NCBI GenBank assembly: GCA_017442825.1
Contig: JAFRYZ010000044.1
Span: 60,148-124,147 of the forward strand
Length of the DNA: 64,000 bases
Source: Prevotella sp.
Lineage (GTDB): Bacteria; Bacteroidota; Bacteroidia; Bacteroidales; Bacteroidaceae
Direction: 5' to 3'
In this document: positions 1 to 64,000 of the stretch, one piece after another
How positions within the stretch are numbered: position 1 is the first letter of the stretch
How the letters are laid out: each line of letters opens with the position of its first letter
Program-made: the position numbers and the translations under genes
The notes under the pieces: model-generated
What the model saw: only the letters and a program-made list of their open reading frames with translations
Database searches by the model: none
What the model was told of the DNA's origin: nothing

Positions 1-192
1 TGCCAACGGTTCAATACCTATCTGGCGCGCCTTCTTCAGCGTCATCGTGTTGTAGTCCTTATACTGGAATTCGCGCTGCACGTTCACTTGCGCAACGCCG
101 AACGTCTGCCCTTCCCCATTGTTCCACGAACTGTGGCAGGCGGTCAGCAACACCGTTACGGCAAGGCCCGGCAACCATCTTCTCATCCTCAT
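1..192 (-). CDS. Putative lipoprotein, partial (N-terminal 64 residues)
   Basis: The frame runs from an ATG at 192 down to the window edge without a stop. The N-terminus is short, basic (several Arg) and then hydrophobic, ending in a lipobox-like LLTAC, so the product is probably a lipoprotein anchored at Cys19. The mature part begins with polar residues and I recognise no domain in the 45 residues visible. A good -7 element (TACCTTTG, minus strand) lies at 211-218, just upstream, and it is divergent from the cobalamin-riboswitch transcript. Another ATG two codons in (186) is possible. The 3' end is missing, so no function is proposed. Confidence 0.6.
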   Translation of the reverse strand, partial: MRMRRWLPGLAVTVLLTACHSSWNNGEGQTFGVAQVNVQREFQYKDYNTMTLKKARQIGIEPLA

Positions 193-210
193 GCTTTTCA
201 GATTTGCAGG

Positions 211-218
211 CAAAGGTA
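211..218 (-). promoter_or_regulatory. -7 promoter element (TACCTTTG) for the lipoprotein gene
   Basis: This matches the Bacteroidota housekeeping -7 consensus TAnnTTTG on the minus strand, about 19 bp upstream of the lipoprotein ATG. It is back to back with the plus-strand element at 263-270. Confidence 0.55.
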
Positions 219-262
219 CGATTTTCCTGCTATTTCTTTGCGCTATTTTCCTTTTTTTACAT

Positions 263-270
263 TACCTTTG
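263..270 (+). promoter_or_regulatory. -7 promoter element (TACCTTTG) of the cobalamin riboswitch transcript
   Basis: TAnnTTTG match on the plus strand, about 25 bp before the conserved riboswitch core. A T-rich stretch about 20 bp upstream could act as the -33 region. Confidence 0.55.
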
Positions 271-289
271 CAAAGAATTTTTACACCGA

Positions 290-515
290 CAGGAAGATGG
301 TTCACTTTTCCAGCGTGATTAAAAAGGGAATCGGGTGAAAATCCCGGACTGTCCCGCAGCAGTGAGCCGTCCCTTGATGGAGATGAACACACAGCCACTG
401 GGTGAAAAGCTCCCCGTCACTACCCGTTAGCGAGGGGGAAAGGAACTTGGGAAGGCGTTCATCGACCGGACGGCAAAGTCTGAAGACCTGCCTCTTCCCG
501 ATGCCCCTTGCGTTG
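290..515 (+). promoter_or_regulatory. Cobalamin (AdoCbl) riboswitch
   Basis: The conserved landmarks occur in order: a GGGAAxCxGGUG-like segment at about 326-340, the CCCGCAGCAGUGAG-like core near 352-366, a GCCACUG segment near 394-400, a GGGAAGG segment near 449-455, and the B12-box-like AGUCUGAAGACCUGCC at 477-492. This is the standard cobalamin riboswitch layout. It precedes a btuB-type receptor gene, its usual target in Bacteroidota. A possible expression platform follows (about 500-535), with CCCCTTG and CAAGCGGG arms able to pair. High cobalamin is expected to reduce expression of the receptor and probably the downstream lipoprotein gene. Confidence 0.9.
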
Positions 516-535
516 CGAGTGACGACGACAAGCGG

Positions 536-606
536 GATAATGGACAATGGATAATGGACAATGGACAATTGACAATTGACAATTGATAATTGACAATTCA
601 CAATTA
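536..606. repeat. Period-7 tandem array (GGACAAT / TGACAAT units)
   Basis: About ten degenerate 7-bp units run without a break: first GGATAAT/GGACAAT, then TGACAAT/TGATAAT. The array sits between the riboswitch and btuB and is followed directly by the GC-rich element at 607-638. The same pairing recurs at 54.75-54.82 kb. Confidence 0.85.
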
Positions 607-638
607 CAACACCCCCTTTAGGGGGCTTGGGGGCTTTT
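607..638 (+). repeat. GC-rich palindromic element, copy 1
   Basis: A 32-bp element whose core is CCCCCTTTAGGGGG followed by CTTGGGGGCTTTT. An almost identical copy lies in opposite orientation at 54745-54777, and both copies abut a period-7 array. It could form a hairpin in the btuB leader. Confidence 0.8.
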
Positions 639-664
639 AATTGACAATTATCTTGAAGACGAAG

Positions 665-2635
665 ATGTTGAAGACCATCTTGACGTATGTGCTATGCCTG
701 ATGTCGATGACAGCACGGGCACAGATGCGCACCGACTCTATCGCTGAGGTCACGGTGCAGGGTCAGCGTGTGCAGGGCGACGTGCTGTCGGCTACTCCCT
801 ACCGCACCATCGGCAGGGAGCAATTCCAGACACTCGGACTGACGGCTCTTGCCGATGCGGTGAAGATGCTGGCGGGTGCCGACGTGAAAGACTATGGGGG
901 CATAGGCGGACTGAAGACGGTGAGCGTGCGCAACATCGGGGCTCACCATACGGCAGTGAGCTACGACGGCATCTGCATCAGCAACACGCAGGCAGGACAA
1001 ATCGACATCGGACGCTATACGCTGGACAACATCGAAGAGGTGTCGCTGGCTGTCGGACAGACGGGCGACCTGCTGCAGTCGGCTCGTCACTATGCTGCTG
1101 CGGCACTTCTCAACATCACCACCGAGCGGCCCCGCAGGTTGTCGTCGCGTCCTTCCTTCCAGCTATCACTGCGCACGGGTTCCTTCGGTCTGCTCAACCC
1201 GTCGCTGCGTCTCTGGCAGCCGCTCGGCTCGCGCACGCTCGTTGCTGCTCATGCCGACTATCTGCGCGCCGACGGCAACTACCCTTTCACACTGGTCAAC
1301 GGCAGACAGCAGACGCGCCAGCACCGCAACAACACCGACATCGGCGCATGGAAGGGCGAAATCAACCTCTACCACTCTTTCCGCGACAGCAGTCAGCTCG
1401 ACCTCAAGGCGTATTACTACTACTCGCAACGCGGACTGCCGGGGGTGGTCATCCTCTACAACAACAGCAACCACGAACGGTTGTGGGACGAGAATTTCTT
1501 CACGCAAGCGCTCTGGCACAAGTCGTTCAACAGCCACTGGAAACTCCAAGCGCGTCTGAAGTACGAACATGCCTGGAACCGCTACGAAGACACGAACACG
1601 AAATATGCCGGCGGCAAGCTCACCGACATCAACCGGCAAGACGAATACTACGTCTCTGCCACGCTCGCCTACACGCCCACCGCCAACCTCGACTTCGCAC
1701 TTGCACAAGACCTTGCAGTCAACTGCCTGCGTACCAACGTTGAACCGCAGCCCAACCCGCGACGCTTCACGTCGCTCTCTGCGCTCACCGCTCGCTATCA
1801 CGACAGCCGCCTCACCATAGGGGCCAACCTCGTTGCCACCTTTATCAACGAACATGTTGCCAACGGCAGCGCACCCGACGACCGCAAGCGGCTCTCACCC
1901 TCGCTCTCCCTCTCCTACAGGCTGCTGCGCCACGAAAGCCTCTTCCTGCGCGCTATGATCAAGAGTACCTTCCGTGTGCCTACGTTCACAGACATGTACT
2001 ACCTGCACATCGGCAACACGGGTCTGCGCCCCGAACGCGCCACCGAATACAACGTCGGGCTCACCTGGAGCAGCCGGCTATGGAAACGCCTCGCCCTGCA
2101 GCTCACCCTCGACGGCTACATCAACCGCGTCAACGACAAAATAGTCTGTTTCCCCACTACCTACGTCTGGCGCATGACCAACTTCGGCAGGGTGCACATC
2201 GCCGGTGCCGACGCCACCCTCGCCCTGCAGATGCCTATATATAAGAAGGTGAGCATGCAACTCTCTGCCGCCTATTCCCTGCAACGCGCCATCGACAAAA
2301 CCGACCCTCGGCGCGAAAGCTACAACCGCCAGCTGCCCTACACCCCGCGCCACAGTAGCAACGCTGCCCTCACGCTGCTCACCCCTTGGCTCAACATCGG
2401 CTACCGCGTCAATGCCTGCGGCGAACGCTGGAGCATGGCACAGCAGTCGGAAGAATACCGGATGAAAGCCTACTGGGACCACAACCTGTCGGTCTCGCGA
2501 AGGTTCGACTTCCACTCCTTCCGCCTTCACCTGTCGGGCACCCTCCAAAATCTGACAAATACACAATATGAAATCATACAATACTACCCGATGCCGGGAC
2601 GGAACTTCAACATCTCTGCAACTATAGATTTTTAA
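665..2635 (+). CDS. btuB: TonB-dependent outer membrane receptor, cobalamin (BtuB-type)
   Basis: The product is about 656 residues, a normal length for a BtuB-like receptor. The signal peptide ends near TARAQ. A plug domain (about residues 40-150) carries the typical plug motif around SVRNIG and YDG. A long beta-barrel domain follows, ending in an aromatic residue (Phe). The ATG at 665 is chosen because the frame upstream of it starts only with TTG codons inside the repeat array, and the signal peptide begins at MLKTIL. The upstream cobalamin riboswitch and the adjacent BtuG-type lipoprotein gene (20 bp downstream) point to vitamin B12 or other corrinoid uptake. In the family, the receptor imports corrinoids using TonB-ExbBD energy. 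The assignment rests mainly on context. Confidence 0.88.
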   Translation: MLKTILTYVLCLMSMTARAQMRTDSIAEVTVQGQRVQGDVLSATPYRTIGREQFQTLGLTALADAVKMLAGADVKDYGGIGGLKTVSVRNIGAHHTAVSYDGICISNTQAGQIDIGRYTLDNIEEVSLAVGQTGDLLQSARHYAAAALLNITTERPRRLSSRPSFQLSLRTGSFGLLNPSLRLWQPLGSRTLVAAHADYLRADGNYPFTLVNGRQQTRQHRNNTDIGAWKGEINLYHSFRDSSQLDLKAYYYYSQRGLPGVVILYNNSNHERLWDENFFTQALWHKSFNSHWKLQARLKYEHAWNRYEDTNTKYAGGKLTDINRQDEYYVSATLAYTPTANLDFALAQDLAVNCLRTNVEPQPNPRRFTSLSALTARYHDSRLTIGANLVATFINEHVANGSAPDDRKRLSPSLSLSYRLLRHESLFLRAMIKSTFRVPTFTDMYYLHIGNTGLRPERATEYNVGLTWSSRLWKRLALQLTLDGYINRVNDKIVCFPTTYVWRMTNFGRVHIAGADATLALQMPIYKKVSMQLSAAYSLQRAIDKTDPRRESYNRQLPYTPRHSSNAALTLLTPWLNIGYRVNACGERWSMAQQSEEYRMKAYWDHNLSVSRRFDFHSFRLHLSGTLQNLTNTQYEIIQYYPMPGRNFNISATIDF

Positions 2636-2655
2636 TTCATAATTAATAATTCATC
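2633..2655. repeat. Short period-7 array between btuB and btuG
   Basis: Three units of TAATTCA/TAATTAA run directly from the btuB stop codon to the next start. This is the same family as the other AATTGA-type arrays. Confidence 0.6.
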
Positions 2656-3735
2656 ATGAAACTAAGAAATTTATTTTTGACAGCGCTCTGCGCACTCACA
2701 TTGACCGTAGGATTCACATCCTGTAACGACAGCGACACACACTCATGGCGTGATGGTTCCAAAGTAGATCTGCCCGACTATCGCGGCTTCATCCTCTCCG
2801 AAGGCACCATGAACAAGAACAACTCCCACCTGTTCTTCGTCAACCCCGCCACAGGCGAAACTTATGCCGAAGACATCTTCGAGGCACAGAACGGCATCAA
2901 GCTCGGCGACACCGCCAACGACATCATCACCTACAACGGCGACCTCTACATCATCGTCAACGTGTCCAAGATGCTCTGGAAACTCAGCGGAGCCGGGGTC
3001 ATGCAAGCCTCCTACTCCTTCAACGACGAACTGGGTGAACCGCGCAACATCGTTGCCTACAACGGCAAACTCTATGTCACCTGCTACGGCGGCTATGTGG
3101 TTCGCTTCGATGCCAACACCCTCGCCATCGAAGCCAAAGTGAAGACCGACGCCAACCCCGAACAGCTGGTCGTTTACAACGGTAAAATCTATTGCGTCAA
3201 CTCCGGCTACGGCGCTGGTCACACCATGTCCGTCATCGACATCAACGACTTCACCACCGCCACCTCCATAGAGTGTCCTTCCAACCCCTACGGACTGCAG
3301 GCAGGCTTCGGCAAACTCTACATCCTCTCCTACCGTCCCGACTACACCACGATGGTCTCCGTCTTCGACCTGCAGACCAACACCTTCAAGGAGATAGGCA
3401 ACGGTTCGCGCATGTGGGCTGAAGGCAACACCCTCTATGTCGGCAGCACCGTCAACAAGGGCGACTGGTCTAATCCCGACTACGAGACCACCTTTTATAT
3501 CTACAACGCCGCCACCGACAGCCGAGAAACATGGAACCTCAGTGGCATCCCAGAATCGCTCAGCAAGAGCACCGTCTATATGATAGAACGCAACCCCTAC
3601 GACGGCAGCTTCTATATCGCCACAGCCGACTACTACAGCAACAGTCCCGTCTATCATTTCTCGTCCACGGGCAGCTATCTCGGCACCTTCTCTGCCGGCG
3701 GCATCAATGCCAACAACATGGTTTTCTTGCAGTAA
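2656..3735 (+). CDS. btuG: Surface cobalamin-binding lipoprotein, BtuG-like beta-propeller
   Basis: The 359-residue product has a lipoprotein signal (lipobox ending TSC, Cys23). The mature protein consists of repeated YNGKLYV/YNGDLYI-type blades typical of the YncE/DUF5074 seven-bladed propellers. In Bacteroides, such proteins (BtuG) sit on the cell surface, bind B12 very tightly and hand it to BtuB. Here the gene lies 20 bp after btuB behind the riboswitch, so co-transcription and a BtuB-BtuG complex are likely. The blade repeats (for example near residues 95, 130 and 175) are visible. The identification is by fold, signal and neighbour; no B12 contact residues were checked. Confidence 0.82.
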   Translation: MKLRNLFLTALCALTLTVGFTSCNDSDTHSWRDGSKVDLPDYRGFILSEGTMNKNNSHLFFVNPATGETYAEDIFEAQNGIKLGDTANDIITYNGDLYIIVNVSKMLWKLSGAGVMQASYSFNDELGEPRNIVAYNGKLYVTCYGGYVVRFDANTLAIEAKVKTDANPEQLVVYNGKIYCVNSGYGAGHTMSVIDINDFTTATSIECPSNPYGLQAGFGKLYILSYRPDYTTMVSVFDLQTNTFKEIGNGSRMWAEGNTLYVGSTVNKGDWSNPDYETTFYIYNAATDSRETWNLSGIPESLSKSTVYMIERNPYDGSFYIATADYYSNSPVYHFSSTGSYLGTFSAGGINANNMVFLQ

Positions 3736-3783
3736 AACTTTAAAAAATGATACGTTTTATTTGGAAGTTACTTATAAATATCT

Positions 3784-3791
3784 TACATTTG
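3784..3791 (+). promoter_or_regulatory. -7 promoter element (TACATTTG) for the AraC-type regulator
   Basis: TAnnTTTG match 26 bp before the start codon, with a TTTG -33 candidate at 3760-3763, so the regulator probably has its own promoter. Confidence 0.5.
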
Positions 3792-3816
3792 CAGCGACTT
3801 TCAAAAAACAAACGAT

Positions 3817-4692
3817 ATGCAACACAGCCGATATCTTGTCGCCAGCGACAGAGATACCCAATGGGGACTCACTGTCAGCACTGTAGGATACGAAGAAATC
3901 CCCCCCGACAGCGACTATCCTACTAAAGGTCATGCCGAAGGCTACTATTTCCAGTACCATAAAGGGCGCATCCTGCGTGAGTTCCAACTGCAATATGTGG
4001 TCGAAGGCGAAGGCATCTTCAAATCTACCAATCAAGAAGAAATCCACCTTCGCAGCGGTGACATCTTCCTCCTCTTCCCCAACGAGTGGCACACCTATCG
4101 CCCCACCAAGAAAGACGGATGGAAATGCTACTGGATAGGGTTCAAAGGCAAGAACATGGACGACCGCATTGCCGCGGGCTTCCTGTCGCCTCGCAAGCCC
4201 ATCTACCACGTAGGCTACTCTGCCGAAATAGAAGAACTGATGAAAGAAGCCTGGGACACAGCCAACGAAGAGGCAGCCAGCGCCCAGCAGCAGTTGGCAG
4301 GCATCGTCAACCACCTGCTCGGCTCCATGTATGCGATGGAGCGCAACATCATCCTCAGCAAGAACCACGGCCATGTTGCTATGATTAACAAAGCGCGCCT
4401 GCGCATACGCGAAACCCTGGAGCAAGGCATCACCATACAGGATATTGCCGTAGAGATGGGCATCAGCTACAGCAACTTCCGCAAGCTGTTCAAGGAGCAC
4501 ACCGGCTCCTCACCCGCCCTCTACCAGCAAGACCTCAAGCTGCAACGCGCCAAGGAGCTGCTCTCCACCAGCAACAGCAGCATCAAGGAGATTGCCTACC
4601 GCCTGAACTTCGACTCTCCCGACTACTTCTCGTCCAAGTTCCGAAGCAAGACCGGCATGAAACCCTCAGAGTTCCGCAACCAGAACAGGTGA
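3817..4692 (+). CDS. AraC-family transcriptional regulator
   Basis: The 291-residue protein has an N-terminal cupin-like sensor half (about residues 20-140, with a histidine-containing FPNEWHTY motif typical of AraC-type sugar sensors). The C-terminal half is a double helix-turn-helix (about 195-290, including IQDIAVEMGIS and the second helix pair IKEIAYRLNFDSPDYFSSKFR). Such proteins usually respond to a small ligand and regulate nearby carbohydrate or transport genes. The gene lies downstream of btuG but has its own promoter candidate and is followed by a strong terminator. Its ligand and targets cannot be read from the sequence. Confidence 0.88.
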   Translation: MQHSRYLVASDRDTQWGLTVSTVGYEEIPPDSDYPTKGHAEGYYFQYHKGRILREFQLQYVVEGEGIFKSTNQEEIHLRSGDIFLLFPNEWHTYRPTKKDGWKCYWIGFKGKNMDDRIAAGFLSPRKPIYHVGYSAEIEELMKEAWDTANEEAASAQQQLAGIVNHLLGSMYAMERNIILSKNHGHVAMINKARLRIRETLEQGITIQDIAVEMGISYSNFRKLFKEHTGSSPALYQQDLKLQRAKELLSTSNSSIKEIAYRLNFDSPDYFSSKFRSKTGMKPSEFRNQNR

Positions 4693-4768
4693 GACGCCCC
4701 TTGCGGTATCCATCCGCATCGGCAAAAGCAAAGGTGTCACCATCGAGAATGTCACCGCCTATAAAACC

Positions 4769-4800
4769 AATCCCCCGCACAACCCCATGTGCGGGGGATT
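4769..4800 (+). terminator. Rho-independent terminator after the AraC gene
   Basis: A hairpin with 13-bp arms (AATCCCCCGCACA / TGTGCGGGGGATT) around a 6-nt loop, followed by a partly T-rich stretch. Confidence 0.7.
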
Positions 4801-4931
4801 GTTCATTTGTATTCCTCATCCATCAGCAAGGAACTAAGGTTCCTAATAAAGTTCCTAATAAACTTAAAATTAACAACAATATCAAACTATGTCTAATTCA
4901 CAAATTCACGAAGTTAATAAATGTAAATGTC

Positions 4932-7148
4932 TTAAGCGCAATACAATCTCCGTTGCAGGTCAAAGTAATGTGCACGTATATCGGCAGCCGACATATTTAA
5001 TCTTTCCTTTGCATCACTCATGGAGTTAAACTTAATGGTGATAAAGGTCTTCAGGTTGTCTGAGCCAAGTTCCTTGAAGCCATTGTTGACATAGTATTGC
5101 AGGATAAGGTTGTCGAAATCTCGCTGCTCCTTATTCAAGGAATCTACATACTTTTTCTTCACCTGCTCCACTCTCTTCTCCCTCTCGATAGGTGTCGGTT
5201 CATAAGCAATGTATTCCAGCACATCGAGCAAGTCGCATCGCTGCATCTTCAACATGTCCTTCAGGAGATTCAGCTTGTCCTCGGCAAACCCTGCCTCGTC
5301 CAGCGTTCTCAGCAGTTCTTCACGTGTTTCCGGGTTCGACCATTTCTCTCTCAGGTCATCGGCACCAGAGAAGAAGTCCGGTATTTTGCCAAAGAGTTTC
5401 TTCACGTATTCATCAAGCGTGATGAACTCGTCACCAAAGAATATCTTCTGTTCCCATGTCGTTTCGAGCGACAGCCTTCTTCCCGTAGAAAGCTTAATGT
5501 CTATCAGATTCGTTTTCGGCTCTTCACAGGTACAAGGCAGGTTTCCGCATACAGGGCACGGCGTAGGATCGTCCCTTACCATACCGCCAACGTCTTCAGG
5601 GGGTAACGGATAATGTTTCTTTCCGCACGTGCAAGGCCAGTTGCCACATACAGGACAATAGGTATCACCATCCCAGTCAGGGTCTTTGAACATATCACAG
5701 GCACCAACAAAGTCGTAGATAGTGAAGTAATACTTCTTGTCGAACAAGCGTGTTCCGCGTCCTATAATCTGCTTAAACTCTACAATGTTCTGAACAGGTC
5801 GCATCAGCACGATGTTGCGCACATTGCGAGCATCAACACCAGTACTCAACTTATAAGATGTGGTAAGGATGGTCGGCAACAGCTTTTCGTTGTCCTGGAA
5901 GGCTCTTAATGTTGCTTCTCCCACTTCGCCATCATCCGCCGTCACGCGCTCACAATAGTTGTTGGCAGGACGACGTTTGTGCTTGTTCACCATGTCGCGC
6001 ACTATCATGGCATGTTTCTGCGTAGCACAGAAGATGATGGTCTTCTCGTCTGGATCAATCTTGTTCAGCAACTCTTGCACACGATGCTCGTCGCGCTCCT
6101 TGATCTGGATTCTTCCATTATAGAAATCCGACTCCGAGTAAACCTTTTCGGGGTCTATTTCTCCGCTCTTCACGATGTCGCCTTCTTTCCACTGATAGTC
6201 GTCTATGTTGCTCGTAGAGATGTCAACACGGAAGGGAACCAAGAAACCGTCCTCTATGCCTTGTTTCAGCGAGTAGGTATATACAGGCTCTCCGAAGTAG
6301 GCATAGGTATTGGCGTTGTCCTTTCTTCTCGGTGTGGCAGTCATTCCCAGCTGATAGGCGGAATCAAAATATTCCATCAGTTTTCGCCACTCGCTTTCGT
6401 CGTTGGCACCACCACGATGACACTCATCAATGATGATGAAGTCGAAGAAGTCACGCTCATACTGCATGTAGTATGGCTGGTCGTCTGCACCTTCAGGCAG
6501 CGTGATGCCCTGCTCCTCAGCCTTCTGTGCATTGGGCGAAGTCATCATCGTTTGGAAGATAGTAAAATAGAGATTGCGGGCTGTTGGCACCTTGTAGTTG
6601 TTTTTCTTCAGTTCCTTTGGCGTGATGCGACACATGGCATCTTCTGGGAACTGGTCAAAATCGTTGATGGCCTGATTAGCAAGAATGTTTCTGTCAGCAA
6701 TAAACAGTATTCTCGGTGCACGTTCCACGCCCTTCGTCGTCCACTTTGTCTGCGTCAGCTTCCAGCAAATCTGGAAGGCCGTATAGGTCTTTCCCGTTCC
6801 CGTTGCCATGGTCAGCAAAATGCGATTCCGCTGCTTTGCCACCGCCTCCAGCACTCGTTTGATGGCTATCTCCTGATAGTAGCGAGGCTGTCTGCCGCCG
6901 CTACGGTTCAGCGCACACAGATTGAACTTATCGCGCCAAGGATTCTCGTCGGGGAAAGTCATCTGCCACAAGTCCTGTGGAGAAGGGAAACGGTCGATAT
7001 CATGTTCCTTGCTGGGGATGATATATTCTCCCTTACTGTTCTTCACACCCATGTCGATGAACCAAATCTCATCGCCATTGGTGCTGTAGGTATAGCGAAT
7101 CTTCAGCGCGTCAGCATAGAGCTTCGCTTGTCCTACGCCTTCTGACAC
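4932..7148 (-). CDS. hsdR: Type I restriction enzyme R subunit, C-terminal major part (frameshifted)
   Basis: This 738-residue frame carries the translocase part of HsdR: Walker A (MATGTGKT), the DEAD-like box IIIDECH, a GMTATP motif III, a second RecA-like domain and an EcoEI-type C-terminal domain. It starts at a GTG in VSEGVGQAK, which in intact HsdR directly follows the nuclease ExK motif. The N-terminal piece is in another frame at 7165-7371. One extra base within the CTCTCT run at 7169-7174 (plus strand) separates the two; removing it restores IEAK and a continuous protein of about 815 residues. The region also carries two copies of a CPVCGNxPCTC knuckle. The translocase could be made separately, but a restriction-competent enzyme is not expected unless the shift is corrected. 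Confidence 0.85.
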   Translation of the reverse strand: MSEGVGQAKLYADALKIRYTYSTNGDEIWFIDMGVKNSKGEYIIPSKEHDIDRFPSPQDLWQMTFPDENPWRDKFNLCALNRSGGRQPRYYQEIAIKRVLEAVAKQRNRILLTMATGTGKTYTAFQICWKLTQTKWTTKGVERAPRILFIADRNILANQAINDFDQFPEDAMCRITPKELKKNNYKVPTARNLYFTIFQTMMTSPNAQKAEEQGITLPEGADDQPYYMQYERDFFDFIIIDECHRGGANDESEWRKLMEYFDSAYQLGMTATPRRKDNANTYAYFGEPVYTYSLKQGIEDGFLVPFRVDISTSNIDDYQWKEGDIVKSGEIDPEKVYSESDFYNGRIQIKERDEHRVQELLNKIDPDEKTIIFCATQKHAMIVRDMVNKHKRRPANNYCERVTADDGEVGEATLRAFQDNEKLLPTILTTSYKLSTGVDARNVRNIVLMRPVQNIVEFKQIIGRGTRLFDKKYYFTIYDFVGACDMFKDPDWDGDTYCPVCGNWPCTCGKKHYPLPPEDVGGMVRDDPTPCPVCGNLPCTCEEPKTNLIDIKLSTGRRLSLETTWEQKIFFGDEFITLDEYVKKLFGKIPDFFSGADDLREKWSNPETREELLRTLDEAGFAEDKLNLLKDMLKMQRCDLLDVLEYIAYEPTPIEREKRVEQVKKKYVDSLNKEQRDFDNLILQYYVNNGFKELGSDNLKTFITIKFNSMSDAKERLNMSAADIRAHYFDLQRRLYCA

Positions 7149-7164
7149 GTCTTTCTCGTCACTC

Positions 7165-7371
7165 TTAGCTCTCTATCACTGCGAGTTTCATACCCTTGTA
7201 TTCAAGGATATAATCAGCCTTCTTCGGGTTCTTATGGCCAGTAGTCGTGATGCGTCCAGGCGCAATATACGCACTCTGCTCCACCAGAATCTTACTCCCT
7301 GGAACAATGCCCCAACCAGCATCCCTTAGCTTCGGGTCAATCTTGTTAAACCTTGTCTGCGCTTCGTTCAT
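7165..7371 (-). CDS. hsdR: Type I restriction enzyme R subunit, N-terminal nuclease fragment
   Basis: These 68 residues match the beginning of HsdR (MNEAQTRxxxIDPKLRxAGWG, then ADYILEYKGMKLAVIES). The frame stops just where the catalytic ExK of the PD-(D/E)xK nuclease should be completed. Asp in ADYIL and Glu in VIE are present, while the following Ala-Lys is lost to the frameshift. The continuation is the frame at 4932-7148. It follows the DUF4143 ATPase gene by 15 bp. It may be a natural inactivation, a phase-variable switch or a sequencing error. Confidence 0.8.
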   Translation of the reverse strand: MNEAQTRFNKIDPKLRDAGWGIVPGSKILVEQSAYIAPGRITTTGHKNPKKADYILEYKGMKLAVIES

Positions 7372-7385
7372 AGGCTATTCAAATG

Positions 7386-8675
7386 CTATTTAACATTACT
7401 ATTCAACAACCATTCCAATACTGAAATAATATGAATAGTCTTTCCTTCTATCTCCACATCACAAGTCTGGGTAAACGCAATAAGTGTCAGCCGATTGCAA
7501 GACAGTGCAGCAGATGCCTTGATGAGTGATGATGTTTCACGATCGTATGCTTTTACACTATCTATCTCGTATGCCACTTGTATCAGCTCAACAGCCTTGC
7601 TCTGGTCGCAAACCACAAAGTCTATCTCTTTTGCTCTTGGAGTGGGTTTGTGATAATAAATATCCAGAAAATTTTGGGCACTACGTCTCAACAGCTCAAT
7701 ATACACAACATTTTCAAGTCGCCAGCCTAAGTTCTCCTGAGCCAAGACATTGTCTCTGTTTCCTTGCAAGCCCGCATCGACAATATATACTTTCTGGTTG
7801 CGTACACGCTCCTTACTTTTAAAGGAATGGCGAGTGAGCAACTGAATCAGGAACGCCTGACCAAGATAGTCAATGTACTTCTTCGCTGTTTTGTCGGCAA
7901 TTCCCAACAATTCAGACATCTCGTCGTAATTAACTTCCTGGCAGGCATTGTTGATGAGGTGATGAGCCAGTTTACGCAGCGCTTCAATGTTACGTATCTT
8001 GAAACGTTTCTGTATGTCTTTACGAAGAATGGCCTCTATCAAACTCTGAACATACGCCCGCTTATTCCGAAGACCCTGCATCTCAGGAAATCCGCCGTCG
8101 TGGATATAGTCCATGAAGGCACGCTTGCGTTCGGCTTCAGCCTTGGTGGTTATTCCTTGTGTGTCAATATGGTGATATTGGCAATATTCTGAGAAAGAGA
8201 ACGGGAAGAGATGTATTTCGTTGTAACGTCCTGTCAGGTGTGTTGCCAATTCGCCGCTAAGCAGTTTGGCATTACTGCCTGTAACAAAGATATGCAAGTC
8301 TGTACGAAGCAGACGGTTCACAAAAAGATACCAACCATCTACGTCCTGTATTTCGTCAAGAACCAGATAAGGGATATCTGTACCATATAACTGATAAACA
8401 CAAGAGAGTACCGTATTCAGGTCTTCTGTCTTCATATCTGCCAGACGGTCGTCATCAAGATTGACATAACCATAACGGATACCACGCTCCATCAATACCT
8501 TGTGACAGAGTGTAGATTTCCCACTTCTACGCACTCCTATCACCACCTGAGCCATCTTGGTTTCAAACTCAAAGAGTGCCTCTTCCTTACGAGCAACCCA
8601 CTTTTGAGGCTTGTAGCCTTTTATTTCCTCCTGTTGCTCAGCCAGTACTTGAAGTATTATTTTCTCGTCTATCAT
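7386..8675 (-). CDS. AAA ATPase with DUF4143 domain
   Basis: The product is 429 residues from the ATG at 8675. It has Walker A GVRRSGKST (about residues 47-55), Walker B VLDEIQ, an arginine-finger region around FVTGSNAKLLSG, and a C-terminal DUF4143 winged-helix/nuclease-like domain. The domain includes the motif region EIDFVV, as in PD-(D/E)xK relatives. This family is common in Bacteroidota and is often found in mobile or defence regions; its cellular role is not established. It sits between hsdS and hsdR and has its own promoter candidate (8694-8701). A start at 8696 is rejected because it is a TTG overlapping that -7 element. Confidence 0.82.
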   Translation of the reverse strand: MIDEKIILQVLAEQQEEIKGYKPQKWVARKEEALFEFETKMAQVVIGVRRSGKSTLCHKVLMERGIRYGYVNLDDDRLADMKTEDLNTVLSCVYQLYGTDIPYLVLDEIQDVDGWYLFVNRLLRTDLHIFVTGSNAKLLSGELATHLTGRYNEIHLFPFSFSEYCQYHHIDTQGITTKAEAERKRAFMDYIHDGGFPEMQGLRNKRAYVQSLIEAILRKDIQKRFKIRNIEALRKLAHHLINNACQEVNYDEMSELLGIADKTAKKYIDYLGQAFLIQLLTRHSFKSKERVRNQKVYIVDAGLQGNRDNVLAQENLGWRLENVVYIELLRRSAQNFLDIYYHKPTPRAKEIDFVVCDQSKAVELIQVAYEIDSVKAYDRETSSLIKASAALSCNRLTLIAFTQTCDVEIEGKTIHIISVLEWLLNSNVK

Positions 8676-8693
8676 TCTCTTATGTTTAGGCCA

Positions 8694-8701
8694 CAAAGAT
8701 A
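8694..8701 (-). promoter_or_regulatory. -7 promoter element (TATCTTTG) for the DUF4143 ATPase
   Basis: TAnnTTTG on the minus strand, about 18 bp before the ATG at 8675, inside the hsd gene cluster. The ATPase and hsdR may therefore be transcribed independently of hsdM-hsdS. Confidence 0.5.
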
Positions 8702-8792
8702 CAAAAACTTTTTTTATTACGATAAAATGCAGAAAAAAGATGTCTAGAATACGATAAAATGTATTATTTCCCTCTCTAAAATACGCTAATTC

Positions 8793-9956
8793 CTATTCAA
8801 ATACTTGTCGTAATATGGCTTGTTTTAAGGCATCGCACTCCTGAGAAATCTTGTCGTAGTTCTCTTGGAGGCGGTCAACCTTGGATTTAAGGGAGTCGAG
8901 AGTGGCGACGATGGATTGCTGCTCGGAGAGAGAAGGAATTTTAATAAGAAAATTCCTCAAATAGCCCAATGATACAAATTTTTGGGTTGTACCTTTTGAA
9001 TCATTCTGCATTTTTAACAAGACATTATCATTTAACAAATAATATCTTAAGAATTCGCCAGATTGATTAGAAGGAACCTTAAATAATGCCATATTCTTAA
9101 TTGCATAATTGGGCTTTTCCTGAACATAAACAGGGTTCCCTATTGTTCCTATCATAGCGAAAAGAACATCTCCAATATCAACTTTACTTCTATTATTTAT
9201 AGCGTTATAATCCTCCTCTGAAATAAAGCTTACATTAGACATATCCAATATACCACCTCTTAGATTCTTAGATGTGACTAAGGGATAGCCTGTTTCATGA
9301 TATTTAGGACTATCATGAGTTCCGTCACGAACATCATATAAATCAGAAAACGTTTTCTCTTCCCATCCTTCTTTTGGTTCAAGCATTTCTTTGAGTGATG
9401 CTTGGAAGAGGGCTTTGGCTTCATTGAGGGCTTTTTCTGCATTAGCCTTCATCGCATCTATCTTTGCAAAAGCAGAGTCAAGATAATCAACGATGGATTG
9501 CTGCTCGGAGAGAGGAGGAACAGGGATTGTTATTTCTTCAACCACCTTTTTAGATATTTCCTTAAATGTGGCTCCAGTACCTAACGAATTCAAGTACTCT
9601 GTCTTTCCCCAAAACCACCAATATAAGAATTCGTTATTAATTTCTTTGCCACATACAACGCATTTGAAGCCTTGATTGCAATATGTTGGAACTTTATTGA
9701 TTACGACCTTGCCTATTGGTGCTCTTGAAGATAAGATGACAGTTCCTTCTGGTAATAACTTTAGGCTTTTTGCTTTTACAGCAGCTTCAGTTATCTTCTT
9801 CCTTGAATCATAAAGATAATGACTGCCGTCTAATTCGGCAGGAGAAATCCAGCATAAATTTCCATCCCAATACTCCGCAATGTTTGTATTGGGCGTAGTT
9901 CCGCCAATTACTGATCCAATATCTTTAATTTTTTTATATTCCCACCCTTCTTTCAT
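8793..9956 (-). CDS. hsdS: Type I restriction-modification specificity subunit
   Basis: The 387-residue protein shows the two-repeat HsdS layout: target-recognition domain 1 (about 1-150), a central conserved coiled coil (SEQQSIVDYLDSAF), target-recognition domain 2 (about 195-345) and a C-terminal coiled coil (SEQQSIVATLDSLK). It sets the DNA sequence recognised by the HsdM/HsdR complex. Its start overlaps the stop of a short frame at 9953-10075 by ATGA, which points to translational coupling with the upstream gene. The two conserved regions share a 25-bp identical DNA segment (8908-8932 and 9490-9514) suitable for domain swapping. The target-recognition regions are more AT-rich than the neighbouring hsdM, as is common for exchanged TRDs. 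Confidence 0.93.
   Translation of the reverse strand: MKEGWEYKKIKDIGSVIGGTTPNTNIAEYWDGNLCWISPAELDGSHYLYDSRKKITEAAVKAKSLKLLPEGTVILSSRAPIGKVVINKVPTYCNQGFKCVVCGKEINNEFLYWWFWGKTEYLNSLGTGATFKEISKKVVEEITIPVPPLSEQQSIVDYLDSAFAKIDAMKANAEKALNEAKALFQASLKEMLEPKEGWEEKTFSDLYDVRDGTHDSPKYHETGYPLVTSKNLRGGILDMSNVSFISEEDYNAINNRSKVDIGDVLFAMIGTIGNPVYVQEKPNYAIKNMALFKVPSNQSGEFLRYYLLNDNVLLKMQNDSKGTTQKFVSLGYLRNFLIKIPSLSEQQSIVATLDSLKSKVDRLQENYDKISQECDALKQAILRQVFE
8908..8932. repeat. 25-bp direct repeat in hsdS, copy 1
   Basis: Identical to 9490-9514. It encodes the start of the C-terminal conserved region (LSEQQSIV). Confidence 0.85.
9490..9514. repeat. 25-bp direct repeat in hsdS, copy 2
   Basis: Identical to 8908-8932. 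It encodes the start of the central conserved region. Recombination between the copies would remove or exchange the second target-recognition domain. Confidence 0.85.
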
Positions 9957-10410
9957 TTCTCGTCCTCCTTTACTTCGTTATCATCACTGGGAAAGTTGTC
10001 GAAGCGAGCTTGAGCGGCTTCGAGGGATTTCTGTATCTGTCTATAAGTGGCATATCTATTAGGAAATGAGACCATGACAATTTTGACACCAGTGGTGACA
10101 CAATTTGAATATCAGGAAACATTTGGGCAAATTGCATCATTCTACGGATATTCTTCTCGTCGAATCCCTTCGAGCCATATTCTTCTCTCAATTGTCGCGC
10201 CACTGATGCGACAATTTGTTTTCCGTACTCAGCACGCTTATTATCAAGCACTTCTGTGTTTATTCGTTTTCCTATTTGCCAGTACATAATACTTAAAGCA
10301 TAGTTGGCTGTTGCAGCCACATGGCCTCGCGCCTGCTCAATGATCTGGCGTAAGTCCGTAATCAAGGATTCTGTCGCAACCTGCGACACAATTTGCTTCT
10401 CTTCTTTCAT
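9953..10410 (-). pseudogene. DUF1016 N-terminal remnant fused to an unrelated tail
   Basis: The frame 9970-10410 (146 residues) begins at an ATG overlapping the hsdM stop (ATGA). It matches the N-terminal domain of DUF1016 (YhcG-like) proteins up to the LSWSHF motif, with a QARGHVAATANYALSIMYWQIG-like helix region. After that it loses similarity and ends early. The C-terminal nuclease half usual in the family, which brings it to about 330-350 residues, is absent. A second frame (9953-10075) reads MVSFPNRYATYRQIQKSLE and ends at a TGA overlapping the hsdS ATG. An internal deletion has probably joined the start of one gene to the end of another while keeping the translational coupling hsdM-x-hsdS. 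Confidence 0.65.
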
Positions 10411-11864
10411 TTCACCATCTCCATGATTTCGTTGATAAGCGTCTGATTCTCCTGCCCAAGGGCAAGGATTGTCTGTGCTATCTCGCTGGGTGTTCGCTCA
10501 TCCACTTCCTCCACCTTGTTGGGGTTCTTCACACTGAGGTCGCAACTGTCGTCGAGGGTGCTCACATCGAGCGTCCACGAATGCTCGCTCTCTGCCTGTG
10601 TCTTCTGCAAAGTGAGGAACTCCTCCATATCAGCCTCGGTCAACGGCTGCGTCTTGGTGAAGTGCTTATCTACCTGATAATACCAAATCTTCTCCGTCGG
10701 TTCGCCCTTGGTGAAGAACAAGACAACCGTTTTCACACCTGCACCCGTGAACACGCCTGAAGGAAGGTCGAGAACAGTATGAAGGTTGCAGTTCTCCAAC
10801 AACATCTTGCGGATGGCACTGGCATCGCCATTGCTCAGGAAAGTATTCTTGATGACGATGCCGGCACGACCGCCAGCCTTCAGCATCTTGATGAAGTGCT
10901 GCATGAACATATAGGCGGTTTCCGCTGTGCGAATCTCAAAGTTCTGCAGCACCTCGCCACGCTCATTGCCACCAAACGGGGGATTGGCAAGGATGACATT
11001 CTTGCGGTCGCTCTCCTGTATCTGGCTGAGGTTCATCGCCAGCGTGTTGCCGTGTGTGATGTTGGGGGCAGAAACGCCGTGGAATATCATGTTCATCGTG
11101 GCGATGATATAGGGCAGACCTTTCTTCTCTTTGCCATAGAAGGTGTCTTTCTGCAAGATTTCGTGGTCCTTCACACTCTTGATTTTGTCCTTCATGTAGA
11201 GGAAAGCCTCGCAGAGGAAGCCAGCCGAACCGCAGGCAGGGTCATAAACCGTTTCGCCAATCTTCGGGTCAACCACCTTGATGATGCTACGAATCAATGG
11301 ACGTGGTGTGTAATACTCACCACCATTTCGGCCTGCATTACCCATTCGCTGGATGTTGCTCTCATAGAGCACGGTCATCTCGTGCTTATCCTCGGCGCTC
11401 TGGAAGTGGAGTTCATCAATCATGTTGATGATCTCGCGCATGTTGAAGCCGGAGCGAATCTTGTTGTGCAGCTCACCGAAGATTTCACCTATTTTATATT
11501 CAAGGCTATCCGTCTGGGTAGCGGTGTTCTGGAAGTCTTTGAGGTAAGGAAAGAGTTTTTGGTCGACAAACTCCACCAGGTCGTCGCCACTCATGACGTT
11601 CACGGTGTCCAATACCATCTTGCCCGTCTGCGGGTCGCGCTTCTTGGGCGTAGCCCACTGGCTCCAACGATAGAAACCCGACACCAGTCGTTTGTAAGTC
11701 TTGCCTTCCAACTCCGCTTCATCCTCTCTTTCCGTTTCGAGGTCATCAAGATATTTCAGGAAGAGCATCCATGATTTCTGTTCCAGATAGTCTAACTCAC
11801 TACCGCAACCCTGCTCCTTCCAAAGTATTTGGTCAATTGCTTTGAACGTGTTCTCGTATTTCAT
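10407..11864 (-). CDS. hsdM: Type I DNA methyltransferase subunit M (N6-adenine)
   Basis: The 485-residue protein has the HsdM N-terminal domain (about 1-130) and the methyltransferase domain. The latter has motif I (DPACGSAGFL, S-adenosylmethionine binding) and motif IV NPPFGG (catalytic, adenine-N6). It methylates the site chosen by HsdS and forms the M2S core of the complex. It is first in the minus-strand cluster and overlaps the DUF1016 remnant by four bases. A TATCTTTG promoter element lies at 11908-11915. All key motifs look intact, so modification activity is expected even though hsdR is broken. Confidence 0.95.
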   Translation of the reverse strand: MKYENTFKAIDQILWKEQGCGSELDYLEQKSWMLFLKYLDDLETEREDEAELEGKTYKRLVSGFYRWSQWATPKKRDPQTGKMVLDTVNVMSGDDLVEFVDQKLFPYLKDFQNTATQTDSLEYKIGEIFGELHNKIRSGFNMREIINMIDELHFQSAEDKHEMTVLYESNIQRMGNAGRNGGEYYTPRPLIRSIIKVVDPKIGETVYDPACGSAGFLCEAFLYMKDKIKSVKDHEILQKDTFYGKEKKGLPYIIATMNMIFHGVSAPNITHGNTLAMNLSQIQESDRKNVILANPPFGGNERGEVLQNFEIRTAETAYMFMQHFIKMLKAGGRAGIVIKNTFLSNGDASAIRKMLLENCNLHTVLDLPSGVFTGAGVKTVVLFFTKGEPTEKIWYYQVDKHFTKTQPLTEADMEEFLTLQKTQAESEHSWTLDVSTLDDSCDLSVKNPNKVEEVDERTPSEIAQTILALGQENQTLINEIMEMVK

Positions 11865-11907
11865 GATTTACATGCTTTTTGCCCATTAGTATTAAGAATC
11901 TTTGCCA

Positions 11908-11915
11908 CAAAGATA
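11908..11915 (-). promoter_or_regulatory. -7 promoter element (TATCTTTG) of the hsd operon
   Basis: TAnnTTTG match 44 bp upstream of the hsdM ATG on the minus strand. Confidence 0.5.
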
Positions 11916-12027
11916 CACATATTTTGCGGAATAGGCGAGCGACAACTATTTTTTTTGCAAATAAGTGGAAAACTTTCGTTTCTCTTGTTTCTTGAATAGA
12001 CCCTCCCGTTTCGTGAATAGCATAAAA

Positions 12028-12058
12028 TCCCCCCACAAGCCAAGTGGCTTGCAGGGGG
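12028..12058. terminator. GC-rich hairpin upstream of hsdM
   Basis: An imperfect inverted repeat, CCCC..CAAGCCA / TGGCTTG..GGGG, with a 2-nt loop. No clear T-run follows on the plus strand. It may end transcription coming from the hsdR relic side or insulate the hsd promoter. Confidence 0.35.
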
Positions 12059-12059
12059 C

Positions 12060-12332
12060 AGGATAACACCTATAATAAAGAGCGAGGAGGGACGAGGGAG
12101 GGTTACGGCTGCTACAAGCGGACTGGATGCTACGAGCAGAGAGTTCCTGGAGGGGGCTATCGCGGACTACAACCTGATGTTTGGCACCAAATACTCGACG
12201 GACAGCGAGAAGTTCCAAAACTACTACAAGGACTTGTCGCTGAGGATGAAGGTGAGAGAAACGGCACAGCGAGAAGCAAAGGAAATCAGCATGCAACCCA
12301 CTGAACTGGATATGGCTGCAGAGCCAAAGTAG
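12060..12332 (+). pseudogene. Relic of a second type I R subunit (HsdR fragment)
   Basis: The plus-strand frame ending at TAG 12332 reads about 90 codons. It contains FLEGAIADYNLMFGTKYST followed by a YYKDLSLRMK-type stretch. This resembles the helicase-domain region of EcoR124-type HsdR, where it precedes the VVDMFLTGFDA motif. Similarity is lost just after that point, so only an internal fragment is left. It has no convincing start and it opposes the intact hsd cluster. It probably marks an earlier or alternative type I system at this site. Confidence 0.5.
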
Positions 12333-12367
12333 TCAACTAAAATCGTTAAACTACACTTATTAGCAAT

Positions 12368-12451
12368 AGTACGAAGGCTTCGTACTGGCAGTACGAAGCG
12401 TAAAAACTGGCAGTACGAAGCTTTAAAACTGCCAGTTCGAAACTTTCGAAC
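12368..12451. repeat. Alternating 9-bp palindrome cluster (AGTACGAAG units)
   Basis: Six copies of AGTACGAAG or the variant AGTTCGAAA occur in orientations +, -, +, +, +, -. Together they form three hairpins: AGTACGAAG-G-CTTCGTACT (12368-12386), CTTCGTACT-GGC-AGTACGAAG (12378-12398) and AGTTCGAAA-C-TTTCGAACT. An ACTGGCAG/CTGCCAGT pair brackets the centre. The region 12333-12559 has no gene. Confidence 0.75.
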
Positions 12452-12559
12452 TGAGCAAACTACAATACAATGATGGCGTCAGTCCTTTTTCCACTTTGCT
12501 ATTTGAGTATAAAGGTAATATCTATAAAATGAAACTAGCAAAAAGTATTATAAAAAAAA

Positions 12560-12589
12560 ATGCAGGCGGGAGATTGCTCCCGCCTGCAT
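12560..12589 (-). terminator. Terminator of nhaD
   Basis: A perfect hairpin with 13-bp arms and an ATTG/CAAT loop is followed on the minus strand by a run of nine T residues, 20 bp after the nhaD stop. Confidence 0.9.
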
Positions 12590-12610
12590 GCGTATATATA
12601 AAATAGGTGG

Positions 12611-13948
12611 TTAAGCTACGAAGATGAAGGTGCGGATAACCCAATAGCTGAAGATACCTGCGATATAGCCAATGAAGACTACCCAGGAAATTTTCTTGAG
12701 ATACCAACCGAAGGTGATCTTCTCCAAGCCCATGACGACAACGCCTGCGGCGGAGCCGATGATAAGGATGGAACCGCCGACACCGGCACAGTAGGCAAGA
12801 AGCTGCCAGAAGACGCCATCGACAGCCAAATCGCCGGCAGCCTGTACTGGATACATTCCCATACAACCAGCCACGAGAGGTACGTTGTCAACGATACTCG
12901 ACAATACACCGATGATGCCAGTGACAAGATAGTGGTTGCCTTGGAAGGTTTCGTCAAGGGTCTTACCCAGCATCGTCAGCACACCAACTTCCTGCAATAC
13001 GGCTACAGCCATGAGGATGCCAAGGAAGAACATGATGGTGGAGAGGTCTATCTTGGTCATGATGTCGCTGACACGCTTTGCCATCGTATCATCTTCCGAT
13101 GTGTTGTAATGGAAGATTTCTGTGGTAGTCCACAGAATACCCAGTACCAAGAGAATGCCCATGAACGGAGGCAAATGGGTCAGGGTTTTGAAGATGGGAA
13201 CGAAAATCAGACCGCCGACACCGAGCCAGAAGATGATGTTGCGCTGGGTCTTGGTGAACTGGCTGACAGAGGATTTTGCCAAATTCTGAGACTTGTCGAA
13301 CTTGCCTTTGAGAGACAGGCTGAGGATGGCTACAGGGATCAACATCGAAATGAGTGAAGGGATGAAAATCTCTGTGAGCACGCCCTGTGTGGTGATGACT
13401 CCCTTAATCCACAACATGATGGTGGTGACGTCACCGATAGGTGAGAAGGCTCCACCAGAGTTGGCTGAAAGGATGATTGCGCCGGCATAGATGAGGCGCT
13501 CGTTGCGGCTCTGGACGAGCTTGCGAAGCACCATGATCATGACGATGGAGGTGGTGAGGTTGTCGAGGATGGCAGAGAGGAAGAAGGTCATGAATGCCAT
13601 GCGCCACAACAGCTTGCGCTTGGAGCGCGTCTTCAGGGCGTCACGTACGAAGTTGAAACCTCCGTTGGAATCGACAATCTCGACAATGGTCATGGCTCCC
13701 ATCAGGAAGAAGAGGGTGCCGGCGGCATCGCCTAGATGATGTTCAATGACTTCGGCAATGTGATGAATGACACCATCGGCGGCTATGGTAGGATAGTAGC
13801 TGCCTGGAGCCAACATCAACAATGTCCAACAGAACACACACATCAGCAAGGCTATAGCAGCCTTGTTGACTTTCGTCAGTGCTTCAAGGGCGATGCAGGC
13901 ATAGCCGATGACAAACACGACGACAATAGCAATTGTTAAAGTTGACAT
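12611..13948 (-). CDS. nhaD: NhaD-type Na+/H+ antiporter
   Basis: The 445-residue integral membrane protein has about 11-12 hydrophobic segments. Motifs of the NhaD/ArsB ion-transporter superfamily are present: DNLTTSIVMI, ANSGGAFSPIGDVTTIM and, in the second half, SSIVDNVPLVAG. The two DNxx(T/V) signatures are the inverted-repeat discontinuous helices of this fold. It exchanges cytoplasmic Na+ (or Li+) for protons and helps with salt and pH homeostasis. It is a single-gene unit with a tandem promoter module upstream (13982-14085) and a strong terminator downstream. Confidence 0.92.
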   Translation of the reverse strand: MSTLTIAIVVVFVIGYACIALEALTKVNKAAIALLMCVFCWTLLMLAPGSYYPTIAADGVIHHIAEVIEHHLGDAAGTLFFLMGAMTIVEIVDSNGGFNFVRDALKTRSKRKLLWRMAFMTFFLSAILDNLTTSIVMIMVLRKLVQSRNERLIYAGAIILSANSGGAFSPIGDVTTIMLWIKGVITTQGVLTEIFIPSLISMLIPVAILSLSLKGKFDKSQNLAKSSVSQFTKTQRNIIFWLGVGGLIFVPIFKTLTHLPPFMGILLVLGILWTTTEIFHYNTSEDDTMAKRVSDIMTKIDLSTIMFFLGILMAVAVLQEVGVLTMLGKTLDETFQGNHYLVTGIIGVLSSIVDNVPLVAGCMGMYPVQAAGDLAVDGVFWQLLAYCAGVGGSILIIGSAAGVVVMGLEKITFGWYLKKISWVVFIGYIAGIFSYWVIRTFIFVA

Positions 13949-13981
13949 AAATAATTATTAAGATTAAAACCTTATTTTGGG

Positions 13982-14085
13982 TGCAAAGGTACGATTAAGC
14001 GAGGACAAAAACAAAGAACTTGTTCTTTTTTTGTCGAGCGAGAGTATCTTCGACATCGTCAAAGGTACGATTAAGCGAGGACAAA
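13982..14085 (-). promoter_or_regulatory. Tandem-promoter repeat module, copy upstream of nhaD
   Basis: Two direct repeats beginning CAAAGGTACGATTAAGCGAG (13984 and 14060, 76 bp apart) each carry a minus-strand TACCTTTG. They flank a GAGCGAGAGTATCTTCGAC-like segment. The same arrangement (74 bp spacing) stands upstream of ffh at 57058-57157. The nearer TACCTTTG lies 36 bp before the nhaD start. Confidence 0.75.
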
Positions 14086-14188
14086 GCAAAAGGAAAACTT
14101 GTTTTTATTTTTTTTGTTAAGTAATAGAATCAGCCAAAAGTTGTGGATGGATTATCAAAAAATCCTTATTCTTTTGGTTTTTTATCCA

Positions 14189-14196
14189 TACCTTTG
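14189..14196 (+). promoter_or_regulatory. -7 promoter element (TACCTTTG) of the rhamnose operon
   Basis: TAnnTTTG match on the plus strand, 43 bp before the rhaB ATG. A TTTTGG box at 14172-14177 could be the -33 region. Confidence 0.6.
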
Positions 14197-14238
14197 CCTG
14201 CAGAAAACCTGAATGTTTCATTTTTTACAAAGGAAACC

Positions 14239-15708
14239 ATGAAATACTTTTTTGCTGCCGACCTGGGCGCGACAAGTGGCAGGACGATACTCGGAAGCCT
14301 GGATAAGGGCAAGTGCCAACTGGAAGAACTGACTCGTTTTCCTAACAACTTGATAGAAACGGGTGGCCACTTCTATTGGGACATCTATGCCTTGTACGAC
14401 GAGATTGTGAAGGGGCTGAAGGTGGCTGCCAGCCGTGGTGTGGAAATAACGAGCATCGGTATTGACACCTGGGGCGTGGACTTTGTATGCATTGGCGAAG
14501 ACAACGCCATCCTGCGCAATCCCCTCGCCTACCGCGACCCGCACACGTTCGGGGCTATGAAGGAGTATCTGGAGAATGTGAAATCAAGGAAAGAGGTGTA
14601 CGACATCACGGGCATCCAGTTCATGAACTTCAACACGCTGTTCCAACTCTATGCCATGAGGAAGGCGGACAATACGGCGCTGAAGCATGCCGCAAAGCTG
14701 CTGTTCCTGCCGGATGCGCTGAGTTGGATGCTGACGGGTGAGGCGGTGTGTGAATACACGATTGCCTCAACGTCGCAGATGCTGAACCCGATGACGGGAG
14801 AGCTGGACGAAATACTATTGGAGAGCATCGGACTGAGCCGTGACAAGTTCGGCAAAATGGTGATGCCGGGAACGATGATTGGAACACTGACGGAGGAACT
14901 GCAGAGGATGACGGGACTGGGGGCTGTGCCGGTGATTGCCGTCGCCGGTCACGACACGGGTTCTGCCGTAGCGGCAGTACCTGCAAAGGACGAACGGTTT
15001 GCCTACCTGTCGAGCGGCACTTGGTCGCTGATGGGCATTGAAACGAAGGATGCCATCATCAACGATAAAAGCTACGACTACAACTTCACCAACGAGGGCG
15101 GCGTAGAAGGTACAACGCGGTTTCTGAAAAACATCTGCGGCATGTGGCTCTACGAACGATGCCGCAAGGAATGGCCGGAAGAGGTACGGAAACTGTCGCA
15201 TCCAGAGCTGCAGGGCGGCGCCATGAAGGTGGAACCGTTTAAAAGTATCATTAATCCCGATGACGAAATGTTTGCGAATCCGTCTTCTATGACAGAAGCT
15301 ATACAAACCTATTGCCGTAAGACCGGACAGCACGTGCCACAGACGCCGGCGGAATTCTGCCGATGTATCTTCGACTCTCTGGCACTGCGCTACAGGCAGG
15401 TGTACAACTGGCTGCAAGAATTTGCATCGTTCGACATCAACGTGCTGCACATCATCGGTGGTGGTTCGCTGAACAAATACCTGAACCAGTTTACTGCCAA
15501 CGCACTGGGCATTGAGGTACTGGCAGGACCGCAGGAATGCACGGCACTGGGCAACATCATGATGCAGGCAAAGGCTGCCAACGAGGTGCAGGACATCTGG
15601 GAGATGCGATGCATCATTGCTGACAGCGTGGAACCCGTCAAATACGAACCGACGGACAAGGCTGCCTGGGATAAGGCTTTTGAGAAATATCTCGAAATAA
15701 CTGGATGA
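14239..15708 (+). CDS. rhaB: Rhamnulokinase
   Basis: The 489-residue FGGY-family sugar kinase has the N-terminal phosphate-binding motif DLGATSGR (about residues 8-15). It also has the WGVDFV segment (with the catalytic aspartate), GHDTGSAVAAVP, and IIGGGSLNKYLNQ near the C-terminus. RhaB phosphorylates L-rhamnulose to L-rhamnulose 1-phosphate in the cytoplasm. The ATG at 14239 is preferred over the frame's earlier ATG at 14143, because the promoter element lies between them and the protein homology begins with MKYFFAADLG. It is the first gene of a three-gene operon with the isomerase and aldolase. Confidence 0.92.
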   Translation: MKYFFAADLGATSGRTILGSLDKGKCQLEELTRFPNNLIETGGHFYWDIYALYDEIVKGLKVAASRGVEITSIGIDTWGVDFVCIGEDNAILRNPLAYRDPHTFGAMKEYLENVKSRKEVYDITGIQFMNFNTLFQLYAMRKADNTALKHAAKLLFLPDALSWMLTGEAVCEYTIASTSQMLNPMTGELDEILLESIGLSRDKFGKMVMPGTMIGTLTEELQRMTGLGAVPVIAVAGHDTGSAVAAVPAKDERFAYLSSGTWSLMGIETKDAIINDKSYDYNFTNEGGVEGTTRFLKNICGMWLYERCRKEWPEEVRKLSHPELQGGAMKVEPFKSIINPDDEMFANPSSMTEAIQTYCRKTGQHVPQTPAEFCRCIFDSLALRYRQVYNWLQEFASFDINVLHIIGGGSLNKYLNQFTANALGIEVLAGPQECTALGNIMMQAKAANEVQDIWEMRCIIADSVEPVKYEPTDKAAWDKAFEKYLEITG

Positions 15709-15775
15709 CGGAATGACGACAAAGGGATGCCGGAATGACGACAAAGGAAAACGGAATAACGGCATACCGACAGAA
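15698..15775. repeat. Degenerate array after rhaB (GGATGACGGAATGACGACAA units)
   Basis: Two near-identical 22-bp units, then CGGAATAA/CGGCATAC-like 8-bp units, start at the rhaB stop codon (TGA inside GGATGACGG) and fill most of the gap to the next gene. Confidence 0.65.
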
Positions 15776-15813
15776 AAAGAAGAAAAAAGAAAAAAACAAT
15801 AATAACAAACATT

Positions 15814-17241
15814 ATGAAGCCATTAGTAGAAACAAAGGCAAGAGTGGGTGTGTTCTCAATAGCTCTGGGGGCATACCTGCCACAGTTCCCACAACTCGTA
15901 CCTGAATTCGAGGCGCAGTATGAGGCATTTAAGAAGACACTGCCCAAGACGGTGGACATCATTGACGGGGGCTTGGTGACGACAAAAGAGCAGTCGCAGG
16001 CTGCGGGCGACAAGTTCCGTGCTGCCGACGTGGATCTGGTCATCATGCAACTGCTGACGTATGCCACCTCTTATAATATGCTGCCGGCAGTGCGCGACCT
16101 TGACGTGCCTGTGGTGCTGGTGAACGTACAGAAAAAGAAGGCGCCTGACTATGCAAATACGGACATTCCGACGTGGCTGGGCGAACTGTATGCCTGCGGT
16201 GCTGTGGGCGAGATGGTTGCCGACTTGGAACGTGCAGGAAAGCGCCATGCAGTAATCACGGGTGTGGTTGAGGGGGGAGACCCTGCCGTTGAGAAGGAGA
16301 TTGAGCAATGGTGTCGTGCCGCCCAGGTGCGCCGCCGCTTCCGCGATACAAACATCGCGCAGATTGGTCGTCCCTACCCTGGCATGATGGACCTTTACAT
16401 TGATGAAACGAACCTGTATCACCGCATGTGGCTTTACACCAAGCAGTTTGACTGGGAGAAGATGTGGGCTATCGCCGACAACATCACCGACGAAGATGCC
16501 ATACGCGCCAAGGCGCAGGACATTCTGGACACGTTCGACATTGAGGGCGGAGGAACGATAGAGAAGGTTTGGGACATGGCACGATATGTAGTGGCATTCG
16601 AACAATGGGTGAAGGACGAGCAACTCGGACTGATTGCCTCGCACTACGACGGCTTCGCACAAGGCGTTGCCGGCAAACTGGACTCGATGCTGATTCCTGC
16701 GTTCTCCATGCTCATCAAACAGCATACGGCTTGTGCAGTGGAGGGCGACATGAAGGTGGCGATGGCAATGAGTATCCTGAAGACCATCTCCGGAACGGGA
16801 ACGCTGGCGGAGATGTATTCCATCGACTTCGACAAGGATATTTGCATCATCGGCCACTCTGGTTCTGGCGACTACGACATCTCACAAGCTAAGAAGCCGA
16901 CCATGAAGATTGTGCCGGTGTTCCACGGCAAGAGCGGTGGCGGATATCTGACACAGTTCTATCCACCAACGGGCGACATCACCTACCTCGGCATCACGCA
17001 GGACAAGAACGGTGTGTTCAAGTTTGTGGTGGCTGAGGGTGTCAACGAAGATGGTCCCATCTTCACCTTCGGTGACACGAACATGCGTACTCGCTTCTCT
17101 ATCGGAGCGCGTGAGTTCTGTAACCGATGGAGCGAAGCTGGACCGACGCACCACATGGCGGCTGCCATAGGTCACCACATCGACACAATTCTGAAGGTGG
17201 CAAAGATTTTCAATATCGACGTGGACATCGTCTGCCGATAA
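15814..17241 (+). CDS. L-fucose/L-arabinose isomerase-family protein in the rhamnose operon
   Basis: The 475-residue protein resembles the L-arabinose/L-fucose isomerase superfamily. It has an N-terminal Rossmann-like half (LVIMQLLTYATSYNMLPAVRDLDVPVVLVNVQ), a central region and a C-terminal half with GDMKVAMAMSILKTISG and a terminal HHMAAAIGHHI segment with metal-ligand candidates. It stands between rhamnulokinase and rhamnulose-1-phosphate aldolase, exactly where an L-rhamnose isomerase (RhaA) is needed, yet it does not look like the classic RhaA family. I infer that it isomerises L-rhamnose or another deoxy sugar handled by the operon. The substrate is unproven. Confidence 0.7.
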   Translation: MKPLVETKARVGVFSIALGAYLPQFPQLVPEFEAQYEAFKKTLPKTVDIIDGGLVTTKEQSQAAGDKFRAADVDLVIMQLLTYATSYNMLPAVRDLDVPVVLVNVQKKKAPDYANTDIPTWLGELYACGAVGEMVADLERAGKRHAVITGVVEGGDPAVEKEIEQWCRAAQVRRRFRDTNIAQIGRPYPGMMDLYIDETNLYHRMWLYTKQFDWEKMWAIADNITDEDAIRAKAQDILDTFDIEGGGTIEKVWDMARYVVAFEQWVKDEQLGLIASHYDGFAQGVAGKLDSMLIPAFSMLIKQHTACAVEGDMKVAMAMSILKTISGTGTLAEMYSIDFDKDICIIGHSGSGDYDISQAKKPTMKIVPVFHGKSGGGYLTQFYPPTGDITYLGITQDKNGVFKFVVAEGVNEDGPIFTFGDTNMRTRFSIGAREFCNRWSEAGPTHHMAAAIGHHIDTILKVAKIFNIDVDIVCR

Positions 17242-17276
17242 TGTTTTTGCAATAACAAGAAAGAAAGGATAAAAGA

Positions 17277-18089
17277 ATGATGAAGAGTATTCTGGAAGGC
17301 CGCCCTGCCCTGAAGCAGGAGGTGTATAAAATAGCTGAGGTTGCCGGATATCTATGGCAGAACGGATGGGCTGAGCGTAACGGTGGCAATATCACCGTCA
17401 ACGTGACAGAACTGGTGGACGACGACATCAAAGCGTTGCCTGCCATCAGCGAGGTGATACCCATCGGGGTGACGCTGCCGGCACTGAAGGGTTGCTATTT
17501 CTACTGTAAGGGAACCGGGAAGCGCATGCGAGACCTGGCACGTGAACCGATGGACAATGGTAGCATCATACGAATCATGGACGACTGCGCTTCATACGTC
17601 ATCATTGCCGACAAGGCGGTGATGCCGACCAGTGAACTGCCATCGCACCTGACGGTGCACGCCCACTTGATTGAGAGTGGCAGCAACTACAAGGCTACGG
17701 TGCATACACACCCGATAGAATTGGTTGCCATGAGCCATAACAGAGCTTTCCTGGGCAAGGATGTGCTGACAAATATCCTGTGGTCGATGATTCCAGAGAC
17801 AAAGGCTTTCTGTCCGTTAGGACTGGGTATCGTACCCTACGAATTGCCGGGGTCGAAAGCTCTTGCCGATGCCACGCTGAAAGAACTGGAAGACTACGAC
17901 GTGGTGATGTGGGAGAAGCACGGCGTCTTTGCCAAAGGACTGGACGTCATGGATGCCTTCGACCAGATTGACGTGCTCTCGAAGAGTGCGAAAATCTATA
18001 TCGACGCGAAGTGCATGGGCTTCGAGCCGGAAGGAATGAGCAACGAGCAATTGAAGGAAATGACTGTTGCATTCAATCTACCGAAATAA
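17277..18089 (+). CDS. rhaD: Rhamnulose-1-phosphate aldolase
   Basis: The 270-residue class II aldolase/adducin-fold enzyme has the AERNGGNITVN motif near residue 33. Zinc-ligand histidines occur in VHAHLIESG and VHTHP (about residues 125-147), with a third candidate in EKHGVFA. RhaD cleaves L-rhamnulose 1-phosphate to dihydroxyacetone phosphate and L-lactaldehyde. It is the third gene after rhaB and the isomerase, 35 bp downstream, which completes the cytosolic route. No lactaldehyde reductase or rhamnose transporter gene is adjacent. Confidence 0.92.
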   Translation: MMKSILEGRPALKQEVYKIAEVAGYLWQNGWAERNGGNITVNVTELVDDDIKALPAISEVIPIGVTLPALKGCYFYCKGTGKRMRDLAREPMDNGSIIRIMDDCASYVIIADKAVMPTSELPSHLTVHAHLIESGSNYKATVHTHPIELVAMSHNRAFLGKDVLTNILWSMIPETKAFCPLGLGIVPYELPGSKALADATLKELEDYDVVMWEKHGVFAKGLDVMDAFDQIDVLSKSAKIYIDAKCMGFEPEGMSNEQLKEMTVAFNLPK

Positions 18090-18105
18090 AAACTTTTACG
18101 CTATC

Positions 18106-19092
18106 ATGTACGACCATCACGAGCATCATCATGGGCACCATGAACATTATGAACATCATGAACATCATGGGCATCACAACCACCATCACCATCATCATCA
18201 TCATGGAGGTAAGTTGAAGTCGCTAAACGGCATCTTCATCTTCTCTATCGTCATTAACCTGCTCTTCGTGGGTATTGAGGCGTTGGTGGGCCTGCTGGAG
18301 AACTCGCTGTCGCTGCTGTCTGATGCCGGCCACAACCTGAGCGACGTATTCTCGCTGGTGTTGGTGCTGATAGCATTCAAGTTGGCTAAGCTGCACAGCA
18401 ACCAGCGCTATACTTACGGATACAAGAAATCAACGGTGCTCATCTCGCTGCTCAACGCCATCATCTTGCTGATTGCCGTAGGAGCCATCGTCATAGAGAG
18501 TATCCATAAGTTCTATGAACCCATAGAGGTTAACGGCATCGCTGTTTCATGGACGGCGGGCGTGGGCATCGTCATCAACGGACTGACGGCATTCTTGCTG
18601 ATGAAAGGTCAGAAGGACGACCTGAACGTAAGAGGGGCGTTCCTGCACATGGCTGCCGACACGCTGGTATCTGTCGGAGTTGTCATCTCCGGACTGATCA
18701 TCGCCTACACGGGTTGGAGTATCATTGACCCCATCGTCAGCCTCATCATCGCCTTCATCATCCTCATATCGACATGGGACTTGCTTTCTGGAAGCCTCAG
18801 ACTGTCGCTCGACGGTATGCCGGAAGGACTGACCATGGAAGAGGTGGGCAGGGTGTTGGCACACACACCTCATGTGCTGAGTGCACACCACATTCACGTC
18901 TGGGCTATCAGTACTACCGACAATGCGCTGACGGCACATATCGTCATCGACTCACTGGCAGAGATGGAAAAGGTGAAGGCGGACATCAAGCAACGTCTGT
19001 ACGACATCGGCATAGGACATTCGACGCTGGAAATCGAAGAGAAGGGGGTTACCTGTAGCCACCAACAGTGTGAGGAAGACCCCACATCGTGA
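18106..19092 (+). CDS. Cation diffusion facilitator metal exporter with His-rich N-terminus
   Basis: The 328-residue protein begins with about 34 residues that are mostly histidine, with Glu, Gly and Tyr, ending in eight consecutive His. Six membrane segments then follow. The CDF metal-site motifs are present: SLLSDAGHNLSD in TM2 (the HxxxD/DxxxD-type site) and HMAADTLVSVG in TM5. A C-terminal cytoplasmic ferredoxin-like domain has HHIHVWAI. It exports Zn2+ or a similar divalent ion in exchange for protons. The ATG at 18106 is used because the longer frame would overlap rhaD. It starts 16 bp after rhaD, so it may be co-transcribed. Confidence 0.9.
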   Translation: MYDHHEHHHGHHEHYEHHEHHGHHNHHHHHHHHGGKLKSLNGIFIFSIVINLLFVGIEALVGLLENSLSLLSDAGHNLSDVFSLVLVLIAFKLAKLHSNQRYTYGYKKSTVLISLLNAIILLIAVGAIVIESIHKFYEPIEVNGIAVSWTAGVGIVINGLTAFLLMKGQKDDLNVRGAFLHMAADTLVSVGVVISGLIIAYTGWSIIDPIVSLIIAFIILISTWDLLSGSLRLSLDGMPEGLTMEEVGRVLAHTPHVLSAHHIHVWAISTTDNALTAHIVIDSLAEMEKVKADIKQRLYDIGIGHSTLEIEEKGVTCSHQQCEEDPTS

Positions 19093-19119
19093 GAAATAAA
19101 ACCCGCAAGAAAGAAGACT

Positions 19120-19515
19120 ATGAAAAAAAGACACCTGAACGTGGTTTGTGCCATCGTTAAAGAGAACGACAAATACTTGTGCATGCAACGCCTGCGCTCG
19201 CATAAGAAGTATGAAAGCGAACTGTGGGAGTTTCCCGGAGGAAAGGTTAAGGACGGAGAAAACGACTACGAGGCACTGATTCGCGAAATCAAAGAGGAGA
19301 TGGATTGGGACATCTTCGTAGGTCGCAGGCTTGGAAGTGTTGAACAAGATTATCCCGACTATACCATCACCCTGACGGCTTACCTCTGCCGAGGGACAGA
19401 AGCTCCTTTCAAACTCCTCTCCCACCTGGATGCCAAATGGCTGACACGAGACAAGATGGACGTACTGAAATGGACAGAAGCGGACAACAAATTGATAAAA
19501 GAACTACAACTATGA
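19120..19515 (+). CDS. Nudix hydrolase, 8-oxo-dGTP diphosphatase-like
   Basis: The 131-residue protein is the standard size for MutT-type enzymes. It has a Nudix box GGKVKDGE...REIKEEM (about residues 41-62) and a WEFPGG entry. It probably hydrolyses damaged nucleotides such as 8-oxo-dGTP, though the specificity within the family cannot be read. Its TGA overlaps the ATG of the next gene (ATGA at 19512), so the two are probably translated together. Confidence 0.85.
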   Translation: MKKRHLNVVCAIVKENDKYLCMQRLRSHKKYESELWEFPGGKVKDGENDYEALIREIKEEMDWDIFVGRRLGSVEQDYPDYTITLTAYLCRGTEAPFKLLSHLDAKWLTRDKMDVLKWTEADNKLIKELQL

Positions 19516-20513
19516 GAAAACTGCTACTCTTTCTACTGACAACATGTATGGTGGCTCCCGTTGCCAGCGTCACCGTTCATACCATCGGTGACTCTACCAT
19601 GTGCAACTACAAGGACGATGAAGAACGGCGCGGATGGTGCCAACTGCTACAAATGTATCTGGAGGGCATCACTGTCAATAATCGTGCGTTGAGCGGACGC
19701 AGTTCAAAACAATTCTACAACGAGGAATGGGCGGACGTCAAGAAGGATTTCCAAACGGGTGACTACCTCATCATACAGTTTGCCCACAACGATGAAAAAG
19801 GCAACGGGCTGGATCGTGACGAGGTCATAGAACTTATCGGCAACTACGGCAGTGTGAACGAACGTGGAACATGTCCTTACACCACTTATCACGACTATCT
19901 TAAGAAGTACATCAACGAGGCTCGTGAAGCAGGCGTGACACCCATTCTTGTTTCATCTATCTGCCGCAGCAAATTCAATGCAGACGGTACGGTGACCCGT
20001 TCGGGACAGCACGACTTGGGCGACAACTACAAGGTTGTGGACGTGGCAAACAAAAAAGTGGTCAATGGTACCAAACTGGATGCCAACAACCACAAAATGG
20101 ACTATACAGAGAACATGCGACTCGTAGCGGAAGAAATGAACGTTCAGTATGTTGACTTGATGTCGGCAACCCAAAAGGAATGGGAAAGAATCTATGCCGA
20201 AGGTGGCAAATCGACAGTGGAGACGTATTTCCGTTCGGGCGACGAGACACACGTCAACGAGAAGGGTGCCATCCTTGTTGGAAAACTGGCTGTGCAGGCG
20301 ATGTATGATGCCGATGTGCTACGCCCATACATTAAGAAAGATGCCATTTCTTCTGGTATTACCCTGACAGAGGTTCATACAGAACCTACTATCAGCTACT
20401 ATACCCTTGATGGAAAACAAATTGATTCGACAGACAATGCTTTTCATGGTATTTGTATCGAGAAACGCCGGTATGCAGACAATTCTGTAAAGACTGTCAA
20501 GGTCGTCAGATAA
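19512..20513 (+). CDS. Secreted SGNH esterase, rhamnogalacturonan acetylesterase-like
   Basis: The 333-residue protein has a signal peptide (MRKLLLFLLTT...ASV). The SGNH blocks follow: GDSTM with the nucleophile Ser28, a block II Gly in LSGRSSKQFY, the block III HND in IQFAHNDEKG, and the C-terminal catalytic pair in GDETHVNEKG. This matches CE12-type rhamnogalacturonan acetylesterases that remove acetyl groups from pectin. The last 40 residues (YTLDGKQ...VVR) look like the C-terminal tails of other secreted Prevotella proteins. The nearby rhamnose operon supports a pectin-related role. The start at 19512 gives the signal peptide and ATGA coupling. Confidence 0.85.
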   Translation: MRKLLLFLLTTCMVAPVASVTVHTIGDSTMCNYKDDEERRGWCQLLQMYLEGITVNNRALSGRSSKQFYNEEWADVKKDFQTGDYLIIQFAHNDEKGNGLDRDEVIELIGNYGSVNERGTCPYTTYHDYLKKYINEAREAGVTPILVSSICRSKFNADGTVTRSGQHDLGDNYKVVDVANKKVVNGTKLDANNHKMDYTENMRLVAEEMNVQYVDLMSATQKEWERIYAEGGKSTVETYFRSGDETHVNEKGAILVGKLAVQAMYDADVLRPYIKKDAISSGITLTEVHTEPTISYYTLDGKQIDSTDNAFHGICIEKRRYADNSVKTVKVVR

Positions 20514-20573
20514 TCATTTCCTGAGAAATCCCATACTCCTTTTTCTTTTTCTGAAAAGCTAAGACTACTCACA

Positions 20574-22637
20574 ATGGCAGAGCAAACACTACAACGGATA
20601 CATCAACTGGTTGAGGAACTCAATCAGGCATCGGAAGCTTATTATAACGGCAAGGCGGAGCAGATGACCGACTATGAGTGGGACGCTCGCTTCGACGAAC
20701 TGAAACGGTTGGAAGAGAAAACGGGGATTGTTCTGCCGGAGTCGCCCACACAGAAGGTGTCGGAAGACAACGTCGAAGGACAGAAGGAGGAACATGAGTT
20801 TCCTGCCTTGTCGCTGGCAAAGACGAAACAGACGGCAGAACTGGTGAAATGGGCTGAAGGGCGACCAATCTGGATTTCATGGAAGTTGGACGGTTTGACG
20901 CTCGTAGCCACTTACGACAATGGTAAGCTGACCAAGGTGGTGACGCGCGGCAACGGCCACCTCGGTACCAATATCACGCACCTTGCCAAAGCCATCAACG
21001 GCATTCCGCAAAATATCGAGGAGAAAGGACATACGGTAATACGCGGCGAGGCTGTGATTTCCTACGAAGACTTCGACAGATTTCTGTTGGAGAGCGGTGA
21101 AGACTATGCCAATCCGCGAAACCTGGCTTCGGGGTCGCTGACACTGAAAGACGTGGAGGAGGTGAGACGAAGAAACATACGATGGATTCCTTTCACACTG
21201 GTTTATTCCGAACAGGACATCCCGTCATGGGGGCAGCGCATGGAGTGGCTGAGAGGTCAAGGGTTCTCTCCCGTTGACTGCCAGTTGGTGGAAAATCCTG
21301 ACCTGCAGCAGATAACTGCCGTCATCGACGACTTCACGAAACTGGTGACAAGCAACAGCAACCCCTACCCCGTTGACGGTCTGGTGGTGTCGTACGATGA
21401 TACGGCGTATGCACAAACAGGCAGTGTAACGGGGCATCACGCCACTCGTGCCGGACTCGCCTTCAAATGGCAGGACGAGGCAGCAGAAACGGAACTGATA
21501 GAGATTGAATGGTCGTGTGCGGCAAGCACCATCTCGCCCGTTGCCATCTTCCGACCCGTAGAACTGGAAGGGACGACAGTGAAACGTGCCTCACTATGCA
21601 ACATCAGCGAATGTGAACGACTAGGCATCGGCGGGCAAGGGACAAAGATTTCGGTCATCAAAGCGAACAAGATTATTCCGAAGGTTATCAGCGTCAACGA
21701 ATCGGTGGGCACCTTGCACATTCCCGAACATTGTCCTGTCTGTCAGGCGGCGACAACAATAACGACAAGCGAAGGCAGCGGCACACGCACACTACACTGT
21801 ACAAACCCGACTTGTCCGGCAAAGCAACTGAAAAAATATGCACGCTTCGTGTCGAAAGACGGTATGGACATCGACGGCATGAGCGAACAAACATTGGCTA
21901 AGTTTGTGAACTTGGGATGGATTCAAGAATATGCCGACATCTACAAGTTGCGCAACCACATCCGCGACATTGCTTCTTTGGAGGGTTTCGGCGAGAAATC
22001 GGCTGCCAACATCATGCGTGCCATAGAGAAGGCTCGCGAGGTGGATGCACAGAAACTGCTCATCGCCTTGAGCATTCCGAAATGTGGACCTGATGTTGCC
22101 AAACGACTGTTAGTAAACTACACGTTGGAACAGCTGATGGACTTGGCTGATAATACAAAGGTTGGCGATGGCAACGAGAAGACTGACGAAACGGAAGTGA
22201 ATATGCCGGCAACGGATGTACTATCCCACATTGATGGTATTGGTCCTGAACGTTCCGCACTGATTATCGGATGGTTTAAAAACGAAGACAACAAACTCAT
22301 TCTCAGGAATTTACTAAATGAAGTTCGTGTAATACATAAACAGGTTAAGCCTACTGGCAAACAATGTGACGGACTGACTTTCGTCATCACCGGCGATGTG
22401 CACCACTACAAGAACCGCAACGAACTGAAAGCCTATATTGAGAGTCAGGGTGGCAAAGTAACAGGGAGTGTCAGCAACAGCACGTCGTTCCTCATCAACA
22501 ACGATGTTACTTCAACATCTGGCAAGAACAAGAAGGCGCAGGAACTGGGCATCACTATTCTTTCAGAAGACGACTTCATATCACGCTTCGGTACTGCTGA
22601 ACGTACACCCGAACCAGAACAGCTGTCGCTTTTCTAA
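20574..22637 (+). CDS. ligA: Divergent NAD+-dependent DNA ligase (LigA-like)
   Basis: The 687-residue protein has the full LigA architecture: the Ia domain, an adenylation domain with the KxDG lysine (K104 in SWKLDG), an OB fold, a four-Cys zinc finger (CPVC...CTNPTC), helix-hairpin-helix repeats and a C-terminal BRCT domain (about 590-665). Several conserved segments deviate. The residue two before the lysine is Ser where Glu is usual, TRGDG reads TRGNG, the GRTG region of motif V is replaced by CAAST, and NAAAGS reads NLASGS. It may be a second, specialised ligase, or the single ligase of a divergent lineage. It joins nicks in duplex DNA in the family. Confidence 0.8.
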   Translation: MAEQTLQRIHQLVEELNQASEAYYNGKAEQMTDYEWDARFDELKRLEEKTGIVLPESPTQKVSEDNVEGQKEEHEFPALSLAKTKQTAELVKWAEGRPIWISWKLDGLTLVATYDNGKLTKVVTRGNGHLGTNITHLAKAINGIPQNIEEKGHTVIRGEAVISYEDFDRFLLESGEDYANPRNLASGSLTLKDVEEVRRRNIRWIPFTLVYSEQDIPSWGQRMEWLRGQGFSPVDCQLVENPDLQQITAVIDDFTKLVTSNSNPYPVDGLVVSYDDTAYAQTGSVTGHHATRAGLAFKWQDEAAETELIEIEWSCAASTISPVAIFRPVELEGTTVKRASLCNISECERLGIGGQGTKISVIKANKIIPKVISVNESVGTLHIPEHCPVCQAATTITTSEGSGTRTLHCTNPTCPAKQLKKYARFVSKDGMDIDGMSEQTLAKFVNLGWIQEYADIYKLRNHIRDIASLEGFGEKSAANIMRAIEKAREVDAQKLLIALSIPKCGPDVAKRLLVNYTLEQLMDLADNTKVGDGNEKTDETEVNMPATDVLSHIDGIGPERSALIIGWFKNEDNKLILRNLLNEVRVIHKQVKPTGKQCDGLTFVITGDVHHYKNRNELKAYIESQGGKVTGSVSNSTSFLINNDVTSTSGKNKKAQELGITILSEDDFISRFGTAERTPEPEQLSLF

Positions 22638-22692
22638 AGGATTATATCATAAGAAACAAACGTTCGGCGTAACACCAAATGCTTTCCTATTT

Positions 22693-23277
22693 CTAAGGAA
22701 TCTTTATCAGTTTTTGCGTCTGCAATGACAACTGCCATTGCGGATGCTGTTTGATATATGCCACACACTGGGCAACAATCTCCTGATTGCGTACTTCATC
22801 ACCAGTATCGCATGGCTGCAGATAGTGCAAGGCATCAATAGAGGCATAAGGGCTGGGGTCGTGGACACCGTCAAAGATGACTTTCACCTCATTAACATGC
22901 TGTACAAGCCGTTTCGGAGCATACTCAACGAAACTGTCTTTTGGCGAATACGTCACCCAATCAACTCCATCGGCAACAAATCCCGTCCCGTTGGTCTCCA
23001 TCGCCAAATAATAACCTTCGGCTTTCAAGGCTTGCACCAACGGTGCGTCAACCTGCAATGTCGGTTCACCTCCTGTCAGTACAACAAAACCACACAACTT
23101 CCAGGGTTGAACGGCGGCAACAATATCTTCTGCCGACATCTCCCGATAACTTTGGAAATCGGTATCGCAGAACGGACATCGCATATTGCAACCACTCATG
23201 CGGATAAAAATCGCTGCACGCCCAGTATGCCTGCCCTCCCCTTGCAGGGTATAGAAAATATCATTAATCCGATACAT
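22693..23277 (-). CDS. queE: 7-carboxy-7-deazaguanine synthase (radical SAM)
   Basis: The 194-residue protein has FYTLQGEG near the N-terminus and the radical-SAM cysteine motif CNMRCPFC (CxxxCxxC). It also has TGGEPTLQ and METNGT for S-adenosylmethionine and substrate binding. QueE converts 6-carboxy-tetrahydropterin to 7-carboxy-7-deazaguanine in queuosine (preQ0) synthesis. It lies just downstream of queD (8 bp to this ATG), the previous step. The ATG at 23277 is preferred over the GTG directly before it. Confidence 0.93.
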   Translation of the reverse strand: MYRINDIFYTLQGEGRHTGRAAIFIRMSGCNMRCPFCDTDFQSYREMSAEDIVAAVQPWKLCGFVVLTGGEPTLQVDAPLVQALKAEGYYLAMETNGTGFVADGVDWVTYSPKDSFVEYAPKRLVQHVNEVKVIFDGVHDPSPYASIDALHYLQPCDTGDEVRNQEIVAQCVAYIKQHPQWQLSLQTQKLIKIP

Positions 23278-23285
23278 CACGATGA

Positions 23286-23651
23286 TTAAAGCAGAAACTT
23301 GGCATCAATAGGGAATTTGTCGTCGTAAGCCATCGCAACATTCATATGCGACTCTTCAACGATAGCCTTGTAGCACTCAGGAAACTGGTTGACAATCCAC
23401 TCGGCAACATTCTCTGCCGTAGGATTGAACGGCAGCAATTCGTTGAAGTTACCGTGGTCGAGATAACCGTGTATCTTCTCCTTCACACGTTTGTAGTCCA
23501 ACACCATTCCCTCGGCATTCTTCTCTTTCGATGCTAAGAATACGGTAATCATCCAATTGTGTCCGTGCAACCGCGTACACTTACTGTCATAGGGTAATGT
23601 CAACTGATGACAGCCCGACACTTCCATTTTCTTTGAAATACAATATACCAT
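23286..23651 (-). CDS. queD: 6-carboxytetrahydropterin synthase
   Basis: The 121-residue protein is of the 6-pyruvoyl-tetrahydropterin-synthase fold. Zinc-ligand histidines are present (SGCHQL and LHGHNWMI), with the [10 protein letters not shown] and [10 protein letters not shown] motifs and the late Glu in the [11 protein letters not shown] segment. It makes 6-carboxy-tetrahydropterin from dihydroneopterin triphosphate, the first committed step to queuosine. It is in an operon with queE. A TACCTTTG promoter element stands at 23731-23738 and is divergent from trmD. Confidence 0.93.
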
Positions 23652-23730
23652 ACGTTCAAAAAGCTTCCACCAAGCCGGTGGGTAGGGAAAAATTTAATCG
23701 TTTTTTCAGTTAAATTATTCTTTTCGGCTG

Positions 23731-23738
23731 CAAAGGTA
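23731..23738 (-). promoter_or_regulatory. -7 promoter element (TACCTTTG) of queD-queE
   Basis: TAnnTTTG on the minus strand, 80 bp before the queD ATG. Confidence 0.5.
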
Positions 23739-23761
23739 CAAAATTATTATGAATTATTTCG

Positions 23762-23769
23762 TAACTTTG
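23762..23769 (+). promoter_or_regulatory. -7 promoter element (TAACTTTG) of trmD
   Basis: TAnnTTTG on the plus strand, only 9 bp before the trmD ATG, so the mRNA leader would be extremely short. Confidence 0.5.
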
Positions 23770-23777
23770 CCAACAAT

Positions 23778-24464
23778 ATGAGAATTGACATTATCACCGT
23801 ATTACCAGAGATGCTGGAAGGATTTGTGCACGAATCTATTCTGGCACGGGCACAGAAGAAAGGTCTTGCTGAGATTCACCTGCACAATCTGCGTGACTAC
23901 ACATTAGACAAGTGGCGCCGCGTTGACGACTATCCTTACGGCGGCTTTGCGGGCATGGTGATGCAGTGTGAGCCTATCGACCGTTGTATCTCGGCACTGA
24001 AGGCAGAACGCGACTACGATGAGGTGTTTTTCACCTCACCCGATGGAGAACAATTCAACCAGCATGTAGCCAACGAGTTGTCGATGCTGGGCAACATCAT
24101 TATCCTCTGCGGTCATTACAAAGGCATCGACCACCGCATCCGGGAACATTTAATTACGCGTGAGATTTCCATTGGCGACTATGTGCTGACGGGCGGAGAA
24201 CTGGCAGCTGCCATCATGGCTGATGCCATTGTGCGCGTGGTGCCGGGAGTCATTGGCGACGAACAGAGTGCCCTCTCCGATTGCTTCCAAGACGACATGC
24301 TCTCTGCCCCTATCTATACGCGCCCTGCTGACTACAAAGGATGGAAGGTGCCAGAAATTCTGCTGAGTGGCAACGAGGCGAAAATCAAGCAGTGGGAGTT
24401 CGACCAAGCGATGGAACGTACCCGCCGACTTAGACCCGACTTGCTGAAAGAAAAACTTAAATAA
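23778..24464 (+). CDS. trmD: tRNA (guanine37-N1)-methyltransferase
   Basis: The 228-residue protein has [12 protein letters not shown] at the start, the GGFAGMVMQ loop, [10 protein letters not shown] and the [10 protein letters not shown] motif of the SPOUT trefoil knot that binds S-adenosylmethionine. It methylates G37 of tRNAs to keep the reading frame. All family landmarks are present at the usual length. It is followed after 15 bp by the RraA-like gene, so the sugar-acid genes may be read from the same transcript. Confidence 0.96.
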
Positions 24465-24479
24465 CAAATATCAACAACG

Positions 24480-25175
24480 ATGACCAATCTTTGGAAAAAC
24501 GACGAGGAACTGTTTGACATTGCTCGTAAAGAACTGTTTACGGCATTAGTAGGTGACGTACTCGACAAGATGGGGTTTCTTCACCAATTTCTCCCCCCAC
24601 ACATCAAGCCTTTGCGCCGCGACATGATTGTCATAGGACGTGCCATGCCCGTTCTGGAAGCCGATGTCTTTGCCGAACGACAGGAGAACACGCACCTGGA
24701 CGTGATGCGCAAACCTTTCGGCATCATGTTCGAAGCTCTTGACCAACTGCAGGCTGGCGAAGTGTATATCTGCAGTGGTTCGTCACCCCGTTATGCGTTG
24801 TGGGGCGGACTGATGAGTACTCGTGCCATAGCCATAGGTGCTGCCGGTGCCGTGCTTGATGGTTTTTCGCGTGACACCAATGAGATTCTGCGCCTGAATT
24901 TCCCTACTTTTTCACAGGGAACATACGCACAAGATCAAGGACCTCGCGGCAAAGTGATTGACTATCGGGTACCTATTGAGTTCGGAGGCATCAACGTTCG
25001 CCCGGGAGACATCGTCTTCGGCGATCTTGACGGTGTCATCATCGTTCCTCGTGAGGCTGAGGAAGAAGCTTTCGCAGGGGCCATTGAGAAGGCACGAGGC
25101 GAGAAACTGGTCAAGCAGGCATTGGAACAGGGTATGAGCACCGTTGATGCTTTTGAAAAATTTGGAATTATGTAA
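24480..25175 (+). CDS. RraA-family aldolase-like protein
   Basis: The 231-residue protein of the RraA/HMG-aldolase fold has GAVLDGFSRDTNEI (the RD pair at the metal site) and the PGDIVFGDLDGVIIVP signature. Members without the regulator context commonly cleave 4-hydroxy-2-oxo acids to pyruvate and a second carbonyl compound. Here it heads a gene set with a dehydrogenase, an organic-anion-type transporter and two dehydratase-like proteins, so an aldol-cleavage step in sugar-acid breakdown is likely. The exact substrate is unknown, and RraA-like inhibition of RNase E is less likely in this context. Confidence 0.75.
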   Translation: MTNLWKNDEELFDIARKELFTALVGDVLDKMGFLHQFLPPHIKPLRRDMIVIGRAMPVLEADVFAERQENTHLDVMRKPFGIMFEALDQLQAGEVYICSGSSPRYALWGGLMSTRAIAIGAAGAVLDGFSRDTNEILRLNFPTFSQGTYAQDQGPRGKVIDYRVPIEFGGINVRPGDIVFGDLDGVIIVPREAEEEAFAGAIEKARGEKLVKQALEQGMSTVDAFEKFGIM

Positions 25176-25177
25176 TC

Positions 25178-25227
25178 CATCTAGGAAATCCTAGGAAAAC
25201 CTAGGAAATCCTAGAATAACCTAGTAT
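25178..25227. repeat. Period-10 tandem array (CCTAGGAAAT units)
   Basis: About five units such as CCTAGGAAAT and CCTAGGAAAA fill the gap between the RraA-like and SDR genes, starting right after the stop codon. Confidence 0.85.
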
Positions 25228-25239
25228 AAAAAAACAGAT

Positions 25240-25983
25240 ATGAACGCATTCAGAATAGACGGCCAGCGTGCCGTAGTGACTGGCGGTGGCAGCGGACTGG
25301 GATTAGGCATTGCCAAAGTCTTTGTTGAAGCTGGTGCTGAAGTTATCATCATCGGACGCAACGAAGCCAATCTGCAGAAAGCACAACAACAGTTAGGCAA
25401 AAAGTGCAGCTATCGTGTCTTTGACGTGACAAAGATTGAAGACATTCCTGCATTGGCTGAAGAGATTGGAGCTGTCAACATCCTCGTTAACTGTGCAGGC
25501 ATACACCTTAAGAAATGGGCATTGGATGTGACTGACAACGAATTTCTCAGTGTTCTCAATGTCCATGTGATGAGCGTATTTGCACTGAGTCGCGAGTTTG
25601 CCAAATTCATGATTGAACGGGGCAAGGGTTCCATCATCTTGATCAGTTCGATGACTGCAGTCATGGGAATGGAACAGGTTGTGGCATATACCACAGCCAA
25701 ATCCGCCATCTTAGGTTTGCAACGCAGTTTGGTTGCTGAGTTGTCGCCCAAAGGTGTACGCATCAACACCATTGCTCCAGGCTGGATAGACACGCCGATG
25801 TTCCATAAAGCTACTGACAATGACCCGCAACGCAAGGCAAACATCCTGCGACGTATCCCCATGAAGACTTTCGGACAACCAGAAGATATCGGCTATGCAG
25901 CCCTTTATCTGTCATCGCCAGCCGGCAGCTATGTTGACGGTGTGTTCCTCCCCGTCGATGCTGGAGCTTCGGAAGCCTTCTAA
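25240..25983 (+). CDS. Short-chain dehydrogenase/reductase
   Basis: The 247-residue classical SDR has the cofactor motif TGGGSGLGLG (about residues 12-21), the NCAG motif, the catalytic Ser in ISSMT and YxxxK in YTTAK, and a conserved APGWIDTP segment. Enzymes of this type in sugar-acid clusters oxidise or reduce 2-keto-3-deoxy acids or hexuronate intermediates, for example KduD-like enzymes. Both neighbours in the operon fit such a pathway, but the substrate cannot be determined from sequence alone. Confidence 0.85.
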   Translation: MNAFRIDGQRAVVTGGGSGLGLGIAKVFVEAGAEVIIIGRNEANLQKAQQQLGKKCSYRVFDVTKIEDIPALAEEIGAVNILVNCAGIHLKKWALDVTDNEFLSVLNVHVMSVFALSREFAKFMIERGKGSIILISSMTAVMGMEQVVAYTTAKSAILGLQRSLVAELSPKGVRINTIAPGWIDTPMFHKATDNDPQRKANILRRIPMKTFGQPEDIGYAALYLSSPAGSYVDGVFLPVDAGASEAF

Positions 25984-25985
25984 GA

Positions 25986-26046
25986 ACTAAAAAACGGAAT
26001 AACGGAATAACGGTATTTCAGCATGCCGAAATACCGAATTACCGAA
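25986..26046. repeat. Period-8 tandem array (CGGAATAA / CCGAATAC units)
   Basis: Seven degenerate 8-bp units between the SDR and MFS genes. The second half is roughly complementary to the first, so a hairpin is possible. Confidence 0.8.
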
Positions 26047-26059
26047 ACAAAACACTAGC

Positions 26060-27367
26060 ATGAAGAAAACCAATGTCCGTTGGACGGTAGTCACTCTGAT
26101 CTTCTTTGCCACCACCGTCAACTACATCGACAGGCAAGTCATTGGACTGCTGAAACCGTACATCCAAGACGACTTAGGATGGACAGAGGCAGACTATGGC
26201 TATATCGTCACCGCCTTCCAAGTGGCTTACGGCATAGGAATGCTCGTTTGCGGCAGAATGCTTGACCGTTTAGGCAGCAAGTTAGGCTACTCCATTGCCA
26301 TCATCGTATGGAGCTTAGGTGCCATGCTGCATGCTGCCGTACGTTCGGTGACAGGCTTCGGTGCAGCCCGTGCCGTACTGGGCCTGGGCGAAGCCGGAAA
26401 CTTCCCTGCTGCCGTGAAAGTTATTGCAGAATGGTTTCCCAAGCGCGATCGTGCTTATGCTACAGGACTATTTAATTCGGGAACGACTATCGGAGCCATC
26501 ATCGCACCGATTATTGTTACGGCTATCACTTTGGAATGGGGATGGCGATGGGCTTTCATCATCACCGGTTTGCTAGGCTTTATCTGGGTGGTAGCTTGGT
26601 GGCTGATTTACAAATCGCCTGAGAAAAATCCCAAAGTGAATGCAGCTGAACTGGCATATATTAGGGAACAACCGGAGAATCCAGAAAGTCCGGAGAATCC
26701 AGTAAATCCGGATAATCCAGATAATCCGGAATACCAAGAATCCTCTGTTCCTTGGCGAGAGTTGTTCCGTCATCGCCAGACTTACGCCATCCTCTTCTCA
26801 CGCTTCGTTACAGACTGGGTGTGGTGGTTCTTCCTGTTTTGGACACCTGACTTCCTCAACAAAACACATGGTGTTGACTTGAAAGCAACGGTATTGCCAC
26901 TCATCATCATCTATACCATGTCGAGCATAGGTGGCATCTACGGCGGACATGTCTCTTCCCAGTTTATCAAGATGGGGCGTTCCATTGACTTTGCCCGCAA
27001 GACCACCATATTGTTGTTTGCCCTCTTGGTATTGCCACTCAATGCCGTGCCATATATCCACAACATCTGGATTGTGGTCTTCATCATCGGACTGGCAACC
27101 AGTACGCATCAAGCCTGGGCATCCAACATTTTCACCATCGTATCGGATGTCTATCCCAAACAGGTTGTTGGTTCCATGACAGGCATCAGCAGCGTAGGAG
27201 GGGCGGTTGGCGGAGCTTTAGCCTCATCGTTTGTCGGTCTTATCTTGGAGTGGACAGGCAGTTATGCCACAATCTTCATGATAGCCAGCACCATGTATAT
27301 ATTGGCATGGCTGATACTGAAGACCTTCGTTCCTATCCGACAGATTGAGTTTTTAAAGTCGGAGTAA
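26060..27367 (+). CDS. MFS transporter, hexuronate/organic-anion (ExuT-like) type
   Basis: The 435-residue membrane protein has 12 predicted helices. ACS-family features are present: NYIDRQVIG in TM1, GRMLDRLGSK in the TM2-3 loop and LGLGEAGNFPAAVKVIAEWFP. Relatives import hexuronates, glucarate or galactonate with protons. The surrounding dehydratases and dehydrogenase support uptake of a sugar acid. The central cytoplasmic loop (about residues 204-226) contains six tripeptides of the type ENP/DNP/VNP encoded by a period-9 DNA array, an insertion not expected in the family. Because 9 is a multiple of three, the frame is preserved. Confidence 0.85.
   Translation: MKKTNVRWTVVTLIFFATTVNYIDRQVIGLLKPYIQDDLGWTEADYGYIVTAFQVAYGIGMLVCGRMLDRLGSKLGYSIAIIVWSLGAMLHAAVRSVTGFGAARAVLGLGEAGNFPAAVKVIAEWFPKRDRAYATGLFNSGTTIGAIIAPIIVTAITLEWGWRWAFIITGLLGFIWVVAWWLIYKSPEKNPKVNAAELAYIREQPENPESPENPVNPDNPDNPEYQESSVPWRELFRHRQTYAILFSRFVTDWVWWFFLFWTPDFLNKTHGVDLKATVLPLIIIYTMSSIGGIYGGHVSSQFIKMGRSIDFARKTTILLFALLVLPLNAVPYIHNIWIVVFIIGLATSTHQAWASNIFTIVSDVYPKQVVGSMTGISSVGGAVGGALASSFVGLILEWTGSYATIFMIASTMYILAWLILKTFVPIRQIEFLKSE
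26672..26736. repeat. Period-9 array inside the MFS gene (GAGAATCCA / GATAATCCG)
   Basis: About seven 9-bp units encode consecutive xNP or ESP tripeptides in the loop between TM6 and TM7. Confidence 0.85.
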
Positions 27368-27402
27368 TCAGAATAATCAGAGTTATCAGAGTTATCAAAA
27401 TT
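27362..27402. repeat. Period-9 array after the MFS gene (AATCAGAAT / TATCAGAGT)
   Basis: Four units begin inside the stop codon of the MFS gene and end just before the next start. Confidence 0.8.
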
Positions 27403-27409
27403 AATAAAA

Positions 27410-28528
27410 ATGATTATCAACAAAATAGAAACCTGGTGGGTACGCCGCAACAAGTGCCTATTCGATGACAAGCGGAAGGGAAAGAGTGCTATGGACTGGG
27501 ACGTTCTCGTGCTAAAACTCACCACCGATACTGGTATCGAAGGGATTGCCACGGCTCTCGCTGCACGGTCTGGCAACGTCACAGAGGCATATATCATGGA
27601 CAACATCGCTCCGGTTGTATTGGGACAATCACCCTATGACCGCGAAAAGATATGGCATGAGTTATGGAACATCGACCGCCACCTGACCTTCTTCCCCGTC
27701 TATCTGCCAGGTCCTGTCGATGTTGCTTTATGGGACATCTGCGCCAAAGCGGCAGGACTTCCGCTCTATCAATATATCGGAGCCTATCGTGAACAGTTGC
27801 CGGTCTATGCCAGCGGACTGTTTCATTCCGACGAAAAGGAATATATCGATGAAGCGCTCTTCTACAAAGAAAAAGGCATCAAGTGCTACAAGGTGCATCC
27901 TTGCGGACCCATAGAGACCGATATGCGCATTCACGAGAATTTGCGCCATGCCGTTGGCGATGATTTCGGACTGATGAGCGACCCTGTGGCAGAATACACC
28001 CTCGACGAAGCCATCCGCGTAGGTCGTCAGTTGGAACAGCTGAACTATATTTGGCTGGAAGAACCGTTCAGAGACTTTGAACTCTATAAATATACACAGC
28101 TGTGTGAAGCCCTCGACCTGCCAATAGCAGCAACTGAAACAACACGCGGATGCCATTGGGGAGTGGCACAGGTGATCAACCAAAAGGCTGCCGACATCGT
28201 ACGCGCTGATGTTTCATGGAAATGTGGCATCACGGGTACGTTGAAGATAGCACATCTGGCTGAGAGTTTCGGCATAAACTGCGAAATACATACCACGACG
28301 ATGAACTACATGGACATCGTCAACCTGCACGTCTCGTGTGCCATCCGTAACTGCAAATGGTTTGAGTATTTCGTTCCAGAAGAGGACTTCCAGTTCCCGA
28401 TGAAAGGTCTGCTGCCGATTGATGAAGATGGTATGATAACCGTCCCGAAAGCACCTGGTGTCGGAGTTGAACTCGATTGGGATTTGATTCATAACAATTG
28501 TGTGTCACATAAGGAATTAAGTATTTAG
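27410..28528 (+). CDS. Enolase-superfamily (mandelate racemase/muconate lactonising) sugar-acid dehydratase
   Basis: The 372-residue protein has an alpha+beta capping domain then a (beta/alpha)7-beta barrel. Metal-ligand candidates are Asp in MSDPVAEY, Glu in WLEEPF and Glu in AATETTRG. The KCYKVH segment supplies the lysine of the second strand. The Asp in IVRADVSWKCG and the His in EIHTTTMN form the usual His-Asp catalytic dyad. Such enzymes remove water from aldonic or uronic acids to give 2-keto-3-deoxy acids. The neighbours (transporter, SDR, aldolase) fit this; the specific acid is not known. Confidence 0.8.
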   Translation: MIINKIETWWVRRNKCLFDDKRKGKSAMDWDVLVLKLTTDTGIEGIATALAARSGNVTEAYIMDNIAPVVLGQSPYDREKIWHELWNIDRHLTFFPVYLPGPVDVALWDICAKAAGLPLYQYIGAYREQLPVYASGLFHSDEKEYIDEALFYKEKGIKCYKVHPCGPIETDMRIHENLRHAVGDDFGLMSDPVAEYTLDEAIRVGRQLEQLNYIWLEEPFRDFELYKYTQLCEALDLPIAATETTRGCHWGVAQVINQKAADIVRADVSWKCGITGTLKIAHLAESFGINCEIHTTTMNYMDIVNLHVSCAIRNCKWFEYFVPEEDFQFPMKGLLPIDEDGMITVPKAPGVGVELDWDLIHNNCVSHKELSI

Positions 28529-28571
28529 GCATCTCTAGAACATCCTAGGTCCCCCTAGTAATTCCCAGAAA
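28529..28571. repeat. Period-10 array (ATCCTAGGTC-type units)
   Basis: Four CTAG-centred 10-bp units between the dehydratase and the UxaA-like gene. They are related to the arrays at 25.2 and 48.4 kb. Confidence 0.7.
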
Positions 28572-28583
28572 ATATATTCAAAA

Positions 28584-29753
28584 ATGCAAGGATTTCTTCG
28601 CAACGACGGACGCAAGGGTATTCGTAACATCGTGCTTGTTGCCTATCTTGTGGAGTGCGCCCATCATGTGGCAGCACGCATCGCCCAGCACTTTAAGGAC
28701 GATGTCCACCTAATAGGTTTCAGCGGATGTGCGCCCAACGATTATGCCGAACTGATGATGCGTCAGTTGTGTACCCACCCCAATGTGGGTGGAGTATTGC
28801 TGGTTTCGTTAGGCTGCGAGAATTTCCAACGCAACCGTCTGTTACAGGATATACGAAACAGCGGACGCCCCGCTTCCTTGGTCGTGATACAGGAAGAAGG
28901 TGGAACCCTTCCTTCTATTGAAAAAGGTATAGCCTGTATCAACAACATGCGTCAAGAGATATCCGACGTGCCGATGACCACCCTGCAATGGTCTGACCTC
29001 ATGATAGGAACCGTCTGTGGAGGTTCTGATGGCTACAGCGGCATCACCGCCAACCCTTCTGTGGGGCACACCTTCGATTTCTTAGTTGATCAAGGCGCCA
29101 CCTGCATCTTTGAAGAACCAGGCGAGCTCATCGGTTGCGAACGTTTGTTGCAGAATCGTGCCATAAGCCCTGAATTGGGAGACAGGTTATACAACTGCAT
29201 TGTGAAAGCCGACAAATACTACAAACAGATGGGACACGACAGTTTCTCGGCAGGCAATGCCACCGGCGGACTGACCACTATCGAAGAAAAGTCGTTGGGT
29301 TCCTACTGCAAGAGCGGGTCGCGACCGATACAAGGACTCACCTACCCTGCCCTTCAACCTACCGCGGCTGGCCTGTGGATGATGGACGTTGTTCCTGATG
29401 GAGAGGCACGATGGGGATTTCCCAATATCAACGACAATGCCGAGATTATGGAGATGATAGCCTGCGGCTGCCACATGGTGCTCTACACCACAGGGCGCGG
29501 CTCTGTTGCGGGCTCTGCCATCTCGCCTGTTATCAAGGTTTGTTCCAATCCTGACACTTACCGCCAGATGAGTGCCGACATGGACATCAACGCCGGTGCC
29601 ATTGTCACAGGAGGAGCCTCCTTCGACGACATCCGTACGCTGATACTCCAATGCATCGAACAGACCGCATCGGGAGTGCCTACAAAGTCGGAAGCGTTAG
29701 GACACCGCGAATACAGTTTAGGCTACAAATCCTTCGGTTGTATGCGCCTATAA
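28584..29753 (+). CDS. UxaA-family (altronate dehydratase C-terminal type) protein
   Basis: The 389-residue protein matches the large domain of altronate/galactarate dehydratases. It starts with GFLRNDGRKGIRN, has SLGCENFQ, QEEGGTLPSIEKG, GTVCGGSDGYSGITANPSVG, TGRGSVAGSAISPVIKVCSN and a terminal KSFGCMRL. Conserved cysteines could hold a metal or iron-sulfur centre. The small SAF domain present in UxaA is absent, as in stand-alone subunits; no SAF gene is adjacent. It probably acts on an intermediate of the same sugar-acid pathway, either as dehydratase or as a hydrolase-like step. Confidence 0.78.
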   Translation: MQGFLRNDGRKGIRNIVLVAYLVECAHHVAARIAQHFKDDVHLIGFSGCAPNDYAELMMRQLCTHPNVGGVLLVSLGCENFQRNRLLQDIRNSGRPASLVVIQEEGGTLPSIEKGIACINNMRQEISDVPMTTLQWSDLMIGTVCGGSDGYSGITANPSVGHTFDFLVDQGATCIFEEPGELIGCERLLQNRAISPELGDRLYNCIVKADKYYKQMGHDSFSAGNATGGLTTIEEKSLGSYCKSGSRPIQGLTYPALQPTAAGLWMMDVVPDGEARWGFPNINDNAEIMEMIACGCHMVLYTTGRGSVAGSAISPVIKVCSNPDTYRQMSADMDINAGAIVTGGASFDDIRTLILQCIEQTASGVPTKSEALGHREYSLGYKSFGCMRL

Positions 29754-29795
29754 AAACTAGAAACAACATAACATCAATTAAAAAGTGATTGAAAA

Positions 29796-30329
29796 ATGAG
29801 AAATCAAGTTTATGAAAAGCCAAGGCTTTCTTTCTCTGAAGCCTTGACAGAAGCAAAAGAAAAGTTGACACAGTTTACTGGTCGTTCACGTCGTTCAGAA
29901 TTCTGGTGGTGCTATCTAGCTTACCTTTTGGTAAGTATGTTCTTGGGCTGGATTCCCTTTATCGGTTCGTTAATCACCACATTGGCAGCTCTGGCAATGA
30001 TTCCGCTTACCTTCCGCCGCCTTCACGACACCGGACGCAGTGGATGGTGGTGGGGTGCAGGCTGCATCGCCAGCGTTATCGCCGTGATTATCATTATTTG
30101 CCAAATGGTTCCCCTCTTCATGGAACTGGCAGACGACCCATCCTTGATGGATGACGATGAGTTCGTCATAGAGCTGTTCATCAACATGTTCAAGTCGCCT
30201 GTTACATGGATTATGCTGGGACTAGGACTCATCTACGAGATTGTCATGTTGGTCTTCTTCTGCTTAGACAGCGACCCGCATGCCAACAAATACGGTGAAT
30301 CACCGAAGTATGTAGAACAAATGCAATAG
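29796..30329 (+). CDS. DUF805 inner-membrane protein
   Basis: The 177-residue protein has the DUF805 signature GRSRRSEFWWCYLAYLL followed by LTFRRLHDTGRSGWWW, with three to four membrane segments and a short polar C-terminus. DUF805 proteins are widespread and have no established function. The gene starts 42 bp after the UxaA-like gene and is followed after 3 bp by the Xaa-Pro peptidase gene, so it is probably in the same transcript. Confidence 0.85.
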   Translation: MRNQVYEKPRLSFSEALTEAKEKLTQFTGRSRRSEFWWCYLAYLLVSMFLGWIPFIGSLITTLAALAMIPLTFRRLHDTGRSGWWWGAGCIASVIAVIIIICQMVPLFMELADDPSLMDDDEFVIELFINMFKSPVTWIMLGLGLIYEIVMLVFFCLDSDPHANKYGESPKYVEQMQ

Positions 30330-30332
30330 AAC

Positions 30333-31736
30333 ATGTTCAGTAAAGAAACCTATATCAGCCGGCGCAAGACCTTGAAGGAGCTCGTCGGCAAAGGAGTGAT
30401 TATCCTGTTCGGCAACAATGAGTCGCCGTGCAACTATCCTGCTAATGCCTACTATCCGTTCCGTCAGGACTCCTCGTTCCTGTACTATTTCGGACAGAAG
30501 CGCGACGGACTGGTGGGTGTCATCGATATCGACAACGACGAGGAATGGCTCATCGGTGATGACATCGACATTGAAGACATCGTCTGGTACGGCTCCGTGG
30601 ACAGCGTTGCCGATATGGCGGCACAGGTAGGTGTAGCCCATACAGCCCCGATGTCCTTCCTCAGTTCTCTAATCACTCCCCCAAGAGGGGGAAACCAGAG
30701 GGGAGCTATCCACTTCCTTCCTCCCTACCGCCACGACACCATGATTCAAATCATGGACCTGCTGGGCATCCATCCTTCCCAACAGAAAGAGGCGGCTTCC
30801 CTTTCTCTCATCAAAGCCATCGTGAAGATGCGTTCTACGAAGACTGCCGAGGAGATCGAGGAACTGGAACGGGCTGCTGAGATTGGTTATCAGATGCACA
30901 CCACCGCGATGCAAATCACCCGTCCTGGTGTAACCGAGAAATATGTGGGCGGTCAGGTTGACGGCATCGCCCACAGCTATGGTGCTCACGAGAGTTTCGC
31001 CACGATTTTCTCACAACATGGTGAGATTATGCACGGCAATCCATCGATGGCTGTGCTTGAAAGCGGAAGACTGGCGCTGTGCGACGCTGGTGCCGAAACC
31101 ATCAACCACTATTGCTCTGACCACACCCGTACCTTCCCCGTCAACGGCAAGTTCACCCAACGACAGCTCGACATCTACCGCATCGTGGAGGAATGTCACG
31201 ACTATGTGCTTGATGTGGCGAAGCCTGGGGTGAAGTACATGGACGTTCACTTTGCCGTCTGTCGATTGATGACAGAACGACTGAAGGAATTGGGACTGAT
31301 GAAGGGCGACGTGGATGAGGCTGTTGCCGCAGGTGCTCATGCCATGTTCCTGCCTCACGGACTAGGTCACATGATGGGTATGGACGTACACGATATGGAG
31401 GGACTGGGACAGATCTACGTCGGTTTCGACGAAGAGACACGCCCCAATCTTGAACAGTTCGGTACCAACTGCCTGCGGATGGGGCGCCGCCTGCAAGAAG
31501 GCTTCGTGGTAACCGATGAGCCAGGCATCTATTTCATCCCTGCCCTCATCGATGACTGGCGCAAGAGCGGCCACTGTGAGGAGTTCCTGAACTTCGACCT
31601 GTTGGAAACCTACAAAGACTTCGGTGGTATCCGCATCGAAGACGATGTGCTCATCACCCAAGACGGCTGCCGCTTCCTCGGAGAAAAGAGAATCCCCTAT
31701 CATCCCAAGGATATAGAGGAGTTTATGGCACAATAA
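30333..31736 (+). CDS. Xaa-Pro aminopeptidase (aminopeptidase P family)
   Basis: The 467-residue M24 metallopeptidase has an N-terminal creatinase-like domain (about 1-150) and a pita-bread catalytic domain. Metal ligands are visible: Asp in LALCDAGAE, Asp in SDHTRTFP, His in FLPHGLGHMMGMDVHD, Glu in VTDEPGIYF and Glu in GIRIEDDVLI. It removes N-terminal residues preceding proline. Residues about 110-127 (LITPPRGGNQRGA) are encoded by a GC-rich palindromic sequence (TCCCCC..GGGGGA) that looks like an in-frame repeat insertion. An isolated hairpin terminator follows the stop. Confidence 0.9.
   Translation: MFSKETYISRRKTLKELVGKGVIILFGNNESPCNYPANAYYPFRQDSSFLYYFGQKRDGLVGVIDIDNDEEWLIGDDIDIEDIVWYGSVDSVADMAAQVGVAHTAPMSFLSSLITPPRGGNQRGAIHFLPPYRHDTMIQIMDLLGIHPSQQKEAASLSLIKAIVKMRSTKTAEEIEELERAAEIGYQMHTTAMQITRPGVTEKYVGGQVDGIAHSYGAHESFATIFSQHGEIMHGNPSMAVLESGRLALCDAGAETINHYCSDHTRTFPVNGKFTQRQLDIYRIVEECHDYVLDVAKPGVKYMDVHFAVCRLMTERLKELGLMKGDVDEAVAAGAHAMFLPHGLGHMMGMDVHDMEGLGQIYVGFDEETRPNLEQFGTNCLRMGRRLQEGFVVTDEPGIYFIPALIDDWRKSGHCEEFLNFDLLETYKDFGGIRIEDDVLITQDGCRFLGEKRIPYHPKDIEEFMAQ
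30677..30707. repeat. GC-rich repeat inserted in the aminopeptidase P gene
   Basis: CTCCCCCAAGAGGGGGA followed by an AACCAGAGGGGAG-like stretch. It encodes TPPRGGNQRG in the N-terminal domain. It resembles, but is not identical to, the intergenic GC-rich elements at 607 and 54745. Confidence 0.55.
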
Positions 31737-31764
31737 AAAATGGCGGGTCTCCCCGCCGTTTTTT
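31737..31764. terminator. Bidirectional terminator between the peptidase gene and the Cys-rich cluster
   Basis: GGCGGG/CCCGCC stem with a short loop, A-run before and T-run after, suitable for ending both convergent transcripts. Confidence 0.85.
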
Positions 31765-31798
31765 GTTGTAAGTCGTAGGCATTAATCGAATTGATTGA

Positions 31799-32413
31799 TT
31801 ATTGCTGTGAAGGCACCTTCACCCCGTTCTTCTTCATTTGTTCCAAGCGGTGTTGCACTCTAGCTCTCGCTATCTTACGCATTTTCTCCTGTTCACTGTC
31901 ATTAGGGTCGATTTGTACCTGTACAGTTCCAGAGTAGCCGTTGTTGTCGGTGTAGATAGAAGTAACTGCCTGTGATTGCGCCTTAACTTTACCTGTTCCG
32001 CTGCAGACATGACACTGCCATTTGGTCACCTTGTTGCCATTGCACTGGTTGCATACGTATCTTCCTGCGCCCTCGCACTTCTGACACACCCTTGTGCCTG
32101 TACCTTTGCAGGTCTCACACTGCGGTGTTCCTTTACCGCCACACCATTGACACTCGCGCCAATTATCCTTGACTTGCACGCCACCCTTGCCGCGACAATG
32201 GGCACAAAACACTTGCCCTGACCCTTGACACATGTTACAGCGCACCTCTTTCTTGCCCAAGCAGAAATCGCACTCACGCCAACCTTCTCCTTTACAAAAC
32301 GCACAAGTACGCTCTTCCAATCCTGAACCGTTACAGTTTTTACACTCTGTCTGTGCCTTCGTGTACAGCGACCCTATCGCCATCGCCATACAGATAAACA
32401 GTATTCTTTTCAT
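31799..32413 (-). CDS. Secreted DnaJ-type Cys-rich (CxxCxGxG) protein A
   Basis: The 204-residue protein has a signal peptide (to about residue 20, ending TKAQ). It then has about ten CxxC knuckles, most as CxxCxGxG or close variants (CKNCNGSG, CNMCQGSG, CETCKGTG, CHVCSGTG). This resembles the zinc-binding central domain of DnaJ, but there is no J domain and no substrate-binding domain. The last 60 residues lack Cys and are charged (EQEKMRKIARARVQHRLEQMKK). Zinc or another thiophilic metal probably holds the fold in the periplasm or outside. It is the last gene of the 31.8-38.3 kb cluster. Function unknown. Confidence 0.8.
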   Translation of the reverse strand: MKRILFICMAMAIGSLYTKAQTECKNCNGSGLEERTCAFCKGEGWRECDFCLGKKEVRCNMCQGSGQVFCAHCRGKGGVQVKDNWRECQWCGGKGTPQCETCKGTGTRVCQKCEGAGRYVCNQCNGNKVTKWQCHVCSGTGKVKAQSQAVTSIYTDNNGYSGTVQVQIDPNDSEQEKMRKIARARVQHRLEQMKKNGVKVPSQQ

Positions 32414-32439
32414 AATAGTATAGTTTTAAAGGATTATAA

Positions 32440-32742
32440 TTATTGATGATAGTTTTTCCAAATGCGGTGAGCCTCTTCCTCTGTATCGTACCAGTCTCCA
32501 TAACGAATAAAGCCCCGTCCTATGATGGCATACCCCTTATCCCTATCTTTCAGGATATAGTAAGAACCCTGATTGTTGTAGGCTTTGATGTCCTCAAACG
32601 AGTTGATGTTGCCAATTTCCAACAGATTGCCTTTCCAATTGGAGAGATAGTAATTGTTACCATTCCTCACGATGATTGCGTCGTCATATTGCTCGATGTC
32701 ATGACCATCAGCTATCACTTCTCCATCTTCGTCTATAATCAA
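32440..32742 (-). CDS. C-terminal part of a frameshifted cluster protein
   Basis: This 100-residue frame lacks a signal peptide and starts within an open frame extending upstream to about 32820 (residues AQTWTEPKYEPKGLHPGGKDEDTS precede it, split here by position only). It reads as the natural continuation of the secreted protein encoded at 32745-33314, but in a different frame. The domain is rich in Asp, Tyr and Gly with YYLSNWKGN and YAIIGRGFI motifs, somewhat like WG or beta-propeller repeats. I interpret 32440-33314 as one gene of about 290 codons broken by a shift near 32815-32825, or two pieces of a programmed product. Confidence 0.6.
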   Translation of the reverse strand: MIIDEDGEVIADGHDIEQYDDAIIVRNGNNYYLSNWKGNLLEIGNINSFEDIKAYNNQGSYYILKDRDKGYAIIGRGFIRYGDWYDTEEEAHRIWKNYHQ

Positions 32743-32744
32743 AT

Positions 32745-33314
32745 TCAGCGAGGTATCCTCGTCTTTACCGCCGGGGTGTAGTCCTTTAGGCTCGTACTTG
32801 GGTTCTGTCCAGGTTTGGGCTTATATTTCGGACAGGTTGGCTTGTGAAACCACGGGTTGTTAGCAGAAATATGGGATGCTTCATCAACGCCTGATGCCTT
32901 AAAGGTCGCCTTGCAGATAGTGCATTCAAACGGAATCTCGGTTCGCTCAACAGACGAGGACGAAGTCGATATACTGGAAGTTGTTTGTTTAGGTTTCTTT
33001 TCTGCTTTATTTTGTGCCTTTTCCGCCTGACGGGCCTCACGCCCTTGTTTAGCGAGCAGTCGGATATTTTCCTCGTAAGTCTTAATAAGAAACTTATTTG
33101 ACTCCGGAGTTTTTGACTTCGCCCAATAATCACGTATTAACCTCTGTGTCTTACCTATGAGACAATCGGTATTATGTCCGTTGGTACGTCCACATTGCTC
33201 ACACATCACGCCATTTCCATATTTGTATTCTATCGAATTGAAATTAGGAATCTGTGCCCGAACCGATGCGGCAGTTGTAAATGCTATCGCTACAAATAAT
33301 GCAATTCTTTTCAT
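32745..33314 (-). CDS. Secreted cluster protein with two Cys-His motifs, frameshifted at its 3' end
   Basis: The 189-residue frame has a signal peptide (MKRIALFVAIAFTTAASVRAQ). A first cysteine motif (CEQCGRTNGHNTDC) is followed by a Lys/Gln/Ala-rich helix, a Ser-rich linker (about 110-122) and a second zinc-finger-like motif (CTICKATF then H...PTCPKY). The second motif has the same C-x2-C...H...CP layout as the protein at 34786-35676. The end beyond KPKPG appears out of frame with the real C-terminal domain at 32440-32742. The leader before the ATG is almost the same as those of two other cluster genes. Function unknown. Confidence 0.65.
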   Translation of the reverse strand: MKRIALFVAIAFTTAASVRAQIPNFNSIEYKYGNGVMCEQCGRTNGHNTDCLIGKTQRLIRDYWAKSKTPESNKFLIKTYEENIRLLAKQGREARQAEKAQNKAEKKPKQTTSSISTSSSSVERTEIPFECTICKATFKASGVDEASHISANNPWFHKPTCPKYKPKPGQNPSTSLKDYTPAVKTRIPR

Positions 33315-33333
33315 AATCGTATCGTTTTATAGG

Positions 33334-33411
33334 TTATTCTTTTGTAACTTTATTCTCGTTCGGCGAGTTGGGAATTTGCGGAACTTGAATGAGTCCATTG
33401 AAAAGCGGACA
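33334..33411 (-). pseudogene. 3'-end remnant of a paralog of the 34786-35676 gene
   Basis: Read on the minus strand, these 25 codons plus stop give CPLFNGLIQVPQIP and end in NKVTKE. The neighbouring gene at 34786-35676 ends CPRFNQIIQVPQVP then NKATKE. Both are followed by the same leader (TAACCTATAAAA) and then a small secreted gene. The remnant follows directly after the stop of the 33427-33948 gene and has no start, so it is what remains of a duplicated copy. Confidence 0.75.
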
Positions 33412-33426
33412 ACCAATAATTTAGAA

Positions 33427-33948
33427 TTACTTTTTCTTGCCTTTCATCAGCTGATATACCACCCATCCTAATCCTATTAAGGTTATCAGACTTAATGTGG
33501 CCATGCGCGTCTTATGATCGGCATAGAAGCGTAGGTAGAAGAAGGAAACATCAACGACATAGAGAATGGCGGATGTCACTATCGTGTAACCAGCGACTAT
33601 CAATACTTCGCGCCATGTAGGACGGTAGTCTCTGTTCTTCAGATATGTGGCGACCATATATACGATGAACAACAATGGTGTTATAGCACAGAAACAGAGT
33701 ATGTACATCCAGATTTTCCGTTGCTCCTCCCGCTGCTTAACCAAACTGTCCATCTCCTGGTTCATACGCTCGTATGCCTTATAGCTCTCCGAGTGATTCC
33801 CCAGCGAGTCGGTGTGCAACTGCCTGACGAGTTCCTGCTGGTAGCTTTCCATCGATGACGGCTGCTGTGCATACCCAAAAGTCACAAAGGCACCACCAGT
33901 CAGCAGCGCACAGATGAGAAAGACATAGAGGATTTTATGGCTTGACAT
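33427..33948 (-). CDS. Small membrane protein of the Cys-rich cluster
   Basis: The 173-residue product starts at the ATG at 33948, which overlaps the end of the upstream gene by 14 bp; a longer frame exists but lies inside that gene. It has an N-terminal hydrophobic segment resembling a signal or first membrane helix (ending near GYAQQ). A charged helical stretch follows (ERMNQEMDSLVKQREEQRK), then three more membrane helices (about 85-110, 118-143 and 150-170) and a basic tail GKKK. No family recognised. The overlap suggests translational coupling and a shared role with the secreted protein upstream. Confidence 0.65.
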   Translation of the reverse strand: MSSHKILYVFLICALLTGGAFVTFGYAQQPSSMESYQQELVRQLHTDSLGNHSESYKAYERMNQEMDSLVKQREEQRKIWMYILCFCAITPLLFIVYMVATYLKNRDYRPTWREVLIVAGYTIVTSAILYVVDVSFFYLRFYADHKTRMATLSLITLIGLGWVVYQLMKGKKK

Positions 33949-34348
33949 TATTCCACCAATTATGATAGCCAACGTACCACCCGTAGGGATTTTTTCCCGT
34001 GTACTGATGTTCCTTCTTGAATCTGCTGTCATAGATGATAAAGGTATGATATGGTGCTCCGCCCCATACATGGAAACCGTTCATATCAAAGCGTTTGGTT
34101 ACCGTATAAAGAACATTTCCGTTATATTTGATTTGCACGGTAATTTCTGACTGCGTAAGATCAGCAGCCATATCGCCGTTGTTGGTAAAATACCCACGGA
34201 CCCTACATTCACCGTCGGAAACTGTAACCTCGGTTGTTGTAAACTTGATGTCTGCGCCTGCATATACTTTCTGCGGCATCACCATCATGATACCGAAAAG
34301 ACACATGAGGACTGTCCGGACAATCCATTGCTTGTTGTTCTGTTTCAT
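33935..34348 (-). CDS. Small secreted protein of the Cys-rich cluster
   Basis: The 137-residue product has a signal peptide (to about residue 30, MPQKVYA). The mature domain is mostly beta-stranded, with EVTVSDGECRVRGYFTNNGD and a C-terminal aromatic stretch (GWYVGYHNWWNN). It may be an immunoglobulin-like fold, with only one Cys in the mature part. No family recognised. Its 3' end overlaps the start of the membrane protein gene downstream. It lacks the CxxCxGxG knuckles of its neighbours. Confidence 0.65.
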   Translation of the reverse strand: MKQNNKQWIVRTVLMCLFGIMMVMPQKVYAGADIKFTTTEVTVSDGECRVRGYFTNNGDMAADLTQSEITVQIKYNGNVLYTVTKRFDMNGFHVWGGAPYHTFIIYDSRFKKEHQYTGKNPYGWYVGYHNWWNNVKP

Positions 34349-34368
34349 CGTTTGAACTCTTTTGGTGA

Positions 34369-34767
34369 TTACTGGCAGTCAGGACAAGGGATTTTCTTCA
34401 GTCCGCCACAACGAGGACACACCTTGTCGCCATAGAAACAATACTTCGGAGCCTCAGGGCATTTCTCATAGCCCTTGCCGTCGCATTGATGACAGTCGAT
34501 GACACGACCTGTTCCCTTGCAGGTCCAACAACTTGCGTTATTATAATACTTGGAGCCATGGCAGACGGGACAGGTCTTAAACTCGCCATTACATCTGCGG
34601 CAAACGATATTACCCAGTCCCTTACAAGTAGGACAGAGATCTGCCTTACCGTTGCACTCCGGACAGACTATCACACCTGAGCCGTCGCATCTTCTGCAAT
34701 TCGACTGTGCCTGTGCTGCTACGACAGCCATCAGGACTACTGCTAATATTAAAATAAATCGTTTCAT
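34369..34767 (-). CDS. Secreted DnaJ-type Cys-rich (CxxCxGxG) protein B
   Basis: The 132-residue product has a signal peptide (to about residue 21, VAAQAQ). Nine or ten CxxC motifs (CRRCDGSG, CPTCKGLG, CWTCKGTG, CHQCDGKG, CPRCGG, CPDC) cover nearly the whole mature chain. It is a paralog in style of the proteins at 31799, 36511 and 36840, with no other domain. Expected to bind several zinc ions after export. Two ATG codons are adjacent (34770 and 34767). The second matches the position used in its paralogs relative to the shared leader. Confidence 0.8.
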   Translation of the reverse strand: MKRFILILAVVLMAVVAAQAQSNCRRCDGSGVIVCPECNGKADLCPTCKGLGNIVCRRCNGEFKTCPVCHGSKYYNNASCWTCKGTGRVIDCHQCDGKGYEKCPEAPKYCFYGDKVCPRCGGLKKIPCPDCQ

Positions 34768-34785
34768 CATCGTATTTTTTATAGG

Positions 34786-35676
34786 TTACTCTTTTGTAGC
34801 TTTATTTAATTCAGGCGTGGCAGGCACTTGCGGAACCTGAATGATTTGATTGAAACGCGGACAGTCTTTTTTACAGTGTTCATTGAAAAACAGACTTGCC
34901 GACTTGCCCACGAAAGTAGCACCACAGTGTGGACACGTGATGCGAATGTCGTGCATGGGCTGAGGTGCAGATACTGATTCCTGCTGTGGCCTTTGCGATG
35001 CCGGCAAACTGTCATTCGCTTCCGCATCTTGATAATACGGGCAGTTTTGCTTGTGGGCTTCGCCTGTCTTCAGGTTTACATCGCAATAGATGCAATATGC
35101 TTCTTCGACACTCGGATTCAGGCTTTCAATAGCCGTGATCAGCGCCTCTATTTCCTTTTTGGAACCGAAAGGCAGGATGAAGCCGGGATGACGGTTTTTA
35201 TCCTTGTCGACGATAGGTGACACACTAAGATAGACAGCATCATCACCCACGAACATCATCTGCGTATAAGCCTCCACATGGGCATCCTTCATATTGTGAT
35301 ACTCCGGTTCTGGTGGTGTACCTATATCAAACCATGCCGTCACGTTCTTGAAGTTTGTATCGAACAGGACTGCTGCATCCTCGATGCCTGTTACGGGAGC
35401 TTTCGTATCCCACCACAGTCCTGCTTTGTCAGCAAGAGAACGCAATTCCTTGACAAATGAGGGGATATGCTTACTCGATAAACGTATTCCAACGATTGGG
35501 ATATGCTTGTTAAGCGACTGGCCATAGATGAGACAGTCGAAAGACTTTCCCTTAACATTCTCTACCAACACACCATAATCCCTATCGGTTACCGACGAGT
35601 GCCACGAGCCGTACTTCTGCGCACTCGCACAGAGAGAACACACCAAGGCAATTGCCAATAATACTTGCTTCTTCAT
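34786..35676 (-). CDS. Secreted cluster protein with C-terminal zinc-finger-like motif
   Basis: The 296-residue product has a signal peptide (MKKQVLLAIALVCSLCASAQ). The central alpha/beta region has no recognised family (about 25-190). A first motif CIYCDVNL..HKQNCPYY and a second CPHCGATF..HCKKDCPRF motif follow, both of the C-x2-C...H...C type. The tail is QIIQVPQVP. The start at 35676 is used because the longer frame reads through the repeat region of the upstream gene in a second frame. The gene begins at the stop of the upstream heptad-repeat gene (2 bp apart). A remnant of a second copy lies at 33334-33411. Confidence 0.7.
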   Translation of the reverse strand: MKKQVLLAIALVCSLCASAQKYGSWHSSVTDRDYGVLVENVKGKSFDCLIYGQSLNKHIPIVGIRLSSKHIPSFVKELRSLADKAGLWWDTKAPVTGIEDAAVLFDTNFKNVTAWFDIGTPPEPEYHNMKDAHVEAYTQMMFVGDDAVYLSVSPIVDKDKNRHPGFILPFGSKKEIEALITAIESLNPSVEEAYCIYCDVNLKTGEAHKQNCPYYQDAEANDSLPASQRPQQESVSAPQPMHDIRITCPHCGATFVGKSASLFFNEHCKKDCPRFNQIIQVPQVPATPELNKATKE

Positions 35677-35677
35677 G

Positions 35678-36454
35678 TCATTTCTTGTCACACTTCTTTG
35701 CTTTGTCGCATGCTTTTGCTTTTTCACATGCCTTTGCCTTTTCGCATGCCTTTGCTTTTTCGCATGACTTTGCCTTTTCACATGCCTTTGCCTTTTCACA
35801 TGCCTTTGCCTTTTCGCATGACTTTTCGCACTTCACATACTCAACCTGAGCATTGTTCTGACCGCTAATCTCTGGCTTGCAGCCCTCAGCAAGGATGATT
35901 TTCTTCAACTCAGAGGCATTGCTGACGTTGAGTTTCTCCAGTTTCTTCTGTTTGTGCAGGTCGATAACCTCCAACGGAGTGGTACCCACACCCAATGCGG
36001 TAAGGTTGGGGAAAAACTTCAGGAAGTCATAGTTAGTAATAACATTGCTGCGACCACCTCTTTCTAGCGAGAGGAAAGTAGCCTTCCTGGCTTCACAGCA
36101 ATCCACGATGCCGTCGCCGTTGGTGTCGATATCCTTGAAGCACTGTGAGAAGATGTTGTTTTCCTCGATCTTGACAACCGTCACTTTCTCTTTCTTTTCA
36201 GCTTTGCAACACTCTTTCTTTGCCTTGCAACACTCCTTCTGTGCCTTGCAACACTCCTTTTCAGCCTTGCAGCACTCCTTCTGTGCTTTGCAACATTCCT
36301 TCTCTGCCTTGCAACATTCCTTCTCTGCCTTGCAGCATTCCTTCTCTGCCTTGCAGCATTCCTTCTGAACCTTGCAACATTCTTTCTGTTCTTGTGCCTG
36401 TGCAGCACCCATAGCCACGAAGGCTATAGCTAATGATATAATCAGTCGTTTCAT
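35678..36454 (-). CDS. Secreted protein with KECCKAE heptads, EF-hand, leucine-rich segment and CEKAKA repeats
   Basis: The 258-residue product has a signal peptide (to about residue 21). It then has about nine heptads of type (Q/E)KECCKA (about residues 22-87) with nearly 20 cysteines. An EF-hand-like loop DTNGDGIVD is followed by CCEA and a leucine-rich segment (FLSLERGG to KIILAEGC). The last 50 residues are about eight hexads of type (A/S)CEKAK, each with one Cys. The central domain is a close relative of the N-terminal half of the protein at 37299-38318, where the EF-hand is followed by AAEA instead of CCEA. Calcium binding plus dense metal or disulfide chemistry is likely. I know of no described family with this architecture. 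Confidence 0.75.
   Translation of the reverse strand: MKRLIISLAIAFVAMGAAQAQEQKECCKVQKECCKAEKECCKAEKECCKAEKECCKAQKECCKAEKECCKAQKECCKAKKECCKAEKKEKVTVVKIEENNIFSQCFKDIDTNGDGIVDCCEARKATFLSLERGGRSNVITNYDFLKFFPNLTALGVGTTPLEVIDLHKQKKLEKLNVSNASELKKIILAEGCKPEISGQNNAQVEYVKCEKSCEKAKACEKAKACEKAKSCEKAKACEKAKACEKAKACDKAKKCDKK
35684..35832. repeat. 18-bp tandem repeat encoding CEKAKA
   Basis: About eight 18-bp units (GCATGCCTTTGCTTTTTC type, plus strand) near the 3' end of the heptad-repeat gene. Confidence 0.85.
36205..36391. repeat. 21-bp tandem repeat encoding KECCKAE
   Basis: About nine 21-bp units, seven residues each, with third-position variation such as AGCC/TGCC and Gln/Glu exchanges. Confidence 0.85.
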
Positions 36455-36510
36455 ATACGTTGAGTTTTAGTTTGATGTTTAAAGTATCGCCTGAGGCGAG
36501 GATTGATGTA

Positions 36511-36813
36511 TTAGATAGAGCCCCGTCCGAAGCAGCGTGTACAGAGCACGGCACCTTTTCCGTTACATGTACGACACTCGTTGTAACCTGTACCTTCGCA
36601 GACGCCGCAAGTATAGGTACTACCTTTATACTCCACCTGACCTGAACCGCCACACTTGATACACTTGAAGTAAGGGCGACCGCCACAAGTCGGGCATGTC
36701 AGACTACCCCTTCCGCCACAACTGTCACAGGTACGGTCACCCATTACGGTGAAACTCATCGCTATCATTGCTATTGCTACAACAGCAAATGATTTAAATA
36801 ATGACTTTTTCAT
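36511..36813 (-). CDS. Secreted DnaJ-type Cys-rich (CxxCxGxG) protein C
   Basis: The 100-residue product starts at MKKSLFKSF, has a signal peptide of about 25 residues and then six CxxCxGxG-type knuckles (CDSCGGRG, CPTCGGRP, CIKCGGSG, CGVCEGTG, CRTCNGKG, CTRCFGRG). It is the shortest of the four paralogs. An ATG two codons earlier (36819) is possible. The leader TATGATTATGAAA is like those of the other cluster genes. Probably a metal-stabilised exported protein; function unknown. Confidence 0.78.
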   Translation of the reverse strand: MKKSLFKSFAVVAIAMIAMSFTVMGDRTCDSCGGRGSLTCPTCGGRPYFKCIKCGGSGQVEYKGSTYTCGVCEGTGYNECRTCNGKGAVLCTRCFGRGSI

Positions 36814-36839
36814 AATCATATCTTTTTTGTAGTTATAAA

Positions 36840-37259
36840 TTATATCCTGCCAGCAGCTATACACTCCGGACAACGCCATTCTTTAATTCCAGAGCCGCCA
36901 CAGTTGTAGCATGATCCAGCTCCACTGCCATTACATCGGCTACATCTTAGATATCCGGAATTTTCCTTGCATGCCTCGCAGCGGAAGGTTTTCTGTCCGC
37001 CACAGTTTCCACATGTCTCATCGCCATTCATACCAGTACCATCGCAAGTATGACAAGTCAGCTCGCCAGAGCCGCTGCAATGGTAACAGCTTACCATACC
37101 ACTGCCCTGACAGTTATCACAACGTCCACCACTATTCCCATGACAAGAAAGGCAGGTTTCACGAATAATGCCAGTATTACCACAACGACTACAACTTTGA
37201 GCCTGAATAGCTAATGTACATGTCAAAGCTATTACTAATGTTAAAATGATTCGCTTCAT
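36840..37259 (-). CDS. Secreted DnaJ-type Cys-rich (CxxCxGxG) protein D
   Basis: The 139-residue product has a signal peptide (MKRIILTLVIALTCTLAIQAQ). About ten cysteine knuckles follow (CSRCGNTG, CDNCQGSG, CYHCSGSG, CHTCDGTG, CSRCNGSG, CYNCGGSG, CPEC), filling the mature chain. It has the same layout as the proteins at 31799 and 34369, and the leader is shared with them. It lies 39 bp downstream of the EF-hand/LRR gene and 26 bp upstream of protein C, consistent with one transcript. Confidence 0.8.
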   Translation of the reverse strand: MKRIILTLVIALTCTLAIQAQSCSRCGNTGIIRETCLSCHGNSGGRCDNCQGSGMVSCYHCSGSGELTCHTCDGTGMNGDETCGNCGGQKTFRCEACKENSGYLRCSRCNGSGAGSCYNCGGSGIKEWRCPECIAAGRI

Positions 37260-37298
37260 AACAATATAGTTTTTATGGTTAATATTTAATGTCTGTTG

Positions 37299-38318
37299 TT
37301 ATTTATACACCACCTTCGCCTGCTCACCTTTATAAGCAACCGGATACTTGATGGTAGGTTTGCAGCCCTTAGCCAGGATGATGGTCTTCAGCATGCGGCA
37401 GTCGCTGACGTCGAGTTCCTTCAGCTTCTTCAGGCAACTCAAATCCAGCGTCTCTGCGTATGTATAGCCGGCATGGAAGTATTCCAGGTTGGGGAAATAC
37501 TTCAGGTCTTCATACGACTTGATGTTGCGGATGAAACTTTTGAAGTTCATCAGGCTCAGCTTCGTTACTGCCTTCGCTTCGTCAATGGAAATCTCTCCGT
37601 TTTGGTCTGCATCTATTTTCCTGTTGCGCAGGCAGAACTCCTTGATACCTTCATCAGCAAACGGAACAGCGATCAGCACCGGCTGGCTCACCGTGAAGTA
37701 CTTGTTTCTCAATTCCTCCAGCTCATACTGGCAGGGAACTTCCAGCTTGCCGTTATGCCAGATGCCATACTTGCCATACTCCTTACTGACGATATAGCAG
37801 ACATCGCCGTCCTGCTCCACCTTCTCGCAGTAGCTGTACTCTTCCAACAGCTTGCGGACGGTTTCGTCCTCCACATAATATTCTATGTCTATGCGTGCCT
37901 TACCCTCCGGATTGATAATCTCCGGCTGGCAGCCCTGTGCAAGGATAATCTTCTGCAGGAATGTCGCATTCGTGAGGTTCAGCTTCTCCAACTTCGTCAG
38001 ACGATGCAGGTCTATAACCTCAGCAGTGGTGGTACCCACCGAGAAAGCCTTGAGGTTGGGGAAGTGTTTCAGGAAGTCATAGTTGTTGATGATATTGCTG
38101 CGTCCACCCCTGTCCAACACGAGTATCGTTGCAGCCTTTGCCTCAGCAGCATCAACGATGCCGTCGCCATTGGTGTCGATGTCCTTGAAACAATTGGAGA
38201 AGATGCTAAACTCCTTCATTGAGATTATGCAGTCTGAATCGGGTTCCTTGATGTTCTGAGCCATCATGGATAGGGTGCCTGTCAGAATGACTGTCAATAA
38301 TAATGCTACTCGTTTCAT
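37299..38318 (-). CDS. Secreted EF-hand/leucine-rich-repeat protein, two-module
   Basis: The 339-residue product has a signal peptide (to about residue 20, SMMAQ). Two similar modules each begin with an EF-hand-like loop (DTNGDGIVD near residue 48, DADQNGEIS near 235) followed by KLSL/ILVLDR-type leucine-rich strands. The modules end in AQGCQPEI or AKGCKPTI. Between them (about 140-225) is a WG-like stretch (KYGIWHNGKLEVPCQYELEELRNKYF). Calcium-dependent folding outside the cell is plausible. It is the first gene of the cluster, and its first module is the core of the heptad-repeat protein at 35678. No function is known to me. Confidence 0.75.
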   Translation of the reverse strand: MKRVALLLTVILTGTLSMMAQNIKEPDSDCIISMKEFSIFSNCFKDIDTNGDGIVDAAEAKAATILVLDRGGRSNIINNYDFLKHFPNLKAFSVGTTTAEVIDLHRLTKLEKLNLTNATFLQKIILAQGCQPEIINPEGKARIDIEYYVEDETVRKLLEEYSYCEKVEQDGDVCYIVSKEYGKYGIWHNGKLEVPCQYELEELRNKYFTVSQPVLIAVPFADEGIKEFCLRNRKIDADQNGEISIDEAKAVTKLSLMNFKSFIRNIKSYEDLKYFPNLEYFHAGYTYAETLDLSCLKKLKELDVSDCRMLKTIILAKGCKPTIKYPVAYKGEQAKVVYK

Positions 38319-38334
38319 ATTGATAAGGTTTTGA

Positions 38335-38364
38335 GGTTATGAGGTTTTAAGGTTGAGGGTTTAT
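38335..38364. repeat. Period-8 array (GGTTTTGA / GGTTATGA) in the cluster leader
   Basis: Four degenerate 8-bp units lie between the promoter element at 38404-38411 and the first gene of the Cys-rich cluster. Confidence 0.65.
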
Positions 38365-38403
38365 AGCTTAGGGGTAATGGTGGATAGTTTATGGTTTGTG
38401 TTG

Positions 38404-38411
38404 CAAAGATA
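38404..38411 (-). promoter_or_regulatory. -7 promoter element (TATCTTTG) of the Cys-rich cluster
   Basis: TAnnTTTG on the minus strand, 86 bp before the first ATG (38318) and divergent from the protease promoter. It is the only strong promoter candidate I found ahead of the cluster. Confidence 0.55.
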
Positions 38412-38495
38412 ATAGATGTTTCCCCTATAACAAAGGGAATATCCCTATTTCTTTGCAGGAATCCCCTACAATATGCAAGAAAAACACGGTTTTTG

Positions 38496-38526
38496 TTTGT
38501 TCTGCGCCCGTTTTTCATTACCTTTG
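38496..38526 (+). promoter_or_regulatory. Promoter of the papain-like protease gene (-33 TTTG, -7 TACCTTTG)
   Basis: TTTG at 38496-38499 and TACCTTTG at 38519-38526 with 19 bp between them, 23 bp before the start codon. Confidence 0.65.
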
Positions 38527-38549
38527 CACAAATTATACACGATAATCAC

Positions 38550-39749
38550 ATGAAAAAACTACTGACCCTGGCACTGCTTGCCGTCATGGCAACCGGTGCA
38601 AACGCGGAAGAGAAAGACTCCGTGAAAAGCAACAAACCCGTATTTACGACCATCAAGACGCTGCCCATCACCAGCATCAAGGACCAAAACCGCTCGGGTA
38701 CGTGTTGGGCATACTCTACCCTCTCCTTCTTCGAGAGCGAAATCCTGAAGAAGACGGGCAAGAGCTACGACCTCAGCGAGATGTTCATTGCCAACAAGGA
38801 CTACATGGAGCGTGCCGAACTGACCGTCCGCATGCACGGCGACAGCCAGTTTGCACAAGGAGGCTCGGCAGGCGACGTGCTCATCGTGATGAAGAACCAC
38901 GGCATCATTCCCGAAACGGCAATGCCGCTGCCTGGTACCATGCAGGGCGACTCGCTGGCTAACTTCAACGAGTTCTTCTCCGTGATGGAACCCTACGTGA
39001 AAGCTATTGCCAAGAGCGATGCCAAGAAAATCAGCAAGCAGTGGAAGGTGGGCTTGCAGGGCATCCTCGATGCCTATCTGGGCAAGACGCCGGAAACCTT
39101 CACCTATGAGGGCAAGACCTACACACCGAAATCGTTCATGGCAAGTCTGGGCATCGACCTCGACGACTACGTGAGCATCACCAGCTATACCCACCACCCG
39201 TTCTACACGAAGTTTGCCGTAGAGGTACAGGACAACTGGCGATGGGATCAGAGCTACAACGTGCCGATGGACGAGATGATGCGCATCATCGACAACGCGC
39301 TGGACAACGGCTACACCATAGCCTGGGGCGGTGACGTCAGCGAAGAGGGCTTCACCCGCAAAGGTCTCGGCATTCTCTACGACACGAAGAAGGCTCAGTC
39401 GCTCACAGGCAGCGATGCTGCACGCTGGCTGAAGCTGAAGGCTTCGGAGAAGAAGGAGAAACTGGACAGCCTCGGCGTGAATGCTCCGGAGATTGTTCCA
39501 ACGCAGCAGTATCGTCAGGACGGCTTCGACAACTGGGAACTGACCGACGACCACGGTATGCACATCTACGGATTGGCTAAAGACCAGAACGGCAAGGAGT
39601 ATTATATGGTGAAGAACTCATGGGGCGAATATGGCGACTACAAAGGCACCTGGTACATGACCAAAGCCTTCGTTGCTGGCAAAACCATGGACTTCCTCAT
39701 CAATAAAAACGCCATTCCAAAGGATATCCGCAAGAAACTGGGCATATAG
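38550..39749 (+). CDS. Secreted papain-like (C1) cysteine peptidase, aminopeptidase C/bleomycin-hydrolase type
   Basis: The 399-residue product has a signal peptide (MKKLLTLALLAVMATGANA). The active-site block is NRSGTCWAYS (Gln/Asn then Cys in SGTCWA), the catalytic His is in DDHGMHIYGLA and the Asn in KNSWGEYGD. The length and spacing match the C1B peptidase C family, though that family is usually cytosolic. Export here suggests digestion of peptides in the periplasm or outside. The ATG at 38550 is used because it starts the signal peptide and follows the promoter closely. It diverges from the Cys-rich cluster. Confidence 0.88.
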   Translation: MKKLLTLALLAVMATGANAEEKDSVKSNKPVFTTIKTLPITSIKDQNRSGTCWAYSTLSFFESEILKKTGKSYDLSEMFIANKDYMERAELTVRMHGDSQFAQGGSAGDVLIVMKNHGIIPETAMPLPGTMQGDSLANFNEFFSVMEPYVKAIAKSDAKKISKQWKVGLQGILDAYLGKTPETFTYEGKTYTPKSFMASLGIDLDDYVSITSYTHHPFYTKFAVEVQDNWRWDQSYNVPMDEMMRIIDNALDNGYTIAWGGDVSEEGFTRKGLGILYDTKKAQSLTGSDAARWLKLKASEKKEKLDSLGVNAPEIVPTQQYRQDGFDNWELTDDHGMHIYGLAKDQNGKEYYMVKNSWGEYGDYKGTWYMTKAFVAGKTMDFLINKNAIPKDIRKKLGI

Positions 39750-39824
39750 AAAGAAACCGTATCCTTAGCCGCTTGTGGCCCTATCCTGTAAAAGAGCCAC
39801 AGTTGCCACCCAAAAGAGCCTCTT

Positions 39825-39857
39825 TTGAACCGCAAAAGGGGCTCTTTTGCGGTTCAA
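39825..39857 (+). terminator. Hairpin after the peptidase gene
   Basis: A perfect inverted repeat TTGAACCGCAAAAG / CTTTTGCGGTTCAA with a short loop, followed by AAAACC instead of a T-run. It lies inside the 326-bp gap 39750-40075, which otherwise holds only AT-rich sequence and the array below. Confidence 0.55.
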
Positions 39858-39995
39858 AACCTATGCTTTTGCAACACAAGGAAGCACGATAGCAACTGGT
39901 TAACGTAAAGAAAACATAAAAAATATAGATGATGTTTTGTCGTTTGCGTAGATATTCGTAATTTTGAAGACTTTTTTATATTGGGGGATTGTAGT

Positions 39996-40029
39996 CAATT
40001 GACAATGGACAATAGATAATTGACAATGT
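39996..40029. repeat. Period-7 array upstream of recJ (CAATTGA units)
   Basis: Five units (CAATTGA, CAATGGA, CAATAGA, TAATTGA, CAATGTA). Confidence 0.75.
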
Positions 40030-40075
40030 AGCATGTCGCCCAAGACTGAGACGGAAGAATATAAATAACACAATA

Positions 40076-41803
40076 ATGCAACTTAAATGGAATTACGAAC
40101 CACCTACATCCGAACAACAGCAGGCAGCCAATGAGCTGGGCGAGAAGCTGAATATCAGCCCGATACTGGCTTTGCTGCTCATCCGTCGGGGCATTACGAC
40201 GGAGTCGGCGGCAAAGCGGTTCTTCCGTCCACAGCTGGCAGACCTCATCAATCCGTTCCTGATGAAGGACATGGACTTGGCGGTTGACAGGCTGAACGAC
40301 GCAATGGGGCGCAAGGAACGCATTCTCGTCTATGGCGACTACGACGTAGATGGATGTACGGCGGTAGCATTGGTTTACAAGTTTCTGCGACAGTACTATT
40401 CCAACATCGACTACTACATTCCCGACCGCTACGATGAAGGGTACGGAGTGAGCAAAAAGGGAATAGAATATGCGCAGCAAACGGGTGTAAAACTCATCAT
40501 CATCCTCGACTGCGGCATCAAGGCAGTCAAAGAGATTGAATACGCCAAGAGCGTAGGCATCGACTTTATCATCTGCGACCACCACGTGCCCGACGAGGTG
40601 ATGCCGCCGGCAGTGGCGATTCTCAACCCGAAACGCACCGACGACACCTATCCCTTCAAGGACCTCTGTGGTTGCGGCGTGGGCTTCAAGTTCATGCAGG
40701 CATTTGCCAAGAACAACGGAATCCCCTTCTCGCGTCTCATCCCCCTACTCGACTTCTGTGCCGTCAGCATCGCTGCCGACCTCGTCTCCGTGACCGACGA
40801 GAACCGCATCCTTGCCTTCCACGGACTGAAGCAGTTGAACATCAACCCCAGCATCGGGCTCAAAGCCATCATCGACATCTGCGGACTGAACGGGCGCGAA
40901 CTCTCGATGAGCGACATCACCTTCAAGATAGGGCCGCGCATCAATGCGTCGGGACGCATGGAGAACGGAAAGGAAACCGTCGATTTGCTCGTAGAACGCG
41001 ACTTTGCTCAGGCGCTGACGGCAGCCAAGCACATCGACCTGTATAACGAACAGCGAAAAGATGTGGACCGCCAGATGACGGAGGAAGCCAACCAGATTGT
41101 AGAACGCCTGGAGAGTCAGAAACACCAGTCGAGCATTGTTCTCTACGACGAAAACTGGAAGAAAGGCGTGGTGGGCATCGTTGCCTCGCGACTGACGGAA
41201 ATCTACTTCCGGCCGACGGTAGTGCTGACACGCGACGAGAACCTTGCCACAGGCTCGGCACGCTCGGTGGCAGGATTCGATGTCTATGCCGCCATCAAGA
41301 GTTGCCGCGACTTGCTGCTCAACTTCGGCGGACATACCTACGCTGCCGGACTCACCCTGCAATGGGACGACGTGGTGAAGTTCCGCAACCGATTCCAGCA
41401 ATACGTTGAGGAGCACATTCAGCCCGAACAGACCGAAGCCATCCTTGACATCGATGCAAAGATAGACTTCAAAGACATCACCAAACGGCTCCATAACGAC
41501 CTGAAACGCTTTGCACCCTTCGGACCGGGCAACCCCAAGCCGCTCTTCTGCACGGAAAAAGTCTATGACTTCGGAACGAGCAAGGTCGTAGGACGCGAAC
41601 AGGAACACATCAAACTGGAACTCATCGACTCGAAGTCGAGCAACGTCATGAACGGCATCGCCTTCGGACAGAGTGCAGCCGCACGATACATCAAGTCGAA
41701 ACGCTCGTTCGACATTGCCTACACCATCGAAGACAATGTCTTCAAGCGCGGCGCCATACAACTGCAGATAGAGAAAATCAGACCGACGGAAGAAGAGGGA
41801 TAA
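40076..41803 (+). CDS. recJ: Single-stranded-DNA-specific exonuclease RecJ
   Basis: The 575-residue protein has the DHH-family motifs in order: DYDVDG (motif I, about residue 87), LDCG (motif II), DHHVP (motif III) and the later DHHA1 segment around GGHTYAAGLTL. An OB fold lies near the C-terminus. RecJ degrades single-stranded DNA 5' to 3' in recombination and mismatch repair. Its stop codon lies inside the period-7 array that separates it from recQ, with which it probably forms an operon. Confidence 0.95.
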   Translation: MQLKWNYEPPTSEQQQAANELGEKLNISPILALLLIRRGITTESAAKRFFRPQLADLINPFLMKDMDLAVDRLNDAMGRKERILVYGDYDVDGCTAVALVYKFLRQYYSNIDYYIPDRYDEGYGVSKKGIEYAQQTGVKLIIILDCGIKAVKEIEYAKSVGIDFIICDHHVPDEVMPPAVAILNPKRTDDTYPFKDLCGCGVGFKFMQAFAKNNGIPFSRLIPLLDFCAVSIAADLVSVTDENRILAFHGLKQLNINPSIGLKAIIDICGLNGRELSMSDITFKIGPRINASGRMENGKETVDLLVERDFAQALTAAKHIDLYNEQRKDVDRQMTEEANQIVERLESQKHQSSIVLYDENWKKGVVGIVASRLTEIYFRPTVVLTRDENLATGSARSVAGFDVYAAIKSCRDLLLNFGGHTYAAGLTLQWDDVVKFRNRFQQYVEEHIQPEQTEAILDIDAKIDFKDITKRLHNDLKRFAPFGPGNPKPLFCTEKVYDFGTSKVVGREQEHIKLELIDSKSSNVMNGIAFGQSAAARYIKSKRSFDIAYTIEDNVFKRGAIQLQIEKIRPTEEEG

Positions 41804-41841
41804 TTGAGAATTGACAATTGAGGAATTGATAATTGATAATA
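41801..41841. repeat. Period-7 array between recJ and recQ
   Basis: TAATTGA/GAATTGA-type units start with the recJ TAA stop and end 1-2 bp before the recQ ATG. Confidence 0.8.
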
Positions 41842-41842
41842 T

Positions 41843-43933
41843 ATGGCTGACAATGGCATATCAAAAAGCAAACACGACAATTGTCAATCGTCAATTGGCA
41901 ATTATCAATTTCTTTTAAAAAGATATTGGGGTTACGACAGTTTCCGGGGCATTCAACAAGAGATTATCGAAAGTATCTGTGCCGGAAAGGACACGCTGGG
42001 ACTCATGCCGACGGGTGGCGGCAAGTCGCTGACCTTTCAGGTGCCGGCACTCGCCATGAGAGGCACCTGCATCGTCATTACTCCCCTCATCTCCCTGATG
42101 AAAGACCAGGTTGACCACCTGCGGAAGAAAGGCATCAAGGCGTATGCCATCTATTCGGGTATGACGCGCGACGAAATCATCACCATACTCGAAAACTGTA
42201 TCTTCAGCGATGTCAAACTGTTGTATGTCTCGCCCGAGCGCCTCTCCTCCGAACTCTTCCAGACCAAACTCAAGAAGATGCATGTGAGCTTCATCACCGT
42301 TGACGAAGCCCACTGTATCAGCCAATGGGGTTACGACTTCCGACCATCCTATCTCGAAATAGCAAAAATCAGGGAACTGCTCACAACATACCCTCAGCCC
42401 TCATCCCTCAACCCACGCTCAGCCAAAGATGGTTTGCAGAGTGATTTAGTGGCAGAACCTTTGCCTGGCGTCACCCCTCCCCTGCTGGCACTCACGGCAA
42501 CGGCAACACCCGATGTGGAAGACGACATACAAGAGCAACTGCACTTCAAAGAGAAGAACGTCATCCGCATGAGTTTCGCACGCGAAAACCTGACGTATGT
42601 CGTAAGAAAAGCACACGACAAATATGCTGAACTCATCCATATCCTGCAACGGGTTGAAGGCTCTGCCATCGTCTATGTACGCTCTCGCAAACGCACAAAA
42701 GAGATTGCTGAATATATCAACACTCATCTCAACTCGCGTTCAGCCACCTTCTACCACGCCGGTTTGGAACCCACCGTGAAAGACCAACGACAGGAAGACT
42801 GGCAGGAAGACCGCGTGCGCGTGATGGTGGCGACAAACGCCTTCGGCATGGGCATCGACAAGGCTGACGTGCGCCTCGTCATACATATGGATGTGCCCAG
42901 TTCGCTGGAAGCCTATTTCCAGGAGGCGGGACGAGCCGGACGCGACGGCAAACGCGCCTATGCCGTCATGCTGCACAACGACAGCGACTTCTCGCAACTG
43001 CAAAGGCGCATTACCGACACGTTCCCGCCGAAAACGGCTCCGAAAGGAATGAAACCAACCGACGAGAACTATCCGAAGGATAACATCTGCGACATCTACG
43101 ACCATCTCGCCTATTTCTACCAGATAGGTGTAGGCAGCGGACGGGACCACACGTTCGAGTTCAACATCGACAAGTTCTGTGTGGCTTTCCACCACTACCC
43201 CGTTCGCGTCAACGCCGCCTTGCAGATTCTGCAACGTGCAGGATACATCGACTTCGAACAGACCCCAGACACGTCGGCACGCATCAAATTTCTTCTCGCG
43301 CGCGACGAGCTATACCGACTCGGACAAATGGAAACGCAGGAAAATGCCGTCATCACAGCCCTGCTACGCAACTACAGCGGACTGTTCACCGACTACGGCT
43401 ACATTGACGAAGCCTACATTGCACAAGAAGCAGACATAGACCGCAACCAAACCTACCAAACCCTGAAAAGGCTCCACCAAAAACGCATTATCGACTTCAT
43501 TCCGCGAAAGAACATTCCGTTTATTACTTATACCAAAGACCGTATCGACGGCAGCGAACTCATCATCACGGCTGAAGCGTACGAAAAACGGAAACAGCAG
43601 TTCGAACAACGCATCCAGTCCATCATCACATACCTGCAAGACGACTACACATGCCGAAGTTGCCAGCTGCTGAGATACTTCGGAGAAAAGTCGGCTGAGG
43701 AGTGTGGACATTGCGACACCTGCCTCAACCATAACCGCAACCACAGGAACAGCCAACAACAGGAACCCGTCAGAAACGCCATACTCGACCATCTAGCTGA
43801 CGGCAAGGAACACCTTGTTGCCGAACTGATAGGCCTTCCCTTCGACAGCCATCTGATTGATGCAGCCCTGCGCTTGCTACTCGACGAAGAGCAAGTCTAT
43901 ATGGACGACTGCAACATCTACAAAGCACCGTAA
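41843..43933 (+). CDS. recQ: ATP-dependent DNA helicase RecQ
   Basis: The 696-residue protein has helicase motifs: GGGKSLTFQVPA (Walker A), the VDEAHC box, ALTATAT, the RAGRDG motif VI, a RecQ-C-terminal zinc-binding and winged-helix region with CRSCQLLRYFGE...CGHCDTC, and a short HRDC-like end. It unwinds DNA 3' to 5' in recombination and fork repair. Two features are odd. The first about 27 residues (HDNCQSSIGNYQ) are coded by a period-7 array. An insert at about residues 183-213, between the DEAH box and ALTATAT, begins with a second period-7 array and replaces a normally short linker. Confidence 0.93.
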   Translation: MADNGISKSKHDNCQSSIGNYQFLLKRYWGYDSFRGIQQEIIESICAGKDTLGLMPTGGGKSLTFQVPALAMRGTCIVITPLISLMKDQVDHLRKKGIKAYAIYSGMTRDEIITILENCIFSDVKLLYVSPERLSSELFQTKLKKMHVSFITVDEAHCISQWGYDFRPSYLEIAKIRELLTTYPQPSSLNPRSAKDGLQSDLVAEPLPGVTPPLLALTATATPDVEDDIQEQLHFKEKNVIRMSFARENLTYVVRKAHDKYAELIHILQRVEGSAIVYVRSRKRTKEIAEYINTHLNSRSATFYHAGLEPTVKDQRQEDWQEDRVRVMVATNAFGMGIDKADVRLVIHMDVPSSLEAYFQEAGRAGRDGKRAYAVMLHNDSDFSQLQRRITDTFPPKTAPKGMKPTDENYPKDNICDIYDHLAYFYQIGVGSGRDHTFEFNIDKFCVAFHHYPVRVNAALQILQRAGYIDFEQTPDTSARIKFLLARDELYRLGQMETQENAVITALLRNYSGLFTDYGYIDEAYIAQEADIDRNQTYQTLKRLHQKRIIDFIPRKNIPFITYTKDRIDGSELIITAEAYEKRKQQFEQRIQSIITYLQDDYTCRSCQLLRYFGEKSAEECGHCDTCLNHNRNHRNSQQQEPVRNAILDHLADGKEHLVAELIGLPFDSHLIDAALRLLLDEEQVYMDDCNIYKAP
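41875..41911. repeat. Period-7 array inside the recQ N-terminus
   Basis: Five CAATTGT/CAATCGT/CAATTGG-type units read as coding sequence. Confidence 0.8.
42391..42424. repeat. Period-7 array inside recQ (CCCTCAG / CCCTCAT / CCCTCAA)
   Basis: Four to five 7-bp units at the start of the insert before ALTATAT. They encode PQPSSLNPRSA. Confidence 0.7.
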
Positions 43934-43999
43934 ACCGGATAGGATGACAAACAAAACCAGATAGGTTAAGAATCAAAATATCGGAATTCAAGATAAACA

Positions 44000-44032
44000 A
44001 AAGAGGATGCCAGTTATGCTGACATCCTCTTT
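44000..44032. terminator. Bidirectional terminator between recQ and ilvC
   Basis: AAGAGGATG / CATCCTCTT stem with a 13-nt loop, flanked by A-rich and T-containing sequence. Confidence 0.75.
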
Positions 44033-44058
44033 GCATATGGATAAAACTTTTTATCGGC

Positions 44059-45102
44059 TTAGTTGTTTTCCGGACGAAGCTGGCGAACAACAGCACCAGC
44101 ACGCCACATCTCCTGATTGCGCATAGCCTCCAGTTCCTTCTCCAAACCTTCACGGTAGTCGGGCTTAGAGTTGGCATCAATGGAGATCTGTGCCTCATTA
44201 CCACTCTTCACAGACTCATAGAGCTGCTGCATAACAGGCTTGATGGCATCGTGGAAACGCGGAGCCCAGTCCAAAGCACCACGCTGAGCGGTGGTTGAAC
44301 AGTTGGCATACATCCAGTCCATACCTTTCTCGCCAAACAACGGACCAAGACTCTGAGTCAGCTCCTCAACGGTCTCATTGAAAGCCTCTGAAGGAGAGTG
44401 ACCGTTCTCACGGAGAACCTCATACTGTGCGAGCAACAAACCCTGAATAGCACCCATCAGCGAACCACGCTCACCCGTCAGGTCAGAAGTAGCCTCACGC
44501 TCGAAGGTGGTCTTGAACAGGTAACCGGCACCGATACCGATACCGAAGGCGATGGTCTTCTCCTCTGCCTTGCCTGAAGCATCCTGATAAACAGCATAAG
44601 AGCAGTTCAGACCGCGACCTTCGCAGAACATGGTGCGAAGAGAGGTACCAGAGCCCTTCGGAGCAACAAGGATAACGTCGATGTCCTTGGGTGGAACAAC
44701 ACCCGTACGGTCGCTCCAGTTGATAGCAAAACCATGTGAATAATAAAGGGTCTTACCCGGAGTAAGATATTGCTTGATGCGCGGCCAAACCTGAATCTGA
44801 CCAGCATCAGAAAGCAGCATACAGATAATGGTACCCTTCTCGGCTGCCTCTTCAATAGAGAACAGCGTCTTGCCGGGAACCCAACCGTCGGCAACAGCCT
44901 TTTCGTAAGTCTTGCCTTCACGCTGACCAACGATAACGTTGAATCCGTTGTCGCGCAGGTTGCAAGCCTGACCCGGTCCCTGAATTCCATAACCGATTAC
45001 TGCGATAGTTTCGTCTTTGAGCACTTCGCGTGCCTTGTCGAGAGAGAACTCTTTACTGGTGACTACTGTTTCAATTACGCCACCGAAATTCATTTCTGCC
45101 AT
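44059..45102 (-). CDS. ilvC: Ketol-acid reductoisomerase
   Basis: The 347-residue protein has a Rossmann motif GYGIQGPGQACNLRDNG, then LVAPKGSG, and a knotted C-terminal domain with metal ligands (Asp and Glu in SDLTGERG and the GMDWMYANCS region). It converts acetolactate or acetohydroxybutyrate to the dihydroxy acids for valine, leucine and isoleucine. It is the last gene of the ilv group, 178 bp after the thioesterase gene. It has its own promoter candidate at 45234-45241. Confidence 0.95.
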   Translation of the reverse strand: MAEMNFGGVIETVVTSKEFSLDKAREVLKDETIAVIGYGIQGPGQACNLRDNGFNVIVGQREGKTYEKAVADGWVPGKTLFSIEEAAEKGTIICMLLSDAGQIQVWPRIKQYLTPGKTLYYSHGFAINWSDRTGVVPPKDIDVILVAPKGSGTSLRTMFCEGRGLNCSYAVYQDASGKAEEKTIAFGIGIGAGYLFKTTFEREATSDLTGERGSLMGAIQGLLLAQYEVLRENGHSPSEAFNETVEELTQSLGPLFGEKGMDWMYANCSTTAQRGALDWAPRFHDAIKPVMQQLYESVKSGNEAQISIDANSKPDYREGLEKELEAMRNQEMWRAGAVVRQLRPENN

Positions 45103-45233
45103 AAATGGAATAATTTAAATGTTAATAATATCCCTATGAGTCATGCCTACCCTACCCGAGAGTTGTCGTCTTGTTGACCCATTCACCTGCTACACGAGGA
45201 GGCGACGAGGGGTTAACTACTTGATTGGATGTG

Positions 45234-45241
45234 CAAAATTA
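45234..45241 (-). promoter_or_regulatory. -7 promoter element (TAATTTTG) of ilvC
   Basis: TAnnTTTG on the minus strand, with TTTTG about 20 bp upstream. It would give a 5' leader of about 125 nt (45103-45228) containing a GTCGTC/GACGAC pair. No leader peptide rich in Ile, Leu or Val was found in it. Confidence 0.45.
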
Positions 45242-45279
45242 TCAATTTAATATCAAAACAACAAAATTATCTTTCGCTT

Positions 45280-46065
45280 TTATACGAAATTAACCTTGCT
45301 TCTGACAATTTCCACCTCTTCGTTGCTATCAGGCATCAGTTTGGTGATGCGAACCATGTACTCCGTTGTGCCGTCAACAGAGGAACCGTCGGAGGTTTCA
45401 CGATAAAAATTCAACTTGTCACCAGCATGCGCCTCTGCCACGTAGGCTATCTCGAAACGCTTGATTTGGTGTTCCCGATACCACTCCAAGGACCAAAGGT
45501 CGAGGATATGCTCTATGTATTTCACACTATTGATGTGACCATTGATATCGACATCATTATAATAGGTATCGATGGTACGCACATACTCAGCGGCATCGCT
45601 CATCTTCACACGACCGCCCTTATCTATCGGACAGGGATTGTCTTTGTCTATCCACTGGTTGATGGAACCGTCATGGATAGAAAGGATGTCGGTGGGCTGG
45701 CGCGTCTCGGTGTCTATCATTGCCCAGATACTGCGTCCGTAGCCATAGACTTTCCCGTTGTCAGCATCTGTCACCTTGAAGTTGCGGTTGGTGAAATAGC
45801 GCATGGCGCTCTCAACCCAGGTGTCAACAAAAAACTTCGTGTATTGTTTAGGCATCTCCTCTATCTCTATCGCCAGACGCGAGAGCACCCAAGCACGGTT
45901 GATACCCATCAGGTACTGCATGCCGAATCCGCGATCGGTGGAATGAAAGTCGGCAGCATTAAGCATGTGGTTGCCGAGATGTCCCATAAACAGGCGCCCA
46001 TTGAAATCACAATGGAACGGCTCTGCCATAAAAGGATAATGTCCTATCTTACTTAATGTTTCCAT
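45280..46065 (-). CDS. Acyl-ACP thioesterase (FatA-type)
   Basis: The 261-residue double-hotdog protein has an N-terminal half with WVLSRLAIEI and WVESAMRYF. The NDVDINGHINSVKYIE signature of acyl-ACP thioesterases carries the catalytic Asn/His-type residues. It releases fatty acids from acyl carrier protein. The ATG at 46065 overlaps the end of ilvN by 17 bp. It lies in the ilv operon between ilvN and ilvC, a position that suggests a link between branched-chain amino acid and fatty-acid metabolism. The substrate chain length is unknown. Confidence 0.88.
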   Translation of the reverse strand: METLSKIGHYPFMAEPFHCDFNGRLFMGHLGNHMLNAADFHSTDRGFGMQYLMGINRAWVLSRLAIEIEEMPKQYTKFFVDTWVESAMRYFTNRNFKVTDADNGKVYGYGRSIWAMIDTETRQPTDILSIHDGSINQWIDKDNPCPIDKGGRVKMSDAAEYVRTIDTYYNDVDINGHINSVKYIEHILDLWSLEWYREHQIKRFEIAYVAEAHAGDKLNFYRETSDGSSVDGTTEYMVRITKLMPDSNEEVEIVRSKVNFV

Positions 46066-46603
46066 TGCCCTCTTGTTCGCGTTCGTGCAGATAGTCGGAT
46101 GTTGCCTCCTCTTTGCTGCGCGTAACGGCAATGCGCCCGCTACGGCTATACTGAAGGACACAATCATATTCGTTCAGTTTGTCAAAGAGATTGGTGATTT
46201 CTTCCGTCAGACCAGCCAGCAACACCGTTGTGTAGGTTGGATTCACTTCCATCATACGGGCATCGTGCCAACGGATGGTACGAGAGATTTCCGGATTCTC
46301 CATCAGCTTCTCGGTAGAAATCTTATACAAGCCTACCTCATGGATGAAGATTTCCTCATCGGTATAGTAGTCTGCCTTGACCACATCGATTTTCTTCTCT
46401 ATCTGCTTGGTAATCTTCACAATCTGGTCAAGGTCGCTCCAGGCTGTTATCGTGTATTTATGAATACCTTTAATGCTGGATGCCGATACATTCAGGCTCT
46501 CAATATTCACCTGACGGCGCGTAAACACAGCGGTAATCTGATTCAGGATACCAGCCACGTTTTCTGAATAAACCAAGAGGGTGTAAAGTTTCTTTTCTTC
46601 CAT
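46049..46603 (-). CDS. ilvN: Acetolactate synthase small (regulatory) subunit
   Basis: The 184-residue protein has an N-terminal ACT domain (LLVYSENVAGILNQITAVFTRRQVNIESLNVS) and a second C-terminal regulatory domain. It binds the large subunit and gives valine feedback control. It is longer than E. coli IlvN but typical for IlvH-type subunits. It follows ilvB after 1 bp and overlaps the thioesterase gene. Confidence 0.95.
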   Translation of the reverse strand: MEEKKLYTLLVYSENVAGILNQITAVFTRRQVNIESLNVSASSIKGIHKYTITAWSDLDQIVKITKQIEKKIDVVKADYYTDEEIFIHEVGLYKISTEKLMENPEISRTIRWHDARMMEVNPTYTTVLLAGLTEEITNLFDKLNEYDCVLQYSRSGRIAVTRSKEEATSDYLHEREQEGNGNIK

Positions 46604-46604
46604 A

Positions 46605-48311
46605 TTATACTTCCAACATCATATCATTAACATTCATGCCCGGCGGTGTCATCGGCAGCACGTCATCATCTTCCTTGATGGCACACTCCAAGATGAAAGG
46701 ACCGTCGGTTGTCAGCATCTTCTCTACGGCTGCCGCCAGTTCCTTGCGATCGGTAACAGCCTGATAAGGAATACCATAACCCTGAGCAATCAGTTCGTAG
46801 CAGGGATTCATCATCTTGGTAAACGACTTACGTCGCATCCAGAACATATCTTGCCATTGGCGCACATTGCCCAGATAGTGGTTGTTCAGCAGAATCATCT
46901 TCACTGGAGACTTCTGTTCCATAATGGTACCCAATTCTTCAATACACATCTGGAAACCGCCGTCGCCCATAAAGCAGACAACCTGACGGTCGGGGGCGGC
47001 AAAGGTGGCACCTATGGCAGCAGGCATCCCGTAGCCCATCGTACCCAAGCCACCGCTGGTACAGATGCTGCGCTTATGATGATATTTGAAATAACGGGTG
47101 GCAAAAAGCTGGTTCTGACCGACATCCGTCACCAGGATAGCATCGTCGGCAGCCTGTTCGGCTACAGCATGGACGACTTCGCCCATCAGCAACGGACCGC
47201 TTTGGGGATGGATGGCTGGTTCTATCACCTTCACGAGCTCCTTCTCATCCAGCTCCTTAAACGACTCGCGCCAAGCTTTGTGTTCGTTTTTATTCAACAA
47301 TGCGGTAATAGCAGGCAACGACTCTTTGCAATCGGCAACAACAGCCACCGTCGTCTTCACGTTCTTATCTATCTCACTTTGGTCAATATCCAGATGAATA
47401 ATCTTGGCTTGTTTGGCATAGGTCGATACATTACCGGTAACACGGTCGCTGAAACGCATGCCGATGGCTATCAGCACATCACATTCCTGCTCTTTCAGGT
47501 TGACAGCATAGTTGCCGTGCATGCCCAACATGCCGACATTCAACGGATGATTGGAAGGTAAGGCACTGAGGCCCAGCATAGTACGACCGGCTGGAATATC
47601 GGCTTTCTCCAAGAAAGTCTTCAATTCTTCCTGCGCATTGCCGAGTTCTACGCCCTGCCCTACCAAAGCCAACGGGTGCTGGGCGTTGTTGATAAGAGTA
47701 GCAGCCTCACGCACGGCAGCATCGTCCACCTTCGGATTGGGAACATAGGAACGCACGAAATCAACCTTCTTCGGTTCCCAGTCTATTTCTTCTACCTGTG
47801 CGTTGCGGGCAAAGTCGAGCACCACAGGACCAGGACGGCCACTGCGGGCAATATAGAAAGCACGACTTACCGCCCATGCCACATCCTCAGCACAGCGTAT
47901 CTGGTAACTCCACTTCGAAATCGGTTGCGACACACCCACGAGGTCAACTTCTTGGAAAGCATCGGTTCCCAAAGCAGAAATTGCCACCTGACCAGCTATG
48001 ACAACGATTGGTGTCGAGTCGAGCATGGCATCGGCAATACCCGTCAGCGTGTTGGTCACACCTGGACCACTGGTCACCAAGGCTACTCCCACCTCACCGC
48101 TGACACGGGCATAACCCTCGGCAGCGTGAGTAGCTCCTTGCTCGTGACGCACCAAGATGTGATCGAAACACTTCTTTTCACCGCGCGTATAATCGAAAAG
48201 TGCATCATAGACGGGCATGATGCTTCCCCCCGGATAGCCGAAGATGGTTTTAACTCCTTCAGCCTGCAAGGCACGCATCAATGCTTTCGCACCAGTTATT
48301 CGGTCTTTCAT
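46605..48311 (-). CDS. ilvB: Acetolactate synthase large (catalytic) subunit
   Basis: The 568-residue thiamine-diphosphate enzyme has GYPGGSIMPVYDAL, the catalytic Glu in HEQGATHAAEGYAR, and the ThDP/Mg motif GDGGFQMCIEELGTIMEQ...NHYLGNVRQWQ, given here as separated parts. It condenses pyruvate with pyruvate or 2-oxobutyrate. It starts 117 bp after ilvD, and the gap contains a CCTAGG-type array. Confidence 0.96.
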   Translation of the reverse strand: MKDRITGAKALMRALQAEGVKTIFGYPGGSIMPVYDALFDYTRGEKKCFDHILVRHEQGATHAAEGYARVSGEVGVALVTSGPGVTNTLTGIADAMLDSTPIVVIAGQVAISALGTDAFQEVDLVGVSQPISKWSYQIRCAEDVAWAVSRAFYIARSGRPGPVVLDFARNAQVEEIDWEPKKVDFVRSYVPNPKVDDAAVREAATLINNAQHPLALVGQGVELGNAQEELKTFLEKADIPAGRTMLGLSALPSNHPLNVGMLGMHGNYAVNLKEQECDVLIAIGMRFSDRVTGNVSTYAKQAKIIHLDIDQSEIDKNVKTTVAVVADCKESLPAITALLNKNEHKAWRESFKELDEKELVKVIEPAIHPQSGPLLMGEVVHAVAEQAADDAILVTDVGQNQLFATRYFKYHHKRSICTSGGLGTMGYGMPAAIGATFAAPDRQVVCFMGDGGFQMCIEELGTIMEQKSPVKMILLNNHYLGNVRQWQDMFWMRRKSFTKMMNPCYELIAQGYGIPYQAVTDRKELAAAVEKMLTTDGPFILECAIKEDDDVLPMTPPGMNVNDMMLEV

Positions 48312-48341
48312 CTTTCTTTCCTTATTTCTTTTCTACTATAT

Positions 48342-48416
48342 CTAAGCTGTCCCAAGTTTTTCTAGGTCCTCCTAGGATTTCCTAGGCATTCCTAAGGGTT
48401 CCTAGGATTATCCTAT
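48342..48416. repeat. Period-10 array (CCTAGGATTT-type) between ilvD and ilvB
   Basis: About seven units centred on CCTAGG. The same family as the arrays at 25.2 and 28.5 kb, here in a different operon. Confidence 0.85.
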
Positions 48417-48428
48417 TGCTCTCTGCGA

Positions 48429-50231
48429 CTAATCTATTACCCTTACGCCCCCTTTGTCTGCAGAAGAAACACTTTGGGCGTATGCACGCAAAGCCTTGCT
48501 TATCAAACGGTTACGCTTAAGTGGCTGTTGCGGACGTGCAGCCAGTTCTTCATCGCTCAACTTCACGTTGATGCTACGGTTGGGGATATCTATCACGATG
48601 ATGTCACCGTCCTTAATCTTACCGATGTTACCTCCTGCAGCTGCTTCAGGAGAAATATGACCGATACTGAGTCCGCTCGTTCCACCGGAGAAACGACCAT
48701 CAGTAATCAGTGCACACTCCTTTCCGAGGTGCATACTCTTGATATAAGATGTAGGATAGAGCATTTCCTGCATACCTGGACCACCCTTCGGACCTTCATG
48801 AGTAATGACAACACAGTCGCCGCTCTTCACCTTACCGCCAAGGATGCCTTCACAAGCGTCTTCTTGAGAGTCGAAGACAACAGCAGGACCTTCAAAGTGC
48901 CACAACTCCTCATCAACACCGGCGGTCTTCACCACGCAACCGTCCTGGGCAATATTGCCAAAGAGTACGGCTAAGCCACCATCTTTCGTATAGGCATGTT
49001 CCAAATCACGGATGCAACCGTTAGTACGGTCGGTATCGAGTGTACCCCATTGTGCTGACTGGGAACCGATTTTTGTCGAAAATTTATTTCCGGGAGCACT
49101 CTGGTAGATTCGATTGGCTTCGTCTGAAATGTGGTCTGTCGTAATGTCGTAGGCAACCAATTGCTCGCCTAGAGTCTTGCCATCTACTCTGATGGTATCC
49201 AAATGCAGGAGATTGCCTTTTTTCAGTTCGTTCATGATGCCGAGAATGCCACCAGCGCGGTTACATTCCTGTACACTGTACTTCTGCGTATTGGGAGCCA
49301 ACTTGCACAAGCAAGGAACCTTACGGCTCAGTTGGTCAATATCCTGCATCTTAAAGTCGGCACCGGCTTCCTGAGCTACAGCCAACAAGTGCAGTACGGT
49401 ATTGGTACTGCCCCCCATAGCAATGTCGAGTGTCATGGCATTGAGGAAAGCGTCACGGGTAGCAATGCTGCGAGGCAAAACGCTCTCGTCGCCATCTTCA
49501 TAGTAAGCCAAAGCATTCTTCACCACTTGACGGGCAGCAGCCTTGAACAGTTCCACACGGTTGGTATGGGTAGCCAATATGGTTCCGTTACCAGGCAGCG
49601 ACAGGCCGATAGCCTCAGTCAGCGAATTCATGGAATTTGCCGTAAACATACCTGAACAACTTCCGCAACCAGGGCAAGCACAACCTTCCAATTCTCGAAT
49701 CTCATCATCGGTAACCGATGGGTCGGCACCTTTGACCATTGCTGTAATCAAATCGGCATTCTCACCGCGCCAACGACCAGCCTCCATCGGACCACCCGAG
49801 CAGAACACCGTCGGGATGTTCAGTCGCATTGATGCCATCAGCATACCCGGAGTAACCTTGTCACAGTTGGAGATGCAAATCATGGCATCTGCCTTATGTG
49901 CATTGACCATATACTCTACAGAGTCGGCAATGATGTCACGGCTCGGCAACGAATAGAGCATACCGTCATGGCCCATCGCAATACCGTCGTCAATGGCAAT
50001 CGTATTGAACTCAGCAGCATAGCAGCCCATAGCCTCTATCTCCTGTTTCACGATTTGACCGATTTCGTGCAGGTGCGTATGCCCCGGCACAAACTGGGTA
50101 AACGAATTGACGACAGCAATGATGGGTTTGCCAAACTGCTCCTGTTTCATACCTGCAGCCACCCACAAGGCGCGGGCACCTGCCATCTTTCTGCCTTCTG
50201 TGCAGACTGCACTACGTAACTGATGTTTCAT
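48429..50231 (-). CDS. ilvD: Dihydroxy-acid dehydratase
   Basis: The 600-residue protein has iron-sulfur-cluster cysteines ([13 protein letters not shown] and [19 protein letters not shown], quoted in part), the [11 protein letters not shown] start region and the GGFSGG-like [20 protein letters not shown] region. It dehydrates dihydroxyisovalerate and dihydroxymethylvalerate to 2-keto acids. The ATG at 50231 ([10 protein letters not shown]) is used, not the earlier frame start at 50279, because the promoter element lies at 50277-50284. Confidence 0.95.
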
Positions 50232-50276
50232 AACCGGCTTTGTAACAAAATTATCTTGTAAACGCAATAATGAGTG

Positions 50277-50284
50277 CAAAGGTA
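50277..50284 (-). promoter_or_regulatory. -7 promoter element (TACCTTTG) of the ilv operon
   Basis: TAnnTTTG on the minus strand, 46 bp before the ilvD ATG. Confidence 0.6.
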
Positions 50285-50322
50285 CACATTTTCATTGATT
50301 TACATCTACAAAAAGAAAAAAA

Positions 50323-50352
50323 AGATTCCCGATGCCTGAGCATCGGGAATCC
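50323..50352 (-). terminator. Terminator of the OmpA-family gene
   Basis: GATTCCCGATGC / GCATCGGGAATC stem with a CTGA loop. T-runs stand on both sides (A-run before, T-run after), so it can act in both directions. Confidence 0.9.
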
Positions 50353-50397
50353 CTTTTTTATTGTAATCTGTGGATTACTTCTTTACATTTGCTTGGC

Positions 50398-51621
50398 TTA
50401 TTTTACGTAAACGATAGCCAGACGGTTAGAAGTAACGCCCTGAACACCCTTACCAAGAGCCTCGTCAACGATGACGCCACGACCCTTCAGGTAGTCAGCA
50501 ACAACGTTTGCACGGTTCTGAGACAGACGGTCGTTGAGTTCCTTGCTACCCTCAGGTGAGCAGGTACCTACGATCTGAACGTGCTTGCCTTCAGCAACCT
50601 TGTCAAGAGCAGCCTTAGCCTCGTTGGTCAAGTTGTACTTGCCCTGAGCGAAGGTAACGAATACGAGATCGTCAATGCTAACTTCCTTAACAACTTCCTT
50701 AACAACTTCCTTGGTAACAACCTCAGGCTTGCGGTTGCGGAGCTCGTTGATGATGCGGTTCAGCTCATCGATTTCAGCCTGGTCGCGGAGCTGAGCAATC
50801 TTGAAGTTGTGAGTACCGTTAGAGTTCTTGAACTTGTAAACCAAGCCTGCATTAACCTGGAAGATAGAGTGGTTGATGTTGAAAGCGGGGTCAGAAGTCT
50901 GATTACCAACTGCGGTATAGTGATAGTGGTCACCGAATACCCAAGTCATAGACGGCTCAACATAAACCTGCCACTGCTTCTTAGAACCGAAGTTGTAAGC
51001 GAGGTCAAGACCTGCCTTAGCAGAAATGTTGTTATGAGCAACTTTTACGTCATCATCATCGACGTCATCATAGAAGACCGCACTATTGGTAGCCCTAGCG
51101 TTGATCTCATAAGTGCCACGGATACTGTACGGTTCGAGCAGTCTTGAACCATTGTGAGAGCCGAAGGTGTGCATCCAACCAATACCGAATACACCAGAAA
51201 CTTCGAATGCACGAGGCTCACCCTTGTAACCGCAAATCAGGTTGTTGAAGTTAACAGTACCGAGAACAGAAGCGTTAACAGCCTTTATAGCGGTGCTGCT
51301 CCAGTTGTGGTTACCACCAATTTTGTCGCTGTACACATAGTAGGACTGTCCATATTCAACATTAGGCAACTGCTTGCGGAGACCGAGGTAAGCATTACCT
51401 TCAACAGCGATACCGAAAATCGGAGTGATGTTCTTACCTACGCGAATACCGAAGTTCGGCATAAGGTTCTTCATCCACTTGTTGTGAGTGGTCACGGTAG
51501 CAACGCCACCATTGATGCCAACATAAATGTTGTCAGTCAATTTGCTTCCTTCTACAGTTACCTGAGCAGAAGCAGAAACTGCCATTGCAGCAGCTGCAAA
51601 GAATAAAACTAACTTTTTCAT
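50398..51621 (-). CDS. OmpA/OprF-family outer membrane protein
   Basis: The 407-residue product has a signal peptide (ending ASAQ), an N-terminal eight-strand barrel (about 25-265), a Glu/Val/Lys linker (KEVVKEVVKEV), and a C-terminal OmpA peptidoglycan-binding domain (FAQGKYNLTNEAKAALDKVA, then SQNRANVVADYLKGRG, split here). Such proteins are abundant structural porins in Prevotella. The gene is alone, with a -7-like element upstream (51694-51701) and a strong terminator downstream. Confidence 0.93.
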   Translation of the reverse strand: MKKLVLFFAAAAMAVSASAQVTVEGSKLTDNIYVGINGGVATVTTHNKWMKNLMPNFGIRVGKNITPIFGIAVEGNAYLGLRKQLPNVEYGQSYYVYSDKIGGNHNWSSTAIKAVNASVLGTVNFNNLICGYKGEPRAFEVSGVFGIGWMHTFGSHNGSRLLEPYSIRGTYEINARATNSAVFYDDVDDDDVKVAHNNISAKAGLDLAYNFGSKKQWQVYVEPSMTWVFGDHYHYTAVGNQTSDPAFNINHSIFQVNAGLVYKFKNSNGTHNFKIAQLRDQAEIDELNRIINELRNRKPEVVTKEVVKEVVKEVSIDDLVFVTFAQGKYNLTNEAKAALDKVAEGKHVQIVGTCSPEGSKELNDRLSQNRANVVADYLKGRGVIVDEALGKGVQGVTSNRLAIVYVK

Positions 51622-51693
51622 TTCTCTCTGAATTAAATTAATTATTATTAAAAAGAATTATTATCTATTGCGTATATCGCTCTATTTTGGGTG

Positions 51694-51701
51694 CAAAGTA
51701 A
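51694..51701 (-). promoter_or_regulatory. -7-like promoter element (TTACTTTG) of the OmpA-family gene
   Basis: One mismatch to TAnnTTTG, 73 bp before the start codon, in an AT-rich leader. Confidence 0.4.
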
Positions 51702-51770
51702 TGAAAAAATTATTTAACGTCCAAATATTTTAGCAAAAAAATGCACCTTTTACCTACAAAAATGTAAAAA

Positions 51771-52313
51771 TCACTGCTTTTGAATGATTTTCATCCCTTC
51801 TTCCACTGCCTGCATATTCAGCGGAATCATGGCATGATGGCGTTCTGGCAGCGATTTGTAAAGAGCTTTGTTCAGTCCTTCCGTACTAACGACAGGGCAT
51901 ACTTTGAGCAAACCGCCGAGTACAATCATGTTGAAAACCTTGGGGTTCTTCATTTCTGCCGCCTTGTCCATGGCGTCAATGCGATAGACGGTGATATCCT
52001 TGCGCGTCGGAGGATTCATGATGCCGTAGCCGTCGTAGATGAGTATTCCTCCCGCCTTGAGTTTCGGTTCAAACTTGTCGAGCGACGGTTGGTTCAGTAC
52101 AATAGCCACATCGTACTTACTCAAAATGGGCGAAGAAACGCGTTCGTCGCTGACTATCACCGTGACATTGGCTGTTCCGCCACGCTGCTCCGGTCCGTAT
52201 GCCGGCATCCACGTCACTTCTTTATCTTCCATCAGCCCCGAATAAGCCAAAATCTTGCCCATCGAGAGCACACCCTGACCACCGAAGCCACTGATTATAA
52301 TCTCTTTTTTCAT
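51771..52313 (-). CDS. 2-oxoacid:ferredoxin oxidoreductase, gamma subunit
   Basis: The 180-residue protein starts ISGFGGQGVLSMGKILAYSG, the gamma-subunit signature. It also has PAYGPEQRGGTANVTVIVS, again typical. It is the last of four subunit genes (ferredoxin, alpha, beta, gamma) on the minus strand. Together they convert branched-chain or other 2-oxo acids plus CoA to acyl-CoA, CO2 and reduced ferredoxin, or the reverse. The VOR-type assignment comes from the alpha subunit. Confidence 0.9.
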   Translation of the reverse strand: MKKEIIISGFGGQGVLSMGKILAYSGLMEDKEVTWMPAYGPEQRGGTANVTVIVSDERVSSPILSKYDVAIVLNQPSLDKFEPKLKAGGILIYDGYGIMNPPTRKDITVYRIDAMDKAAEMKNPKVFNMIVLGGLLKVCPVVSTEGLNKALYKSLPERHHAMIPLNMQAVEEGMKIIQKQ

Positions 52314-52369
52314 ATTTTTTCTTACACCTTATTTATTATATATAGGCTTCTATTACGTTCGATAGATTT

Positions 52370-53131
52370 CTATAGCGTATCCTTCAGATCTCCCTTCTTG
52401 TAATACTCGAACATATTCTCCTTCATCCACTCGTTGGCCTTCACGGGTGAAAGTTTCCAACCACTGTTACAGGTAGAGACAATCTCGACCAACGATGCAC
52501 CTTTGCCTGCCATCGACGCCTCGAAAGCCTTACGGATAGCTTTCTTTGCCTTGCGAATAGCACCAACGGTCTCCACACTCTGGCGGGTTACATAGCACGT
52601 ACCCTCCAGCTGGGCTGCAATCTCGGTGATATGCAACGGATAGCCGTGCAGTTCCGGTGTACGGCCATACGGACATGTAGCCGTTTTCTGACCTATCAGT
52701 GTCGTGGGCGCCATCTGTCCACCCGTCATACCATAAATGGCATTGTTGATGAAGATGATGGTGATGTTCTCACCACGGTTGAGGGCATGAATGGTTTCTG
52801 CCGTACCGATGCAAGCAAGGTCGCCGTCACCTTGATAGGTAAACACCAGACGATCGGGCCACAACCGCTTTATTGCCGTAGCCACAGCAGGAGCACGTCC
52901 GTGTGCTGCCTCCTGCCAGTCTATGTCCAGATAACGATAAGCAAAGACGGCACATCCCACAGGACATACGCCCACGGTCTTCTCCTCCATCTCCATCTCC
53001 TCGATCACCTCTGCAACAAGCTTATGCACGACACCATGCGAACAGCCTGGACAATAGTGCATCGGTGTATCATTCATCAGCTCCGGTTTCTTGTAAACAA
53101 GATTTTCCGGACTTATTATATTGTTTTCCAT
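52370..53131 (-). CDS. 2-oxoacid:ferredoxin oxidoreductase, beta subunit (thiamine-diphosphate)
   Basis: The 253-residue protein has MHYCPGCSHGVVHKL near the start, GDGDLACIGTAETIHALNRG (Mg-ThDP site) and NNAIYGMTGGQMAPTT. These are the usual beta-subunit motifs. The ATG at 53131 is used; two codons earlier lies only a TTG in the repeat array. It follows the alpha subunit after 13 bp, a gap filled by an AATTGA-type array. Confidence 0.92.
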   Translation of the reverse strand: MENNIISPENLVYKKPELMNDTPMHYCPGCSHGVVHKLVAEVIEEMEMEEKTVGVCPVGCAVFAYRYLDIDWQEAAHGRAPAVATAIKRLWPDRLVFTYQGDGDLACIGTAETIHALNRGENITIIFINNAIYGMTGGQMAPTTLIGQKTATCPYGRTPELHGYPLHITEIAAQLEGTCYVTRQSVETVGAIRKAKKAIRKAFEASMAGKGASLVEIVSTCNSGWKLSPVKANEWMKENMFEYYKKGDLKDTL

Positions 53132-53162
53132 TATCAATTGTCAATTATCTATTATCAATTAA
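53131..53162. repeat. Period-7 array at the alpha/beta subunit junction
   Basis: TATCAAT/TGTCAAT-type units overlap the last codons of the alpha gene (LIDNR and the stop) and reach the beta start. Confidence 0.8.
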
Positions 53163-54236
53163 CTTTGCTTTCAAAGCACTGACGATCTCCTCCGGCTCTG
53201 GCACGATGCCACCGAGTCTGCCGAAGTGTGCAACGGGGATGGTGCCATTCAGGGAGAGACGGACGTCTTCCACCATTTGTCCGGCATTGATTTCCGCAAC
53301 CAACACACCCTTCTTGCCCTTTGCCAGTTCTGCAATCTGCTTTTCCGGGAAAGGCCAAAGTGTGATGGGACGGAACATGCCAACTTTGATACCTTCTTCG
53401 CGTGCCAGTTCTATCGCCTTCTCGGCAATACGGGCAGCACTGCCGAACGATACAATCATGTATTCTGCATCGTCCATCTGCTGAGTTTCAAAGCGCACTT
53501 CCTTCTCCTTGATCTCCGCATACTTTTCTTGCAAATGAATATTGCGGGCTTCCATCACCTCCGGTTTCAGTTCCAACGAGGTCATGATGTTCGGCTGGCG
53601 GTCTTTTGGTCTGCCTATCGTTGCCCACGGACAGTCGCGACGGATTTCCTCTTCAGTTCTGCGCGGCTTTTGCGGTGGCAGCACCACTTTCTCCATCATC
53701 TGCCCGATGACGCCATCACTCAGAATCATGGCTGGGTTACGGTACTTGAATGCCAGTTCAAAAGCTAAATCAACGAAGTCTGCCATCTCCTGCACTGAGT
53801 TCGGTGCCAACACAATGACATTGTAGTCACCATTGCCACCACCACGAGTAGCCTGGAAATAGTCACTCTGCGACGGCTGTATGGTTCCCAAGCCAGGACC
53901 GCCACGCTGAACGTTGACAATCAGTCCGGGAATCTCCGAACCTGCCATGTAAGCAATACCTTCCTGCATCAGTGCCACACCTGGACTAGATGAGGACGTC
54001 AACACACGTTTGCCGGCACCTGCTCCACCATGAATCATGTTGATGGCAGCCACTTCACTCTCAGCCTGTAACACCACCATGCCTGTAGTCTCCCACGGCT
54101 TCAGCAATGCCAAGGTCTCCAAAATTTCACTCTGGGGTGTGATAGGATAGCCGAAATAGCCATCGGCTCCACAACGGATGGCAGCATAGGCAATAGCCTC
54201 GTTGCCTTTCAATAAGATAGCCTCTTGTTTTTCCAT
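53145..54236 (-). CDS. vorB: 2-oxoacid:ferredoxin oxidoreductase, alpha subunit (VorB-like)
   Basis: The 363-residue protein has KGNEAIAYAAIRCGADGYFGYPITP, SSSSPGVALMQEGIAYMAGSEIP and QPSQSDYFQATRGGGNGDY, as split family motifs. This single-domain alpha subunit of about 360 residues is the form annotated as 3-methyl-2-oxobutanoate:ferredoxin oxidoreductase, as opposed to the longer KorA with fused gamma domain. It lies about 3 kb from the ilv operon, which makes branched-chain 2-oxo acids, so branched acyl-CoA metabolism is plausible. The last five residues are coded by the period-7 array. Confidence 0.85.
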   Translation of the reverse strand: MEKQEAILLKGNEAIAYAAIRCGADGYFGYPITPQSEILETLALLKPWETTGMVVLQAESEVAAINMIHGGAGAGKRVLTSSSSPGVALMQEGIAYMAGSEIPGLIVNVQRGGPGLGTIQPSQSDYFQATRGGGNGDYNVIVLAPNSVQEMADFVDLAFELAFKYRNPAMILSDGVIGQMMEKVVLPPQKPRRTEEEIRRDCPWATIGRPKDRQPNIMTSLELKPEVMEARNIHLQEKYAEIKEKEVRFETQQMDDAEYMIVSFGSAARIAEKAIELAREEGIKVGMFRPITLWPFPEKQIAELAKGKKGVLVAEINAGQMVEDVRLSLNGTIPVAHFGRLGGIVPEPEEIVSALKAKLIDNR

Positions 54237-54239
54237 GTC

Positions 54240-54473
54240 CTACTCCTCCCCTTTCTTTCGATACACCGTAATACAGCCATCGGGACAAACAATTGCACAC
54301 GATGCACAACCGACACATTTCTCTGCATCGGCAGCTTCTACATACGGATATCCATGAACATTCACTTTCTTTTGTGCCAATGCAATCACGTTTTGCGGAC
54401 AAGCCACAATGCACAACTGGCATCCTTTGCAGCGGTCCGTATTGATAACAATGGCACCTTTCATCTTGCTCAT
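54240..54473 (-). CDS. 2-oxoacid:ferredoxin oxidoreductase, ferredoxin (2x[4Fe-4S]) subunit
   Basis: The 77-residue protein has two CxxCxxCxxxCP clusters (CKGCQLCIVACP and CVGCASCAIVCP). It passes electrons between the catalytic subunits and soluble ferredoxin. It stands 3 bp before the alpha-subunit gene, at the head of the four-subunit operon. Confidence 0.95.
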   Translation of the reverse strand: MSKMKGAIVINTDRCKGCQLCIVACPQNVIALAQKKVNVHGYPYVEAADAEKCVGCASCAIVCPDGCITVYRKKGEE

Positions 54474-54508
54474 ATTAATTATTATGTGTTGTTATTATTT
54501 TCTTTTTT

Positions 54509-54557
54509 CGGGGATGCCGGCATTCCGGTATTTCGATTCGGCATTTCGGCATTCTGT
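54509..54557. repeat. Period-8 array (CATTCCGG / TTTCGGCA) upstream of the ferredoxin subunit gene
   Basis: Five to six 8-bp units between the TPR gene stop and the ferredoxin subunit gene. Related in style to the array at 26.0 kb. Confidence 0.75.
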
Positions 54558-54562
54558 TTCCC

Positions 54563-54742
54563 CTAAGGGTTATATGCGTCTTTATGATAGAAATTCAAAA
54601 TGTCTTCCAACATCTTCTTAGCTACCACTGCAGGTGAATCCGGATCTAGGGCAATGGCTTCCATATAGCAATCCAGTGCGTGTTGCCAGTCACTCTGCTT
54701 GCGATATGCATTTCCTTTCTGATACCAATCCTCTGCCGTCAT
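54563..54742 (-). CDS. Small TPR-like protein
   Basis: The 59-residue product from the ATG at 54742 contains one clear tetratricopeptide unit (WYQKGNAYRKQSDWQHALDCYMEAIALDPDSPA). The frame can be read further upstream, but those residues would be encoded by the GC-rich repeat at 54745-54777, so I exclude them. It lies between folD and the oxidoreductase operon. Role unknown; it may help assembly of the neighbouring complex. Confidence 0.7.
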   Translation of the reverse strand: MTAEDWYQKGNAYRKQSDWQHALDCYMEAIALDPDSPAVVAKKMLEDILNFYHKDAYNP

Positions 54743-54744
54743 TG

Positions 54745-54777
54745 AAAAGCCCCCCAGCCCCCTAAAGGGGGTGTTGT
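54745..54777 (-). repeat. GC-rich palindromic element, copy 2
   Basis: Nearly identical to 607-638 but on the opposite strand, again directly next to a period-7 array (54779-54819). Confidence 0.8.
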
Positions 54778-54778
54778 G

Positions 54779-54819
54779 ATTATGAATTGTCAATTATGAA
54801 TTATGAATTGTGAATTGTC
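54779..54819. repeat. Period-7 array at the folD 3' end
   Basis: TATGAAT/TGTCAAT/TGTGAAT-type units. They supply the last residues of FolD (FTIHNS) and its stop codon. Confidence 0.8.
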
Positions 54820-55681
54820 TCTTTCCTGCCTTTAATGTGTTCATCATCAGCGAGCAGATGGTCATGGGACCGACTCCTCCGGGCACAGGCGTAATATAGC
54901 TGCACTTAGGTGCCACCTCGTCGAACTTCACATCACCATTCAGGCGGAAGCCACTCTTGCGTGTGGCATCAGGCACGCGTGTCGTACCGACATCGATGAC
55001 GACAGCACCTTCTTTGACCATGTCTGCCGTCACAAAGTTCGGACGACCGATGGCAGCGATGATAATATCCGCCTCGCGGCATTTCTCCTTCAAGTCTTTC
55101 GAACGACTATGACAAACCGTCACCGTAGCGTCGCCATACTGTTTCTGCATCATCAGTTGTGCCATAGGCTTGCCAACGATATTGGAACGACCGAGGATAA
55201 CGCAATTCTTACCACTCGTCTCAATATGATAGTGACGAAGCAGCGTGAGGATACCCAAGGGCGTAGCCGAGATAAAGCACGGTAAACCTATCGCCATGCG
55301 TCCAACGTTGATAGGATGGAATCCGTCAACATCCTTGCGGTAGTCTATCGCCTCGATAATTTTCTGTTCGTCGATATGTTTCGGCAAAGGCAACTGTACG
55401 ATGAAACCATCCACATCGTCGTCTTTATTCAACTTATCAACACAAGCCAACAACTCTTCCTCAGTAATGTCGTCCTCGTAACGAATCAGTGTCGATTTGA
55501 AACCACACTGTTCGCAAGCAATCACCTTGTTTTTGACATATGTCTCCGAACCACCATCGTGTCCGACAAGAACAGCTGCCAGATGAGGACGCTTGCCGCC
55601 AGCATCAACAATCTTCTTCACTTCCTCGGCAATCTCAGCCTTGATCGCAGTCGCCGTAGCCTTTCCGTCAATAAGTTCCAT
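54794..55681 (-). CDS. folD: Bifunctional methylenetetrahydrofolate dehydrogenase / cyclohydrolase
   Basis: The 295-residue protein has the family motifs SxxYVKNKxxACE (catalytic Lys), [14 protein letters not shown], and the C-terminal Rossmann segment [17 protein letters not shown] with GGVGPMT. It interconverts methylene- and formyl-tetrahydrofolate using NADP+. The ATG at 55681 (MELIDGK) or the one two codons before may be used. It lies 15 bp after ffh, and its last seven residues come from the period-7 array. Confidence 0.95.
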
Positions 55682-55696
55682 ATTCATTTGCTATTA

Positions 55697-57034
55697 TCAA
55701 TTCATCTTCGGCATGCCTTTCATCATGCCCATCATCCCTTTCATTCCTCCTCCAGTAACCATCTTCATCATCTTACGCGTCTGGTCGAATTGTTTAATCA
55801 GTCGGTTGACTTCCTGGATGTTCGTGCCTGAGCCCTTGGCTATGCGCTGACGACGACTGGTGTTCAGCAGTTCGGGGTGCGAACGCTCTTTCGGGGTCAT
55901 ACTTTGGATGATGGCTTCAATATTCTTGAAGGCATTGTCGTCGATGTCCATATCCTTGACTGCCTTACCCACTCCTGGTATCATCGAAGCCAAGTCCTTG
56001 AGGTTGCCCATCTTCTTGATTTGCTGAATCTGATTCATGAAGTCGTTGAAGTCGAACTGGTTCTTCATGATTTTCTTCGACAGACGGCGAGCTTCCTCCT
56101 CGTCATACTGTTCCTGTGCCCGTTCCACCAAAGAAACGACATCGCCCATGCCGAGGATGCGGTCTGCCATACGCGAAGGGTGGAATACGTCGATGGCTTC
56201 CATCTTCTCGCCCGTTCCGATAAACTTAATCGGTTTTGTAACCACCGTGCGAATACTGAGAGCAGCACCACCACGGGTATCGCCATCCAACTTGGTCAGT
56301 ACCACACCGTCGAAATCCAGACGGTCGTTAAACTCCTTCGCCGTGTTCACCGCATCCTGACCCGTCATGGAGTCAACGACAAACAAGGTTTCATCGGGTT
56401 GAACATGATTCTTCAGACTCTCAATCTCGTTCATCATCTCTTCATCAACAGCCAAACGGCCGGCGGTATCGATAATGACGACATTATATCCTTTTGCCTT
56501 AGCCTCTGCCAAAGCGTGATCGGCAATCTCGTTGACATTCTTGTTTTCCGGTTCGGAATAAACAGGCACATCAATCTGCTCACCCACAACATGCAACTGC
56601 TGGATGGCTGCAGGACGATAGACATCGCAGGCTACCAACAGCGGCTTTTTGTTCTGTTTTTTCTTCAGCATGTTGGCAAGTTTGCCACTGAAAGTCGTCT
56701 TACCAGAACCCTGCAAACCCGACATCAAGATGATGGCGGGCTTATTTTCGAGTTTCAGTTCGGCAGCCTCACCGCCCATCAACTCAGCCAGTTCGTCGTG
56801 AACGAGTTTCACCATGAGCTGTCCTGGCTTGATGGCTGTGAGTACGTTCATACCCAATGCCTTCTGCTTCACCGTATCGGTGAACGTCTTGGCAACTTTA
56901 TAGTTGACATCGGCATCCAACAAGGCACGACGAACATCCTTCAGCGTTTCCGCTACATTGATTTCGGTAATCTTACCTTCGCCCTTCAGTATCTTAAACG
57001 AGCGTTCTAATCTGTCACTAAGATTCTCAAACAT
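55697..57034 (-). CDS. ffh: Signal recognition particle GTPase Ffh
   Basis: The 445-residue protein has the N domain, the G domain with GLQGSGKTTF (P loop, about 107-116), DTAGRL, TKLDGDTRGG, and a Met-rich M domain ending in GGMKGMMGMMKGMPKM. It targets nascent membrane and secreted proteins with 4.5S RNA (not in this window). It heads a minus-strand series ffh-folD-TPR-oxidoreductase. The tandem-promoter module (57058-57157) lies upstream. Confidence 0.97.
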   Translation of the reverse strand: MFENLSDRLERSFKILKGEGKITEINVAETLKDVRRALLDADVNYKVAKTFTDTVKQKALGMNVLTAIKPGQLMVKLVHDELAELMGGEAAELKLENKPAIILMSGLQGSGKTTFSGKLANMLKKKQNKKPLLVACDVYRPAAIQQLHVVGEQIDVPVYSEPENKNVNEIADHALAEAKAKGYNVVIIDTAGRLAVDEEMMNEIESLKNHVQPDETLFVVDSMTGQDAVNTAKEFNDRLDFDGVVLTKLDGDTRGGAALSIRTVVTKPIKFIGTGEKMEAIDVFHPSRMADRILGMGDVVSLVERAQEQYDEEEARRLSKKIMKNQFDFNDFMNQIQQIKKMGNLKDLASMIPGVGKAVKDMDIDDNAFKNIEAIIQSMTPKERSHPELLNTSRRQRIAKGSGTNIQEVNRLIKQFDQTRKMMKMVTGGGMKGMMGMMKGMPKMN

Positions 57035-57057
57035 TTTACCTTAAATTCTTTTTGCCG

Positions 57058-57157
57058 TGCAAAGGTACGATTAAACGAGCGAAAAGCCAAATAATATTTG
57101 AGGTTTTCCGAGTGAAAGTACCTTCGGCAAAGTCAAAGGTACGATTAAACGAGCGAA
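57058..57157 (-). promoter_or_regulatory. Tandem-promoter repeat module, copy upstream of ffh
   Basis: Two CAAAGGTACGATTAAACGAG repeats (57060 and 57134) with a GAGTGAAAGTACCTTCGGC-like segment between them. Each carries a minus-strand TACCTTTG, and the first is 26 bp before the ffh start. Homologous to 13982-14085. Confidence 0.75.
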
Positions 57158-57277
57158 AACCACACTTCACACATACCTATTTAAACTATTTTAAAACACA
57201 CCGGTCAAAAATATGCGCATCTGTCAACGACATGTGCTGCAAAATAACTATTTTCGCAACCTAAAAACGTGTGGAAC

Positions 57278-58231
57278 ATGGAGTATTATGTTAGCATCAA
57301 CAACGAGAAACGGGGTCCCTACAGCGTAGAGGAACTCCGTGCAAGAGGTATCACTGCTGAAACCTTGCTCATGGCAGACAACGGCGAAGAATACTGGCAG
57401 GCAGCTTGGCAGATAGAAGAAATCCGTCCCATCATCAACAACAAAGAGCCAGAAACGGCATCAGCAAAAGCTACGGAGCCCGAGAATGTGGCACCAGAGA
57501 TTCCTGTAGGTATGCCTATAGCCGAACAGCCTCAGCCACCTTTCACCGGACAACAGGAACAGCCCCATGGCCAACAACCCCAACAGCCATATGTCGCTAA
57601 GAAAAAGAAGAGTCATGTGGGTTGTTTGTTCGGCTTGCTGTTGCTCACCATCATTGTGATAGCAGCCATCTTTACCTGTCCCGACAGCCAGCGGCACAAA
57701 GAAGTGGTCACCAATGTCATGACAGAAACGCTCAACGACATGTCTGCTAGCGAATCAAACGACGAAGACCTGCTGACCCACGGCATCCGCGTTGTCGGCA
57801 ACCTGCTCGTCGGTGGCATAGCCGACACTGCCATTGACAAAATGCTGACCGTCGACAACTACGTGGTTTGTTCCATAGGCAAGGTACACTACAACGGCAA
57901 AGACCATGTCGTTTCCGTTGGTGCCTTCGGTCACATCTTCACCATCAACAAGGAAAGTCTGACGAAGAGCGTGAACCAATACTACCAAAACATTCGCAAA
58001 GAAGCAGAGGATGCCGTCAAGCAACAAATACAAGAACATGTCGTTGACCCGGTAAAAGACAAACTGAGGGAGTCGGTTATCGACCCGATAGACGAGATGT
58101 TTGGTGGTATGATGGGCGACATCTTGGGCGGCATGATGGGTGAGGAACCTGCAGCTCCATCCGATAAATCAGAAAATTCAGAACATTCCGACTACTCTGA
58201 TCAAACTGAGCAGTCAGAAAGCAATCTCTAA
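57278..58231 (+). CDS. GYF-like (DUF4339) membrane-anchored protein
   Basis: The 317-residue product has an N-terminal GYF_2/DUF4339 domain (YYVSINNEKRGPYSVEELRARGI and WQAAW, about 1-55). A Pro/Gln-rich linker (about 70-110) is followed by KKKKSHVGC, one membrane helix (about 115-135) and an exported helical domain (about 140-290) with a VDPVKDKL/IDPIDEM repeat and a GGMMGDILGGMMG stretch. The final 24 residues are SEN/SEH/SDY-type tripeptides coded by a period-9 DNA array. The GYF domain probably binds proline-rich peptides in the cytoplasm. The ATG at 57278 is preferred over a GTG at 57269. Confidence 0.75.
   Translation: MEYYVSINNEKRGPYSVEELRARGITAETLLMADNGEEYWQAAWQIEEIRPIINNKEPETASAKATEPENVAPEIPVGMPIAEQPQPPFTGQQEQPHGQQPQQPYVAKKKKSHVGCLFGLLLLTIIVIAAIFTCPDSQRHKEVVTNVMTETLNDMSASESNDEDLLTHGIRVVGNLLVGGIADTAIDKMLTVDNYVVCSIGKVHYNGKDHVVSVGAFGHIFTINKESLTKSVNQYYQNIRKEAEDAVKQQIQEHVVDPVKDKLRESVIDPIDEMFGGMMGDILGGMMGEEPAAPSDKSENSEHSDYSDQTEQSESNL
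58161..58222. repeat. Period-9 array at the 3' end of the GYF-like gene
   Basis: About seven units encode S-D/E-x tripeptides (SDK, SEN, SEH, SDY, SDQ, TEQ, SES). Confidence 0.75.
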
Positions 58232-59215
58232 CACTAACGGCAAGTGGTCTGAATATCCGTTCAGGTATCGCGGTCCTTGATAATTGCGGCGGGGTTTCAC
58301 TCCGCCGTATTTCGTATCTTCCTCCAACAGAAACGGAGCATCGAAGATACGACAAGACTTGACATGAGGCCGTAAGCTCTTACTGACGACAATATGGTCG
58401 AGACTTCCCCAATCGCCCTGCCAGCGGTAGGTTCCCTTGGCGCCATGCAGTCCGCACGCCTCCTTCGACACATTCTCCATTTCATGGGCATACAGCTCCT
58501 GCATCGCCGCATCGCCACTGCCGTCATTGAAATCGCCCATCACCAACACACGCGCCTCTGGAGCACCCTGCCTCACCGAGTCTATCGCCTCCGACAATCT
58601 TTTTGCCACATGCATACGAAACGGGCGCGTTTCCATTTCGCCACCCGAACGACTGGGTGCATGGAGCACAAAGACATGCAGCGTATCGCCTGTCAGCACC
58701 TCGCCACAAGCATATAAAATGTCACGCGTGGGTTTCATGCCTTTCAACGGTACCACCCTGATGCCGTAGGACGTCAACAACCGGAAAGAAAAAGGCGAAT
58801 ACAGCAGCGCCACGTCAATGCCGCGCCCATCAGGAGAGTCGGTCAGTATGTACTCGTATCGGGCTTTTCGCAACAACGACCTCTTCGACAAATCCCGCAA
58901 AACGCTGTCGTTTTCAATTTCGCACATTCCCACCAAGTCGGGCAACACCCATTGCCTGCCGCCATTCGCTCCTTCGTTCTCCCGTTCTCCGCACGCAAGA
59001 ATCGTCTGCCCCACGCGGTTCAGCTTACGCCAATAGCGCGTACGTGTCCAGTGGTGTGTTCCTTCAGGCAGGAACTCTTCATCGTTCTTCAGCGTATCGT
59101 GCTGACAATCAAACAGGTTCTCTACGTTCCATTCCACTACCGTCAACGTCGTTTGGGCATAACCGCAACAGGGCAGCACAAACAACAAAGACAGGCAGAC
59201 TAGCAGAAAGGGCAT
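58214..59215 (-). CDS. Secreted endonuclease/exonuclease/phosphatase-family protein
   Basis: The 333-residue product has a signal peptide (to about residue 20, CGYAQ). The EEP-fold motifs are WNVENLFD, EIEND (metal Glu), VLHAPSRSGG, VMGDFNDG and a C-terminal GYSDHLPLVLEI with the catalytic His. It may cleave nucleic acids or phosphodiesters outside the cytoplasm. It is convergent with the GYF-like gene, and the last 18 bp overlap. Substrate not known. Confidence 0.85.
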   Translation of the reverse strand: MPFLLVCLSLLFVLPCCGYAQTTLTVVEWNVENLFDCQHDTLKNDEEFLPEGTHHWTRTRYWRKLNRVGQTILACGERENEGANGGRQWVLPDLVGMCEIENDSVLRDLSKRSLLRKARYEYILTDSPDGRGIDVALLYSPFSFRLLTSYGIRVVPLKGMKPTRDILYACGEVLTGDTLHVFVLHAPSRSGGEMETRPFRMHVAKRLSEAIDSVRQGAPEARVLVMGDFNDGSGDAAMQELYAHEMENVSKEACGLHGAKGTYRWQGDWGSLDHIVVSKSLRPHVKSCRIFDAPFLLEEDTKYGGVKPRRNYQGPRYLNGYSDHLPLVLEIAF

Positions 59216-59235
59216 AAGAAATACGAATTAGGCAA

Positions 59236-60615
59236 CTACCATTTTGCAGAGAATATCCTTGGTGAGACGGTGAACATGAGCCATGCCCAGTGCATTTTTC
59301 TTTTATTCGTGCTTCGTTTGAGCAACTCCATGGTCTCGGTACCTGCCATGAAGGAGTAGCCGGCGGCTATCTTGACATCTTTCATTGGCTTCCAAGTTGC
59401 ACTCACCTCCATCTCGTGTCCCAATGACTTATTCAGTTTCAAATCGGTTGCGATCGCCATATAATGATAGGTTGCATCAATGGTGAGATTCTTCACCGGT
59501 TTGATGCTGGCGCCCCCGTAAAGGTTCTGCAATCCGGGAGAGTTGGTACCATAATAGGCACTGACATAGAAGAAATCCATTGCACCGTAGAACTTATGAT
59601 TTTCTCCGAAGACCGGTGTGAATGCTGTAATCTCCGTATGTTGCGTCAGTCCGATATGTCCAGGATCTGGCACCACAAACTCCTTGTCGCCACTCAGATA
59701 GTCGTAGCCGGCATAAGCGCTGAATTTCGGGCTGAATTCATAAGTAGCCTTCACAGCAGCCATCCATGACTTGAGGGGCAGCTCATGACCACTTTTGTAT
59801 TCGAGTGAAGACTTTCCTGTCTGGCGGTAGTACGACGCCTCCAGCAGCAAAGGCTTTGGATTGACCGTCAGGTAGCCGCCCCACAGTTGCTGATAAGCCG
59901 TATGGTAATCATCTTCCGTTCCACTCTGCATACCCACGTTCATGAAGAGCAGCGACACCCCCAGCGGCAATCGTTTGGCATCGTAATGATACCACAGCGT
60001 CTGCATCGTCTTATAGGGCTGGTAGCCATCAGTATAGTATGTGCCACCGTTAACATTCTTACCGTTTTGGTTGTAGGCGACGAAAGCATGTGCCTTATGC
60101 CCATGTCCTTCATATCCCAGTTTCAGTCCGTCGTGCGAGAGTGCAGCCATTGCCCAGTCGTCGTTACCGAGGATGCGCTCGTCGTCATAGACCAATTCCT
60201 GTCGTCCTATGCGTGCGAAGAGTCCGTTCTTCGCCTTCACCTGCGCCCAGGCCTCGTAGATATTGAAGTCGCCTCCGTTCTCCATACCCCATACTCCTTC
60301 GTGTTGTATGGTGAGGTTAACGGAAAGCTCAGCCTTTCGATTGGTCAGGCGGTCCGACTGGTAGCCCAACGTCAAACGTGCTCGATCAACCACGAAGTCA
60401 GCCTCGTTTTCGTTCTTGTCTTGTTTGTCTGAGGGCAGACCTCCTCTGCGCAGTTCACCTCTCGTCAGCAAACTGGCATCAAGAGTAAACTGATTGACAC
60501 CTTGTTCCTGTCCTGCTCGTTGTGACGATAGCGTGTCCTTTTGTTCTTGAGCGTTAACGCCTGTTGCTGCCGCCAGCGTCAGCAAAACGGCAGCCCATCG
60601 AATAGGCTTTTTCAT
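59236..60615 (-). CDS. Outer membrane beta-barrel porin, alginate-export-like
   Basis: The 459-residue product has a signal peptide (ending GVNAQEQ) and a mature region of amphipathic strands. It contains ARIGRQELVYDDERILG, typical of the alginate-export (AlgE-like) domain family, and ends in an aromatic residue (Trp), as outer membrane barrels often do. It is probably a channel for a sugar acid or other anion. It precedes a secreted phosphodiesterase-like gene and follows the STAS gene closely. Confidence 0.75.
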   Translation of the reverse strand: MKKPIRWAAVLLTLAAATGVNAQEQKDTLSSQRAGQEQGVNQFTLDASLLTRGELRRGGLPSDKQDKNENEADFVVDRARLTLGYQSDRLTNRKAELSVNLTIQHEGVWGMENGGDFNIYEAWAQVKAKNGLFARIGRQELVYDDERILGNDDWAMAALSHDGLKLGYEGHGHKAHAFVAYNQNGKNVNGGTYYTDGYQPYKTMQTLWYHYDAKRLPLGVSLLFMNVGMQSGTEDDYHTAYQQLWGGYLTVNPKPLLLEASYYRQTGKSSLEYKSGHELPLKSWMAAVKATYEFSPKFSAYAGYDYLSGDKEFVVPDPGHIGLTQHTEITAFTPVFGENHKFYGAMDFFYVSAYYGTNSPGLQNLYGGASIKPVKNLTIDATYHYMAIATDLKLNKSLGHEMEVSATWKPMKDVKIAAGYSFMAGTETMELLKRSTNKRKMHWAWLMFTVSPRIFSAKW

Positions 60616-60617
60616 AA

Positions 60618-60920
60618 TTATTCAAAATCAAAGATGCTGTCGAAACCCGTCAGTTCGAAAATTTTTTTGTTGTTTTCGCTGAGGTTCTTCAGTACAACAT
60701 GGTTTTGGTTGACTTGTGCCTGCTTCTGAATGCGCAGTAAAATGCGCAAGCCACTGGAGGCGATGTATTCCAGGCGGGTGCAGTCGATAACGATTTCCTT
60801 CTGCTTTCCCTCATACAAAGGTGTCATCTTATTATCTACTCCCACTGCCGCAGCAGTGTCCAGTTCTCCGTCAAGAGTGACAATGATTTTGTCGCCCACT
60901 TCTTCAATTGTTGTTTTCAT
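60618..60920 (-). CDS. STAS-domain anti-sigma factor antagonist-like protein
   Basis: The 100-residue protein is a single STAS domain (SpoIIAA/RsbV fold) with VIDCTRLEYIASSGLRILL. The phosphorylatable Ser is in the SSGLR motif. In partner switching, phosphorylation by a kinase domain and dephosphorylation by a SpoIIE phosphatase control its binding. The SpoIIE/ATPase protein encoded 31 bp upstream (60952-63195) is the obvious partner. Confidence 0.88.
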   Translation of the reverse strand: MKTTIEEVGDKIIVTLDGELDTAAAVGVDNKMTPLYEGKQKEIVIDCTRLEYIASSGLRILLRIQKQAQVNQNHVVLKNLSENNKKIFELTGFDSIFDFE

Positions 60921-60951
60921 TGCTTGATGATTATTAATTGTTTTGATTTTG

Positions 60952-63195
60952 TTATTCTACAGATTTTTGACTGTCTTTTTCGTGATGGTTCAACCTCTTG
61001 CTCAGCGTCAGGACGTTCTTACCGTCGATACGCTCATAGTTCATCGTGTCCATCAGTTCGCGCACAAGCAGCAACCCCAGTCCGCCAATGGGACGGTCTT
61101 CGGCAGACAACGACGTGTCGGCTTCCTGTACTTCCGTCGGGTCGAAAGGAATGCCCGTATCGGTGATGACAAACTTGATTCGGTGCTTGTTGGCTGTAGC
61201 TTCAACGACTATCGTTCCCTGCACTTCGTCGGGATAGGCATAGCTGATGACGTTGACGACAGCCTCTTCCACAGCCAGCCGCAGGTGGCGTGCCATCGTC
61301 ACGTCCAACGGCATCTTCGCCAAAACCGACTTGACGAAAGTGTTGAGATTCGGCACCTCTGCGATGTCGTTTCTCAGGGTGATGGAATCGCTGAGCAGAG
61401 CCTGTTCTTCTTTAAACGTATAGTGGATGCAGAGCATGGTGCGATCGTCGTTCTGCTCGGTGTCACCAACAAACGTCCGCACAGCCTCCGTCACCTGTTT
61501 CAGTACTGCCGACGGAGTATCGGCAGAAATGACCAGCTGGCTCGAAAGTACATCTTTCAGTTGTTCCAGCCCAAACCACTTTTCCGCAGCATAATTGCTC
61601 TTCGCCTCGGTAATACCGTCGGTATAGAGGAACAATTTGTCGCCCGTCATGAGCTGACCTTCCTGCATCACATAAGTATAGTCGCTGAAAGCGCCAATGG
61701 GCAGGTTGGGTTTCACGGGCAAGGACTCAGCACTCTGCCCTCTCAGTAGAATGGGTTTGTCGTGTCCGGCATTGCAGTAGCGCAACCGTCCTGTCGGCAG
61801 GTCTATCATTCCTAGGAAGAGCGTGACAAACATGTCCGTGTTGTTGTTCTGACACATCGCCTCGTTAATGGTCTGCATGATATGTGCCAGGTTGTTTTCG
61901 TGCGATGATGCCATGCGGTAGAGCGAATGGATGACCGCCATCAGCATGGCGGCAGGAACACCCTTGCCGCTGACGTCGCCAATGCAGAAGAACAGTTTAT
62001 CGTCGCGCACGAAATAGTCGTAAAGATCTCCGCCTACCTCCTTTGCCGGTTCCAGCGAGGCAGCCACCTGCACATAATGGCTATAGCCTGAGAATTCGGT
62101 GGGCAACATCTCCATCTGGATGTTGCGTGCAATCAGCAGTTCGCTGCCGATGCGTGCCTGCTCCACCTCGGCTTCCTTCAACCGTTTCTCGTTCTTGGCA
62201 AAGCGGTGGATGATGAAGAACAACACCAGCAAACCCGTCAGAATCATGAGCATATTGCGGGTGCGGACTTTATAGAGCGGTGCATAAACCTCGTCGTCGT
62301 AGTTGACGATGGCAATCTGCCAATTGGGCCTGTCGCTTATCGTCGTAAAATAGACTGACGCCTTCTCGTGGTCCTCCGTATCCTCGAAATCTTTCACCCA
62401 GCTTTTGCCGTTTTCTGTCAGCATACGCTCCACCGTACTGTCGTTAATCAGTTTGACTACAGCTTCAACATCATTCTTCTTGATGTGCTTCGCTTTAGGT
62501 CCGGCTATCAGAGTTCCTTTTTGCGTCAGCAGTAAGCCAAACGATGAAGGATAGTAAGGATTGGTATTCAGCGTGTCACTCAGCCACGACAGGTTGACGT
62601 CGAGTCCACAGGCTGCAGCCATCCGGTTCTTCTTGTCGTAGAGCGGACAGGTGTAGGTGGTCAGATATTGGTCTTTGCCATATTCGTAAGGATCGCTCCA
62701 CAGTTCCTTCACACCCTGGATAATCTCCTGGAAAGCAGGATGTTGCGTATAGTCGTGCTTCTCCGATGCCAGCTGCTCCACCTTGATTTTCCCGTCTTGC
62801 TTGTACGCATAGGGTTCAAATAGCCGTCCTTTCTCCGGATAATAATTGGGAACAAAGGCAATACATCCACCTTCAACATGAGGATTAGCCATAATCAGGC
62901 GGTGAGTGGCAGCGAACATGGAATCCGGATGAGCAAGATTATTCTGGAGGTCCCAATAATGTTCCTCCATCGTACTCTCAGCGTCAGCCAGGGTGTTGAT
63001 GATGATGTCGGCCTTGGTCATCAGTTCCAGCTCTGCCCGCTTCTCCAGTTCGTCCTGCAACAAGTTACGGATATAGTTATAGTGCACGATAGAGACCAGT
63101 TCCACAAGACCTGCAGCAATGATAATCAGGCTCAAGGTAGTGTTCGACCTGAGTTTCAGCAACAGTTGTCCTATACGCTCTTTCATACTCATCAT
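60952..63195 (-). CDS. Cache-SpoIIE-HATPase signalling protein (partner-switching phosphatase/kinase)
   Basis: The product is about 747 residues. An N-terminal membrane helix, an extracytoplasmic Cache-type sensor (about 45-300) and a second membrane helix (about 315-340) are followed by a PP2C/SpoIIE phosphatase domain (GGDLYDYF, GDVSGKGVPAAMLMA, HDKPILLR). The C-terminus is an RsbW-like HATPase (LAVEEAVVNVISYAYP, DTGIPFDP, GGLGLLLV). It senses an outside ligand and controls a STAS protein by de/phosphorylation. ATGs at 63195, 63192 and 63186 are all possible; a TACCTTTG element lies at 63209-63216. Confidence 0.88.
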   Translation of the reverse strand: MMSMKERIGQLLLKLRSNTTLSLIIIAAGLVELVSIVHYNYIRNLLQDELEKRAELELMTKADIIINTLADAESTMEEHYWDLQNNLAHPDSMFAATHRLIMANPHVEGGCIAFVPNYYPEKGRLFEPYAYKQDGKIKVEQLASEKHDYTQHPAFQEIIQGVKELWSDPYEYGKDQYLTTYTCPLYDKKNRMAAACGLDVNLSWLSDTLNTNPYYPSSFGLLLTQKGTLIAGPKAKHIKKNDVEAVVKLINDSTVERMLTENGKSWVKDFEDTEDHEKASVYFTTISDRPNWQIAIVNYDDEVYAPLYKVRTRNMLMILTGLLVLFFIIHRFAKNEKRLKEAEVEQARIGSELLIARNIQMEMLPTEFSGYSHYVQVAASLEPAKEVGGDLYDYFVRDDKLFFCIGDVSGKGVPAAMLMAVIHSLYRMASSHENNLAHIMQTINEAMCQNNNTDMFVTLFLGMIDLPTGRLRYCNAGHDKPILLRGQSAESLPVKPNLPIGAFSDYTYVMQEGQLMTGDKLFLYTDGITEAKSNYAAEKWFGLEQLKDVLSSQLVISADTPSAVLKQVTEAVRTFVGDTEQNDDRTMLCIHYTFKEEQALLSDSITLRNDIAEVPNLNTFVKSVLAKMPLDVTMARHLRLAVEEAVVNVISYAYPDEVQGTIVVEATANKHRIKFVITDTGIPFDPTEVQEADTSLSAEDRPIGGLGLLLVRELMDTMNYERIDGKNVLTLSKRLNHHEKDSQKSVE

Positions 63196-63208
63196 TCCTA
63201 ATCGCCTA

Positions 63209-63216
63209 CAAAGGTA
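63209..63216 (-). promoter_or_regulatory. -7 promoter element (TACCTTTG) of the SpoIIE-STAS operon
   Basis: TAnnTTTG on the minus strand directly upstream of the SpoIIE-type gene, so the leader would be short. Confidence 0.55.
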
Positions 63217-63229
63217 CAATATTTATGAA

Positions 63230-63255
63230 AATTGTCAATTGTCAATTGTCAATTA
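63230..63255. repeat. Period-7 array at the end of the phosphopantetheinyl transferase gene
   Basis: AATTGTC units overlap the last codons of the gene (LIDN and stop). Confidence 0.85.
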
Positions 63256-63802
63256 AAACAGAATAAACATACCCTCGTTCCCTGTTTACCACCGTTTCAA
63301 ACGTATGAGGCTCGTTCAGCAGCGTCTTCAGGTCGTCGGTAATGCCCGTCCCCCTCATCTTTGCCAGACTCTCCTTCTGTGTCCACAACTCGGTGAAGAC
63401 GACGTCCGGAGCTTCTGCATTTTTCACACGCTCCAGTTCTGCATCGTTCAGCACATAACGCATCAGCGTGTCGTCGTGATGCTTGATTTCCTCCACGTCA
63501 ACTCCTACAGGATGGTCGGCAAGGACACAGACGGCAGCCGCCCTGCAATGGCTCATGTTGAAATGAATCTCCGGATGCCCCACAATCGACGGCTTTCCGT
63601 GCTCACCATATTCAAACACCGGCGGTTCCTCTATACCATACTCTCGGCGCAACCCTTCGCGCAACAACAGGTAGGCTGCCGCACACAAGCGCCTGCCCAG
63701 CTCCTGCCTATAGCGCATCATCTGCTCACGCCGCTGGTCCGACAACTCCGCCGCCACCTGCTCCAAGTCTATTTCGTCAATATGGTCGTTGATGTAAAAC
63801 AT
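63242..63802 (-). CDS. 4'-phosphopantetheinyl transferase superfamily protein
   Basis: The 186-residue protein has FNMSHC (substrate/CoA region), VGVDVEEI (metal Asp-x-Glu) and WTQKESLAKMRG (catalytic Glu and Lys), in the order seen in Sfp/AcpT proteins. It transfers phosphopantetheine from CoA to carrier proteins. No carrier protein or biosynthetic cluster is adjacent, so the target is unknown. The last four residues are encoded by the period-7 array. Confidence 0.88.
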   Translation of the reverse strand: MFYINDHIDEIDLEQVAAELSDQRREQMMRYRQELGRRLCAAAYLLLREGLRREYGIEEPPVFEYGEHGKPSIVGHPEIHFNMSHCRAAAVCVLADHPVGVDVEEIKHHDDTLMRYVLNDAELERVKNAEAPDVVFTELWTQKESLAKMRGTGITDDLKTLLNEPHTFETVVNRERGYVYSVLIDN

Positions 63803-63824
63803 TATAACATTACTCTTACTTTGA

Positions 63825-64000
63825 TCAGAAGTTTCGCTTAAACCAAATTTTGAATACGGGATCTTCCAAAAAGACTTCGTCTTTCACGATGTCAACCATT
63901 TCTTTATTTTGCAGAGCTAATTTGATACGCGCAACATTCGACTTGCTACCCAGTTGATATTTTTCAAGGATTGATTTACTGCCAAAATCTGTTGTCACGC
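63825..64000 (-). CDS. ATPase, C-terminal end (partial)
   Basis: The minus-strand frame enters from the right window edge and ends at TGA 63825-63827 after 58 codons. It reads TDFGSKSILEKYQLGSKSN, then ARIKLALQNKEMVDIV and a final EDPVFKIWFKRNF. This winged-helix-like end (LGxxxNVxRIKxALxNKEMVD...DPVFKxWFxR) is typical of a Bacteroidota family of ATP-binding AAA-type proteins. The catalytic part lies outside the window. Confidence 0.6.
   Translation of the reverse strand, partial: VTTDFGSKSILEKYQLGSKSNVARIKLALQNKEMVDIVKDEVFLEDPVFKIWFKRNF

Follow-up and report, generated by a model that had tools for sequence, protein, structure and literature searches.

A recurrent island of predicted exported cysteine-knuckle proteins in Prevotella and a palindromic promoter box at fixed spacing

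Introduction

Prevotella is a dominant genus of the gut and the rumen, and to our knowledge the quality control of its envelope is poorly understood. Textbook extracytoplasmic folds rely on disulfides. In a 64,000-nucleotide stretch of Prevotella DNA (the window), a run of minus-strand genes encodes leader-bearing proteins, several of which resemble the zinc-binding part of DnaJ and little else, raising the question of what such proteins would do outside the cytoplasm and whether they act together. The original prediction held them to be a cluster of about ten genes forming a joint, metal-dependent extracytoplasmic system. A literature search of open-licence papers (titles and the starts of abstracts of the papers listed) found no description of this gene set. 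Here we describe the genes, their recurrence in other genomes, and a palindromic box upstream of half of the islands examined for it.

Gene content of the locus

As read from the sequence, the locus contains nine intact genes, a truncated gene (I) and the broken-off end of I, all on the minus strand. The common strand of the predicted cluster stood, and a hydrophobic leader, judged by eye, begins all ten proteins (A to I and K), which are predicted to be exported. The count of genes required correction, since the one leaderless ORF (32440-32742) was rejected as a separate gene and proved to be the out-of-frame 3' end of I. In a related genome, G405, I is intact at 495 residues, and the window's 3' end (32440..32769) matches residues 387-495 of that protein with 97% identity. 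The 5' part of I (32745..33314), with its leader and C2HC motifs, has been shortened by an internal deletion. A minus-strand 3' relic of an E gene (33337..33411; 64% to E) lies directly after H, and its equivalents also directly follow H in G405 and in another relative, G246. H (33427..33948) has a leader and hydrophobic stretches resembling membrane helices, matches no family above cut-off, and overlaps by 14 bases with G (33935..34348), a small predicted exported protein without a match in family searches. The position of the leader makes 35676 a more likely start for E than 35799, and 36813 a more likely start for C than 36879.

Four proteins had been described as almost nothing but CxxCxGxG knuckles, and this description held: K (31799..32413) and B (36840..37259) each have 10 CxxC motifs, F (34369..34770) has 9 and C (36511..36813) has 6. 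Cysteine makes up 11-18% of B, C, D, F and K (K, B, F and C measured after residue 20), against an average of 1.5% in a script-picked comparison set of 40 other window ORFs of at least 150 amino acids. In profile searches, K and F exceeded the cut-offs of both PF00684 (36.6 and 40.3 vs 32.7) and the BSD2 cysteine-rich domain PF25436 (30.3 and 28.7 vs 27), while C and B fell below that of PF00684. The best solved-structure match of the knuckles is DnaJ (1exk, E 0.0016), and the DnaJ models of NCBIfam match the knuckle part only. Neither a J domain nor the C-terminal substrate-binding domain of DnaJ was among the profile matches of the ten window proteins searched, or of A. In an alignment of 26 sequences, including 25 of the 33 relatives of K picked for variety, 19 of the 20 knuckle cysteines are invariant and the remaining one is nearly so. 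Knuckle proteins of this kind may serve metal storage instead of client binding.

The zinc-binding domain of DnaJ, a type A Hsp40, has four CxxC motifs, two CxxC pairs holding each zinc ion. The island proteins share its CxxCxGxG repeats but are predicted to be exported, carry 6-10 CxxC motifs, and lack the other DnaJ domains as far as the profile matches go. The plastid proteins BSD2, PSA2 and ZnJ6 likewise have DnaJ-like knuckles and lack a J domain; the island proteins differ from them in being bacterial and predicted exported, in having more knuckles, and in their EF-hand/LRR, Sel1 and C2HC partners. ZnJ6 is described as a DnaJ-like thylakoid protein with four knuckle-type motifs, against the 10, 10, 9 and 6 CxxC motifs of K, B, F and C, and it is said to bind zinc and to have both holding and oxidising activity (PMC7865324).

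The partner proteins are of several kinds. As originally noted, two of them share an EF-hand/leucine-rich module (57% over 141 residues): A (37299..38318), in which a leader is followed by one such module, a middle piece and a second module, and D (35678..36454), in which a leader and CCKAEKE-type repeats precede the module and CEKAKA-type repeats follow it. At the DNA level, D has tandem repeats with units of 21 bases and of 18. The EF-hand profile PF00036 scores above its cut-off in A (30.2 vs 25.4) and below it in D (14.5), and the EF-hand loops of A-type proteins are canonical in an alignment of 43 relatives picked for variety from 120 listed (136 were found). Residues 213-339 of A resemble an internalin cap and LRR, but the LRR of A is short, the loop in its cap looks like a canonical EF-hand, and no surface-anchor motif was noticed. 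Identification of A as lanmodulin was rejected, the NCBIfam equivalog scoring 21.3 against a cut-off of 135. A WG-repeat label is also a candidate for A; PF14903 was not among the matches of A, of the 3' end of I or of the intact I of G405, and in an I-type protein of the genome G289 it reached 24.0 against a cut-off of 25.6.

The C-x2-C...H...CP motif claimed for two proteins is indeed common to E and I on direct reading. E (34786..35676) has a leader, a domain resembling the PUR-alpha fold, and two C2HC motifs, and 30 of its 44 relatives, picked for variety, were aligned. Its structural model resembles the PUR-alpha/whirly fold at only 10% identity and with low confidence (mean pLDDT 58.8), and a sequence search of E against solved structures gave no match. 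Because E is predicted to be exported, nucleic-acid binding is unlikely. A further island member absent from the window, N, is a Sel1-repeat protein (PF08238 80.9 vs 30.7 for N of the genome G356). The NCBIfam library includes a model of the type IX C-terminal sorting domain, which none of the ten proteins matched at E <=1, and the idea that they are type IX secretion cargo was dropped.

Thiol and metal state

Neither DsbB nor VKOR was found above cut-off in any of 14 genomes with island genes, seven of which are at least 90% complete; a weak DsbB match below cut-off occurs in the genome G357. The absence of either oxidase above cut-off suggests that the cysteines stay reduced and hold metal. 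Together with the invariant cysteines of K and the canonical EF-hand loops, it leads us to infer that the system is metal dependent.

Such a set might do nothing more than buffer metals in the periplasm, with zinc or toxic soft metals absorbed by the knuckle, C2HC and Cys-Lys proteins, calcium by the EF-hand proteins, and no protein clients involved. The cysteine-rich composition of the knuckle proteins and D, the Cys-Lys tandem repeats of D and the conserved cysteines of K would all suit this role. The adjoining LRR-, Sel1- and PUR-like binding folds have little capacity for metal, however; among the ORFs mapped beside the islands no metal transporter or regulator gene came to notice, and the other targets read of the box described below look lipoprotein-like or otherwise exported rather than like metal genes. 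We regard a pure buffer as unlikely.

Recurrence of the island in other genomes

Of 29 mapped loci, 24 hold at least two island families together; these come from 21 genomes of Prevotella-like gut bacteria, three of which (G357, G385 and G267) give two loci each. The 123 pieces, which are not always whole genes, are all co-directional, with mixed strands in none of the loci that have two or more families. K is a persistent member of the island: in 16 of 17 genomes carrying it, another island family adjoins it, and in 11 of the 17 the site lies between M24 and C1 peptidase genes. Content and order change between loci, and several chromosomal sites are used; the same families also appear together away from the frequent site, and on a contig attributed to another family (L093, L095, L099). 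The C1 peptidase is probably not a partner in the system, since the set is also found away from its gene. This recurrent clustering exceeds chance. It removes the possibility, entertained in the original prediction, that the genes are never clustered elsewhere.

With E <=0.001, K matched 47 of 398 genomes, 13 of them strongly; the 34 distant matches (E >1e-40) comprise relatives of the B or C type, further knuckle proteins and proteins that are probably DnaJ. K is thus absent from most of the genus, where many genomes are incomplete, and the island is therefore dispensable; its highly variable gene content makes a fixed complex unlikely.

A duplication hotspot, at which secreted paralogues pile up and decay at a tolerant site with no joint role, would explain the E relic, the truncated I, the repeat arrays of D and the many paralogues. 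It would leave unexplained why the same families are found together at other sites and in the contig attributed to another family, and it fits poorly with strict co-direction, a shared box and purifying selection. We consider it very unlikely.

Exchange between species and selection

Synonymous divergence (dS) between the window and G246, computed with D and I left out, is 0.04-0.34 for eight island gene pairs and 1.14-1.28 for three flanking genes, a difference that indicates exchange. Similarly, DNA identity to G405 is 96.5% at 33247-34348 and 74.5% in the flanking M24 gene. Island genes have likely been swapped between some species. The exchange is evident against some relatives only: dS to G356 is 1.3-2.7 for A, B, C and K. 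D has diverged more than its neighbours even relative to G246 (83% DNA identity). In every computable island pair dN/dS is below 0.6, and in 15 of 19 below 0.25, so that diversifying selection is not apparent at the level of whole genes.

If the island served conflict, with exported products that act against neighbours or phage as polymorphic receptors at the surface, as inhibitors or as immunity proteins, this would account for its frequent use of one site, its reshuffled content and its passage between species. The single frequent site with changing content, the exchange with some relatives, the gene relics, the internalin-like LRR fold and the Sel1 protein are in keeping with such a role, whereas the low dN/dS ratios speak against it, and among the ORFs mapped next to the islands no toxin gene came to notice. 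PADLOC gave only three weak partial matches in the ten proteins, so an anti-phage defence system is unsupported; a phage origin is unsupported as well, since a relative of K was sought in viral contigs and none was confirmed. A conflict role is in our judgement unlikely.

Promoter and palindromic box

The Bacteroidetes promoter type consists of TTTG and TAnnTTTG. Upstream of A lies one such promoter, with its -7 element TATCTTTG at 38404..38411 on the minus strand and TTTG 19 bases upstream (38434-38431); one more TAnnTTTG, lacking TTTG, is internal to the locus. Joint transcription of the island genes is plausible from this arrangement.

A palindromic box, TAGGGAWWTYCCTA, is found 57-59 bases before the -7 element, with two or fewer mismatches, in 9 of 18 island upstreams. 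These 18 were chosen from the 29 mapped loci, and the one from red deer precedes K although N comes first in that island. The nine positives are not all independent, as the upstreams of the genomes G372 and G357 are near-identical. Among shuffled upstreams, which keep base composition only, 1 of 5400 had the box at three or fewer mismatches. The other nine upstreams lack the box at two mismatches, the window's own included. There, three TAGGG repeats on the minus strand (38414..38468; starts 38468, 38447 and 38427) lie upstream of the -7 element of A at distances of 57, 36 and 16 bases; the copy at 57 is degenerate, with four mismatches to TAGGGAWWTYCCTA, and those at 36 (TAGGGATATTCCCT) and 16 are better. 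The proposal of one joint extracytoplasmic system therefore draws support from the clustering on one strand and from an operator-like box in half of the upstreams; the original prediction as a whole, with its joint transcription and metal dependence, is supported in part.

Across the genus, box and promoter occur in this layout in 109 of 249 genomes, while the reversed control gave no match. Spacing is 57-59 in 135 of 137 matches, 52-66 having been allowed, and 54 and 64 in the remaining two. Outside the genus the pattern occurs in 2 of 148 genomes (one of the same family) against one match of the reversed pattern, which is background. By a simple rule, 66 of the 70 downstream genes read are flagged as exported, and most look lipoprotein-like; the regulon is termed an envelope one only because its targets look exported. 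The palindromic box with its fixed spacing is new here, and the three spellings of it that were tried were not found in open-licence papers. The Rcs-type envelope stress regulon likewise has a palindromic operator with GGA/TCC half-sites before envelope lipoproteins, including glycine-zipper proteins; the box genes differ in their promoter type.

In four genomes the box lies beside a pair of genes that we take to be glutathione-peroxidase-like and thioredoxin-reductase-like. PDI-like proteins have CxxC as their redox motif, and this gene pair would suit a thiol-redox system in which the CxxC pairs of the island proteins are envelope disulfide isomerases or reductants, not zinc sites. The reported oxidising activity of ZnJ6 (PMC7865324) would agree. 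However, the box spacing on the peroxidase side is 64, 71, 53 and 53, and we rejected these genes as targets; at the same four loci a divergent lipoprotein gene has the box at 59 in each. As this redox reading would also have to do without a DsbB- or VKOR-type oxidase above cut-off, we think it very unlikely.

Discussion

The reading we favour, tentatively and as something short of probable, is that the island is an envelope set of zinc-stabilised, J-domain-free, holdase-like protein-binding modules, probably induced together with envelope lipoproteins. Its clustering, its exchange and the shared box before predicted envelope lipoprotein genes together point to a likely envelope-stress kit. 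The leaders would send the proteins through Sec into the periplasm, where, in a reduced habitat and with neither oxidase, the CxxC pairs would stay reduced and bind zinc. With no Hsp70 partner, the knuckle rods and the EF-hand/LRR, Sel1 and PUR-like domains could then hold envelope proteins that are damaged or misfolding, and the swapping of members may adjust the range of clients. More tentative still is the broader possibility of a periplasmic proteostasis system that works without Hsp70 or J domains, is built from interchangeable cassettes passed between species, and belongs to an envelope response that is specific to the genus and has an operator of its own.

Conclusions

As a single palindrome at constant spacing, with its predicted exported targets listed, the box offers a handle on envelope quality control. 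The island suggests that reduced zinc folds have an extracytoplasmic use in strict anaerobes, and that the proteins bearing such folds are exchanged as cassettes. If proteostasis free of Hsp70 and J domains is indeed its role, such folds would be able to act as extracytoplasmic chaperones in these organisms.

Gene content of the island

Ten genes lie on the minus strand with small gaps between 31799 and 38318, as the original prediction described, and nine of them are intact. By eye, all ten (A, 37299-38318; B, 36840-37259; C, 36511-36813; D, 35678-36454; E, 34786-35676; F, 34369-34770; G, 33935-34348; H, 33427-33948; I, 32745-33314; K, 31799-32413) encode a hydrophobic leader. The leaderless piece at 32440-32742 proved to be the 3' end of I and was rejected as an independent gene by comparison with genome G405. 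There, I is a single gene of 495 residues (L075); the window copy lacks 532 bases relative to it, and its downstream part is out of frame with 97% protein identity to G405. A relic of E, 75 bases from its 3' end (33337-33411), directly follows H, with the same placement in G246 and G405.

K, B, F and C consist almost purely of CxxCxGxG knuckles (10, 10, 9 and 6 CxxC motifs, respectively) and contain 11-18% cysteine, compared with a mean of 1.5% in 40 other, script-picked window ORFs of at least 150 amino acids. PF00684 and the BSD2 cysteine-rich domain PF25436 score above cut-off in K and F, and profile searches of the island proteins list no J domain. The EF-hand/leucine-rich (LRR) module common to A and D occurs twice in A, where the first copy matches PF00036 above cut-off, and once in D, flanked on both sides by Cys-Lys tandem repeats with 21- and 18-base units; E and I both carry C2HC motifs. 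D has 258 residues in the window versus 183 in G246, 157 in G027 and 159 in G092, mainly through shorter Cys-Lys repeats in those genomes (window repeats 35696-35826 and 36194-36387).

Across 26 sequences, K has 20 cysteines in its knuckles, of which 19 are invariant and the remaining one is nearly so. Among 14 genomes with island genes, seven of them at least 90% complete, searches returned no VKOR and no DsbB above cut-off, with one weak DsbB match in G357; in controls on 14 known genomes, matches appeared in three and six of them. This outcome speaks for thiols that stay reduced and would therefore form metal sites.

Recurrence across genomes

K matches at E <=0.001 were found in 47 of 398 genomes of the genus, 13 of which, the window's genome included, have strong matches (E <1e-40). 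Scanning the contigs of named genomes turned up 14 K loci, ten of them on contigs with the lengths of genomes already counted in the genus search and four new; 11 of these loci have ruminant gut or a RUG code (RUG for rumen) in their record titles. Another island family adjoins K in 16 of the 17 K genomes examined, G128 with K alone being the sole exception. The island occupies the M24/C1-peptidase site in 11 of the 17 (eight with both flanks on one contig, two split across two contigs, one with a single flank seen), and G027 has a K-less island there. Other sites are used in RUG131 (L093), a red-deer genome (L095), L099, G267 and G128, and in G092 one flank is absent and a gene other than M24 forms the second. 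L099, a 7.2 kb contig, is attributed to Paludibacteraceae through a nearly identical named protein (P0030).

The genes cluster elsewhere too: at least two island pieces occur in 24 of 29 mapped loci (21 genomes), and none of these 24 mixes strands among its 123 pieces, but order and content vary. Added families are N, a Sel1-repeat protein (PF08238, 80.9 bits), and H2 and M, small proteins with a single hydrophobic stretch each. G414 (L053) has a small island of B, an A piece, H, H2 and M between other genes. Single proteins at L067 and L068 fuse knuckle motifs with Sel1 repeats (above cut-off in both) and WG-type repeats (above cut-off in L067), and so look like island modules joined elsewhere. 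Proteins at L065 and L066 carry a zinc-ribbon-like motif at the N terminus and knuckles at the C terminus, together with a hydrophobic stretch, and follow the same kind of gene in both genomes.

Promoter and putative operator

A palindrome, TAGGGATTTCCCTA with variants, emerged from alignment of 18 island upstreams. In nine of the 18 this box, with up to 2 mismatches allowed, sits 57-59 bases upstream of a TAnnTTTG, and a shuffled control had it in 1 of 5400 upstreams at up to 3 mismatches. The promoter before A reads TTTG-N19-TATCTTTG; TAGGG repeats in the window (38414-38468) lie at 57, 36 and 16 bases, the copy at 57 with 4 mismatches. The pattern TAGGGAWWTYCCTA-N38..52-TAnnTTTG is present in 109 of 249 genus genomes, where its reverse has no match; elsewhere in the order it occurs in only 2 of 148 genomes (reversed pattern, 1 match). 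Spacing is 57, 58 or 59 in 135 of 137 genus matches and 54 and 64 in the remaining two.

We read 70 of the 137 promoters (30 tool-fetched, 40 hand-chosen largely down the table), all spaced at 57-59. By a simple leader rule, 66 of the 70 downstream genes encode predicted exported proteins, 49 of them flagged as lipoproteins; two more are glycine-zipper proteins whose start was probably called too early, and a glycine-zipper expression fits 26 of the 70. The window's genome has the box at this spacing before a glycine-zipper lipoprotein (G000:C55) and a lipoprotein gene pair (C50) and, with one base changed, before an exported repeat protein between presumed ribD- and prmC-like genes (C11), gene names being assigned from sequence. 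The C11 protein (L157, 4023-4433) carries near-perfect RGSNGQSIGR repeats, and in G335 and G252 a small island occupies the ribD-prmC-like interval. We read the box (window 38414-38468; loci L126-L198) as a genus-specific putative operator of an envelope regulon, and the kind of targets suggests a stress regulon. In G289 (L108, 1530), an I-type gene and a divergently oriented gene of the sigma-70 family (above cut-off for Sigma70_r2 and r4) have a palindrome resembling the box between them. Its spacing towards the sigma gene is 44, a possible link to a regulator.

Probable exchange between species, and selection

Between the window and G246, dS is 0.04-0.34 over eight island gene pairs and 1.28, 1.16 and 1.14 for the flanking M24, C1 peptidase and RecJ genes; against G405, DNA identity is 96.5% over 33247-34348 and 74.5% in the flanking M24 gene. 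Both contrasts point to exchange. The F gene at L099 (3903-4301) shares 92% identity with the window copy and the adjoining K 59%, reflecting either single-gene transfer or a binning error. Counter-cases are A, B, C and K versus G356 (dS 1.3-2.7) and D, which at 83% DNA identity to G246 is more diverged than its neighbours. Island genes are maintained: dN/dS is below 0.6 in all 19 computable pairs (below 0.25 in 15); the higher K value versus G246 includes an exchanged leader.

Proposed function

The predicted exported modules comprise zinc-type knuckle rods, EF-hand-capped LRRs, Sel1 and PUR-like domains and small membrane proteins. From this set of binding modules, stepping from anatomy to function, we infer a role in envelope proteostasis, in which island proteins would hold envelope proteins that are damaged or misfolding. 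J-domain-free knuckle proteins are known from plastids. A plastid family of knuckle proteins is covered in PMC4806229, and ZnJ6, a thylakoid DnaJ-like chaperone with four such motifs, is described in PMC7865324 as binding zinc and holding clients. ZnJ6 serves as the precedent; the main rival to client holding is metal buffering. The papers listed by literature searches gave no description of a multi-gene exported set of this make-up, of its interspecies exchange or of its operator. We place the island with the J-less knuckle proteins, as a variant new to that group; that it forms a distinct kind of system seems to us less likely than not.
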